Source of the DNA: Limnoperna fortunei
Taxonomy: Eukaryota > Mollusca > Bivalvia > Mytilida > Modiolidae
DNA length: 64,000 nt
NCBI GenBank assembly: GCA_944474755.1
Contig: OX104112.1
Span: 55,347,176-55,411,175 of the forward strand
Reading direction: 5' to 3'
Shown: positions 1 through 64,000 of the stretch, piece by piece
Numbering within the stretch: position 1 is the stretch's first letter
Layout of the letters: every line of letters starts with the position of its first letter
Made by a program: the position numbers and the translations under genes
Notes under the pieces: model-generated
Told to the model about the DNA's origin: nothing
The model's database searches: none
The model's input: the letters and a program-made list of their open reading frames with translations, nothing else

Positions 1-429
1 AAAATCCGCACCATGTTATGAGACATTTATTCATGAATATTAAGACAACACTTAATAACATTTTGTAGAATCAAAAAACCTAAACCTGTTTAGTATAGTG
101 TAGTAGACAAACACCATTTGATTATAAGAATACTCACCCTCTAATCACGTTATCAGATACAGCAAGGTCAAAATAGTAATCACAAGTATACCTACAATGC
201 TTAATTGATATAAAAAATATATGCACAAAACGCAAGATAAAAACAATGAAGTCCCATAACAATACATGTTCTTTGCTAACTTGTATTCAACAAACGGTAG
301 AAAGACAAACACCAAAAAGACAACAACGTGTAGTCTATAGTCAGAGGATGTCATAACTAACAATAAGCCTCGTAAACTCTCGCGATGTTTAGAAAATATC
401 TATGTTTCGTTTATTTTACCTACGGCGAA

Positions 430-600
430 GCATGATATATGTTTTCCTTAGAAAGAAAATAGCAAAGAAAACCGACCGAACAACATTAGCCAAAGTCAAG
501 GGAAAGTTACAAATCCAGATATAGACAAACACAACACAAAAACCAAAAACATAAAACACAGAAAGAGAGTAACCCGAACCCAATAAAAACCATGGGTGCA
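430..600 (-). mobile_element. Penelope-like element 3' tail relic
   Basis: On the minus strand this block closely matches the 3' tail that follows the Penelope-like reverse transcriptase at 9785-10030. Shared landmarks are GGGTTCGGGTTACTCTC, TTCTGTGTTTTATG and TTGTTCGGTCGGTTTTC in the same order. No coding part of the element is attached, so it is a 5'-truncated insertion. The open frame antisense to it is a by-product of the repeat. Confidence 0.55.
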
Positions 601-759
601 CATAGGTTTCGTTATGAAAAGTTAGCTATGTGCCAAAAAAAGTTGATCGAACACATTACTTAAAATTCAATTAACATCGAAAAATATATAATCAGATTTG
701 TGGCTTAACTGTTGTTTAACACCACGTTCAGCAATTTTCAGCCCTATCATGTCGACTAG

Positions 760-897
760 TTTTTATTTGGGAGAAAGCTGGAGTACCGGTTAGGAAAACT
801 GGCGGCAGTGAGTCTCGAACCCGAAATCTCAGTGTTGACGGACCACGTGATCATAGGTAGACGAAGTACCTTAACCACTCGGCCACTGAGGCCCCGG
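760..897 (-). mobile_element. tRNA-derived SINE, head only
   Basis: The reverse complement carries a tRNA-like RNA polymerase III promoter: an A box (GTGGCCGAGTGGTTAAGG) and a B box (GGGTTCGAGAC) about 50 bp apart. Similar copies lie at 37.7, 47.9, 50.5 and 54.8 kb. The 3' tail of the family (GCTGAAAGTGGCGTTAAAC) is missing, so this copy is truncated. The head looks tRNA-Ser/Leu-like. The family may be one of the molluscan V-SINE-type elements, which is inference. Confidence 0.75.
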
Positions 898-2640
898 TTA
901 CAATCAAAAACGAAAAAAACACGGAAATGACAAACATATAAACATACTATACTGGCTTAAATGGCACATAGAACATTAAATGGCGTGGTTGAGGATATCA
1001 AACCGTTCTCATTTATTCTAAAACTTCAGCAAAATAGACATGAAGACAAATATCCCTCAGCAATAAAAAATCATAAACTAAGGTTTTCTAGAAGTTTTCA
1101 ATTTTATAAACAATTCATAATTGTTTCTGTTTTAGGATTAATTGTTAAATAGCTTGCTAATATTTTGAAATCTAAGGATTAAATTTAGATATGGTTGCTC
1201 AATGTTTTTGTCATTACCTCAACATTAATATTAGATAACCACAAAAGACTAAATATTTATGCGAAGCGTGTTTGAAAATCTAGTTGTGTCTAATATTTAA
1301 ATTTATTGCTCAATATTTTGATCCTGCAATTTTCTTTCAAAGTCTTTCTTGGCATTTTATTCTGTAAAACGTGCAAGAAGTGCATTATCGTGGTATATTA
1401 CAAAGTCACGAACCTGTCACGATCTTAGTTCTGAACTGCACTAAATTACGTATAATCTTATCTTAGTCGTAATTCTATGCACATTTCGACACGTTTTTAC
1501 CTTCACTTGGTCTGCATGTAGTACACATTTACATTGAAACGTATGACACAGTTTGTTTGTCTAATATACAGTAATAAAAAATAAGAAATAGAGAAGGATG
1601 ATAAAGAAATATATGTGATGTAGTAATGCAGGCATAGGTAAACGTGGAGGTAGTGGTCAATTAAGAGGGAAGTTTATACATGTATGAAAACAATTAAAGT
1701 TATTGACCGTAAGCAGGATGCATCTATTTTAGAGTTGAAATGTCATCAATGTAAGGAATGAAAATTTATACCAACGAAAGGATACGCTGAATGTGATTAA
1801 TACCATTGGGAATAATTATCCGCCAGCATTGGTATTTGAGTTATGGATTACAGATATTTGATGCGACGGACAACAATATTTATATACAGTCATGTATTTG
1901 ATGCAAAAAATTGATGATAAATATTAAATGTTCCAGAACGTTTTACGTATAATCAAACCTCTCAACTGCTAACTATAGTCCTTAGTTTGCTTAATTTAAA
2001 CAAACCCTACTAGCTTAGCAAGAACATACAAATAAAACTATTTAATAATTTCGGAAAACAACAAACAGGACGAACGTTTACTTGTTCGAATTGTGATCAA
2101 TTGCAGACTAAAATATGTTTCATTTTGCTTACATTAAAATCACTTTAATATACGAAAACAAAAAAAAGCTGAATTTAAATTGCTGAAAAAAGCTTGTTAT
2201 AAAAAAGGAAAAAAACTATTGTGAGGTGGAGAAAACTTATTCTATATAATACGCTGATATTTATGGTTTTTCAGAATTTTATATTTCTTGTAGCCATAGA
2301 TATGTGCCACGTTTACTACTATGTAAACCGCAAGAAAACTGGATTATAGAAACATGACCCAATTCTCTTTCCTGTTTTATGTATTGCACTGCGTTTATTT
2401 GTTTGTAAACTGCTTATATATCCTTACAAGTACAGATCCTAAATATTTCTTAGAAAGAAAACAAGTGTGATGCCTTATCCATAATTCCACGATAAATATT
2501 TCATTTAAATTACACGTTAAACTTTTTCATCGGGAATAATGGTTCTCTGTTGGTTCTGGTTATTAAGCTTGATAAATAAAATATTTATATCTGGACATAC
2601 TGAATAAAGAAATTTAATTGATAAATAAACTAACAAGGTC
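898..2640. other. no gene seen; contains a copy of the 40.5-kb flank
   Basis: AT-rich non-coding sequence. About 1430-1530 resembles 40510-40590 in the same orientation, sharing for example a TAAATTA.GTAT.. block, CTTATCTTAG and an ACACGTTTT.ACCTT.ACTT.GTCTG string. No convincing exon was found. Confidence 0.4.
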
Positions 2641-2649
2641 AAACAAAAG

Positions 2650-2790
2650 GCCAAGAATCAATACATAATGAATTATATACAAACTTACTATGTCGCTCCG
2701 AAGTTTTACAGAAACAGAGACATAATCGAACTCTTGTCGTATATGTAACTGGTTCAAGATATGTTAAGTATGTGAACATAAGCAGCTACA
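2650..2790 (-). promoter_or_regulatory. diverged copy of a candidate promoter/5' exon
   Basis: This stretch aligns with 44890-45000 in the same orientation. They share GGTTCAAGATATGTTA.GTAT and, on the minus strand, a GTAAGT splice-donor-like site at a matching place. In the 45-kb copy a TATATAA box precedes the shared block. If 45 kb is the 5' end of the Ly6-IgGFc gene, this would be the 5' end of a paralogue running off the left edge. That reading is inference; only the similarity is seen. Confidence 0.25.
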
Positions 2791-3009
2791 TGTATTTGTA
2801 TGCAAGTCATGTGATAACGGAAGATTTAGAAATGATTGACAATGAAAGCATCCGAAATATTATTTTCAAAGAACACATATACAGTGGTCGTACATGTCAA
2901 GTTCAAAGGTATATGGTAGGGGCCAATATCGACGGGACGATTAGAATTAATGAAAAAGGTTCCTGACTGACATAGGTTTACTTTTGCGAAGACTCAAAAA
3001 CTAAAACAT

Positions 3010-3440
3010 TTTAAATTTTTAAGATAGTTTTTTTGAAATATTTGTTCAATGGTAGAAAACATTTTGTATAGGATAGTAGAATGTAAAAATACAAAAGAGT
3101 ACATGACAGGGACCTTTAATAGCTAGATAGGAAATTTTATTATGTACTTTAAGATATTTTTTAAAATTAGTTAAATGTTAGAAAATATTGTAAAAAGGAT
3201 GGTAGAATGAAAAAAAACTAAACAGTACATGACATGGGATCTTTAATAGCTAGATAGGGAATTGTTTGTGTACTTTAAAGAGATCGAAAACGGCCATATT
3301 TTTTTACATTTTAAGGCACGTTAACTTCGCCTCTTTTGCAGATTTACTCATGAAGATACCAGTACAATGAATAAGGTAAAATGATTATCGGGTAGTATTA
3401 AACAGACCATGTCATGGGAGCTTATTTTATCTAGATTTTA
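3010..3440. repeat. degenerate tandem repeat, about 130 bp period
   Basis: Two clear units and a weaker third. Anchors are GTACATGACAGGGACCTTT...AGCTAGATAGG near 3100, GTACATGACATGGGATCTTT...AGCTAGATAGG near 3227 and CCATGTCATGGGAGCTT near 3405. Each unit also carries a TTAGAAAA/GGATRGTAGAATG stretch. No coding sense. Confidence 0.6.
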
Positions 3441-4757
3441 CACTGTAAGTATTTGAATATGTAACGTTGAATAATTATAAGTGCATAAATTATCAAGGCA
3501 AAAAAGGGTGACATTTGTTATGGTGTTTGAAGATCAACAACTGTAATTTATATCATTTGCACAAAACAGTCAGCCTCATTTACGCTTAAAAACGAACGTT
3601 TTACATTTTAAATTAATAAAGTATGTTGAAAATGGTCTTTTGTTTATTTGTGTTTATTGTTTGTAAAAAATAACATTTTTATAAATAATGCCCTTAGTGC
3701 AATATTTCTGTTATAATAGTTAGCAGTTATTATTATTTATTATTAATATTTAAATGCTAATGTAAACAGCAATATATCGTAAATCAGCTTTTTCATAGTA
3801 AAACAAATATTACAAGATATTGCCACAAAACCGAAACTTAAAGTCACAGGTCTGTGATACGGTTTTTTCCTGAAAAATGAAAACTGCTGACCACATTTTA
3901 TCCAGCTTATGCTCTTTTTGTAGATCCAAAAATGTGCAAATTGAATTACGATTTTCCATATTTAAATTTGACCTAAATTGGAACGGAAGTGTACGTTGGA
4001 ACCATTTGATTGGTGTTTATGAGAAATCATTCGGGTATTGTTGTCTGCAGTTTGCCAAATTCTCGTAGTTTGTCCGAATACCATTGAAAGTCGCGAAAGG
4101 AGACAAACTTTTGTATACAACGCAAGGGACCATTAGGAATACAAATGGCTTACTTACTATTATAATTAACCTGGCAAAAGTCAAGGAAGATTTGTGGTAC
4201 ATAAACAAAAAAGTATAATATTAAATATGGACAGGTTATCGTTGAAAAAATTTTTTTTATTGAATGTTAGTAATACTAAGGTACAATATGTCACAATAAA
4301 AAGATGCAAGCAAAACCATAGCGCGTGGAAGGCGTGACTTTTATAGTAGTATATTGCATGCCAAAAGTATATTCACGATTTTTGCGTTATGGATATCAAC
4401 ATTTTTGGTATATATCCTTATTTTTTAATAACGTTTTACCTTTTTAATCTGGTTTATTTCCCACAAAATCAGAATGTTATTTTAAAAATGATTTTACAAA
4501 ATATTTCACGTACATGTAAGCAATCTCAAAGGAACAAAAAAATTAAAAAGCACACAAACAAATCAGCAAAACTGGATTGATAACTTAGAAAAGTTAATTA
4601 GAAAATACGTAGTCTTAATAAAAACGATGTGGAAATTACAAGGCCATAGTGTGACCACAACAAAACTCATTAACACAAAGAGAATAAATCTACATGAAAA
4701 AAACAAGATTTTAATTCGCAAAATGAAAAAGAGTGCGCACACCCTCATTACGATATA
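3441..4757. other. no gene seen
   Basis: AT-rich sequence with short open frames only. The last few hundred bases may be decayed upstream sequence of the LINE fragment that follows, but no reverse transcriptase motif could be recognised. Confidence 0.35.
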
Positions 4758-5261
4758 GTGAATGATACATCTATTTCAACCAAGACTGTTATGCGACAAG
4801 TTAAAGAACGTTTAGATGTTATTGATAACAATGATTTCATTAGAGATATGCACGATGACAATAACAATCCAAATGTAAATAAACTACAAACTTATCGATC
4901 ATATAAAACTGGGGTAAAAACAGAACAGTATCTCAAACTCCAAATTCCAAGGAATGTACGTCGAACTGTTGCCCTGTTCCGAAGCGGATCTCTGCCGTTG
5001 GCGATTGAAACAGGACGATATGCCCGGCCGCGTATACCAGTTGAGCAGAATGTAGAAACCGAAAAACATTTCCTGATGACGTGCCCTTTATACGATGATT
5101 TCCGATACGAACTGTTCACAAAAGCCAGACACTCGATTATTGACTTTGATTTTCTTGATATGCACAGTAAATTTTCTCAGATAATCTCATGTGATGAAAT
5201 TCAACCTTCACTTTCATATCTTATTTTTAACTCATTCCAGAGGCGAAAATTGTTTATTTAA
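4758..5261 (+). pseudogene. C-terminal fragment of a LINE ORF2-like protein
   Basis: The 167-residue frame resembles the region after the reverse transcriptase in molluscan LINE polyproteins. That family ends with an 'LARFRxGxxxLxIExGRY' stretch followed by a cysteine pair and a 'VExExHFLxxCPLY' motif. Here VALFRSGSLPLAIETGRY and VETEKHFLMTCPLYDDFRYE are visible. The CxxC pair expected between them is absent (only about seven residues separate the two blocks), so the zinc-knuckle-like motif is incomplete. There is no reverse transcriptase or endonuclease upstream. The start codon is simply the first ATG in the frame. This is a 5'-truncated, non-functional copy. Confidence 0.6.
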
Positions 5262-5700
5262 AACAAAGTTATATTTTTATACCATTCAAAAAAGAAGATT
5301 TGAAAATATTAATCCCATGTATTGGCTCAAAACGCATTTATTTTAATGGTTTTCGAAATTTAAATATAACACATTTTGTACATGTATTGCATATTTAACT
5401 TTTTTAAACATTTTTAAATATGGCGAAAATGTATGTTTTAATAGATAATTATTTTTAATTTAAGTCGTAGGCACATTTTACAGTGAAGTCGTGATCAATT
5501 ATAGTATATATTTTAATTTTTATGGTTTTAGTGAAGTCTTTACATAAGTGTCTCATAAGTCTTCATAAGGCTTGATATTTGATCTTTTTAATTATGTTGT
5601 TAATGTAATTGCACAAATATGTTTGATCGAATATGTGACACTCTAATAAAATATTTATTTATTTATTATTTATTTATTATTATTTTAATTCTAATTTTTT
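5262..5700 (+). mobile_element. LINE 3' UTR and simple-repeat tail
   Basis: AT-rich sequence directly after the LINE ORF fragment, ending in AATAAAATATTTATTTATTT and further TTTA/TTA repeats at about 5645-5690. That is the usual way such LINE insertions terminate. The 3' boundary is approximate. Confidence 0.5.
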
Positions 5701-7019
5701 TTTTCAAGTAGTAGATAGCGTTAGTTGGATTTGGTTTAACGTTTATGGATTTGGAGGAAAACATACTCTACAATATCTTAATCATTGGAATTTAAATATT
5801 GTCTTCAGTTTGAGCACCTTAGACACCATGTCCATCTGGCGTAGTAAATTCCATTAATCTTGGTATCTTAAATTTTTGTACAAAATGTATAACATAAACT
5901 GTTTATCGTCAACGGAAACCATTGGCTCACCCGTACGTTTGAAGTTTGTAAACATTTTTCTATAAAGCTATTTTCAGTACGATTGCGTATTTACGCAATA
6001 AATTTTGCTTCATTATAAAGAATTGGGTTACATAGTAAAATTGTTTTATCTTCATGAAGTTTGGTTTAAAAATATATTAATTGTTAGAAACAAATAAAAA
6101 TGAATCGGATACAATTTTCCTGCTAATAACACCTTCTACATTACGTAAAACAAATAGAATTAAACTAACAATATACAAACAAAAAATTGCAATGTGGAGA
6201 ATCAGGACAGTAAATAAATATGTTTGTTGATTAATAAACATTATCGGAGTGCCACCAAGCATGCCTATCTCATCTGCATAAGCAAACAGAATAAACAGAA
6301 ATTATACTTATACTATTGAACAAGAAAAACCGGCATATGTTTTTCATATGTTTCCGTTTGTAGTCCGCTCTATGAATAGACCAATAGACACAATTGATAG
6401 TTTATGCATAATAGCTCATGTTAAGAAAATTTATCGACATTCATCCAAAAACATGTGTCTAAAACAATGAGTGCACATCTAGCAAGAGGCCGTTAATTGC
6501 ATCTTGCATAAATTTACCTCATTTTTGTAATGATGATTGTTTACGTTTCATTCATGTTTGCACGACCTCTAGTAGACATTTTTTGACCTAGTACCGCTTA
6601 AGAATTATTTGATGCAAACTTTTTACCCGTTTTACCTCATGCGCTCAACTATAGTTTGATTATAGCAGATTTAAGTTAATCAATTACTTTTCAGCTAATC
6701 TGACTCTTATTATTATTCACTGCTTAAGATCACTGAAACTTTGCTGAAAGAATCATTTAATCTAATAGACCTTATTACATGTATGGCATTTGTATGTAAT
6801 AAGGACCAAATAATGCAAACTAGCGAATTTTCATCTCTCAAGTAAATGATAAATAAATAAGTAGTATTTTTTACTTTTTAAAGCTGTCACTATTTCTTAC
6901 AATTCAAACAAAAAAAATATTGAAAATGTTTTTGCTAAATATGATGAAATTAGAGAGATTTAAATACTATTCTCACAAACATTGAAAAAGAAAATATCTA
7001 TAACACTGATTTACATGCA
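5701..7019. other. non-coding; paired with 10.5-11.2 kb
   Basis: No gene seen. Two stretches match downstream sequence in the same order: about 5925-5985 with 10545-10605 (TTTTTCTATAAAG against GTTTTCTATAAAG) and 6490-6525 with 11080-11115 (TGCATCTTGCATAAAT against TGCATCTTGCATTAAT). This marks an old tandem duplication that also contains the LRP-like exons. Confidence 0.4.
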
Positions 7020-7239
7020 CATAGTTGTCATGACACGTCCGGTTTCCTTTCATATCTACACAGTATACACTCCCGTTCTGGACTGAGTAGCAAATATTTT
7101 TATCTGCATTGTAACCTTGTTTATCGGTAATTTGTGTTATTTTCCTTTGCTGTGTGCCAATTGCGTGTAGCGTACTAGCAGGGATACAAAAATGTCAGGC
7201 AGTTCATTTCCAGGCATGCGTGACTGCAGGGTGAGGAAT
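7020..7239 (-). pseudogene. LDL-receptor-related EGF + YWTD-like exon, frameshifted
   Basis: On the minus strand a 3' splice site (TTATTTTTAG at 7240) precedes SSPCSHACLEMN, which resembles the EGF-like module of LDL-receptor-related proteins (CSHxCL). After one frameshift in a T run near 7185, the frame continues with KITQITDKQGYNADKN and then CYSVQNGSVYCVDMKGN. That resembles one blade of a YWTD beta-propeller, and EGF followed by propeller is the normal LRP order. A GTAAAT donor-like site follows near 7025. A related exon lies at 11225-11350 on the same strand. The family call rests on motifs alone. The frameshift could be decay or a sequence error; I favour a relic because no other exons of a complete receptor were found. 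Confidence 0.45.
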
Positions 7240-8429
7240 CTAAAAATAATTATGTCACAGTTACAGAATGTTCAAAAATTTAACATATCAAGATGAAATA
7301 AAACACGATCTAAACCCCTCCCTCCAATGAAAACGAACAAACAAACAAACAAAACATCAAATATGACATATTTTCCTAGAAATATAGCTTTCTCGCCCTC
7401 ATAGCACTTGCATTATATACGTCTGCATGTATAATGGACCCCCTACAGCGCCATGTTGTTTTTATTAACGGTTTAAAAAATGAGATGCAATATTCTCTGC
7501 TCTCCGTTCTCGACCACCAGAGCTGCGTTTTCGCAGCTACCTTCCGTTAACACTCATACACTTTAAATAATCTGAACAAAACTCTTCAAATAGCACAAAC
7601 GTCAACATTCAACGGCAATGTGACAAATCCCGAATTCCTCTTCATTCACCAGAAGAACTTGCGAATAACCTCGCCATGTTTTGGTTAATTCGACAAAACG
7701 CAAAAATGTAATAGGACCATTACGGCAGTAAAATTCGGACTACACAAGAACCTTCAACACATCACATACTGTCTGTACATTAATGCATTGTAATTAAAAT
7801 TGGATCGAAATAAATGATGTGTAAATCGTATTTCCCCTAGCCACTGCAAAGTACTGAAAATTAAAAATAGCACAGCACCAAACAGTTACCAGAAATGATA
7901 ACGATATAAAATTCTAAATATAGAAAACAATAAAAAGTGAATCTGACACTCCATTGGAAAATCGGTCAGAAACGTTGGCAACATAAATTTGAAATAATAC
8001 GGTTCATCAAAGAGAAAAATATTAAAAACACAAAATTTGACAGCCCATATTATAATTAAGAGTAAAATTAAAGATTCTCATTCACAAACTATTACATAAA
8101 CGATTAAAATGACTTACTTTTTAACCTTACAATGAAATAAACGTCCACTCATTACGCCACATTCCGGTTGAATGACGTAGCTCGCCGTTTTTCACAGATC
8201 ATTTCGCGAAATAATCCCTTTGAAATTGTTTTGAATAACAGATTGATTCTGTATTTTTTGCAAACTTGTGCATGGCTTTTATCAAGATATATTCTAGGTT
8301 CTAAATTACCGATAAACAAAATATAAATCAATTGGTTTTATGCATTGGCTTTCTCACGGTGAAATCCTAGGTTCGCACTAACGGCTCACTCATTAAGTTT
8401 TTAATGAGGAAACATTAAAATACGTCGCA
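7240..8429. other. no gene seen
   Basis: Ordinary AT-rich sequence with no recognised exon, RNA gene or repeat boundary. Confidence 0.3.
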
Positions 8430-9744
8430 ATGTTGCAAACAATATCATATTTGTCTTTTGTTTGGCCATCAATCCGTATTTTTGATAGGCCGCCTTATTA
8501 AAAATGGGTATTTGGAGTGCTTTTTGATGGCCAATGTATTTCATATCAACTATTATCAAAATTTTAGTCTGGCTTCTGCTCATAAAAGAAAGTAAATTGT
8601 ATGACCATTTTTTCTCATTTATTTGAACCTAGGTAAACTCGTATCACTGATTGTATTGGATTCCTAAACTTCACAAAAATCCATACAAACAGCGTTTCAT
8701 AGCAGGATCGTCTAAATGTACTACCAAAACACTATCGCAACTCCTGACCACTATTTTAACAACAGTAAAAACGGGACTTCAAAAATACAGTGACATTTGC
8801 TACTCCAGAAGTAGAATAAATGAAATGTGGATATTAAAAAATTCAAAAGACCTGATAGACATCTTGAGGTCTGGATATCTTTACCATTGTAACAGCATTA
8901 AAAAATTTGATTTTTCGACACTCTATACGTCCATCCCTCATACGCAGCTTAAAACCAGGCTAAAAGATCTTATAAAACGCGGCTTTTTCATGAAAAACGG
9001 AAAGAGACAATATAAATACCTGGTAATTAGTCATGACAGATCTTACTTCGTCATCAATTACTCCAAAGCTAATACTAAATATACTGAAGACCAAATCTGT
9101 CACATGTTAGATTTTCTAATTGACAACATATTCGTCATGTTTGGAGGACATGTTTTTCAACAGACTGTTGGTATTCCAATGGGTACTAATTGTGATCCTC
9201 TCCTCGCCGACCTGTTTTTGTACTCCTATGAGGCTGAGTTCCTAGAAGGCCTACTGAAGAAGAAAGAAAAGACTCTGGCCCAGACCTTTAATTTCACATT
9301 CCGCTATATTGATGATTTTTTGTCTCTCAACAATGCTAAATTTGGTGACTTTTTACATTCAATTTACCCTAGCGAGCTTGAAATTAAAGACACCACCAAT
9401 ACACTAAAATCGACTCAGGAAAACTACAAACTAGGCTCTACGACAAGCGTGATGACTTAAACTTTCTAATTGCCAACTTCCCGTTCATCGACAGCAACAT
9501 TCCAGCAGCTCCAGCGTATGGTGTGTACATTTCACAACTTTTACGTTATTCTAGATCCTGCGATCGTTATTCAGATTTTCTAGACCGATCACTGCTGTTG
9601 ACTGCTAAACTACTCAAACAAGGGTTTGTTGTACCTAGGTTGATGTTATCTCCCCAGAAGGTCTGTGGTCGGCACCACGACTTAATTGATCGTTACGGGA
9701 AATCAGTGTCTGAAATACGATCTGACATTTTCGCTGAGTCATAG
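8430..9744 (+). pseudogene. Penelope-like element reverse transcriptase, broken
   Basis: The central frame (8651-9460, 269 residues) is a Penelope-like reverse transcriptase. It has YWIPKLHKNPYKQRFIAG near the N-terminus, the A motif FDFSTLYTSIPH, the B region GIPMGTNCDPLLADLFLYSYE and the catalytic FRYIDDFL. A weak upstream trace near 8430-8455 (ANNIIFV in one frame) sits at the spacing expected for the family. A frameshift with loss of some residues near 9415-9425 moves the reading frame. The thumb-like continuation (PAAPAYGVYISQLLRYSRSC) then runs to a stop at 9744. The usual C-terminal GIY-YIG endonuclease is absent and the first ATG is arbitrary. This is a dead copy lying between the two LRP-like relics. 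Confidence 0.85.
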
Positions 9745-9784
9745 GTAGTGTTTCCTATTCCTGGATTTGACTTTTACCTAGACA

Positions 9785-10030
9785 AGACAATGAGTAACCC
9801 GACGGGTGTCTAATTAGAGGCAGGCACTGCTTACAAGTCCGGAGCACCTGAGTGCACCCATTGTTTTTATTGGGTTCGGGTTACTCTCTTTCTGTGTTTT
9901 ATGTTTTTGATTTTTGTGTTGTGTTTGTCTACATCCGGATTTGTAACTGTCCCTTGGTTTTTTGCTCTTGTTGTTCGGTCGGTTTTCTTTGCTACTTTCT
10001 ATAAACCTTGAAGTGGCGCCATGAATGCTA
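9785..10030 (+). mobile_element. Penelope-like element 3' tail
   Basis: Non-coding tail after the reverse transcriptase, beginning near GAGTAACCCGACGGGTGTC and including GGGTTCGGGTTACTCTC and TTGTTCGGTCGGTTTTC. Related tails occur at 430-600 (minus) and 26198-26545 (plus). The antisense frame across it (9814-10080) is spurious. Confidence 0.6.
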
Positions 10031-11224
10031 TGGATTTTTACGGGATACCCCGCATTATTTACGCTAAAAAAAGATACCACTCAGATGTTTTTTTAAAACA
10101 ATAAAGTTATTCTTCAATGTTGCGAAGTTTTAAAAATAATGTAAAAAAAAAATCATAGTTTTAAGAAGTAATTGATTTTTTTTTAAATAAATTTAAATCA
10201 AGCTACTACACACAAGTAAACTATGATGATAAATCTTTTTTATTTACCTGACTGCAGTCTGAAAACTTGTCTGTGAATATTTCTCCTTGTTATCATTATT
10301 AATAAAATCTCGTGATACAGTGTCAAGTTTAACTGATAGTATAAATTATCGTATAAACAATTAAATTGTCAATATTTATGAATTTCAAATAAAAGGGGGT
10401 TCTTGGTAAATGAGGATTCCACACTAAGTAAATGCATGTTTTGTCATTTGCGATATGCATGTATCTTCTTGGTTACTTAATTTAATTTTATTATTATTTT
10501 AAAAAAAAAAACAACAGGATTTATATATTTGTCTTCATTTGAAACACTGGTGCAACCGTAGGTGTGACGTGTTCATTTAAAGATGACAAAAATAGTTTTC
10601 TATAAAGGGACTTCGACCATGGTGTGAAAAATTTGCTTTATTGCAATATATGTATATAACTGCTTATTTCAAAGAATCTAGTTACCTACAAAGATATTCT
10701 GTAGTCAAAAACAACTGAGAAAGAAGACGTTACAATTTTCAAAGTAAAATATTTGTGCATTACATAAAGCAAATGACTTAAAATTGGTTATGTACATTCA
10801 AATTACATTTCGTTTGACAAATACAGATAATGAAAAAAGGTTTTCGGGATATTTAAGATGGACGAGTTTAATGAAGCACTCGTATATGTCAATAGGGTAA
10901 ACTGGAATGAGATCATACATGCTTATTCTAATGTGTCTTTTTCCTAAAAAATGTTAAAAACTATACATACATTTAAATTCGTTTTAATAATAATGCATCA
11001 CGAGAGATTCCCTCTCACTATTCCATGTCCTTCAAATAAACATTGTTTAAAACAATAACTGCAAATTTTGGAAAGACATTAGTTGCATCTTGCATTAATG
11101 TTTACTCATATTTAAATGGATGTTTTGCTTAACATACGAATTGATATGAAATGCTATACAGCTATAAGCTCAATACAGAATGATCAATGAGTTAATATAA
11201 TTTAATGTTTAATAAAAGGATTGT
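10031..11224. other. non-coding; second copy of the 5.9-6.6 kb flank
   Basis: No gene seen. It carries the duplicated blocks noted for 5701-7019 in the same order, leading to the second LRP-like exon. Confidence 0.35.
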
Positions 11225-11350
11225 TAAGCATATCTTCCATATCTAAAACGTATACACTTCCGTTGTAGACTGAGTAGTACATCTTGTCTTTCTGTGTTGT
11301 AGCCCTGTGCGTATCCCATGCATGGTTTATTACACCTGATATACTTGTTA
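11225..11350 (-). pseudogene. second LRP-like YWTD exon fragment
   Basis: The minus strand reads GVINHAWDTHRATTQKDK followed by MYYSVYNGSVYVLDMEDML. This parallels the 7-kb exon (CYSVQNGSVYCVDMKGN), and the DNA of the two is clearly similar (CATATCTA...GTATACACT.CCGTT...GACTGAGTAG). It resembles a YWTD propeller blade of LDL-receptor-related proteins. No EGF module or clean splice sites are visible, so it is a partial exon or relic. It is paralogous to the 7.1-kb exon, or another exon of the same ancestral gene. Confidence 0.4.
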
Positions 11351-11767
11351 GGTAACATTAAACAGCTCGCTAAATATACAGCTTCAAGTATAGATTGACT
11401 CTTAGGTAGAGTGGTAATTCAGCTTGACGCTGGAACTGTAGATGTATCATCCGTTCTTCAACAAATGCGACTACTGCTGCTTTAGATGTAATTTGGAATT
11501 CTTCTTAACAGTCGAAGGCTTCCGTTAATGAGTCAAAATTCCAACTTATAAACTAAGATGATGAAAATTGCTTAGTAAAAATTTGATTCCATTCATTTCG
11601 ATCACAAGAGTTCTTAGAATATTCCAAATTTAAAGAAAAAACCTCAAAATTTGAGGAAATTGTTTCATGTTTTGTAAATTATTTTAAATTCTAAATGAAT
11701 TTGTGTTCAAAATTGTCTTTGATAATGTTTATTTAGCAAACACTACACGTGCATTAAAATAAAAAAG

Positions 11768-11818
<51 letters not shown>

Positions 11819-13527
11819 ACTGAGTTGATGCATTAACATTTAACATTAATACATATCAGCATATTAAATCAATACAAAGAATGACAACTCTTAGTAATCA
11901 GTATGATATTAATGGATCACAAGATATAAACTGATAAACTCACAGTAAATTAAATAGAAATAACCAATAGCTGCTAACAATTATTGAAGCCAACCATGAC
12001 CTTTAAAATTATAATTAAATTCTCATCCGATTTAAGTTTTCCAGTTAATGAATACTTTGATATTTTGAATACTTTAATTTCATAATTATTATCAAACTAT
12101 CAAACCAATCAATACTTGTTGAAGGGTCATCATATCACTATAGGTGTTGAGTAGCAATGAACAATTTTTAAAATGTGTTACTTAATGTCCTGTAATTAAG
12201 CATTCTATAATTAACTTATCATTACCTTTATTTAATAAAAATACTATTCGAACACGAAACCTAGTTACATATTTATTTAAATTGATATTGAGCGAAAAAT
12301 GTGTCATGGAATCCCATAAATCATATATAAAATGCGCAAAGAAACTACCAATCTCTGACATTTTTTAGATCGTTAATCCAAAGTTCCGAACTGTAAATGA
12401 GATTTTATTCTTCGTTGGATTTTTAATTTCGTGGTCTGAGGCCTCCACGAAAATTGATACCCCACGAATAAAAAGTCTTTCACAGTAAGCATTATTTTTT
12501 TGAAAACACAAACCATTTGTCCTTGAAAATAGAGCCAACTGTAAGAGACATGCAAACAAAATCTATCATGTGTAAAGTATAGAGGGTTGTTTGTTTAAAA
12601 AAAATATAAAATAATTGTGGTTTCACCAAAATAATGGAAACCATTTGTTATAAATAAATAGTATTATACATGGTTATATGTAAAGTCACTGTGAAAGTAG
12701 ACACTTGGTTCCTAATTCCATCATTTTCGTTCGATTAAGCAAACGAAGAAAAGCGAAATATACAAATAATGTTCTGGTGTTGCTTGGTACCTTTTGTAGA
12801 CAGAGATATAATTCTTTGAGTAAAGTTTCTTTACAACAGTAAAGTGTCTGAAAGGTAGCCAAACTTTACAACAGAAAAATGTCTGAAGAGTAGCCATATA
12901 TACAAAATATCCGGGTTCGTTTATCATCAATAATTTCTGAAATGGTCTCCAAAATTTTACGGAAAGTATCATCATAATAAAGATGCTTTGACCATCACCT
13001 CATAGCGCTGAAAGAACCACATATATTAGTGTATTATCCACGTACATTATTGTAACCGCCAAGAATATAAAGAAAACTACCCTATATCTAAAGATTGTTT
13101 AATTTTAAATGTATAATAAAAACTAATGTAAATATCGCTGACATTATAATTAACGGTAAAACTAGAAACTTATTCGATACTTGTTCCTACTAGCGAGACT
13201 TAAAAACTGCGCGAATACTCGCAGACCGCGATTTCAACCTATATAAAGCAAGTATGTATTTGTAGTGAAGCAAGAGTTATTTAAGCAGAGTAATTACGAT
13301 ACTTAAATCAAGATAGCAAAAAGTCAGCAAAATACGGATTATATAAAAAATTCCACGGGGCGACAATAAAAAATGTCGCAGTATAAACAGATTTGCTTTG
13401 AATTAGTTTAAATTTAAGTAGACATATACTCTGTAGTTCATTATTTATGTCTCATTGTTAAATTTGTAGCTATTAAATGGGGTTGACAAAAGAAACCAAA
13501 ATTATTTAGTTATTCAACATGTATGTA
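11351..13527. other. no gene seen
   Basis: AT-rich sequence with only chance-length open frames. A TATATAAAG box at about 13239-13247 on the plus strand has no recognisable downstream gene. Confidence 0.3.
11770..11819. repeat. (AAAT)n microsatellite
   Basis: About twelve perfect AAAT/TAAA units. Confidence 0.95.
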
Positions 13528-13589
13528 TTACGGAAGCGTATTAGTGCCACATTTATTTATTTTTATTTTTTAATTTGTCGACTTTAATC

Positions 13590-13915
13590 ATGGAAATTCC
13601 AACATTATTCTTGGAAATATCAACTTTATTCTTGGAATGATCAACTTTAATCTTGGAATTATCGACTTTAATCTATGAAATTCCAACTTTAATCTTGGAA
13701 TTATCGACTTTTATCTTGGAAATTCCAACTTTAATCTTGGAATTATCGACTTTTATCTTGGAAATTCCAACTTTAATCTTGGAATTATCGACTTTTATCT
13801 TGTAAATTCCAACTTTATTCTTAGAATTATCAACTTTAATCTTGGAAATTCCAACTTTTCTTGGAATTATCAACTTTAATCTGGGAAATTCCAACTTTAA
13901 TCTTTAAATTATCAA
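13590..13915 (-). repeat. 21-bp minisatellite, left arm
   Basis: About fifteen units of the type AAAGTTGGAATTTCCAAGAT, read on the minus strand. Variants have GATAATTCC in place of GGAATTTCC. The unit core TTGGAATTTCCAA is itself a palindrome. Confidence 0.9.
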
Positions 13916-14265
13916 CTCAAAAAAAATCATCAATCAACTTACAAAATATTGGTATTTCAGGACATTTTATGTGACATTTGTATAAGGTTTTTAAATTATT
14001 AATCGATTAAAGTGTCAACGTTCCTCCTTAACCCTATCAAAAAGAAAAACAGTTATAAAAATATTATTGAATTTCATTAATATTGCATGACTTTTGGTTT
14101 TTTAAGATAAACAAAAAATTATAATATGAGCGAAGAACAGTTTTCTTTTACTTTATTTAAGAAAGAAATGAATAGTTGTTATGGTAACACCATAGACAAA
14201 GGTTACACCACAGACTACAAAGTAACACCAACAAATAACAAAGAAATTATTATTTTTTATTCCAG

Positions 14266-14531
14266 AAATAAAGTTGGAATTACCGAGATTAAACTTGGAA
14301 TTTCCAAGATTAAAGTTGATTATTCCAAGAATAAAGTTGGAATTTCCAAGAATAAAGTTGGAATTTCCAAGATTAAAGTTGGAATTTCCAAGATTAAAGT
14401 TGATAATTCCAAGTTTAAAGTTGGAATTTCCATGATTAAAGTTGATAATTCCAAGAATAAAGTTGATAATTCCAAGAATAAAGTTGGAATTTCCAAGATT
14501 AAAGTTGGAATTTCCAAGATGAAAGTCGACA
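14266..14531 (+). repeat. 21-bp minisatellite, right arm
   Basis: About twelve units of the same 21-bp sequence as the left arm, in the opposite orientation, so the two arrays can pair along their whole length. Confidence 0.9.
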
Positions 14532-14577
14532 AATTAAAAAATAAAAAAATTAATGTTGCCCTAATACGCTTCCGTAA

Positions 14578-16565
14578 TGTATTATGTCTCAGCAGACGAT
14601 TCCGTTTCCTAAATTAAAATGTCTTAAGTGTGTTAATATAATAAAATCACATTTATAACGTTTCAAGTGAAAAATATTTATTGAGAAAAAATTTTTTCCT
14701 TGTATCACATTATGCAAAACAATATTAGAGACCGCGATATGTACCATTTATATAGCTTACCTGTAGTACATCTTGTGTAAAAATGTCTTATGATATCTGA
14801 CATCAACTACGTAACAACATATGCATTAATCTTTTATTGTTTTTATTTATTATTACACGCCCATGTTTGAAATGCTGCGGATTACTTGGCTTTTTATTTC
14901 TATTCCTGTGATACCTGGATTTCTTTTCAATACTAAAACAGCACAAAACTATACTGTAGAACCAGCCAATTCCTGACTTATTTGGAGTTTTATGAAGAAA
15001 GCAGACAACAATTATAGAAAGTAAAAAATGTTCAAGTGGAGACGGTTAAACTTCGCCATTATTTAACAAAAAAATTCAATTCGCTAACAATGATACCGCG
15101 AGACGTGTAAACATATGTAATAACCACTTTCTGCAAGTAAATAACAAGACCGATGAACGTGCTAGACATGTAGCCAATTTTCAAAATTTAAGAAACTACT
15201 TCAAGATATTTAACAAATACAATACGTAAGCCCACGATAACGATAGTGAGCAATCAGATGCAAGAAAATCTAAATGTTTCAGTTGCACTTCTTGTACAGA
15301 AAATATAGGAGCTTGAAACACATTTCAATAGTACTTCGGCGTTGTTGGTACACAATCTTACTTAAAATGAAGAAACAGTTTTTGTTCAATCTGTATTAAT
15401 ATTAAAATATTGTTTCCACGTTACCATGTTGGCAATGTAGCTGTAGTTAATCGTCGAGTTTCATTACTTTATTGAAAATAGTCTCAACAAATTCATATTC
15501 ACTTGGAACTATAAATTATTCGCGTTTTACCGAACATGTGATAATATGTTTTTATAAAACAAGTTTTTTTATTGGATCCGAGAAAACAGGAAACAAAAAG
15601 TTTTCTAATGTCATTTTAAACCAAAGTGGAGCTATAACTCGAAGTTTAACTCAAAATATAACTCTCAATCGAAGTATAACTCTGATTATCAACTCGAAAT
15701 ATAAGTCGGAATTCCAACTCAAATTTGAAATCTAACTCTAACGAAACGCTCGTCAGTCGTTGGAAAATCTATTGGCTGGAACTTTGTTATATTATTTATT
15801 TTGATTTCTAATCTTTATTTATTATTGGAGGTTCAACTCCAACTCTATCTCAATGATTCAAAACACCTTGCCAATATACATAAAACTTGTGGACATAAAT
15901 TCTCTGCTACTGAATTATTTTGTTTCATGTCTCTATATAATGCATGAATGTTACATGACTGTTCATTTACTTTATGAAGTGTTTATAATTAAGAAAACGT
16001 TTATGTTCTGAACACAATCATTTAAGGAAACGGTTGTTATAAATACTTTTGGTCAATAAACCCAAATCGTTCAAAAACGGAAAACTATTATCAGTTAAGA
16101 AAACGAATTTGAATTTTTTTAATTTTTCTAAATAGCATTATCTGTAGATTTATCAAACGTGTCCAAGAAAGCAGGTTTAAAAAAACCACTTAGTTTAATA
16201 ATTTACTTTTCAGTGTCATTACATGACTTCATGTGTTTCCATTGAAGGTAGCAGGTCAAGTGGCCATATTTTATTAATGACATACGCACACACATTAAAA
16301 TGAGTCAGCTTTCAGCGTTCAAAACAATCGGTAAATTCACTAGTGAAAAATATGGACTGTATCAAGTACCGGCTTTGGCCAAATCAGTAAAGGTGTTGTA
16401 GTTGTAGTACTAAATGTAGCAGATAGTATATTTGTACAGATTGACCCCGACCGTAATATTTACGTCTACAGAAAAACAATAACATGCATAACTATTGTCA
16501 ACATAAAATAAATGTGTATTCATAATTCAAATTATCCGACTATTTATATGTATAATAAATTATAT
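14578..16565. other. no gene; degenerate AACTCGAA-rich tract
   Basis: No gene seen. About 15625-15850 is a loose tandem array built on (T)AACTC(G)AARTA motifs, for example GAAGTTTAACTCAAAATATA and CGAAGTATAACTCTGATTAT. The 87-residue frame at 15472-15735 runs into it and is not credible as a gene. Confidence 0.45.
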
Positions 16566-16735
16566 ATTCTTTTACATTCGCCTTCGTTCTTCAAGGGTAT
16601 CATATTGCATAATAATTTGAGGTATGCGGCAAGACATACCGTACACATCTCGGTTCACAGAGGTCAAAATACTGACCCATAACAATGACCTTCGCTGGGT
16701 ATAAAACCACTTGTCCACCTGGAAATCGCCATTAT
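16566..16735 (+). repeat. DIRS left end and inverted terminal repeat
   Basis: 16566-16592 is the outermost segment, found again inverted in the internal complementary region. 16593-16735 is the repeat shared, inverted, with 22081-22225; the only difference I saw is one C in a CCC/CCCC run. Confidence 0.9.
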
Positions 16736-16863
16736 TATATTTGAGACGGCAAGACGTACTGTGTTAAAGTTGTTTCTTGTGTTTATTTAGGACTACTTAT
16801 CTATTTCACTGATATAGTAGCATATGGTTTGTTGTTTATTTCACTCGTTATATTTGACAACAT

Positions 16864-17006
16864 GGCTGACTGAAATAGCCACTGTTTCGTAATTTGTTTG
16901 GTAAATTAAAAAGACGCATTTTATTTTGGCTGACTGAAATAGCCATATTAAATTTATCCAGGCTGACTGAAAAAGCCATTTTTTGTTGGATCGACTAAAA
17001 GGGTCC
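16864..17006 (+). promoter_or_regulatory. four small hairpins in the DIRS leader
   Basis: GGCTGACTGAAATAGCC at 16864-16880 and 16928-16944, GGCTGACTGAAAAAGCC at 16961-16977 and a variant GGATCGACTAAAAGGGTCC at 16988-17006. Each can form a short GGCT/AGCC stem with a GACTGAAA-type loop. The fourth has changed on both sides of the stem, which preserves pairing. They lie between the left terminal repeat and gag. Function unknown. Confidence 0.5.
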
Positions 17007-17109
17007 ATTCTTTATGTCTAGACGTGGGCTAGACTATAAATTGTGTATTACCCCTTGTGGTTATTTTTAGAATACGGGAAATTTTGTGACCTAATTATAG
17101 TTGGTAAAT

Positions 17110-18660
17110 ATGTCGGATGTGAATGCCGACGCTGTCTTATCTTGCACCTCGGAGGATGAGGGTGATATTTTAAAGGATCAAGGTGAATCTATTAATCAAA
17201 AAATTTATTCTGATAAAATGAGTACTAGATCATGTGCTTAGGGTTCTGAAAATGTTAATGCTGCAGCATGTAAAGCAGAGTAATTAAGGGTACTGCTATG
17301 AAACGCGAGTTACCGGCAAGTAAATTTGTTAATAAAAATAAGGGTCCAAAAAAGAGCAAAAAATCTAATTCTTTTCAGGACATTGAGGCCTTAAAATCTA
17401 AACTTGGCATTGATACTATTGTTAATAGTATTACATCCTTAACAGGTCTTGTAAAAAATTTTCAAGCATCATCAGTGAAAATGAATGCTAAAACCCCTGC
17501 TTTTAGTACTGGTCACCCACGTTCCTCCACAAATGCTCGCATTACTCCATCTGCAACTGTCACCCGACCAACCCCATCTGCTACTGTTAGTCGCCCCCCT
17601 GTAGATGAGGTTGCTTCAACTGAATATATAACTTCATTGGTTGATGTTCCAATTGATGAGAATGGTAATTATTACCCTTTTGTTAATATTCCTGAAAACT
17701 CTAGGTATGACCTTGATGATTTTGACCATGATTATTTTGACAATCAAGATGATGTAAGTTCTGAAGGAGTAAATCCTCAATTAGCTTTTCAGCAAGCATT
17801 TGATAACTTGAGTGAAATTGATACAGAGGTAGTTAATGACCCTGTAAATGTTCAGATTCCTACATTGTCTGGCAACGTTCCCAATTCTGATGATAATGAA
17901 GCTATGGATGAGCAGGTATGGAATATTCCCCAGTTGAATATGGAGGAAAAAACTGGACCTAAAATAGGGACAGGCTTGGCTAAAGCAGTAAATGCAGCTC
18001 TTACAATCAAATCAGACAAAGATAATATTTCAGATATTGCTAAAAAGTATGTTCGCCCTGAAAATGCGACTTATCTTTGTGCACCAATATGCAACAAAGA
18101 AATATGGAACCCTTTGAGTTCAGTACCGCATGCAAAAGATCTCTCATTACAAGAAGTACAGAAGTATATGGCTTTGGGTTTAGTTCCTATAATATATATG
18201 ATGGACAATTTGTCCAAGAAATAAGAGCTTGATATAGTTTCTGCTAGAAATGGCTTGACTGATGCCATTAGTCTATTTGGCCATGCTTTTTATTTGTTGT
18301 CCAATAAAAGACATCAGAGTTTGCGAAATTTTTTAAATGATAGATATGCTAAAATCTGTGGCAATGACGTCCCAATAACTAACCAGTTGTTTGGGGAAAA
18401 CTGTCTTTCAAAATTAAAAGAAATGGGGGATATCACTAGAATACCTATAGCCAAATCTTTTATAGACCATCCCCTTATTTTTCTCGTTCTGGGAATTTTC
18501 CCTCTGGTAATTTAAACTTCAAAGGCTCTGTCCTCAAACGAGGAGGACAGGGCTTCAGAGGCAATGTTCAAAAGCGAGGCTTCCTGAATCGCCAAATGCC
18601 CAAAGGCAGACGACCAAGACCCTTCATGTCACAGGGCTCACCACAAATCCTTCCAGGAAA
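17110..18660 (+). pseudogene. DIRS gag-like ORF, interrupted
   Basis: The likely original start is ATG 17110, read until a TAG at 17238-17240. A one-base shift near 17282 leads into the long frame 17298-18224 (308 residues: lysine-rich N-terminus, then Ser/Thr/Pro-rich and acidic stretches). A TAA at 18222-18224 interrupts it in frame, and the same frame continues to 18515. Another shift in the T run near 18475 would open a basic C-terminus rich in Arg and Gly (KRGGQGF, KRGFLNRQ, KGRRPRP), as in DIRS nucleocapsid-like proteins. Identity rests on position and composition, not on a conserved enzyme motif. Confidence 0.7.
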
Positions 18661-18669
18661 GGACCAGAG

Positions 18670-20301
18670 ATGTCGCTTTTAGATAAAGGGACAATTTCTA
18701 AGGTGAGGTGTTTGAATTATGATTACTGGTGTAAATACACTTCTGATGAGTGGATTCTTGAGACTATATCTGGGTATAAAATTGAGTTTACTCAGCTCCC
18801 TTGTCAGAAAAAAGTACCAAATGAGATCCCCTTTTCTGATGAACAGGCTGGTATTGTCAATGAAGAGGTCTCAAAGTTACTGCAGAAAGGAGCTATTGAG
18901 CTGGTTGAGAAATCAGATGATCAATTTATTTCTACCATTTTTATTGTACCTAAGAAAGATGGAACAAGTAGACCTGTAATTAACTTGAGGTATTTGAATG
19001 AGTTTGTGGAATATCACCACTTTAAACAAGAAAATTTGTCATTTGCCCTTGACTTGATTCAGAGAAATGATTTCCTTACAAAGCTCGACCTAAAGGACGC
19101 GTACTTCCACATTTTAATCCATCCTGATTACAGAAAGTACTTGTGTTTTTCCTGGAAGGGTAATATATATAATTTCCGTGTTCTTCCTTTTGGATTGTCT
19201 TCATCCCCTAGAGTTTTTACTAAGGTGTTAAAACCCATATATGCAACATTTAGGCAGAATGGAATAAGATGTTGCTATTATATAGACGATTCTTTGATCA
19301 TGAATCAAGATCATTTAATATGCAAACAACAAACTCAGTTAATTGTCAATGAAATGGATTCCCTTGGATTTTCTATTAATGAGTCAAAGTCAATACTCAT
19401 TCCATCTCAAAGATTAGAGTTTTTTGGTGTTATTATAGATACAGTTCAATTTAAAGTGTTCCTTACAACTGAGAAAATTGAAAAACTGAAAGCTTTATCA
19501 GTTTGTCTGCTAAATGTTCAAAGGATAACTGTTAGAGAGTTATCTTCCTTGATAGGATTATGTGTGCATGCTTTCAATGCAGTAACTTTGGGTCCTTTAC
19601 ATTACAGGGCTTTAGAAAGGGACAAAGTAAAGAGTTTAGCTAACTCAGACAACAATTATGACTCTTTAATGGTTCTCTCTGCTGACTCTGTTAAGGAGAT
19701 TAAATGGTGGTTGGATAATGTAGAAAAATTAAATGGAAAACTTATTAGACCAAATTCAGTTGATGCATGGGTAGAAACAGATGCATCCAGTATTGGCTGG
19801 GGTGCACATATGAAAACATCTTATGCTGGGGGTAGATGGTCAGCTCTAGAATCCACTCATCACTTAAATTATTTAGAGCTATTGGCAGGTTTTCTGGCAT
19901 TGAAATCTTTTTTCTCCTTAAATACAAAAGCTATTCATATTGGAATTAAGTCAGATAATTCATCTGCTGTTGCTTACATAAATAATATGGGTGGTATGAC
20001 ATCTATTTCTATGGATGGTTTAGCAATAAAGATATGGAACTGGTGCACAGATCACAATATCTTTTTAACTGCACAATATATTCCTGGCTTATTGAATACT
20101 GATGCAGATTTTATGTCTAGACAGTTTAGAGATTCTTGTGAGTGGTCATTAAAAAGTGACATTTTTCAAAGAATATGTAAACACTTTTTTGCACCAGATA
20201 TAGATTTGTTTGCATCCAGGCTTAACAATAAATTACCATTTTTTGTTTCCTGGTTCTTCGACCCAGAAGCAAAATTTACAGATGCTTTCTCTTTTTCATG
20301 A
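18670..20301 (+). pseudogene. DIRS reverse transcriptase-RNase H
   Basis: The 543-residue frame is a DIRS-type reverse transcriptase followed by RNase H. RT landmarks are IVPKKDGTSRPVINLRYLN, FLTKLDLKDAYFHI, LPFGLSSSPRVFTK and the catalytic YIDD at about 19277-19290. The RNase H part begins at WVETDASSIGWGAH and contains LNYLELLAG and IKSDNSSAVAYINNMGG. The frame ends at TGA 20299-20301. The same frame then continues (ECEPYIFPPFCLIGKVL) into the recombinase, so this TGA is probably a nonsense change from a Trp codon. ATG 18670 is the first in frame. The enzyme would make the element's cDNA if intact. Confidence 0.9.
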
Positions 20302-21500
20302 ACAGAGTGTGAACCATATATTTTTCCACCTTTTTGTTTAATAGGAAAAGTACTAAACAAAATTGAATTAGATCAAGTACAAAGAGCTATACTTGTTGTT
20401 CCTTTTTGGCCTACTCAACCATGGTTTGCTGTATTAATTTCAGCACTGATTTCTCTTCCAACTAGAATACCCAGACACAAAGATCTACTGGTGTTACCAC
20501 ACACAAGAGAGAATCATCCGTTGAAAAAAACTGTCCATGATCGCTTGTTGTGTATCGGGACTTTCCTCCAGGAGAGAGGAATTTCACAACAGGATGCCTG
20601 CATCATCACTAATTCATGGCGAAAGTCAACCAATAAACAATACCAGTTATGTTTGAAAAGATGGATTTTTTGGTGCTCTCAATGGAAAGTTAATTTTTTT
20701 AGACCGTCTGAGACAAATGTAATTTGTTATTTGTCTTCTTTAATAAATCAGAGTTATCATACTCTGTTATTAATACACATAAAGCAATGTTGTACCAGAC
20801 TTTACCATTTTTTTTAATAAAGTGGACTTTAGACTCAGTTTTGATTCCAAGACTATTAAAAGGTTATTTCAACTCTAAACCAGTGAGACCCAAGCTTTTG
20901 TTTACTTGGGATCTGTGGTATTAAATTATCTGTCCACCCTTTATCCACTTTCAGATTTGTCATTGAAATTACTTACCTATAAGCTTATAGCTTTAATTGC
21001 ATTGACCACAGCTTCTAGAGCCCAGACTATTTCAGCTATGGAGTTACAATATCTCACAAAGTTTATGGATAAGTATGTTTTTCAAATTAATCAACTTTAA
21101 AAAACCTCATATCCAGGTGTTTCTCCACCAAATGTTACTTTGTATAAGTTTACCAGGAAAGAATTGTGTGTGATTCATACTTTAGATGAGTATTTAAATC
21201 GTACTTCCAACATCAGAAAGAGTACAAAATTGTTTATCTTTTAAAACATTTAATTCAGTAACAACATGTACATTAGCTAGATGGTTAAAGCAAGTTCTTA
21301 TGTTATCAGGTATTAATATATCAAATTTCTCAGCACATTCATACCGTAGTGCTGCTACATCAAAAGCTTTACAAGCTGGTACATCACTTAAAGATATACT
21401 TGAAACAGCCAACTGGACTACAGCTCAGACTTTTTATCGTTTTTATTTCAAAGAGGTTGTTCCACTAAAAACTTTTTCAAATACAGTTTTACAAAGTTAG
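20302..21500 (+). pseudogene. DIRS tyrosine recombinase, several frameshifts
   Basis: The linker and N-terminal part continue the RT frame to 20817 (VVPFWPTQPWFAVLISAL, then LLCIGTFLQERGISQQDA). The coding sense then jumps frame at about 20760, again before 20906 and again around 21100-21240, with stops between. Catalytic landmarks of tyrosine recombinases remain: an Arg in TTASRAQT (about 21017), His-x-x-Arg in AHSYRSAA (21336-21347), and a Tyr candidate in FYRFYFKE (about 21440). The intact enzyme would integrate a circular DNA copy. This one cannot be read through. Confidence 0.75.
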
Positions 21501-21882
21501 TTTATTGTACTTGGACAAAGACTATTTGCCTTTTGTTATAAAGCCCTTATATGACTGTATTGTTTTGACATTAAGAATTACACATGTGTACAAATCCTAT
21601 GACAAGAAAGTGTTTTTTGGGACTATTTTTACTTGATATCATATTCTATTATATTTTATTGTTGAATTGACATTATTGTTGAATTGACATTATTGCTGAA
21701 TTGTCATTATGGTTGAACTGATAATGATATATATTAATTGTCTTTTTGCTATACTTTTTCCAGTGGGATTATAATTATTGTAAACTATTATATTGATGAT
21801 TGATTAAAAATCATTCTGTTACTATATCTGTCTTGTAAGATTGGATAGTCTTGCCTTAAAGTTTGTACCAACTCTTGAAACA

Positions 21883-22017
21883 TGCAATATGATACCCTTG
21901 AAGAACGAAGGCGAATGTAAAAGAATGTATCCTCATCCAAGCATACCTGTAAGGATGTGAAGGATGAGGAGCATTCTGACTTATAATGAGCCTGAGGCTT
22001 AAAAAGGGTATCATATT
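21883..22017 (+). repeat. DIRS internal complementary region
   Basis: The first part is the exact complement of the left end (ACCCTTGAAGAACGAAGGCG onward). After the AAT/ATT junction the rest is complementary to the right end (GTATCCTCATCCAAGCATAC onward). This template allows DIRS cDNA to complete its ends. Confidence 0.9.
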
Positions 22018-22080
22018 CCCTCCCAGTGGATGGTGTTTGGCCCACCCCACTTCATAACATGTTGGTACAAACAGTCTTTG

Positions 22081-22300
22081 AATTATGGCGATTTCCAGGT
22101 GGACAAGTGGTTTTATACCCAGCGAAGGTCATTGTTATGGGGTCAGTATTTTGACCTCTGTGAACCGAGATGTGTACGGTATGTCTTGCCGCATACCTCA
22201 AATTATTATGCAATATGATACCCTTTTGAGCCTCAGGCTCATTATAAGAATGCTCCTCATCCTTCACATCCTTACAGGTATGCTTGGATGAGGATACATT
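22081..22300 (+). repeat. DIRS right inverted terminal repeat and end
   Basis: 22081-22225 is the inverted partner of the left repeat. 22226-22300 is the right-end extension found inverted inside the internal complementary region. The element ends at ATT (22298-22300). Confidence 0.9.
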
Positions 22301-24286
22301 ATTGTTTACATATTTCCCGTTTTAGACAAGAAACTTTATGATATAGAATTTAATGTGATAAAAGTTAATAATTGTTTTCATCACATCGCGTTTGATATAT
22401 AAACTTATATAAACTACTGTTAATTGATGTAACCGGATGATGACCAGATAAAAAGAAAATTGTTAATCTACGGAATGCGCAAGCAAGATGAGATATATGT
22501 ATACAAAACATTTTGTAAAATGCTCACATGTTGGTTTTTTTTATCAAGTAAAGCAAAATCTCGTAATATCTTCTTTTTTACAAGTTTATTCAACGTTTTG
22601 TACAAGACATGCTATAAGAAATATTTTCTTTATTAAATTTGCAATATGACATTTAATTTCAACTGTGTAAATTTACCTTATTTTCTATTCAATTAACATT
22701 AAGAATAATATGCGCGATGTATAATATTTAATACTATTTTTTTTTATTTACCGCATAATGGCAATTACTATTCAATTGGTTAAAAATAATTACATGTATT
22801 GTTGCGTGAATTTCGTTGGGTGAGTTATTGGTACGTGACTAGAAATATTAGACTGAAGTTGAATATGCCAGTGGAAAATTTTGTACATATAACTTTTATT
22901 TATTGACTAACCATTTAAGTATGTTGTCATTTTGCCAACTCAACGTAGCCATTCTTAGAAATAAAAATCTGAAAACCAAGTTTTATCATTATCGTCATTA
23001 TCGCTTAAATTACACTTCCTTAATTTGCCATTACAAGATTTTCTTTTTAGTAAAATTTCACTACTCATAAAACAATTACATTATTTTTTTGCACCCGTTG
23101 CGTAACGTACTCTTATTGTCTTGCTGCAGATAAGCCTTATGCATGTTAATTAATGCTTATGACCATAGCGGGATAGCTTGGGTTATTTCTGTAAATGTGC
23201 GCTATTCCTACTGCATCAGACCGAGCTGGGGCATATACAACTATTAGTGACATCACGTGACTTCTGTGACGTATATTTGTCAGCCATATTGAATTTTCCA
23301 CGGAATAGAAAATGGGACGATTTAAAAAAACGCCGATATCTTGTTAAATAAATAAAATATATATGTTTTGCTCATTGTTCCCACCTCTACAGTCTCTTAT
23401 CTTTCGAATGATATGAGTTTTATCAGTTTAAATTACTTGCCAAATACCATTTTGTTTGAAAAAAGCCCTATTTTCTGCCGTTTGGTTACATTGTTTGAAT
23501 GGGAAATTGTCAAAGATGCTCCACTTCTGACGTAAATTTCATAAATACAGTTCGTATAAACATAGTTTTGCACATATATAGTAGACATATTGATGTATTT
23601 AATTTTCTCATTTTTAACACTTTAATTTCTGATCTTCATACTTCCCATTTCATTTCAAATTGGCTCATTATACAATTTTTAACATGGCGAAGTTCAGATC
23701 ACGTGGTACAGACAAAGGACATGGTTGTGTGGCCTTTTTATGGTTTAACTATATCTCAGAAATTTGTAACATGTTTAATTTAGATGTTAATATTTTATAA
23801 TTAAACAAAAAAAAACTTTAAGAGTATTTGACTAACAAAATACTGTCTTTAGAAAAAACTGCAATTGCATTGTCTTGAATTGAAAATGTGGTAATGAACT
23901 TTGAAATAAACATTTATAAAGTATTTATGTAAAAGATAATTACAAAAATATTCCTATTTTGGGCGCATTTTTCTCAGTCACAAAGGTAGTCAAAATTCAC
24001 GTTTTAAGGAATAAGCTGTTCAATAAACATCCTGTACAGGGAATACAAGTTTATAGCAGTACAAGCTTTATCATAATGACACAGCCTGGGTTAAATTTCA
24101 ATACATGAAAGGTGTTCTAAATAACAGATCTGTCACAAATGTTTATTAGGTAACCATAATTCATTATTTAATTTTATTCAATTATGAGCTATAGTAGTAG
24201 TTTTTGAGTATAAAAAAAAATTATTATGCCACGGGGAAACAACAATAAACGAGGAACTCCATAAATGATAAAGATAAAAAATAAAA

Positions 24287-24328
<42 letters not shown>

Positions 24329-24512
24329 GGAAAAATTGTCAAATATTAATAAAATGTTTAAAAAACATACAATCATTTTATTCATAATAACAGCAATTGG
24401 ATATATTATAAAATTTTGGTGTTAATGATACACAACAGTCGTTCATTGATAAACAGAGTTATCGAATCTATGTGCGGTTGACTTGTCGCAAACATTTTTG
24501 CAGTCGGTATTA
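22301..24512. other. no gene; (AT)n microsatellite at 24289-24325
   Basis: No gene seen. The 94-residue frame at 23499-23783 has no recognisable motif and ordinary AT-rich composition. A perfect (AT)n tract lies at 24289-24325. Confidence 0.35.
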
Positions 24513-24557
24513 CACGTGTTCAATCGGATTTAAACCCGATGATTTGGCAGCCCATGA
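24513..24557 (-). pseudogene. possible Tc1/mariner-type transposase scrap
   Basis: The minus strand reads SWAAKSSGLNPIEHV and then a stop. It resembles the conserved 'PWPAxSPDLNPIEHVW' around the second catalytic Asp of Tc1-like transposases, with the DL of DLNPIE replaced by GL. Nothing on either side could be matched confidently. A chance match is possible. Confidence 0.35.
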
Positions 24558-26189
24558 TACCATACCAAATGGAACAGCTATTCATCCTGTCAGTAAATTA
24601 CGCGCCCAAGATTAGATTGGAGAATTACGTCTCTATTCCTTTTAACTTAAATGTCCTGGGACAAATTCCAGTTTTACACACAATTTGCTGGTTTTTTGGT
24701 GGTATTTTGAGATACAGAATAATTAAATCCCGCGACTGAAATATCACCCCAAGACATAATATATATGTTTAGGTAAACCAACGGTGAGGCAATTTAATCG
24801 CCTGAACGACCACCTACAGCCGAAATGCCCGCGATTAGATTATACATATCTAGGAGGAATCCTGGGGCTTAACACGCAGAAATGGCCAGCGTGACCTCGG
24901 GTAGCGCAAAGGGGAGGCTTTCATCTGGAAGGTAGCGTGTAATCCGGTCATAATACGTAAAGCTTGGCCGCAGATCGTAGTTGGAGTGCTACGCTGCTTG
25001 CACAATAAATACCTTTTTGCAGTTTTTCATTGTAGCTGGTGCAAGGGCTAAATTTTCGGTTCTACCCAATAATCCATACTTATCCAATTGCAATCTGAAT
25101 TTTCTCTGCGTTGTCCCATTTCTTTCACCATTACTTCATTGCAATTCAACTTGTTCTTGTCCTGAATATAGCTGAAATACGGGACGTTAATTAATTATTC
25201 AATAAATCCGCCTTTACGCGTTTATTGGATACAAAATACCCGGTTTAGGTTGAATTAAACAGATAAACCATTCCTGACATGATATATCTGTTTAATCACA
25301 TCAAACAATATCGCATTATTCTACTATTCTTGAACTACAACAGCCATGAGCCGTGTTGTCGTATGCTATATATACTTTTTTCTGTACAAATCTCCAGTTT
25401 TTTATTAATATTATTACGTTTATACACCGACATGGAGAAAATGTATTAAAATATTAAACATAGTACCGCTGGTTTCAACATATCAGAATCCATAATTAGT
25501 ATGTAAGGGTTAAATAGTTAGCAAAAACCACGGCACAGGTAGCCGGATGAGACTAAAAGACTAAACAAAAGTCAGCATTTTACTATTAGGTGTAAGTAAT
25601 CCCCAGAAACATCGTAGTTTGCTTGTTAAAGAAAAATAAAGACTTGAACTAAACAATACAAATTTGAAACAGATAAAACCGGAAACTGAACGATCGTACA
25701 ATTAAAAGTTAAATACTCCGTCACTACCCAATGCTCCATACTCAATCATGCAATCAACCAATTAAATCAATCAATCGTATTTGCCCGTTGTACTGTTATT
25801 CAAAGAAAGTATACTTGGGCTTTTGATGAATACATTGTAAATGTAATAATTATATTTATCACATCATCTTCATACAACACTTAAATATAATCTTTTACTA
25901 CATAAAACAAATAGAAATTAAGCCTTTATGTTTGTATGTACAAATTAGTAAATTTGTTTTGTACATACATGTATTAACCTACAAAATGACTTTTTTTCAC
26001 AGCAAATGAAAATTAATATAATATAAATGTTCAGTAAAATTTACACATCGATCGGTTACCAATAAACGCTTCTTATGTTTCATCGTTTAATATAATTTAT
26101 GCTCTTTTTAGCATAGAACGATATCATATTACGGATTTGAAAATAATGAACTGGTCTTCTAGATAATTTTAGGGATTAGAAAGTTTATC
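24558..26189. other. no gene; unexplained GC-richer block near 24.8-25.0 kb
   Basis: About 24780-24990 is clearly more GC-rich than its surroundings and reads unlike the neighbouring AT-rich DNA. No open frame, tRNA or rRNA could be recognised in it. The rest is ordinary. Confidence 0.35.
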
Positions 26190-26197
26190 GCCGTTTT

Positions 26198-26545
26198 CCG
26201 ATTTAAACGTTGTTTGACGTTCAATAAGCTCATGGCATATTTTAAAGCATTATAATGACAATGAGTCGCTCGACGGGAGTCTCATTAGGTTACTTAATTT
26301 CTGTTTTTTGCGCTTTACCGATTTAAAGTTGTTTGACGTTCAATAAGCTCATTGCTTATTTTAAAGCATTATAATGATAATGAGAAGCTCGACGGGTGTC
26401 TCATTAGGTTACTTAATGTCTGTTTTTTGCGCTTTGTTATGTATTGTATATGTTTGTCTAAATTCGGATTTTGTATGGTCTCATTGACTTTTAGCTCTTG
26501 TTGTTTGGTCGGTGTCCTTGCTATTTTAGTTTCCAATGAATATAC
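26198..26545 (+). mobile_element. Penelope-like tail with tandem 120-bp duplication
   Basis: Two consecutive units of about 120 bp, at 26198-26317 and 26318-26437, share CCGATTTAAA, TTGTTTGACGTTCAATAAGC, CGACGGGNGTCTCATTAGG and CTGTTTTTTGCGCTTT. The second runs on into a Penelope tail (TTGTTTGGTCGGTGTCCTTG) like that at 9785-10030. No reverse transcriptase is attached. Partial tandem ends are common in Penelope-like elements. Confidence 0.5.
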
Positions 26546-26754
26546 ATCTTGTTAAATATACCTACAATGAAAACTGTCTTAAGAATGCTCTTAAGATGGT
26601 CTTGCAAAAATCACTAAGACTTTATTGTCATACATGTGCAGCTAATAAGAACTTTACTAAATAGGGATTTGAACGTTTTAATATTACAGAGACTGGAGGT
26701 TGTCAACGTGTGTTATACGATGCATTATATAATAAGCGGCTGCACTGAATAATA

Positions 26755-28032
26755 ATTTATAACTTGTGCGCACGAGTTGCAAACTTGAGCGCAAGAGTTT
26801 CAATTCTTGTGCGGAAGAGTTACTAACTTGGGCGAACGAGTTTCAAATCTTGTGCGCACGAGTTACTAACTTGCGCGCACGAGTTTCATATCTTGTGCGC
26901 ACGATTTACTAACATGTGAGCACGAGTTACAAACTTGTGCACACGAGTCACTAACTTGTGCGCACGAGTTACTAACTTGAGCGCACGAGTTTCAAATCTT
27001 GAGCGCACGAGTTTCAAATCTTGTTAGTATCTTGTGCGCGCACGATTTTTAAATCGCTATGATTCCGTAAATGGTCATGTGAGCTTATGCGATCAGTATG
27101 CGTCCGTCGTCGTCCGTTCATAATTTCAAAAATATTCTACCCTGAAACTACTTATACCAATTTGACTGAAACTTGGCAGGAATGATACATGACATGTTGG
27201 CAACAAACTTTCTTCAGTTTGAATCGATCGAATGAAAACATGGCCGCTGTTAGTAAAAAAAACATAGGTTAAAGTCACCTTAAATGGCTAATAACTCAGA
27301 AACTATAACAGATAAGGAAAATCTGATGTATCTTAGGCTCTCCAAAATAAAGTTCTACATAAGTCTCCACTGGAGCAAACTTGCCAGATGAGCTCTTTTA
27401 GTAATTATGTCCCTTTAAAGGTAAAAATTTAGTTGTTCATATTTTTGTCCTATAGAATGAAATTTATTGTAGATAGAGAATAGCTTTTGCTTTCTTAAAC
27501 CTCATTTAGCTCTTCAAAAGTCTCTATTGGGTCGAAGTTGTCAAATGGCCCCTTATAGAGTTTATGGCCCTTTAAAGGATAAAAATCACGGTTTTTAATG
27601 TTTCCCCCTATTAAATGATTACTTTTGCAGATAAAGAAAAGCTGTTGCTCTACTCATTGTTCAGCTCAAGTAGCTATACAAATGACTACATTAGGTTGAA
27701 GTCGTCAAAGGACCCTTTTAGTGGTATATGCCCCTTAAAAGGTCAAGAATCGGGTTATTGAGATTATAAACTCGTGCGCACAATTTTTTAACTCGTGTGC
27801 ACAAGATTTGAAACTCGTGCGCTCAAGTTTAGTAACTCGTGCGTACAAGATTTGAAACTCATGCGCTCAAGTTAGAAACTCGTGCGCACAATTTAGTAAC
27901 TCGTGCGCACAAGTTAGTAACTCGTGCGCACAAGATTTGAAACTCGTGCGCTCAAGTTTGCAACTCGTGCCAACAAGTTTGAAACTTGTGCGCTCAAGTT
28001 TGAAACTCGTGCGCACAAGTTATAATTAATTT
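26755..28032. mobile_element. foldback element with GTGCGCAC-palindrome arms
   Basis: Both ends read TTATAACTTGTGCGCACGAG inward, in opposite orientation. The left array (about 26762-27040) and right array (about 27770-28025) are tandem units of 21-23 bp, typically ACTTGTGCGCACGAGTTACTA with TTTCAAAT variants. Every unit contains the palindrome GTGCGCAC or a one-base variant. The roughly 700-bp centre carries a separate 165-bp repeat and no transposase. This is the same architecture as 13528-14577 with unrelated sequence. Confidence 0.75.
27300..27760 (+). repeat. three degenerate 165-bp units inside the foldback centre
   Basis: Units at about 27300-27430, 27465-27600 and 27628-27760. Each runs from AGATA.RGAAAA..., through GTCT(C/A)..., ...GTCAAATGGCCC-like text, to CCCTTTAAAGG and TAAAAAT. 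They have diverged more than the arms. Confidence 0.5.
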
Positions 28033-30691
28033 TTTTCCATGGCACGTACGGGCTTCCATACTACGTACATGTACCGAATGCAATAAATAGTTCGAAATCT
28101 AGTGACAATATAATTAGGTTACAGATAATGAAAAACTGGTTAACCCAAATATAATCACAGACAGCAAACATTCTCGAAACAAACAATTTATAACTCAAAA
28201 GATGTGATAAGGTTTCCCGAATATAAATTGCATTTTACGGAAATGTTTGCATGGTTAAATATTTTTTCTTGAAAATGTTGTAAAAAAAATAAATGAATAA
28301 CATTTTGGTCATAGCTTAAGGCTACACAAGCGCATGGTTAGTTAGTAAGATTCTGTTTGCCCCTACTCTGAAAACAAATTAGATTGTTTAAGTTAAATTT
28401 TATCTTTAGCAAATGGTTAAGAATTTGCTGTGCAGTAAAAATGACATACAGTTTTAGTTTAAATAACCCGAACTGAATGAAACTGACAAATTGTGTAACT
28501 TCCCTTTTAAATGTTTTGAAGTTCAATTTATAAATTCTTATAAATATCAATAGTTGTTGTCAATTCGGGTTGGTGTTGTAGACAACGTGCTCACTGGATC
28601 GGGGAAAAATCAAACATGCTGGTCAATAACGGTAGATAATGCAGACAAGCAAGTGAATAAGAGTTATGCCTCTTGATATATCCATGATAACGCATATCAT
28701 TAACGTCAGCAAGTTGAATACATAGAAGGTAAAAACAACCAACCGAATAAATAAAGTTTAACAACCTCAAATGTATTTTATTACCGACAACAGACATCGC
28801 CTCGGTATTCGTTGTTTCCAGCAAATCAGGTAACATATATTATGCATTTATTTGTATGTAGTTACTAGACATATGTTTTAACTTTAACTGTGTCTTTAAA
28901 CACAAAGATTAAAAAAGTTAAACGGCTGTATTATTATTATTTGTTTACTAAATGACTTGTAATCTATTGAATACCATTCTTCTTGAAATACTTTAGCGTA
29001 TTTAATGTATGCAAAGCCAGAACAAAGATAATTCTGTATATCTTCATTATGTGTAAATGCTGTGGAAACGTTAAGTGGTGTTATCTTTAATTAGTTGTTC
29101 AAAGTATACTTTAACACACTAAACAGTTTTACTTTTAATGTACAACTGTCGAAAACTTTAAAAAAAAATTAAGACATGCTAAATTCAACCAGTTAAAACG
29201 ATGGAACAGCTACCGTATGATACAGATGAAAGTGCATACAATTTCATGTATATATACATGTATCAAGCCTGGAGTAATCAATGCAACTAGTTCCTTGCAG
29301 GGTCTAAACAACGAAAAAAGTCAGGAAGATTGAGTCTTATGGAGTAAATTTTGCGTCAACGTGCAGGCCAATCGTTAATAACAAGCGCGCTACCACATAA
29401 CTGAAACCATTAATCGAAACTTGATGCAAACACCGTAGAGAATACGACGGAACCTAAGGTGGTAAATAAATATGACCGGAATTGGCATTTATTCTCAGTA
29501 ACATGGTGGTAGATAATTAATTTATAATTTCTATCATGTCTCGGTATCATCTGCTTTCAATACATTTTTGTGCTGACGGTAACGCGTAAAATCAGATGCC
29601 TGCTTCATGGATAAGCTGAGCTAACTAGGTTGAACTCTTAATGCCTGTTTAGACAACATCGTTTGGATTTTATATATTGTTGGTCTGAGTGCCACTCATG
29701 ATTATTGATTAGACGATACGCGAGTTTGGCGTAGAATTTTCTTTCTAAATTGTTACCTTTGGTGGCATTTTTGTCGCCAATATGTGTCGTCTAGTGCATG
29801 TATAACAACACTCGACTCGGCACATAATAAGATGCTAAACATGTCAGTTTCTGTGAAAAAGTCTTTATCAAAGTATATTTGCATTCAGGACAATTTAAAA
29901 TGACAAAAAAAAATCACTTCCGGTAATGAAAATTTCTTTTTGTTTATGGTGAAAGTTAAAAAAAAACACATCTTAGAAATTCAATATTGGTCAACATTAG
30001 TAAAATCCTTATCGTTCTCTAAGCAATTGAAAGTTCATTGTCTTAAGAGTTCCTTTCATTTATTACGTGACAGTGCACGGACATGTATCGTAAGTTCAAC
30101 AAGAATAAACTTGTGATGAAATCCAGATTGAGACAATAAAATGCGACATAAAGGAGAAATCAAAAATAACAAGGAAAACCTAACATTAACAACCAGAACC
30201 TTCTTAATATGCACGGGTAATTCATGTGCTCTTGACTAGTAAGCGTGTCTTTTATTAGACACCTGTTGAGTTACTCCTAGCCATGTTCTTAAAAAACATA
30301 TTTTATTCTATTTGCAAATACCTACGTATTGGTTATTGAAAATGCGTGATTGCATTTGGGAGATGGGTTTTTAATAACGATCAATTAAGTAGTGAGGACG
30401 GCTATAACACTGCTGAAAAAATGTTGTCAACCTATCTGCAACATATACTTGTTTGAATGGCTTATTGATCCACAACAGCGTATAGTCTTCAAAAATATTA
30501 ATACCTATCGCAAGATCTAGCATCGTGTAAGAGTTTTAAAATGTAAATTTTACTCTGGAGGCGATTCATTACTATTAATGAACTGGGTGGACATTACTGC
30601 CATCGAATTATGGTACAAACGATCATTTTGTAACGATTTTGGCAATATAACATTAATCGTATACTTAAAAAGTAAATTTTATTGCAATAAT
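28033..30691. other. 3' flank of the Ly6-IgGFc gene; diverged copy at 50.85-52.08 kb
   Basis: No gene seen. 28090-28330, 28570-28680, 28930-29090 and 29625-29660 each match blocks at 50850-51085, 51440-51570, 51590-51740 and 52045-52075, in the same order and orientation. Shared strings include GATAATGAAAAACT, GCAGCAAACAT, AAAAATCAAACATGCT and TTGAACTCTTAATGCCTGTT. This is an old segmental duplication. Confidence 0.55.
30678..30683 (-). terminator. AATAAA polyadenylation signal candidate
   Basis: AATAAA on the minus strand nine bases past the TAA of the Ly6-IgGFc gene. It is close to the stop, so the true signal may lie further downstream. Confidence 0.4.
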
Positions 30692-31944
30692 TTAATTATT
30701 TCTGAATGCCATTCCCCCTGGGTATCCATAACCATCATTTGATGCATCTCCATAAACCCAAAGACCAAATGCGGTTCCACCAACATGCTTTAAACGATGC
30801 ATTCCTGGAGAAACTGCAAAACTAAATGTGCTGAAATTATCTGTTCCGTGCGAGATATTGGTGATGTCTACTGTTGTAATAGGATTTCCATCGAGAAAAA
30901 AGTGGTCAATATGATCTTTTGTGACCGTTACGCTCACATAGCTGGTGAAATCTGTCGGTACAGCAAAAATATACTCGGACAAGTATTGATTGATGCCATG
31001 AATAGTCATCATGTACGCATCGCTAGCCAAAGGACTTGTGATCTCGTGCGGATACAACATCACCATGATGTCACCCGTTGATTTCACAAGTGAAATTTTC
31101 TCGTGAGTAAAATCAAAATATTCCCTTGGTTGTAAAATTTTTGTCGTATCAATGTCACTGACTGTGAAGGTTACGGTGGCAACAGTTGCAGCTAACATTC
31201 TGACGGTACTTTTTGGACGCGAATAGATAACAGGGATAATATATTCTTTGTCTAACTGATTAACAGGCAAAATCATTTCCATGAATGGATTGCAATTAGA
31301 ACTGCTTTCTATATAGTTGCACTTGTTCCCACTTACAACAAATACTGGTTTTGTTGATGTGATAAGTGTTCCAGTAAGGTCCTTTGCATGGGAAATTTGT
31401 AATGTATCGTAGTCGTTTAATACAAGAACGGCACTACTGTTGTTTTCATATGGCTTACTATTTATCGTGACTGGTCCCTGTTGAGTTTTGACAAGTATAT
31501 GTATTGTGGTATCAGGATAATACGGATTGACTGTTATTATGCTTTTAGCGTATTCAGAACTCGGTTGAACCGACGAAACATTAAAAGATGGAATTATGTA
31601 TTCTGTTGAGGCGTACTTTGCAGGTAGCGCCAAGTAACCTTCATTGTATTGGGAATTTCGTAACATGCAAAATATACCAATGCTTTCGTTTGAATGAACT
31701 GTCACACCTTGTGTCGAAATCCCATCTGCAGTCACTATAACGGAAGAAGATAAATTGAAAGTGGAATATTGTGTCGTAATTATAGATGTTCTTGTCACAC
31801 TTTCGAGTTTGTTATTATTCTCAAAGTTATAAGTTATAGATAATTGGTATGGAATCTCTAAAGATACTAAAAGCATATATGGTATTGCATAGCCGTTCAC
31901 GTCCACCTTTGGAAAAAATAGATCAAAGTCTTTACCAAAAGGAC
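30692..31944 (-). CDS. exon 8: IgGFc-binding N-terminal domain
   Basis: 417 codons including TAA. It starts after TTATTTCAG with GPFGKDFDLFFPKV, the usual 'GKDF' opening of IgGFc-binding domains. Further family-like features are STQGVTVHSNESIGIFCMLR, EGYLALPAKYASTEYIIPS, KPVFVVSGNKCNY, PFMEMILPVNQLDKEYIIP and a C-terminal GLWVYGDASNDGYGYPGGMA. It carries several N-x-S/T sequons, as expected for a secreted protein. The open frame extends upstream to 32008 as a run of Asn, but that is the intronic (ATT)n tract and not protein. The domain appears complete, with no TIL or VWD modules following it, unlike FCGBP. Confidence 0.9.
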
Positions 31945-31956
31945 CTGAAATAATAA

Positions 31957-32002
<46 letters not shown>

Positions 32003-35000
32003 ACACACATATGGTTATGTGTATTTGCAGATAAAAGAAAATCTATAGATTTGGAGATTAGGAGATTGGAGTGGCTGAAAGTATAAAATATCAAATAATT
32101 CCTGCTAACGGTGCCATATGGTGGTATATGGCCAGCAGTATCATGAAGTATTTGATAAAATGTTATTTTTACAGTAATTGTAGTACATTATTCTTGGACA
32201 TTTGTAAATATTGTTATAGTAATTTTGTTACAGCTAAATGTCGGCGTAAATTTAAATAGATTTTCTGATGCTGTGCATGATTCTCTAGTAAATTTGCTTT
32301 GGAAAAACAATTCCTTGGGCCTTCAGGTCTGGTTTGCATAACAGAACCATTACGTTACTAATTATGAGAACCTTTGGTTTGACAAAGTTATGTATTAAAG
32401 GCAATCTATTAATCTATGCAAATTTTTCACTTGTGTACTTATTTACATACATCTTATTTTAAAAACGTGGAATTTAAAATCAATATTTTGCTAGTCATGT
32501 AATGGTTTGAATATTGTCGTATAAACAATAATTAGCGCTATACCTTTAGTTGAAAGTGCAGCAGTTGATGATGTAGGATAAACTTGGGATATAAGGTGAA
32601 CATTATTGTTACACAGGCTACCATTACAACAGATAAGATGACTGGTAGCTCTTTTATTACGAATTTCCCGTCTGCCAATAATTGGAGCAGCTATGTAATT
32701 CGACTCGCACAACTAACAATATATTTTTAAAAAAATTAAATAAAAAACAGATATTCTTTTATTTCTACGTAATATTCAAACCGCTTGAAAGGTGTGGAAA
32801 AAATCCTCGTCATTAGTGAATATCATTGTTGATTGGATAAAAATAGAAACGTAACAAACACAAACATGACGTGATAAATTATATAACTTCCATTTACCGG
32901 GTATGGATGAATTTGGGGTTAGGATGATTTGTTTTTGATTTCGCAAATTTGCTACTTTTTTAAATTAGAGAAATACAATCTTAAAATTACTACTCCAGGC
33001 TTATTTGATTTCATTTCTGCAATCTTGATTGTAGAAATCTGATAATCCAATCACAACAATGTAAGATAATATATATTTCAATTTGTACCATTTGGTATCA
33101 TTACATGTTGGTTTACTTATTGTTTTGTAAAAATATTTCAGGATGGATCATTGTCCTGTTTATTTTTTATAGTGTAATGATAACATGTTCTTACAAGAAG
33201 AAAAGCAGTCTTCTTCAGTCTTTTCTATGAACTATTGTTTTAATTTTTTCATCCCACTCTATTTTGTACATCACGACCGTATTGGTTAACATTGATCTCA
33301 CATGATCTCATGTCACATTTTATTTCAAATAATGTTTAAACCTTTAAACAGATAACTGTAACAGCATATTGTTACAAGTCTTGCTAACTATGTCCTTTGT
33401 ACAAGGAAGCCAAATAAAATATTATTATATCAATAACTTTTGTATGAATTTCTTCCTTCTTAACACCATCTTTTTAAGAAGGAAAAAAGAAGCAAACAAT
33501 AGGTGGATAAATAAAAATACGGACAGTGGTCTTCTAATACTTGCGATATGTTATTTGTTTAGTTGATATTACTTACTGGATGTAGTAGAATATTTTTGAG
33601 GTACATTTTTGAATGATGTACACGCGTACATTGATAAGAACTATACACATTATACCAAAATATTTTTCGGAGCATAATTTCTACATACATGTTTGTCTTT
33701 GCAACCACTACTGTAGTACAATTCGCCAAAGTGAGACCTTTCTTCCATGTAACACAGCTAAATTAAGAAACATCATATATATTTGGCGATGTAAAGTAGT
33801 TCCCACATTACTGCATGAGTTTTTCCTTACTTTTAATACAATGTATACACTTTAAAACGTTTACCGGCCACAAAGATTTATTTCATAATTTCAATTAAAA
33901 CAACCCTTTGACATTCGGCTGCTTTAATTTAACCAGACTGTTTTGTCATAGATTTATTCAGATCACATCAGGGTTGACAAGAAACCTTACAACGAAAACC
34001 TTATCTTTTAAATATTTGGTTTTAAGTATTGAATTTGTCAACGTGAAATTTCAGCAATCACTTACAGTAAAATTAAAATAATGAAAAATATTTGCCTCGT
34101 AAAGACGCAACTGTGTTATGTTTGTCGGAATATATTGTGCGACTCCTTAAGTTGCGGTAAAGTCGTTATGGGCTATAATTTTAAAAGTATTAGTCATTGT
34201 CTTAGGCTTTTCACCATTGGTTATCTTGAGATTTTAAATGGTCTCATTGCCAACGTTTGTCACGTCGGTGACCTTGAATGTTGACCTTGAAGATTGTTAT
34301 CGAAATAACCCTCAAACGTAAATGATAGACAAAAAGTCAAATCATTAAAAATGTTTGTAAAGTAAAAACTGTCTTGTTTTGAACGAACAAATTGGATGAT
34401 TCCTGAAGTAGCGTAACTCCTGCAGCCATATTCTCAAAAAATCGTAAATTTACACTTACGTGTAAAGATAAGATATTCGTAACTTTACGTTTACGTCTAC
34501 GATTGTTCGTATTCTCGAAAGTAATCGCAGTTTTACACGTAAAATAGCAATATTACGCTTTGCAGGTAGCGTCATCACGCGTGCTCAATTACTTCTTTCA
34601 CTTTGGAAGTAAACGTATTGAAAGAGAAATAATTACCTCAAATTACTTAAATTACAACAGTTTTTAATTGCATAACCCCACTAATAAATAAATAAATACA
34701 TAAATATAAATAAATAAGTCATGATATTAATTTTTGAATAGGTGTTTTAGAAAGTAATCTGTCAATTTACTATTACGTGGAACAAGACCCCTTTTAAGGT
34801 TACGTTCCTTCAGTGTAGAAATTAACGATTAGTTTCATGGTATAATAATGTAAAAAATAACCTAAAACCATTTTAACACAAATAAAACAGTATGATGTAA
34901 AAGCGCAAATCATATAGAAAACTTCCGGAACATTTGTTAATGAATACGGTTGTTGTTTCTTTCTTTCTTTTAAAGTTATAAATTTTTGTGAGATGTTATT

Positions 35001-38000
35001 CCCCTTGGGTAAAAAAAACATTTTTCAAAATATTTGCAAATTTTTTATTATGTTTTTTCGTCGTTCTATGTCGCGTGCAACAAAATCAATGATGCTAATT
35101 AATGAATGTCTTGAAAAATGATTTCTCTTTGCAAAAATTATGAGGGAAGATAAGACTTACAAGCGCTCAGGAGCAGACGTAAGTTTACGATCGATTTTAC
35201 ACGTAACTTACAACTACGAATCTTTGAGAATATTAAAACAGACGTAAACTTACGCTACGTTTAAAATTACGTCTGCAGAACATGAAAACCACAAGTCGTA
35301 ATGACGCGAGGTCTTCACTATCGATCATTTTGAATTTGACAATCAAATACTGTCAAACCGGAAAGTTCTTTTTTATATTGACAAACGTGCCTTATAAATA
35401 TATATTTTTTAAGATTTTAGAGAACATATATTGCATTGTTCTATTATATGTCAAGAAAGTTTAGTCTCAGTTTAGAAAAACCCATTTCGGTTGAGAGCAA
35501 CTAAATATTTTTGGTTCAGGACAGCATTTTGTAAAAACATTTACTTCTTGTTATCAAATATCTCTTTCGAGTTTGAAAAGTAAGGGTTTTTGTGTCAACA
35601 AAAGTCATTAACAATCATATAATTTAGTCTATATCGGTCACAAAATTGCCCACCAACAGTAAATGTAATTAATTTATTACATTATTACCTCATGTCGGTC
35701 GCAAAACATTACCGTCCTGCATTCTTCTGGTGTTACGATGCCGTCACAATTGAAGCATATATTTCCTGGATTCTGTGAAATTGCTGAATGAAGTCATAAC
35801 CATTTTATGCGATAAATATTATTATGTATACTTTTTCGTGATCGCTTTTGTATATGTTTCAGCTGAACTACTAAGTGAGTAAATAAATTGAAGAAATATT
35901 GATAAATCAATATAAATGAATCATAATATGTACATTTTTGCATATTTAATAAATATTCAGCAGTATTATGGATTGCACTTTTTTTATTATGATATTTTCG
36001 TTGTATTATTTCGTAATATTGTTAACATATGACATATATCGTGGCGTTCACTTAGACATCCGGTTATGTTTTTAAATTGAATTAAGGAATCTTTTGGCAT
36101 AACGATATCTTCTGACAGCGCAAATTATTTCTTAACATATGTGAGATTTGTGAATGAAAATCTATTGAATGTTCCTACCTTGTTCCTCACATCCAAAGTT
36201 ATTGCAAAGATCGGAGTGACAACATTTAAAGCAAGGTTGTGTTCCGTTTATTTTTATCGTATTCATCGTGCATGTCTGGTAGCAATGTAAAACAAAAATT
36301 GATATAAATAGTGGTAATTGACCAATCTTTAGTATCAAAATAATAAAAAAATTCTTTCCAAAGAAATTTTTACCACGTACATATGTGTTTTTTCAATGCT
36401 GTTAACTTTTATAATAAGAAGTTCGAAAGTCAAGTACCGTTCACTCGATTTACACAAATATTAAAACTAAACTTCTACAAATAATCATATCTAGTTTGCC
36501 TTCAATTAGCTTCGCAATTTCTGCGGGAACATTTGAACATTATCTGTTCATTCCATTTTAAGATTTCAGCAAAGAAGATTTTAGAACATAGTTTTCAATG
36601 GTTTCAATGCAAAATAGAGGTCATTTGTAAAAATTTTAAATCACTATTAAAATTGTTTTTAAGCCGTTCATGCAAACACCAGGGTACATACGGTTGGTTG
36701 CAAATCGCCCAATGAAACGTTTGCAATGTTTACAGACGACAATGAGGACCAAGGAATCTGAGGCAGACAATATATCACACTTCCTAATTATAAAGTTAGT
36801 TAGAATCGTTCTATGTTATTTGTAAAAAGACTGAATCAATACAGTTTTTTTATTTCCTGAGCCAATACTTTTCCTCTAATGCAATTTAAAACAGCATACT
36901 TCTGAAATATTCCAAACTTGTGTTTGTTAAGTGTTTTTTGTAAAGGCACTTTCAGTATTTCTTCACCTTTTTATGAGTTAAAGTTTTTAGGAGGATGATA
37001 TTGTATTGCCATTTTATATGTGCAACGTAAATGTACATAAGATGATTAGGTTTTTATGCAAAGTTTTGATTTTTATGTTAGTATGCAAATCTATATTTTC
37101 TTCTTAGAGTTTACAAATTAAAGAACAGAAGCATTAGATCTTGTTGAATAATGCAAAACTGTTTTAAATTCATATAAAATTTATCTGTAGCTAGGAAACA
37201 CATCATGGTATCCAAAATCCCTTTACGTCAAAATAATCAAATCCTAACATCATTTAAATAAAGTAAACATTTTTTTGCACTAATGCAAATTTTACTGCTG
37301 TATAAATGTAAACTTTTGCGATAGGTATGAATAAATTTACCCCTGGTGCCATGCATCCACTGCTGTATAGAACTTCGTCTGTTGTCTGTTGTATATAACG
37401 TTTCACTGCACATATCTAAAATGACAGAACAATAAATTTTTAAATGTGGTTTCTTGCATTTTTCAAATTTATAAATAAATAAAAAATATATAAATAAATC
37501 TTATTTATATTTTACAAGATTGGTATTTGATATAATCTTCGAAAACTTTACATTTCACGATCTTTAATATTTCTGCTCTAACCATATAATGCTCGGTATT
37601 GTACATTGTATTCTAGTGAATGATAGAATGTTATTTATCCTTTAGTTTGTTTTTTGGGATTAAGTCTTTAATGCCACTTTCAGCCATTTACAGATATATC
37701 ATAGGATCCATTTTTGTTGGGGAGATAACCGACGTACACAGAGAAAAACCCCGGACGTTTGGTAGTAAAATTGGCAATTCATATCAATTAAGATTGGAGT
37801 CGAGTTCACCATGCCCGCAGCGAGGCTCAGATCCGCAATCTCAGTGTTGACAGACCACGTGATGAACAGTAGACGTATCTTAACCACTCGGCCACGATGG
37901 CCCGTTTTCTTTAGTGATTGAGAGTTTCTAAGGCTTAAAGCATTTGAAGGTAGACGTGAAATGAAATAAAATACATTGTAAAAAAGAAGGCTTGTGTTTA

Positions 38001-39150
38001 AAACTGTCCGTTAAATCTATTTGTATACAATTTTTCGCGCACGTTGTCATTTCTTGACTTTATATATACCTCTTTATATGGTGAGCCTCAAAACGTAAGT
38101 TTTAGTTTCTTCATAGATACTTATTTACCTGATCTGCAGTACATTCTTGAACATGCTCGCAGAACCTTGGGTGTTTTACGTTTAAACAATTAAAGCAGTA
38201 AAGTGCTGAAAATGAAGATAGATCGTTCTTTTAATTACTCAATTGTCATTATAGACTTTTGAACCTGTATTATAACAGCACGTTTTAGAATAACTAAGAG
38301 TGTCCGCTGTCTGAGGCCACCGTGTATATCTGTGTATACAATAAAACCAGGAGAAAGTTTAAAATATTATAACTGTTTAAACTTTCAGAATAAATTAACT
38401 ATAGGGCATTCCAACCTCAAGTTTGTTTGGTTTTAAGACATTTTCAGCAAGTTTCGAACGTTGCGAACAAGTCTTATCCAAAGAAGCGAGTATCATGTAG
38501 AAACCCAAGGATAAGATGAATTGCAGCACATCATGTCTGCTTAAAACGCTTTTATGCAGCCTCAGTATTTACACACCGATGATCAATAGCAGACGACTAA
38601 ATACCTTACCACGTGAAAACTCTAGTCCCTAAAGTATCTTGTTGTATTTATTTATTAAATTATTGAGAAAGTCAGCCATCTTTTCAAACATTCTGCAAGT
38701 ACTTGTTTAGCAAAATGCTCATAGTGGTTTCGAAGTGTAAATTGTATTAGTAAAGACCATTTCGTGTGTGTTCAGTTTTACCTGTAGTGCAAATAAGGCT
38801 GATCGCCGTATTTTTGTTTTTGTCCACTTACGATACTATTAAATATTTAGGTATTAACTATAAAATATTTATCGTTTCAAAATATCAATAGAATGAACTT
38901 ATATGTAAAAACTGAACTGCAAAATGCTTGGTTTTGATATTCAATAAATAAAAAGATGAAAAATAAGGTATTAACATTAACATTATTTATCAAGATATTT
39001 TAAAATCAAGAACCAGCAAACATATTCATTCACGTACATTAGACACAAAACTAACGCATAATTAAACTACTCGCCTTCTGAATAGGTAAACAGATTCAGC
39101 ACGAACAAAAAGGTTATCATCAACAAACCTACAATAAAATTCATTGACAT
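30692..39150 (-). CDS. secreted protein: signal peptide, two Ly6/uPAR domains, IgGFc-binding domain
   Basis: Eight-exon model on the minus strand: 39150-39075, 38205-38129, 37415-37341, 36275-36179, 35765-35689, 33757-33689, 32712-32544 and 31944-30692. The lengths add to 1893 nt, 630 residues plus stop, with frame kept at every junction. Exon 1 encodes a hydrophobic signal peptide. Exons 2-4 and 5-7 each build one Ly6/uPAR (three-finger) domain ending in CCxxxxCN. Exon 8 is an IgGFc-binding N-terminal domain. Introns 2-7 are GT-AG; intron 1 appears to be GC-AG. IgGFc-binding domains are known from FCGBP-type mucins and many invertebrate secreted proteins, and Ly6 domains mediate protein contacts. 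A role in recognition or adhesion is inference. A 5' UTR exon probably lies upstream. Confidence 0.8.
31961..32000. repeat. (ATT)n microsatellite beside a 3' splice site
   Basis: About thirteen perfect units in the last intron of the Ly6-IgGFc gene. The tract lies about 14 nt upstream of the acceptor AG (31946-31945). Confidence 0.95.
32544..35765 (-). CDS. exons 5-7: second Ly6/uPAR domain and linker
   Basis: Exon 5 (35765-35689) gives NICFNCDGIVTPEECRTVMF and CDRHE. Exon 6 (33757-33689) gives LCYMEERSHFGELYYSSGCK and DKH. Exon 7 (32712-32544) gives LCESNYIAAPIIGRR, KRATSHLICCNGSLCNNN and a Ser/Thr-rich linker ending STK. Together they have exactly the ten cysteines of a canonical Ly6/uPAR domain, including the closing CCNGSLCN. 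Junctions 5/6 and 6/7 are phase 0. The intron before exon 5 and the one after exon 7 are phase 1. Donors are GTAATA, GTATGT and GTATAG. Joining exon 7 to exon 8 reconstitutes the Gly before PFGKDF. Confidence 0.8.
34430..35280. mobile_element. inverted-repeat element in intron 5
   Basis: The two ends are inverted and similar: CTGCAG..., TATTCTCAAA, then mixtures of ACGTAAACTTACG and TTACACGTAA motifs, at about 34430-34580 and 35165-35280. The unit motifs are themselves near-palindromic. No coding capacity. It is probably a non-autonomous DNA transposon. Confidence 0.5.
36179..38205 (-). CDS. exons 2-4: first Ly6/uPAR domain
   Basis: Exon 2 (38205-38129) gives ALYCFNCLNVKHPRFCEHVQ and ECTADQ, the first Ala codon being split with exon 1. 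Exon 3 (37415-37341) gives ICAVKRYIQQTTDEV and LYSSGCMAPG. Exon 4 (36275-36179) gives TCTMNTIKINGTQ, CFKCCHSDLCNN and FGCEEQ. Splice signals are TTTCAG/GTAAAT, TTTTAG/GTAAAT and TACCAG/GTAGGA. The cysteine order and the closing CCHSDLCN mark a Ly6/uPAR domain with about two extra cysteines. It may sit on the surface of the secreted protein. Exon cuts fall at the same places as in the second domain. Confidence 0.8.
37645..37907 (-). mobile_element. tRNA-derived SINE in intron 2
   Basis: Near full length on the minus strand: head with A box GTGGCCGAGTGGTTAAG, a degraded B box, body with the family's CGACTCCAATCTTAATTGA stretch, and tail GGCTGAAAGTGGCATTAAAG. It lies between exons 2 and 3 of the Ly6-IgGFc gene, in the same orientation as the gene. 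Confidence 0.8.
39075..39150 (-). CDS. exon 1: signal peptide, GC donor
   Basis: ATG at 39150-39148 opens MSMNFIVGLLMITFLFVLNL followed by FTYSE and the first base of a Gly/Ala codon: a short N-region, long hydrophobic core and polar end, typical of a secretory signal. The only donor that keeps phase with exon 2 is GC (AAG|GCGAGT), giving Ala-Leu-Tyr-Cys. The alternative GT four bases further would break the frame. An acceptor-like site (TTTTAAAG) lies just 5' of the ATG, so a non-coding first exon is likely upstream. Confidence 0.65.
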
Positions 39151-41215
<2,065 letters not shown>

Positions 41216-41369
41216 TATATAAATATTTGATATTAACCCTGTATTTCTGATGTTTCAGAAATCCGCTGGATAGATATATTATATGGTTGTCACAATACTT
41301 AGACGTTTGTATATATATATATATATAAATCATAATACTTAGACGTTACAATCACAATACTTAGACGTT

Positions 41370-41403
<34 letters not shown>
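41216..41403. repeat. (TA)n tracts alternating with a 25-bp motif
   Basis: The string TCACAATACTTAGACGTTTG and variants occur three times, separated by TA runs at 41309-41327 and 41370-41403. The first occurrence, with its preceding ATATGGTTG, recurs at 60864. Confidence 0.8.
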
Positions 41404-41407
<4 letters not shown>

Positions 41408-44400
41408 CATACATATATTATATATATGTATGTATGTATCTATCTTTTGGATTATCTACGTTATTTGCCTCAAATTATGGTTCAAATATGGTTTCACATA
41501 AGTTATAACACAAATTATAACTGACGACTTTCCTGCAAGAATATTAAATGGTTAGTGAAACATGTACTTCATGAAATTCAGACATACCGACTTTTTCCGT
41601 TGACCACACTACCAGTAACTAGTTACAACTAGAGAGAATGCAGTGATTATTGCACGTCTTTATTTAAATAGAGTGGTCTTTGCCTCGTTTCGGTTGTAAT
41701 GTTCTTTTGTTTGTTTCATTGTTTTGAATGGTTGACTTTGCATACCTGCTTTTAGTCAAAATATCATCAGCCGCTTAACGCCTGTTTAGACTTTAATGAG
41801 AGCTACCCATATGTCAACAGCGGATTATGCATCACCGGTCTGAGTCGGCAAATGTTTGAAAACATGTTCGTGTTCTATTATTTAGGTATATGGTTTCATG
41901 CCGATAATCATCTTAACTTCAATCAAGCTCATTTATAGTTTCATTTTCAAACAAAAACATTAAATTAAATGTAGGAATATAGATGTGTGATAAAAAATTG
42001 TAGAAATAGATTTAAATTAACTGCATTAAAGGTAAGCAAGGGGAAACCTATCAGATAAATTATACAACCGGAACATTTGTAGCAATCATATTATTAAATC
42101 ATAGATAGGTTTTCCATAAATTGAGACAAGATTCAGATAACAAACGTGAAATATTCCTGGTATTTCAGAAAGAATGTTACACAACAAAAATATTATTATT
42201 TTAAAAATACACAATAAGGATGCTTTTGCAAAGATTTGACATACCTCATACATACAAGCAGAATAGGTTTTTGGGAAAAACTTAGTGATCTTCCTCGAGT
42301 GATAGAAATGTTATGTCTTTTCGCTTTGTGGAGCTCAGTGGAACGAGCACAAAGAAATAAACAACTCTATCAATAGTGAACGATCAACCGGCTTTCCGGA
42401 AAGGGGATGAAAGTAAAACATTTCTAAAAAAACTTTTAAATGGCAATATCCTATAGCCTCAAATGTCTCCGACATCCATTCAAAACGCCCGACATAAGAA
42501 CTTTAAACAGAAACGTTGTTATGAATCCATAACAGCGTTCCTTTTTCATTTGTTTTGATTGGTTGACTCAATAAGAACAGGTGAGTGCCCGTGAGATCAT
42601 CTGTAACAGAAATTGGTCATTGAAGGAAGAATTGTAATTACCGACCTTTGACATATTGATAAGCCGAGATAGATATGAAGTTTATCATGCGGACATTAAC
42701 CTGCCAGAGATTTTGTCATACATTTCTCTAAATTTAGTATCCGCTTATCTAAACATGAATTATTAGTACATTTTTCTGTATTGCATTGTTGGCTTATCTG
42801 TAAATAATTATAATTTTATAAGTATACAAAACGAAAGGACCGCAGTTCCTTTTGTACTCAATAATAACAACTTTTTATCTGTTGAAAATTGCTTGTCATT
42901 TGCGTTATCTTGTCATCACTTGCACGATTTACAATCATATTTTTTTAAATAAAAATTTGTCTCAATTGCATTGCTGAAATGAGTCCACCCCCAACTGTCA
43001 AATGATGTTAGCTTGCAATTTGGTAGGAAGAGAGATCAACAAATGTCACTTGCATAAATTTTATGTCGTGTGGTCCATCCCCACTCAACGATAAGCCGAA
43101 TAGTAAGTAAACGTTAACGACATATTTTGTTTAGACAGATTACAGAAAAGACTCAAATGACGTACGTAAAAGGAATCTGTAAAATGTCATTCACTCACAC
43201 ATAGGCATAAAGCCCCAAGTTGACAATTCTGCCAGGCACCTCGGCAATTGAATGTAGCCTTTTATAGAAGGTCCATTGTCTTGATGAGAACCACTTTATA
43301 GTGAATATAACTGACAGTAGGGGAAGAATTAGGCGCCAACTGAATACTTATTATGCCGTGCCCAACATAGCTGAAACGGTTTCATTAATGGCTGGCTTAG
43401 TTCAGCTTTGGGGATGTGTGTCATATGACTGTAACTAATTCTATATGGACGAGATCCACCTTCGTAGACAACAACGTCAGGTCAGACCGCATCAAACTCG
43501 TTTTGTTTGCATGACTACTTGGTGGATTAATTGCTATAGCTAGGAAGAAATCTCAACTTGAATCAAGTGAGTCATCATTGGAAGTCATGTGCCAGAATGA
43601 AGGCCTTCGATATAGACATTGAAAAAAACTAGACATGAAATTTACAGCAAGAATGGCAACAATTGAAACTAAATTTGGAGCTTAGTTGGAGGTATAAAGA
43701 GGAGTCTAGATACGGTCATCCGTGTGAATGGAAGATACAAATGGTTTTAATTATTTGTAACGTAATATATAACTAACACCGAGCACCATGAATGTGGATC
43801 ACCTGGACCAATGTTGTCGCAAAACTGATTTTAATCAAAATTTTGGAAATTAACAAACTTTAGATATTTTAATGCTTTTGTTCAGAATGCACTTGCCAGT
43901 GAACTTAATATTTAGTATCAAATAATTGCATTGGATTTTAACTGTATTGTCATGAAAAGTGCACTCTTGTTTATTAAACAATATTGAGTGAAGCAATAGA
44001 CATAAGTAAGGAATTCTGTATATTTCCAGCCAGTCGTATAACCGTACGACATGAGAGATTTAAATTTACCTGTTTATTTTAATCGGGACGTTATACCACT
44101 GGGGACTTACTGTAATTAAGTAAATTACATTTAAAAACTAGGATAGAGATTAAATATCACAAATATTCCAATATTTGTCTTTTCAGTAATGCTTGGTGTA
44201 AATCGTTTTCTATCCAAACATACTGGCTGTCGCATGCTTTGAAATAGAGTCAAACATTTCCTTTGATATTTCTATATATAGTTTAGATCCTTTTATTTAA
44301 ACTAAACCGTGTTGTGTCAGCATGCAGACTAAAAAAACAGACAAGTGAAGTATATTATATTTGTTACATTCACTTCTAATAAAAATTAATATCTCGTTAT

Positions 44401-44889
44401 TTTCTTTCAACAAATTGTTATGATTTGTAGTAAAATTATGTGGAATTGGAACAACAAGTTTTTATAAAACATATCAAATTTAAATTTAATTTCCAATTTT
44501 GTTTCGTTTTTAATGTTGCCAGAGTAAATATGCTATAGATGGTAAATTGATTTATTGTAAATTCCATGCCTTTAAAGTGTATGAAATAAATATTTTAAAC
44601 ATATCTTAACCATAACTCTATAAGAAAATAAATTATACGATTAAGTATAATAATCCCTGCGTAAGGCTAATTTTTACATTTGGCATTACTTTCATACAAC
44701 TTGCCGGGCTTACATGTTCAGGCAATATGATGGATTGATGAAATCTTCTAATTTAATACCCTTTATAGACACTAGATCCATAGACCCACTGGATGTCATC
44801 ATGCTTGAGTAAGAACATTTATATATGTGACTATTATATTGATATTAACATCAGTTGCAAGATACATTGATGAAAATCCCTATTGTAAT
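41404..44889. other. no gene seen; one dispersed-repeat relic
   Basis: 41770-41940 resembles the arm of the inverted duplication at 48.1-48.6 kb (CAGCGGATTATGC, GGTCTGAGTCGGCAAAT). About 43180-43640 is less AT-rich than its surroundings but no protein family could be recognised in it. Otherwise ordinary. Confidence 0.35.
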
Positions 44890-44904
44890 ACAAAAAGTTA
44901 AATG

Positions 44905-44995
44905 ATAACTTACAAAAAGTAGACTCCATGCTCTTCTGACCTTTACACGTTTCGTGATGTATGAAACCGTCTGTCTTATATAGCACGTTGGTTCA
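44905..44995 (-). promoter_or_regulatory. candidate TATA promoter and 5' exon of the Ly6-IgGFc gene
   Basis: The minus strand carries GTGCTATATAAGACAG and, about 60 nt later, a strong donor (TTTTT|GTAAGT). It lies upstream of and in the same direction as the Ly6-IgGFc gene, with a diverged copy at 2650-2790. The link to the gene across about 5.8 kb is inference. Confidence 0.3.
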
Positions 44996-45000
44996 AGATA

Positions 45001-47885
45001 TGTTAGGTATTTCCACATCCGCTCCTAATCTCCATTCTGGCTGAAATATTTATTTATCGGTTATCTTCAAACAATCTAAAGCACGTTTTTCAACAAACGC
45101 AGTTCTCAGTTGCTTAAATTAATATATATTGAATGTTTCAAGGAAAAAACGTTCAAATGTTAGCCATAAACAGTTCAAATTTTAAACACTGTACTGTTTG
45201 AACTAACAAATTCTAAAATTATGAAGTGTACATAATTAATTTTGTAATAAACTTTGTGTTAAATACATAACCAAAATTAAATTTATTTATTAAAATTTAA
45301 TTAGTACTTTCGAGCAGTATTTGAATTATTTTCAAGGAAGCAAAATGTCATCAAAGATATAAAGTGTATATTATACAACGCAACGACTCAGCAGTGGCAC
45401 TCAAAGTATTAAAAATCTAAATAACTAACACTAATATAGTATAGAGCTTTTATCATAAAATTACATAAAGTTATATACCAATTACGGCGTTGGCAAGCTA
45501 CAATATGAACATAGAAAAGCTTAAGAATTTAAATCATTTTTTTAATTTCAGGACAGTAAATTAGAAAATGATAAATCACTGACAGAATTAATGAGTTCGA
45601 AACATCACAAAGTGTGAATACTAGGCATGTGATACCCTCTGGGACCCCAGCGGAGGCATGGGCCCAGTGGTTGGAACAGAAATGTCATAAAAGATACCAC
45701 GGTTATAATATTTTTACTGCGCCAGAAGTGCGTTTCGTCTAACCAAATCTCGTCAACCCCCAAAACTATCTAAGATCCAAACCTTAATAAAAAAAACACA
45801 ATATATTCAGACCAACAAAACACTAACTGGTTTAAAGGTGTACACAAAATTAGCTGCTAATCCTTTTGATGTATGCTCTGTTTAGCTCTCTACTGACTTT
45901 ATATTATTGTATATCCTTTTAGCTCGCCTGAATCAATAAGATGTCATACCAGTATATTACGATAACATCGTAAATATCGTCGCCCGTCAAACGTCGTAAT
46001 CTGCCGTAGACCAAAAAATCGTTTGCAAGAAAATATGGGAAATTAATTTATTATAATAAATCTTATGGAAACACACTTAAATGCAAACAAAATTGTTTAC
46101 TCAGTAAGACTCATTGAACCATGATATTTAACTAATTAATACTGCAAGTTCTTTGCGCTCAATGAAATGAATACAATTAGTTATACAGTAACGCATACAA
46201 CTGTCCAGAATGCATGTAAAGAGCCGAAGGAACGATGTAAATATTTGCAAAACACCGCTACATTATGCATTTAGAAGAAAATCTAAAGTTTCAAGAACAA
46301 AAGATGTCGGAATGGTAATGATATGGTAAACATTAACTTGTTTGTAAAGAGAGAGATGGCTCAAAATATAAAAGTGTCGCAGTTCATATTTTTCTGTCCT
46401 ATCTAATATTCTGGCGTCGATAATATAAGTTATATACGTTCATATCCGTAGATATGTAAATTTTAACACCTGAAGTGACCCAAGTACGCCCTGAGGCGAA
46501 GCCGAAGGGTGTACAGGGGTGCTGAAGGTGTTCAAATCTCCATATCTACGGATATGAACGTGTATAACGAATTTATGCCCGGTATTAGTTTGAAATATTG
46601 AAATAATGGATTTTTATGTATTTTGTCAACGCAATGGCGGACGTTGAAGTGACGTTTTCATCATTATCAAAGGAAGTTTGATTGAAATTTGATAAAAAAG
46701 AGGCTTTTTTACAAGGTGTAGGGTACTACCTTTGGTAGAACCCTACAGTTTTTTAAAAAGAACAGTTTTTTGTTGGATTCAAAAACAGATGTTTAAGAAA
46801 TACATTTTGGCGCTGAATGTCTTGCACAGACGTTATAATAGTGTGACGTCGTTGTTTGTCAAACTGCATATTTTTTGTTTCTTTTTCTGTTAAAAATAAA
46901 ACACATTTGGACTTTTTGTTACAGATTTCATCATCCTATATATAACACAAACCGATTACCATTTAAAATATAAACGCATCTTAAATACTATTGTGCAACT
47001 AACGGTTAGCAACACCCAGGTATATGACTTAGCAACGATCCGGGTATATTGGTTTTGTAAAGACGTGTAACTGACCAATCAAATTCCAGGAATAATACCG
47101 ATACGGGGATAATGGTCATTAGAACGGTGATCCGAACAATTGAGAGTATGTCTCAGTCCTTATCGTGATGAAGTTATCTTCATAAATAGTAGAAAGCCTG
47201 GGTGCGCTTCTAATTTGACAACTTAGAAAAAAATTGTTTTAAATTTTTTCATAGCCATCGGTCTTGTTGTACGTAACTTTGTAATATGTCACAAAAAAAG
47301 TTTTTGTGGGGTACACTATGAAACCCTAAAGTGTTGTTAATGAACGTTTTTCAAAGTAACATAGTCAATGATTGATAAGGGTCATCAGGTCAAATATAAA
47401 GGTAATCTTTTAATTTTTGATATTATGTTGTGTGCGGATCTACTTTTCCAGTCAAAAGAGCTTCAGACATGAAATCATGACCAATGTGTAGACCCCTTTT
47501 AGGTCCTAAGTGTCACATATTTTCAATGACTCACTGAAGGAGTTATCTCTCCGGAATCAATTAAATTTACTGAAAATAATTATATATTCAAGTATCACAA
47601 ATATAAATATAGGATCGTTTCTGTTGTTCATACAAATCTCCTAATACATTTTCTGCGGTATTAAACCTCCGTTTGCCTGTCCTATTTCCTGATTTACTTT
47701 TTAATTCTCGGAATAAATATAGGTCAAATACCTATTGCTGGTCGCTAAGCAACTCATTAATAAACAATTCTATAAAAATTTCAAGTATAATTGTAGATGT
47801 TAGGTGTTAAGACAATGAACATAGTCAAAAAAATGTGATATACTTTAAATAAAATAATTCTTTATAATAGCTTACAAAATTAAGT
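45001..47885. other. no gene; dispersed repeats
   Basis: 45680-45765 belongs to a dispersed family also seen inverted at 62948-63045 (GATACCACGGTTATAA..., GTGCGTTTCGTCT). 46428-46570 is a separate hairpin element. No exon recognised. Confidence 0.4.
46428..46570. repeat. short hairpin (MITE-like) element
   Basis: Inverted arms of about 43 bp: TACGTTCATATCCGTAGATATG...AACACCT on the left and its complement on the right. The 55-bp centre contains CCTGAGGCGAAGCCGAAGGG. About 143 bp in total, with no coding. Confidence 0.7.
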
Positions 47886-48080
47886 TTTTATTGGGGGAGG
47901 AAGCCGTAGTACCCGAAAAAACCCCGACCTGCGGTAGGAAAATTGGCAATCCTTGTCAATTTAGATTGGAGTCGAGTACACCCTGCCTGCAGTGAGAATC
48001 GAACCCGCAATCTCAGTGTTGACAGACCACGTGATCAATAATAGACGAACTACCTTAACCACTCGGCCACCGAGGCCCCT
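47886..48080 (-). mobile_element. tRNA-derived SINE, tail missing
   Basis: Clear head on the minus strand (GTGGCCGAGTGGTTAAGG and GCGGGTTCGATTC) and body (CGACTCCAATCTAAATTGAC, CTTCCTCCCCCAATAAAAA). The 3' GCTGAAAGTGGCGTTAAAC tail is absent. Confidence 0.8.
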
Positions 48081-48109
48081 GATGATTTATTAAAGTGATA
48101 ATGTTTACA

Positions 48110-48640
48110 AATGTTTACATAGTCCGAGAATCATCTGCAGTTAAACGTTTTTTTTGCGTGGGCAAAACAGCGGATTTTGCGACTCAGGTCTGGGTCGACA
48201 AATTTCATCGTGTCCAGATGTTAATAAACATTTTCGTCCAGTTAAACTATATATAATTTGCTTCTTTAAATATTTTTCTCTATGAATATAATCATAATAC
48301 CTTCAATCAAAATGATTTAAGTCCATTTCTAAGCTAATTTCCATCGATACCCTTACATTCCGACATTTCATTTTGAACAACAAATCACGTGACAACAATG
48401 TGACTTAAATCTAGTGCTTAAATTAGCTTGATTGAATGTATGATGATTATGTTCATAGAGAAAAAATTATATGTAGTTTAACTGGACGAAAATATTTGTT
48501 AACATCTGGACACCATGAAATATGCGGACCCAGAACTGTGTTGCAAAATCCGCTGTTTTGCTTATGGAGAGCTCTCCGACGTCCCACGCAAAAAAAGCGT
48601 TGGACGGCAGAGGATTCTCGGACTAATGTTTACAATATAC
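48110..48640. repeat. long inverted duplication
   Basis: Arms of about 200-220 bp (48110-48330 and about 48405-48640) are complementary, with small indels. Examples are TAGTCCGAGAATC, CAAAACAGCGGATTTTGC and CATCGTGTCCAGATGTTAA, TTTTCGTCCAGTTAAACTA. SINE sequence flanks both outer sides in mirror orientation. The 81-residue frame at 48436-48681 falls inside and is spurious. Confidence 0.75.
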
Positions 48641-48644
48641 ACAC

Positions 48645-48728
48645 TCTGACTTCCTCCCCCAATAAAAACTGGCTGCCTTAATATAGCTAACAAATTGCTG
48701 AAAGTGGCGTTAAACATCAAATAAAACT
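48645..48728 (+). mobile_element. SINE tail fragment
   Basis: CTTCCTCCCCCAATAAAAAC followed by TTGCTGAAAGTGGCGTTAAA, the body-to-tail part of the tRNA-headed SINE family. The head is missing. Confidence 0.7.
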
Positions 48729-50434
48729 AAATGTACACATTGTGTCAAACAAATGCAAATCCGGATCAGGTGTGATCTTAATCATAAGCCCAAAATAAAA
48801 AAATGACAACGGACGTTATGAATCCGGCTTTAAAAAGATAGTTAAATTAGTGCTTTCTATAATATCATAATACGGTTTTTTAAATACTATATCTATACTC
48901 TTTCTTAACATACATGACTTTACCCAATATCATATGAAAAGAACAGAAAAAACAAATGGTGACAAGTGTCACAAAGCATACTTCAGCTGAACGATGATTC
49001 AATTACGCTATGTAAAAATGACACCATATTAAAATAGATGCTCCTTAGAGAAATAAACAAATACATGTGTACTGAACAACAAAAAAGAAATGTGGATCGT
49101 TATGCTTAACAATATCAAATTACTTATAAACGCTTATTGCCAACCAAATTTAAAACAGAATGAGTCCGGACATTTTGTTAAATGTGCAAAAGATGGATAA
49201 AAAGTGGAGTTATGACACGTCGAGATAAGAAATTTCGCTATATTCATGATTATCCAAGGGATTATTATTTATTATTTACAAACCGACATTATGATTCTAC
49301 GGCCGATGCATTTTAGTGTATTTACATAGGCTTTAGTATGACACTCTTTCCTTATATTGTCTTTGGATATGAGGAAATATTTAACAAATTCTTGTACTTC
49401 CATTATTTTAAAGGTATTTTACAAGCTGAACCTTAAGAAACATCTAGATTCAATGCAGTTTTAACAGTTTTTTCCATGGAGTAACGTCTGTCTTCACGAA
49501 AGGTATACTTACATCGCATTCAGTGGTTCGTTCTGATTAAATGCATCACCTAGTCATGTAATGATATGTAAATACGATTGTTTCGTTGAACTATATAGAA
49601 AAACCCAAAAACTTTCAAAATTTTTTGAGTGATTGGAGCTTGACTAAGTAGCACCAATTCTGACATGTTTTACATGTAGTGCAAACGCAAATTGTTGCTC
49701 GCCGTAGTTTGCATAACAGAGAACGAAAATGAACAAAGTCTAATCCAGATCGCGGTTACGCCATAACTGGAAATAAATTTCATACAACGTCGATATCGTT
49801 AAGAACCTATGTTTTTATCAGTTCTGTAGGTGATGACATAACCGTCTGAACTCATGTGTCTTATTGTCTCATCTAGAGTAATACATAGGTGTCGTTCATA
49901 TCTTTGAACAAAACAAAATACCAAAATGAGTTTTGAAGATTGTAAAATCTAAAACCATGGCATGTTTGCAATAACTGAATTTCAATTATCATTGTTTGCA
50001 AATCATGTTCATTATTTAAAACAAAAAAATCTCTTGAGATTTTTATGAAAACATGAAATAGATAATTTGTCAGCACCACAAGTTAGAATACATGAACTTA
50101 TCTAGAAATTTCATCATATCTATATCAGTTGGCAAGTATTATCTTCCACTATAATGTTTCTTAATTAACAGTTTCTCGCCCTAAATATAACTTAAACAAA
50201 TATTTGCTCGCTTCAAAAACAGAAGGGCTTTTGTACGTTAAAAAGTCTTTCTGTTAAATAAGTCAACCTATGTCAAATTGCGTTATTTTAATTTTTTAAT
50301 TTAATTATGCTTAAAGCTTGAATCTGAGATAAACATTCCTCGCAGAATGGACTCTAACTGTTAATCGCGTCGCGGACATGTCCGATATTTCGTACTATGT
50401 TGTTATTGAATCTAGTCATCATTAGTTATATATT
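48729..50434. other. no gene seen
   Basis: 49668-49712 resembles 38785-38820 (TTTTAC.TGTAGTGCAAA..., CTCGCCGTA.TTT), another trace of duplication of the Ly6-IgGFc locus. No credible exon. Confidence 0.35.
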
Positions 50435-50675
50435 GTTGCCAGCCAATTGGTTAAGGTAGTTCGTCTAATATTGATCACATGGTCTGTAAACACTGAGATT
50501 GCAGGCTCGAGTCTCACTGCGAGTAGAGTACGCTCGATTCTAATCTTAATAGACAAGGGTTGACAGTTTCTAACCAAAGGTCGGGGCTTTCTCCGGCTTC
50601 CTGTCCTAATAAAAACAGGACATATATATAGCTGAAAAATTGCTGAAAGTAGCGTTAAACATCATTCAAAGAAAG
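50435..50675 (+). mobile_element. tRNA-derived SINE, near full length
   Basis: Degraded A box (CCAATTGGTTAAGG), B box (GGCTCGAGTC), body and tail (GCTGAAAGTAGCGTTAAACA) in order on the plus strand. The A box has lost its GGCCGAG core. Confidence 0.8.
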
Positions 50676-52439
50676 AAATATATAACGGTTTGGGATATTT
50701 CCAACTAGTAAAACAAAGACGCATCTTTTAAGGATAGCGACGGTTACTTAATAAAATATTTTTCGGATATGTGCCTGTCTTGAAATAAACCCTTTTAAAA
50801 GTAAATCACTAGGTACATGTTCCGAGATGTAAGAAATACTCAAAAAAACTAATGACAATATGATAACATTGCGGATAATGAAAAACTCCCCAAACCAAAA
50901 TATAATCACATAATTACAGGCAGCAAACATACACCAAACAAACAATTTATAAACCAAAAGGTGTAATAATGGTTTTGGAAAATGTGTAAATGGCTTTTTG
51001 CGGAAAGGTCTGTATAAATAAAGATGTTTTCTAGAAAGTGTGCTAAATAAAAAAAAACATGATAAACATTTTTGAAATTGCTTATGGTTATAAAAGTGCA
51101 CTTCTTTGAAATATGGTATCCAGCATGAAGGATCCAGTGTGCAAACAAATTTTACATTTGTCTTAGTTTTTGTGTAAATATTGATATTTTTACAACCTCA
51201 ACAATAATCATATGCCTGTGTGTATTGTGTTTTACATACTTTGTTCGGGTAAATTGAAAACAAATAACTTTAAGCTACAAACAGACCATTATAAATGGGC
51301 TTTGTATCTGCACCTTTTTTTGTTATGTCACAATACGGTTTTACGATTTTCAGCGTAATGGCTTCCTTTTTTATTGGCATAGGAGGAAGGATTACTCGAT
51401 TAAATTCTCAACCTTAAACAAGAACACTTACAGTTCTGTCGATTTAGGCTGGATTTAAGCGAGCACAACTTACTTAATAGACCACAGACAAAAATCAAAC
51501 ATGCTATTCAATAAATATTCTGGGTACACAATGCAGAGAAATAAATAATAAGGAGTTATGCCGCCTGTATGATTATAATTTTGTATTAAAGCAGTTGTAA
51601 TCTGTTATATAGCATTCTTTCTAAAATACTTTTTTCATTTTACAATCGAATTTTCCATAAATGTATGCACAGCTTAAACATAATAATTTGGTCTATTCAT
51701 ATTATGTTTTGATGCTGTTAAAACGTTAAGTTTTGTTACCTTCATTTAATCAGGGATGACGAAAACATTGTTTTTTATTACTTACTGAATTGAAGCTATA
51801 TACCCCCCCCCCCCAATTAAGACATAAATTTTTGTTAGCTTTCTGTTTTATTCTTATGACTTTATTTTGTTTCCTTTGTAAGATATTTGGAAGCGTTTCG
51901 GATTTTCTGTATTTTTATCTGTTTTTGAAATGGATAGTTTCTCTTCATTCCAATTAGGACTTTTTGTATTTCTTTAGAAACTTTTCTGTCATAATTTTAA
52001 ATCAATGAATTTGAAATAGTACGAAACCCGGTACTCTTCTTTTCCTTTCCAAAGTATTGAACTCTTAATGCCTGTTTGGGAACCCTTTGTGACATCGAAG
52101 TTTTTATAGTAACAACAATACTAAATGCGAAAAACTGAAAAGAAAGAAATGTTTAGGCACTTATTACACGATGTCAACACATGATTTGCGAATCATTATA
52201 ACAGTTATGCTCTTGAATTTTTGACGTCAGTAATAGTAATAACTTACAAAACGTAATCCGAAAAGATCTGGGTATTCACTATTCGTGATTCTGTTACATG
52301 ACCGTTCAAATGGTATCAAAGGTCAGAAGTTTAAATTGACTTTTGACTGGTTTAATTTATCAAAAAACAGCACAACAAATAAAAATCAAATAACGAAAAT
52401 GTAATGTTTGTTCTTTGCCTAATGATCTAACAGATTGTG
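50676..52439. other. second copy of the gene's 3' flank (50.85-52.08 kb)
   Basis: Matches 28090-29660 block by block in the same orientation. The 117-residue minus frame at 50748-51101 lies in it and has no counterpart frame in the other copy, so it is not a gene. A C12 run lies at 51803-51814. Confidence 0.5.
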
Positions 52440-52543
52440 TGGCTTCTTTCCGACCATAGCTTAGATTCACAGGTAAGGAAACGCTGCTATGCACTAAAAC
52501 ATTAAGACCATGAGTTGTAAAGTATTCATCGTTGAGAGTGAAC
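52440..52543 (-). pseudogene. possible relic of an IgGFc-binding exon
   Basis: After an acceptor-like CCTTTTTTAG, the minus strand reads FTLNDEYFTTHGLNVLVHSS and then VSLPVNLSYGRKEATQSVRS. The layout resembles the 'GVTVHSNESIGIFCMLR...LALP' stretch of the intact IgGFc exon. It lies just past the duplicated 3' flank, where a second gene copy would be expected. The similarity is weak and the call tentative. Confidence 0.25.
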
Positions 52544-52849
52544 CTAAAAAAGGGATCCAAAGTTTAGTTGTGACATTGAATTGAACTTAAACATTGTTTG
52601 AAGATATATTAGATATTTTAAAATTCAAATAATGAAGGTAAAGACTATATATTTGTTAACTTAAAAACAAGAACTATGATAAATTCTGACAACAAAATAG
52701 AAAGAACTAGGTTCACTAAGGGCCAATTTTGGCCCCATCTTGAAAATAACTTTTTTTGTAATATTCTGGTAGAATAAGGTTGAATTATGATTAAAATCAA
52801 GAAATTTTGCATTTTTCTCAATTTGCCTAATTTTGGGGGCAAATCAGCT

Positions 52850-53850
52850 AAGTCTGAAGAAAAATCACAAATTTTGGGAAAAAATCAATCAAATTTAAAA
52901 ACAACAATATATGAAAGCAAGAAATAGCAAATAACTTTTGTTTCACGTAAAGTTTTCATACCAAAAAATAGTTTAATACAATTGCAACACATAACATATT
53001 TTTTTAGGTAAAAAGTGTTTTTTTACCAAAATTAATGGATTTCTGGAAAAAATTAATAAAACTTTTAAACTGTAATGTATGATTGAAATAAATGGCATAT
53101 AGAACTTATTTAAGGTATAGTTTTCATATTAATAGACATTTTAAAGCCAATTATAACTCATAAGAGAGTTTTGGGGATTAAAAATGGCTTTTTTACCAAA
53201 ATTCATGGATTTCCGGAAAAATTATTAAAACTTTTAAACAGTAATATACATGTATGATTGCAAGACATGGCATATAGGTTTTATTTTAGGTTAGTTTTCA
53301 TGTTAATAGGTTTTAAAAAGCCAATTACAACACATTTCAGATTTTTTAGGGTTACAACCATTAAAAAAGAATTATTTTTAAAACATAAATCATGGATTTA
53401 TGGAAACAATCAATAAAATGTTAAAAAAAATAATATATGATTGGAAGAAATGGCATATAGGTTTTATTCTTTAAAGCCAATTTCAACGCATTTTTGTGGG
53501 TTAAAAATGTCTTTTTTTAAAAAGAAAAATTCATGGATTTCTAAAAACAATCAATAAAACTTTTAAACAGCAATATATGATGGCATATAAGTTTTATTTA
53601 GATAAGGTTTCAGATGAATAGGCATCTTAATGCCCGCGATGACATATTTTTGGGCGCTATTAAAAGGAATTTTGTAAATCAAAATTCAAATATTTCTGGA
53701 ATAAAGGTATTAAACATTAAAACATTTGCATATGATTGCAAGACATGGCTTACAACTTTTATTTCTGAGACAAAGTTTACATATTAATGCACACTTAGAT
53801 TGTAAAAGCCATTTACAATACTTCATTAGATTTTTTAGGGTTAACATTGG
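52850..53850 (+). repeat. degenerate satellite, about six units of 140-190 bp
   Basis: Repeating order: CATGGATTTCTGG-AAAAATTAATAAAACTTTTAAAC, then GTAATATATGATTG, GGCATATAGGTTTTATT, AGTTTTCAT.TTAATAGG, AAAGCCAATT.CAAC. Anchors lie near 52870, 53037, 53206, 53392, 53532 and 53690. Confidence 0.75.
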
Positions 53851-54734
53851 TTGTAAACAAATCAAGATTAACTGTGAGCTATATGGTAGGACATAACAAA
53901 ATGTTTACTCTTCTATCACTTTAGCAAAACTTAAAACTTTCTGTCGCTGATTCAGAAGAATCAATAGTCAATAGTCAGAGGAAGGTCATTGACATCTAAC
54001 ATAAAAACACTGAATCAAGATTAGATTGCCTTATTTCCCATACACCACATAAATACCAAATTATGGCAGCCACATGAGCACATACACCTACTACACAAGA
54101 TCCAGCCAGTCCGACATTTCTATCTGAATATTTGATCCATATTAAGTATTGCTTTGAAGTAACGTGTCTGCACTGAATCTTGAAACACAACAAATTCTGT
54201 TCATCCTTATGAAGAAAGATGGTAGAATCGCCATCTATATATTCTTAAATTTTCAGTTGATAAACCCCAAGTGTCAAAGTATAAGTGGTCTTCATTAAGT
54301 TGAGGGATTTGAAGATCTAATTCTTCTATGCTACCCATTTTGCAGATCTTTATTCTAAGTTGTTTTCTTGCACATATTTCTTTAGAGTTATTTATCTGCA
54401 AATGTTAAATACATAGGCTTATTTAGTGATTCTCAAAATAGTATCATTATATTATAATTTGAAGCTTATGTGTGTTTAATTTAAGCCAGGAGAAAATAAC
54501 CATACCAAATACCATGAAACATCCAGACTTACAAAAGCAGAGATAAGTGAATAACACTTGTAATGATTTACCTCTATGCACATTTACATTCCATGTACGA
54601 AAACTGTACCAAGTTTCATTAAAATATAACAAACTGTTCAGTAGTTGTTTTTACAGGATATATGGAGAGTCTGATATTATTTCTCATTAAATTGACTTAA
54701 ATTTCTAATAATAATAATCTTAAGCATGTTTCGA
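53851..54734. other. no gene seen
   Basis: AT-rich sequence with chance-length minus-strand frames only. Confidence 0.3.
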
Positions 54735-54958
54735 ATTTTTGAATGGTTTTTAATGCAACTTTCAGCAATATAATGACATCCAGTTTTTAATGGGGAGGAA
54801 GCCAGAGTACCCTGTGAAAACGCCCGACCCTTATATTGGAGTCGAATACACGCGGCCTGCAGTGGGACTCGAACCCACAACCTCAGAGTTAACAGGCAAA
54901 TAGTGTCAATAGTAATTGACTTACTACCTTAACCACTAGCTATAAGCCACCGAGGCCC
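54735..54958 (-). mobile_element. tRNA-derived SINE, full length
   Basis: Head (B box GGGTTCGAGTC; A box interrupted by a small TAGCTATAAGC-like insertion), body (CTTCCTCCCCATTAAAAA) and tail (TTGCTGAAAGTTGCATTAAA) on the minus strand. Confidence 0.8.
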
Positions 54959-56819
54959 CAGCATGTTTGGAAGGCATTTGCTTAGTATGTTATACCTAAG
55001 CTTGATGTTTACATTAACAAATAAGTTTGAGGAAAGTACACACACTTTTGCTGGAAAATTCATATGGTGGGCACATCTTTCCACATCTTAGGCAAGTTAG
55101 TACCAGTAAATGTACCTATTTTATCCAATTAAGTTCACCAGTCAGACAATACATTATATCATAAATATGCTTGGGAATAGGGGACAAAAAGATAGAAAGT
55201 ACTGTTAAGAGTTTATAACCATGTCATTTCTTTGCTATGAGATGTTAAATGTTAATGAGAAAACAGTTTTAATCACCTCATATAAGAGAACATAAAGCAG
55301 TTTCCAACATAATTGGAACAAAGTCCACAGCAGCTTTTTGTTTTGTCAATGGCCCCCGAAATGATTAACTACATGTAGATGATACAAAACATCTGTTTTT
55401 ACCATCTATAACAACATGTCATATGATATTTAGTTTTATCCATGTCTGTATGCATGTATATCTATCTATCCATAGATCCCAAAAATATCTGTTAAACATG
55501 TATTAATAGCTAGTACTATGATAAAATTGGGTAAAGTGATGTGTAAAATCTAAGTAAAAAAATTATTTGATATAAAGACATGTATGTTAACATACTAATA
55601 CATATATTATGAAAAAATGGTGCATTAAATTTTATTAGCATATGGTCTTATCATTGTTGTTACTTTCTAATTATCTAATTATATATGAGTAACTGATTAC
55701 AATAGACTTCTTAATTTCATATAAAATGTTTAATGTTTTGGTGATTAAAATTAATTCAATTTAATTAATCTTGATTGTTGTGGTGCCAATAAAATAATAA
55801 ACTACACTATAATTGTCTTTGAGTGTTGTCACATATTTATTTCAACAAGACTTTTCATTACTTACAATACTGGAACATTTTTTATTCCAGTATTGTGCAC
55901 AAGTATTACGATCGCAAAGTATGTAAAAAAGGAATCGGTAGAAATTTTTAATTTTAAATTGTTCAACTGACAATCTTACAGGAAATATGGTTGAAGATTG
56001 GTTTTGTCAAAATATGTGAGCTGTTTGTTTGCATTCATCAATTGATTTCGCTGATCTGACCGGAAATCGTATGCTTACTGACTGTCACATTTAAAACACC
56101 ACCGGGTTAGCCTTTTTTATACTTAGTAAGGCATTTTAAATGATAATTTTCATACTTACTCAAATTGGCATAAATAATACTTCCAGCAAAAACATCCGTA
56201 TGCTGAGGTCGTTATTTGGGACGATATCGTCACTTCCGTTGCCATGACAAATCTAAAAAACCAAATCGCGATACGAACGAGAATACGCGATTTCGTATGG
56301 ATTGCATAGTTTTAAATTACGAAAATCTTCTTTTTTTAGATAGATCACAGGCCTCGACATCTTTCACTTTTACACAGTAGAAAGATATAGCTGCGTTTCT
56401 TCATTGTGATTAATTTCAAGTTTGTCGATAGCTGTGCTCGTATATAATTTTTAATGCGAAGTGTGCACAAATTACCTAAAATGCAAGAATTTCGTCAAAT
56501 TGAAGTAGATTTTCACTAGAATACGATCCATAAGAAAAATCCAGAAATATATTTTTTAAAGATTGTGTGATGACATTTGTTTACACGACATACCTGAAAT
56601 ATTTATGCACAGTACAATCCAGTTTATACACCATTAACACGGCTTTATTACTCATTAATGCACGCACGTAACGACTTTCACTTTTGGCATATTTACATTC
56701 CAATAGGTTATTTTTAGTAACCGGAACCTTGTGTACAATTCGGATAGATTGCGGTGCAAACACGCAATAGTTCAGACTCTATAGTAACAGTCATTTAGGC
56801 GCTTTATTATTTAAGTTAT
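54959..56819. other. no gene seen
   Basis: Ordinary AT-rich DNA up to the left LTR. No exon or repeat boundary recognised. Confidence 0.3.
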
Positions 56820-57443
56820 TGTTGTAAAACATTTCAGTGACTCTGTAATTTGGTATCTCCCTAGTATAATGGTATAGTCCAAAGTTGGGTATATAAACCG
56901 TTGCAGCGCTAGTATTGAGGTCTTTTGGTCTTGTCGTTTGAGATTAGTTCTCCATTGGTACTACCTGTGTTATAGAAGACGGTGATTGAGTGCAGAGACA
57001 GAAAAGAGAACAATATGTAACCTCGAGTTAGATTCTTCAATTGTTATCTGCTTACCTGAATAAGGTTCGCAGGGGTACTGTGCACGGGATAAATAGTGCA
57101 CTGGTTAACTGTGCACGAGATAGAGAGTGCACAGGATAAATAGTGCACGAAACAGTTAGTGCACGGGATAAGTAGTACACAGGATAAATAGTGCACGGAT
57201 TGATTGAGCACCGGATAGATAGTGCACGGGTACATAGTGCACTTATAAGTTGTGCACCTGATACGGACCACTAGCAAGCAAGAAAGCGTTCAGTTAAGTG
57301 CAACTGCCACTGTAAAGGCTAAACACTCAGAAATCGCAACGTTACCTCTGAATTAAATCTGGTAAATTGCCGAAGCGGGCATATTCCAATATCCAGAGAT
57401 ATACTCTGGTACGAGCTCAGAGATCACGACAGAGTACGTGATA
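56820..57443 (+). repeat. left LTR
   Basis: Begins TGTTGTAAAACATTTCAGTG and ends ...AGAGTACGTGATA. TATATAAA at 56890-56897 is the likely promoter. 57080-57260 is an array of 15-16-bp units (GTGCACAGGATAAATA type). Confidence 0.85.
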
Positions 57444-57451
57444 TACTTTTT

Positions 57452-57468
57452 TGGTGGCAGCGGTGGGA
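57452..57468 (+). promoter_or_regulatory. primer-binding site
   Basis: TGGTGGCAGCGGTGGGA lies eight bases past the left LTR, where the tRNA primer anneals. It resembles a tRNA-Leu-type site; the tRNA identity is inference. Confidence 0.5.
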
Positions 57469-57499
57469 TATTGGAGACAGCTTCGGTGAGTTATTTATC

Positions 57500-58967
57500 A
57501 TGGAAGATCTTGAACAGCATCTAAGTGTCTTGGGAGAGGAAGTAAAGCGGGAGATGGGAAAAATTAGACGACAGACACACTTAACGCCAAAACATTCAAC
57601 TACAAAGGAACAAACGAGAAACTGGACGGATTCCGGCATTGTTCAAACACAACGCTCCGCTTTTACCGATGATCACACCACCCAAACACAATACCAACAA
57701 GACAATGGGGCACCACCCTTGTTTGGGCCATATAAAATCGAACATGATGCTGGTGCACGCGTCAAACAACCGATTCATAGCACGCCTAGCTCTGCAACAA
57801 TGGTCAGCAGTGGTGGCTCTACGCAAATATCCCCTATATTGAAACACGGTCTAAAAGAGTCGAGGACTCGAAGTAATGAACGAGAGAAGATAAAGTCTGC
57901 AAGGAGAGACATTAAACTAGCCAACTATGATGGTTCTAGTGAATGGGGAGACTTAAATTCACATTTCGATGTGTGTGCAACAATAAATAATTGGGATGAG
58001 TCTGATAAAGGTTTGTACTTGGCTGCTTCGGTGGCATGCTCAAGGCGTATTCAGTGACCTTCCGGATGATAAGAAAATGGATTACGAGACGTTAGTTAAA
58101 GCGTTAAAGGAACGATTTGCTCCTCCTAACCAAGATGAACTATTTAGGGTTCAATTAAAAGAAAGACGTCAGCGAGCAGGTGAGACCCTGCCAGAGCTGG
58201 GACAAACTATTAGGCGAATGGTAAATAGAGCATACCCACTAGCCCCTAATGAGGTTAAGGAAACATTAGCCAAGGACCATTTCCTAGATGCATTGCAGGA
58301 TACCGAGATGCGGATTAAGATTAAACAGTCCAGGCCGCAGAATTTAAATCAAGCAATATGCCTAGCTGTAGAACTGGAAACCTTCTATAAAGCAGAGAAA
58401 AAGCAGGATATAGGGAGAGCACATTTGCGAGCTGCGCACACAGAAAAACAAGTAGCATCTAAGGAGGACCAGTTAACAGAAATGATGGCTTCGTTTTCAA
58501 GACAACTGGAGTCACTTCGAAAGGACCTTGAGGAATTTAAACAGGGAGCTCGCAAGGATACAGACAAGCAGTGGAAAGCAAATAAACGATATTTTAACTG
58601 TGGAAAGCCCGGACACTTCAAGCGTGAATGTCCATTGCCAAGACAGAGTGGCAATCGAAGTGATCAGAGCAAGAATGCACAAAATGGATCTGTTAGACCC
58701 ATTAACAATAGAGTACGAAGAAGACAAAATCGTCCTATCAAAGTAAATGTCCAGAATAACTCTACAGCAGAGGCAGGAGCGTATGTTGATGTCATCGTTA
58801 AAGTTAAAAAGGCCAAATTTCTAGTGGATACAGGTGCTACTATTACTCTCATATCTTGTAAGCTATTTTATACTCTAAAATTCCAAGATAGACCACAGCT
58901 GTGTCGAGTAGCACAGACTATAACCTCAGCCAATTACACAGAATTGAATACAGTCGAACTTCGATGA
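57500..58967 (+). pseudogene. gypsy gag and start of protease, frameshifted
   Basis: The first frame (57500-58057) begins MEDLEQHLSVLGEEVKREMG. Coding sense moves to a second frame at about 58020, a one-base shift. Gag landmarks follow (LVKALKERFAPPNQDELFR, ETLPELGQTIRRMVNRAYPL, then FLDALQDTEMRIKI). A CCHC knuckle lies at 58587-58634, but its first cysteine is Tyr (RYFNCGKPGHFKREC). A retroviral-type aspartic protease begins at 58821 with LVDTGATITL and breaks off near 58950, where unrelated sequence enters. Structural and processing proteins of the element; defective. Confidence 0.85.
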
Positions 58968-59395
58968 CTCGAACTCGAAGGGGCCGACAAAAATAGTTCG
59001 AGAAATCGGGAGTTCGAGAAACCGGGACTTGAGATGTCCGAAAATGATTCATGTGCGAACCGGAATCGATATCAGTATATATATTACAGTTAATTTCCTG
59101 TGTCACATTGGATTAACAAAATTGTGTTTCTTCAATGCAGTTCATATATTAATATTATTTTTAAGAACGTATTTTTGTTTTTATTAAAATAAAAATGTTT
59201 ACTGTTATATTTCTTGTTTAATTTTGTGCACGAGGATTGATAAGTATTATTGCATAACGTTATTGTGTCAATGACCTCGATTCAGATTTGATAGCAATTT
59301 ATTTAAGAAATAATTCATGGCTGCCCCAATTTTATGGATTATTTAAATATGGGTAGGCATTATATTCATGAATATTTTGCCATGAGCGCCCATAC
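58951..59395. mobile_element. insertion within the gypsy element, pogo/Tigger-like end
   Basis: Starts after a TA with CAGTCGAACTTCGATGACTC, which resembles the terminal repeats of pogo/Tigger-type DNA transposons. It continues with TTCGAGAAATCGGGAGTTCG and then AT-rich DNA. The matching far end was not found. The gypsy frame resumes at about 59398, after loss of the rest of protease and all of the RT core. Confidence 0.4.
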
Positions 59396-59397
59396 TT

Positions 59398-60162
59398 GTA
59401 CATCCTGATCTGTCCAAACCCTTTATCTTGGACACTGACGCCAGTAACAATGCAATTGGGGCGGTCCTGTCACAGGAGATTGATGGCCACGAAAAGGTTA
59501 TTGCTTACGGAAGTATGACCTTATCCAAAACCGAACGGAAGTATTGCGTTACGAGAAAGGAATTACTGTCAGTAGTGCACTTTGTCAAGCACTTTTGTCA
59601 GTTTCTATATGGTCGTCCTTTTGTCGTAAGGACCGACCATAGCTCGCTACAGTGGCTGTTAAACTTTAAAAGCGCAGAGGGGCAGTTGGCAAGATGGTTG
59701 GAGGTTTTAAGCACTTATGACATGACAATAAAGCATAGAGCTGGTAGTCGACATCGTAATGCAGATGTACTCAGTAGGATTCCTTGCAAGCAGTGTGGTT
59801 TTACTCCTGACTGGGAATCCCAACGGTCTGTTAATACAGTTCGAGTCACTCCAGAAAAAGCATGTGATTCCGAGATAGACAATAGGGGTTCATTGCTCAA
59901 ACAGTTACAAGAGGATGACCAAAACTTACAAATAGTAAGACAATTGGTACAAGATGGACACAAGCCAAATTTAAGAGACTTAGAAGAATTTAACTATGTT
60001 GTTAAAAGCTTGTCGTCGCGGTTTGATGATTTAAAGCTTAGGGATGGAGTACTTGGCAAAACACGAAAAGATGGCGATAAGTTTAGAGCAATTGTGAAAG
60101 ACGCCGAATTCTGCAACAATGCCACGAGGTACCTGGGAAATATGCCCAGTAAAATACTGTAA
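59398..60162 (+). pseudogene. gypsy RNase H and pre-integrase segment
   Basis: HPDLSKPFILDTDASNNAIG, EKVIAYGSMTLSKTERKYC, PFVVRTDHSSLQWLLNFKS and HRAGSRHRNADVLSR are the typical Ty3/gypsy RNase H blocks, with the Asp residues of DTDAS, RTDHSS and NADVLSR present. A further 120 residues of the linker toward integrase follow, then a stop at 60162 and, almost at once, the right LTR. Integrase is deleted. The first ATG of the frame (59428) is internal to the domain. Confidence 0.85.
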
Positions 60163-60178
60163 AAATAACAGTGGGTAG

Positions 60179-60863
60179 TGTTGTAAAACATTTCAGTGAC
60201 AATGTAATTTGAAATCTCCCTAGTATAATGGTATAGTCCAAAGTTGGGTATATAAACCGTTGCAGAGCTAGTATTAGGGTCTTGTCTTTTGAGATTAGTT
60301 CTTCATTGGTCAGGTCTACCGTTTGAGCAGAAGTGTGTGTTACGGACGAAGAGTGCAGAGACAGAAAAGAGAACATTAGGTAACCTCGAGTTAGATTCTT
60401 GGATAGTTATCTGCTTACCTGAATAAGGTTCGCAGGGGCATATACACTGGTTCTCGGGTGCATAGGCAAATAGTACACTGGTTAATTGTGCACGGGATAG
60501 ATAGTGCACAGGATAAATAGTGCACGGGGTAGAGAGTGCACATGATAAATAGTGCACGGGGTAGAAAGTGCACAGGATAAATAGTACACGAGACAGTTAG
60601 TGCACGGATTGATTGAGCACCGGGTAGATAGTGCACGGGCACATAGTGCACTTATTAGTTGTGCACCGGATACATAGTGCACGGACCACTAGCAAGCAGG
60701 AAAGCGTTCAGTTAAGTGCAACCGTCACTGTAAAGGTTAAATACTCAGAAATTGCAACGCTACCTCTGAATTAAATCTGGTAAATTGCCGAAGCGGGCAT
60801 ATTCCAATATCCAGAGATATACTCTGGTACGAACTCCGAGATCACGACACAGAGTACGTGACA
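60179..60863 (+). repeat. right LTR
   Basis: TGTTGTAAAACATTTCAGTG to ...AGAGTACGTGACA. TATATAAA at 60249-60256. The GTGCAC array at 60470-60684 is longer than that of the left LTR. Antisense frames across the array are artefacts of the 15-16-bp repeat. Confidence 0.85.
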
Positions 60864-61438
60864 ATATGGTTGTCACAATACTTAGACGTTTGTATTGCGA
60901 GGACAGTGTGTATCCTTTTAAAGATCTAGCCATGATTCATCAAATGTGATAATTTTATGATAAGATATGTAATCACAACGCATAATAAACAAATGGTCAT
61001 TAAAGTTTTTTGTCATTAAATAAATATCACGGATTATAATTTAAATCCTTTTTGTATTCAAGCAGTTCATTTTGATTGAATGACGATGAAGGTGTCATTT
61101 TTATGATCAATGACAGCGTCTAAGTAGTAAATGATATGTCGGACATAATTATGTGCGAATTGAAATAAACACGTTTTGTTTTCTAAGCAATTTTATAAGA
61201 AAATAAGGAAATATGCATACAAATGTTTACATGTAATTTCATCACACACACTAGCATCTGCAAAGTAGTTTAACCCGTAACACTTTACTGTATTGTGTTA
61301 AATATCAATTATTTTGTCATGTAAAATGTTGGTGCATGCTTTATTTTGGTGTTGTTATTTTTGTCACTTGCACCACAAACGCCAAATAAACCAAAATAAA
61401 ACTACAACCAAAATTACCCGATTTACGGTAGAGAATTT
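60864..61438. other. no gene seen
   Basis: Opens with ATATGGTTGTCACAATACTT shared with 41281. Otherwise plain AT-rich DNA. Confidence 0.3.
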
Positions 61439-62490
61439 ACGGCTTTCCACAAAGTTCCAGTCATGCCACTACTTAACATGTTCCTGTTAATAGCGTAATG
61501 TAGAAAAGTCCTATATTAGATTCATATTTCTACATTTCTAGCATTTTTCTAAAAGATGTATAAGGTTTTCTGTTTTCCAATACCTATTTTGCTATTTGTA
61601 ACATTATCTAGTTTCGATTTAATACTGTGTAGTCTTAGCCTCTATGTTTGATGAGTTTTTACTTTTGTTTATTGACTATGTAGCTAATGTGTGATGCGTG
61701 TAAGAATAAGTTATGTCTTTAGTGCTTATTTTTTTCGACTTGAAAATTCTATTTTTTTGTATCTGTGATCCATATTTGTTGAATGTTATAGTTTTCTTTA
61801 GAAAGAAAATAGACTTAAACATAAGAACATTAAACATTTTTGAAAGACAACTTTATTATTATTATTTTTATTTTTATTATTATTATTTTTTATTGATCAC
61901 TTCTTTGTCAGGAATTTTTCACCAACACAGGTTCATATGACCTTTATGATACTTGGCACAGTGAATATTTAGGATTCCTAGTTGTGCATATTAGTTTTGA
62001 AATTTTCAAAATAGTCGCTTTCCGAAGACCACCCCCTAAGAAACACAGAAATTTAAACGTCATCGATTTCAACGAAATTTTGTATATCGGTAGATTATGG
62101 TCCCCTGAGTGGGAAACTACTTTTGAAATGTGTGGCCGACTTCTGGTTTCAAAATTGCGGCCATTTTACTACACTCGTGCACTTTAGGACGTGTCAGTGT
62201 TGTCCGATTTCAACGAAATTTGATTTCATGGCATATTTTAATGTACTGATTTGAATAAAATACTATCCATGGGGATTTGTGTGTTGGCATAGCAACACAA
62301 AAATCTTTAATATTAACCTTGTGTTTTCATTAATATATACTTTTTGAAATGTTTAATGGATACTGATATTTATTACAATAGAATTATAAGATTACAACAA
62401 CATACTTATGACGTTTTATTGCGGCCTGATTTTTAAAGGTGTAAACAAAATTCGTCAATGTACTGAAATATCACCTAAGTATAATTAATA
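61439..62490 (+). repeat. tandem duplication, first copy
   Basis: Matches 63065-63740 in the same order: TTACGGCTTTCCACAAA, AATGTAGAAAAGTCCTATAT, AATACTGTGTAGTCTTAGC, TATGTAGCTAATGTGT, then TTGAAATGTTTAATGGATAC, TAAGATTACAACAAC. This copy has extra sequence at about 61850-62310 with a (TTA)n tract and the motif GATTTCAACGAAATTT twice. Confidence 0.75.
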
Positions 62491-63064
62491 TATATTATCA
62501 TTTTTAATTCCCCATGGCATAGATTGCAAACACGTTATAAAGCTAATCAGATTGTATATAACAAGATCTTTTGTACAATTGCATATCATTCACGTACATA
62601 TAATTTTTAACTTCGTCTGCTTTTACAACCGCATGACTGAAAATGGAAATGTAATAACAATAATAATTGGAGAAATGTAAAAAAGATTTCGGTGAAAATT
62701 TTGAGAAAGCGATGTATATTTTAAAGTTTTTGAAATGTTACTGAGCAATAAAGCTAAATAAAAGGTACTTTATTATAAATGACTCTTAAAATTTACACCA
62801 AGAAGTGTGATGCATTATCAATTTAGTGTATTCGTATAAATTATGGATCTGTTAATACAAGTGAATGACTTCAATACTGAATTTAATTGGGCATAACGCT
62901 TCAGAATTGATGGTATCAACTATAAAACATCCTAATTTATTATTTTTAGGGTTTGAGTGCTGCTGACGAGCCTTGGTAAGACGAAACACGCGCCTGGTTT
63001 ACATGTTATAACCTTGGTATCCTCAATGACGTTTGACGTATGCATTCTATAATATCAAGTACAT
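62491..63064. other. no gene; dispersed repeat at 62948-63045
   Basis: GACGAGCCTTGGTAAGACGA and the following ACGCGCCTGG...ATAACCTTGGTATC are the inverse of the 45.7-kb repeat. Nothing else recognised. Confidence 0.4.
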
Positions 63065-63740
63065 ATAGGGCAGTTACGGCTTTCCACAAAAATTTCAGTC
63101 CTGCCACTACTCAACATGTTCTTCATAATAGCCTAATGTAGAAAAGTCCTATATTAGATTCAAATTTCTACATTAGCATTTTGTTTCAACACTGCTTTGC
63201 TATTTGTAACTTTCTTTAGTTTCTATCTAATACTGTGTAGTCTTAGCTTTTTTGTTGGAGGAGTTTTTATTTTTGTTTATATACTTATGTAGCTAATGTG
63301 TAAGGCATGTAAGTATAAGCTATGTTCTCTGTGCTTATCTTTTTCAACTTTACACAACTGTTTTATTTTTTGTGCTTTTTATCTACACTTGTCCGGAATA
63401 AGTTACACATTTCTTTAAACAAAACACAGACAACTGTTTTGAAAGACAATATTTTTTCAAGGTTATGTTAGAAATGATTTTATCCTTATTCTCAGAATAA
63501 TGAAATGGACAAAAATATTTAACCTTGCGTTTTGTGTTAATATATACTATTTGAAATGTTTAATTAATACTGATATCCAGTTACATTTTAGATTAATAAT
63601 ATTCATGTCTTTCTAAAATAGAAGTATAAGATTACAACAACCGATTAAAGCCGCCTTATGACGTTTCATTGCCGTCTGGTTTTTTCTAAACGTGTAAACA
63701 AAATGCATCAAGTACTAAAAAATAACACTCACTTATAATT
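63065..63740 (+). repeat. tandem duplication, second copy
   Basis: Second copy of 61439-62490, lacking its central insertion. No open reading frame is conserved between the two, so the duplication is non-coding. Confidence 0.75.
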
Positions 63741-64000
63741 AAAAATTCAGAGAAAAATGTGTAATATTGTGCATGATTTATTTTTTTACTACATTTACAT
63801 ATACAAGTTATTGTCATTGTGTTTTTTCGCTAATAGGGTTTGAAGTGACGGAGTGGTTAAGGTATATCATTGACATTTTTGGTCCGCCCATATATCCCTT
63901 TATATCATACAATGCCTATGAATAATTTATAGGCTTGTTGCTTCGTCGTTTTGGATAATTTCGATATAGCTTTTAATTCCGTGTCTAGGGATTCATTGGG
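63741..64000. other. no gene; weak SINE A-box at the right edge
   Basis: GACGGAGTGGTTAAGG at about 63849-63864 resembles the A box of the SINE family, but no B box follows. Confidence 0.3.

Follow-up and report, generated by a model that had tools for sequence, protein, structure and literature searches.

The stretch of Limnoperna fortunei DNA analyzed here (64,000 nucleotides, hereafter the window) corresponds to C2:55347176-55411175 of the genome that we searched (1.335 Gb, 285 contigs). On its minus strand, positions 39150-30692 hold one eight-exon gene, the exons of which join in frame. The features are as follows, where LU denotes a Ly6/uPAR domain and C1-C10 its ten cysteines.

Exon 1, 39075..39150, minus strand: ATG and signal peptide (MSMNFIVGLLMITFLFVLNLFTYSE), GC donor, phase 1
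Exon 2, 38129..38205, minus strand: first part of LU1, C1-C4, phase 1 in, 0 out
Exon 3, 37341..37415, minus strand: middle of LU1, C5-C6, phase 0-0
Exon 4, 36179..36275, minus strand: end of LU1, C7-C10 and two extra cysteines, phase 0 in, 1 out
Exon 5, 35689..35783, minus strand: first part of LU2, C1-C4, phase 1 in, 0 out
Exon 6, 33689..33757, minus strand: middle of LU2, C5-C6, phase 0-0
Exon 7, 32544..32712, minus strand: end of LU2, C7-C10, PIIGRR motif, Ser/Thr linker, phase 0 in, 1 out
Intron 7, 31945..32543, minus strand: 599 bp, the site of an EGF exon in six paralogue genes, with none in the window gene
Exon 8, 30692..31944, minus strand: IgGFc_binding domain (PF17517, 147 bits) and stop codon, at which the end of the exon was placed

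The original prediction had joined seven short exons in frame and phase to a long IgGFc exon. All eight exons were found, and the phases at the seven junctions (1, 0, 0, 1, 0, 0, 1) agree in 7 of 7 cases. The spliced translation gives a predicted product of 636 amino acids, so that the length of 630 residues first proposed is replaced. Introns 2-7 have GT-AG borders and intron 1 has GC-AG borders (AAG|GCGAGT). Exon 2 scored 66 bits against the exon profile, but exon 2 itself was part of the training set. Within intron 7 of the window gene, three-frame translation showed no EGF pattern, and there was no exon-profile match at 12 bits.

The predicted protein starts with a signal peptide, followed by two LU domains with the ten-cysteine pattern; a short Ser/Thr linker then leads to a single IgGFc_binding domain. 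The same reading (signal peptide, two cysteine-complete LU domains and one IgGFc domain) had been made at the outset, and both the gene models from Mytilus and the paralogues within this genome uphold it. We are highly confident of this architecture and of the membership of the window gene in the family described below. The signal segment is hydrophobic, with a best 19-residue mean of 2.28 compared with at most 1.21 elsewhere. Given that the C-terminus is polar and that the rest of the 636-residue product stays at or below 1.21, the hydropathy scan revealed no hydrophobic membrane anchor.

The IgGFc_binding match exceeded its cut-off of 25.6 bits by a wide margin, covering residues 322-618 of the protein and positions 2-297 of the 297 in the profile, and the protein ends 18 residues past it; in the whole-genome search, the PF17517 match for exon 8 lies at C2:55377924-55378814. 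To our knowledge, bivalves have no IgG, and the name IgGFc_binding therefore says nothing about the target. When the whole protein was compared with Pfam, Toxin_TOLIP (28.9) was above its cut-off of 21.2 and UPAR_LY6 (20.5) was below its cut-off of 24.8. As a separate piece, LU1 was above both cut-offs (Toxin_TOLIP 29.2, UPAR_LY6 26.2), and LU2 was below both (16.8 and 15.1, respectively). LU2 nevertheless aligns end to end with the matching part of two Mytilus models, P0001 and P0002.

According to section 4 of PMC6600238, LU domains are defined by ten plesiotypic cysteines in a fixed order. LU1 has the ten canonical cysteines at residues 29, 32, 41, 47, 53, 72, 78, 94, 95 and 100, with an extra two at 91 and 105, and LU2 has exactly the ten canonical ones, at 118, 121, 130, 136, 142, 159, 165, 191, 192 and 197. 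For membership, we considered an Asn after the tenth cysteine and a length of 60-90 residues; both domains carry LCNN, with the Asn after C10, and their C1-C10 spans are 72 and 80 residues. The LU domains are flanked by phase-1 introns (introns 1, 4 and 7), and each is made up of three exons, the phase-0 introns between them falling one codon ahead of C5 and of C7. Two exons per LU, with an intron at the tip of loop 2, are described in PMC6600238 as typical, not obligatory. The three-finger fold is putative for the LU part, given that the structure model of P0001 is poor (pLDDT 49, with residues 1-254 under 50, the LU part included). The IgGFc part is predicted to be all beta with middling model confidence, and structure comparison gave no safe fold match for this model.

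Both LU domains resemble the Ly6/uPAR family, including uPAR and GPIHBP1 (the best PDB sequence match, E 9.3e-4), in their ten-cysteine pattern, the Asn after C10 and the phase-1 flanking introns. However, the window gene differs from this family in having three exons per LU rather than two, in showing no anchor and in joining its LU domains to non-LU domains. The IgGFc_binding domain is shared with vertebrate FCGBP (IgG Fc-binding protein). As described in PMC10206775, FCGBP continues into vWD-C8-TIL units, whereas the window protein has no such units after IgGFc, ends with that domain and carries the LU domains in front.

Two NCBI gene models of Mytilus galloprovincialis, both uncharacterised proteins, match over 99% of the spliced protein: P0001 (LOC143048046) with 41% and P0002 (LOC143048713) with 34% identity. 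A search with the LU part of P0001 added M. edulis P0005 and the shorter M. trossulus P0006, which is limited to the end of LU2 plus the IgGFc domain. Like the window gene, P0001, P0002 and P0005 have a hydrophobic start, two LU domains, both of which align, and IgGFc_binding in one chain. They differ from it in an EGF-like stretch between LU2 and IgGFc; Pfam EGF was above the cut-off only in P0001 (22.3 vs 21.5), and the hEGF match in P0005 and the EB match in P0002 were both under the Pfam cut-offs. The shorter M. edulis models P0003 and P0004 are without this stretch. All of these sequences are predicted gene models. Judged from them, the LU-LU-IgGFc layout is not unique to the window gene, and the domain order first proposed recurs in Mytilus, in three models with an EGF-like stretch added.

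PF17517 has 76 matches genome-wide, of which 19 were read with about 10 kb each and eight others with short flanks, together with five extensions. Ten genes, the window gene among them, have LU-type exons upstream and in order, with not all six LU exons within reach in each. Besides the window gene, these are the C2 neighbour, C8:33.50, C8:33.52, C8:33.53, C14:1.44, C8:71.52, C8:71.56, C11:7.70 and C5:80.73. An EGF exon precedes the IgGFc exon in six of them (the three genes at C8:33.50, 33.52 and 33.53, the C14 gene, and C8:71.52 and 71.56), and none was seen with the exon profile in the window gene, the C2 neighbour, the C11 gene or C5:80.73. Among the 19 loci read, four more have an EGF exon but no LU, and six have neither in the stretch read. 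One locus with EGF, L017, is close kin of the LU-bearing L018 and showed no LU exon in a further ~14 kb.

The exon profiles were trained on LU exons from an earlier search of these same genes; the strongest test of the family exons is splice position, for which we set aside, among 58 exon matches, 6 from the window gene and 10 EGF exons. Four of the LU exon types begin a single codon ahead of a cysteine; in these, the paralogue acceptor AG was at exactly that distance from the cysteine in 30 of the 30 tested, and an AG at twelve neighbouring offsets occurred in only 0 or 1 of 30. First-part LU exons have GT exactly at the match end in 11 of 12 cases. We also searched the whole genome with the window LU pair. 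The reach of this search is limited, and its counts are lower bounds; with E values of up to 10 it yielded 61 exon matches, of which 34 lie within 25 kb upstream of a same-strand IgGFc match, 27 lie near none, and 0 lie near IgGFc in the wrong order only. The chance of such upstream placement is about 0.0007 per LU match; the window gene and its tandem neighbour account for 11 of the 34. Both the acceptor positions and this placement agree with the initial claim that the arrangement is beyond chance. The upstream same-strand LU matches mark 12 of the 76 IgGFc hits, namely 0 of 26 at 185 bits or more, 9 of 24 at 110-170 bits and 3 weaker ones. Two of the weaker hits are on C12, and the third is a fragment at C8:33543217, the LU match of which may belong to the C8:33.53 gene.

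The first LU exon of the tandem neighbour was located in the whole-genome LU search only, at C2:55345316-55345426; it is the LU exon of the neighbour nearest to the window gene, with about 32 kb between it and the stop codon of the latter. The IgGFc exon of the neighbour carries a frame-shifting deletion of about 170 bp, and part of the divergence between the two copies may therefore be decay. With this proviso, dN/dS between them (Nei-Gojobori, own script, exons 1 and 2 left out) was 0.34 over the 167 codons of LU exons 3-7 and 0.21 over the 324 codons of the IgGFc part that both copies have, with an average of 0.25; exon 4 alone gave 0.91 on 32 codons.

Taken as a whole, the locus is probably best explained by one eight-exon gene for a secreted LU-LU-IgGFc mosaic. 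We also considered the possibility of two genes, an upstream secreted LU-LU gene and, behind it, an IgGFc gene that has a start of its own. Elsewhere in the genome, sets of LU exons do exist with no PF17517 match nearby, and the one-gene model is a prediction from genomic sequence; however, the exon 7 donor and the exon 8 acceptor are of the same phase and the Mytilus gene models span both parts, which makes two genes very improbable. An incorrect exon 1, the real signal peptide exon lying further upstream with a GT donor, seems unlikely. Only a small proportion of splice sites have a GC donor, which speaks for this alternative, and GC is the sole in-phase donor of exon 1, which has three nested ATGs. 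However, when 6 kb upstream were scanned for hydrophobic phase-1 exons with a fair donor, exon 1 was the sole candidate within the hydropathy and donor limits, its donor otherwise fits well, and the junction ..EA|LYCFNC matches ..SALTCFNC and ..NALTCLNC of Mytilus. It is also rather improbable that the window gene is a member of a tandem family that has fallen silent or is in decay. The broken neighbour and the lack of an EGF exon in the window copy would fit such decay, but the window copy is open throughout with every splice site in place, and the averaged dN/dS argues against it even though this includes the decay of the neighbour and the high value of exon 4.

Returning to the single secreted mosaic, its role is a matter of greater doubt. 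We tentatively favor a bridging recognition or adhesion molecule at a mucosal or haemolymph surface, as the leading possibility rather than a probable one. The protein would be exported, its paired LU heads would bind a protein ligand via their fingers, and the all-beta IgGFc part would act as a tether to mucus or matrix or bind a second ligand. This preference derives from the contact habit of LU domains, the all-beta IgGFc model, and reports on mucus and pathogen-associated molecular patterns (PAMPs). Section 4 of PMC6600238 describes protein-protein contacts as usual for LU domains, via the loops and the concave face. Sequences annotated as IgGFc-binding have been reported in oyster mucus and pediveliger larvae (PMC6337334), where they are mostly labelled zonadhesin-like and thus possibly have another architecture, and such sequences are regulated after PAMP challenge in the Manila clam (PMC7430831). 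An expression table for M. chilensis includes a PF17517 gene with a value of -26.55 (PMC11817969). The same gene could have a different role, in gamete or seminal recognition or as a structural part of mucus or byssus, and we regard this as a substantial but minority possibility. Recognition is no worse a fit to its clustered family and its relatives linked to fibrinogen. A function in fertilisation exists for some LU proteins, which would suit the gamete version of this alternative. FCGBP/zonadhesin-like proteins of limpet and oyster are discussed as adhesives in PMC7333891 and PMC6337334, which would suit the structural version.

Next, a tree was built from 33 IgGFc domains of this genome and Mytilus. 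All 15 LU-bearing rows fall inside one set of 22 rows (97/93), which also holds rows without LU seen; outside it are eight rows of the strong-scoring group and L021, L022 and L027. The closest row to the window gene is its neighbour, as a sister (100/100), and the pair is sister to P0001/P0005/P0006 (98/94). On this branching, the IgGFc domain of the window gene and those of the Mytilus LU-LU-EGF-IgGFc group are of common ancestry. P0002/P0003 branch elsewhere within the 22-row set, and more than one LU-bearing lineage therefore seems to be older than the split of the two genomes. The LU label requires 7 changes on the tree, which was equalled in 146 of 500 shuffles; the shuffles often match because the LU-bearing rows are mixed with rows in which no LU was seen, through losses or stretches that were not read. 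Most simply, there would have been one early LU fusion with EGF, followed by spread and later losses. Before the split from Mytilus, an LU-LU cassette may have been joined through phase-1 exons to an IgGFc or EGF-IgGFc gene. The tree and the gene positions suggest that the fused gene then multiplied, partly in tandem, and the window lineage would have lost EGF, whereas certain copies, for example L017, would have lost LU.

LU pairs also occur beside fibrinogen exons. On C3, two LU-LU loci without a nearby PF17517 match are followed by fibrinogen-type exons, in an order that the phases allow. In the first, at 16.178-16.185 Mb, the exon for the end of LU2 has the same PIIGRR motif. Its donor (AAAG|gtaaaa) and the acceptor of the exon after it (ttgcag|GATATC) are both of phase 1, and this second exon begins like a fibrinogen domain, with GYPTECADLASDRDGVYTIFPKG...WT, which scored 12.8 bits, under the Pfam cut-off. 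Another 12 kb along the same strand there is a Fibrinogen_C match (58.9 bits, profile 143-219), separated from these exons by a hAT transposase fragment. In the second locus, at 16.23-16.24 Mb, the same start exon comes after the LU2 exon, here with a broken frame, and is followed by two clear Fibrinogen_C exons (56.6 and 55.1 bits). Fibrinogen exons are common in the genome (at least 165 matches); by our own arithmetic from this count, a chance Fibrinogen neighbour within 25 kb on the right side is expected for well under 1 locus in 100. The LU-LU and fibrinogen exons on C3 are candidate single genes. LU1- and LU2-type matches with no partner identified were also found at C5:83.98, C13:42.95, C13:11.56, C5:72.03 and C14:40.74, and inspection by eye beyond LU2 at C13:42.95 (~7 kb) and C5:83.98 (~4.5 kb) revealed only Thr-rich linkers.

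Molluscan FREPs combine an Ig-type domain with a fibrinogen domain. The C3 loci are like FREPs, in layout only, in placing N-terminal binding domains before fibrinogen, but they have an LU pair in place of the Ig-type domains. In open-access papers, judged largely from titles and abstract starts and with most subscription papers outside this scope, we found no description of an LU-IgGFc fusion and no paper on mollusc Ly6 with IgGFc-binding, bivalve IgGFc_binding or mollusc fibrinogen-related proteins with Ly6. By title, the open-access literature on Ly6 and Mytilus contained no mussel LU protein, and that on the LU domain in molluscs concerned conotoxins only. Within this literature, the original statement that no characterised protein has this architecture held; the LU and IgGFc domains are known, and their combination appears to be undescribed.

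We know of no antibodies in bivalves, and expanded, shuffled secreted binders are therefore candidates for a recognition repertoire. In mussels and their kin, the locus points to a family of secreted mosaic proteins that is as yet undescribed. We place slightly short of even the possibility that in these bivalves LU-LU is a genuinely mobile cassette for recognition at the N-terminus, encoded by six exons with phase-1 introns on either side, that would have been joined at least to IgGFc (with or without EGF) and to fibrinogen. If this is true, then these bivalves would have a modular set of secreted receptors with a layout comparable to that of snail FREPs. The conclusion of PMC6600238 denies LU domains the rank of a bona fide mobile module, with few exceptions named. 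The LU-IgGFc family and the fibrinogen-linked LU pairs on C3 may be a counter-example to the view expressed there.

On contig C3, two loci (the pair L034 and L037) carry the same kind of LU-LU exon set as the window gene, followed by exons of a fibrinogen domain:

C3:16177862-16197141, LU-LU exon set, then fibrinogen domain exons on the same strand
C3:16230764-16243099, LU-LU exon set, then fibrinogen domain exons on the same strand

As far as it was read, the phase from LU-LU into the fibrinogen exons is compatible at both loci, and in the copy at C3:16230764-16243099 the frame is broken in the first fibrinogen exon. From the genome sequence, the fibrinogen domain is a candidate second partner of the LU pair, besides IgGFc. 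Further LU1/LU2-type exon matches were found at five positions, each with no nearby IgGFc match:

C5:83981302
C13:42946498
C13:11557524
C5:72028611
C14:40743702

The motif P-x-I-G-x-R and a later Arg in finger III of LU2, which resemble a basic or processing site, occur in all nine aligned copies (window 32544-32712 and its paralogues); the pattern deviates in copies L014 and L036, which lie outside this alignment. A tandem neighbour of the window gene lies beyond the window:

C2:55329746-55345426, loci L009 and L010

Its IgGFc part shares 83% identity with that of the window gene, and its IgGFc exon carries a frame-shifting deletion of approximately 170 bp.

The window also contains mobile and repetitive sequences:

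57077-57242 and 60470-60684, two arrays built from similar GTGCACGGGATA units
18511-20301, reverse transcriptase ORF
8651-9460, ORF resembling a reverse transcriptase
13581-13917 and 14269-14526, minisatellite array pair, <1 kb between arrays
26760-27024 and 27761-28021, minisatellite array pair, <1 kb between arrays
31959-32000, (TTA)14 microsatellite

The open frames between the GTGCACGGGATA arrays, which match zinc knuckle, aspartyl protease and RNase H, constitute a retroelement. The ORF at 18511-20301 matched RVT_1 (76.9 bits), and the one at 8651-9460, which had no Pfam match at 0.001, reads like another reverse transcriptase. Within each minisatellite pair, the units appear reverse-complementary. 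A gap of 14 bases separates the acceptor of exon 8 from the start of the microsatellite, and a change in the repeat length could affect splicing.
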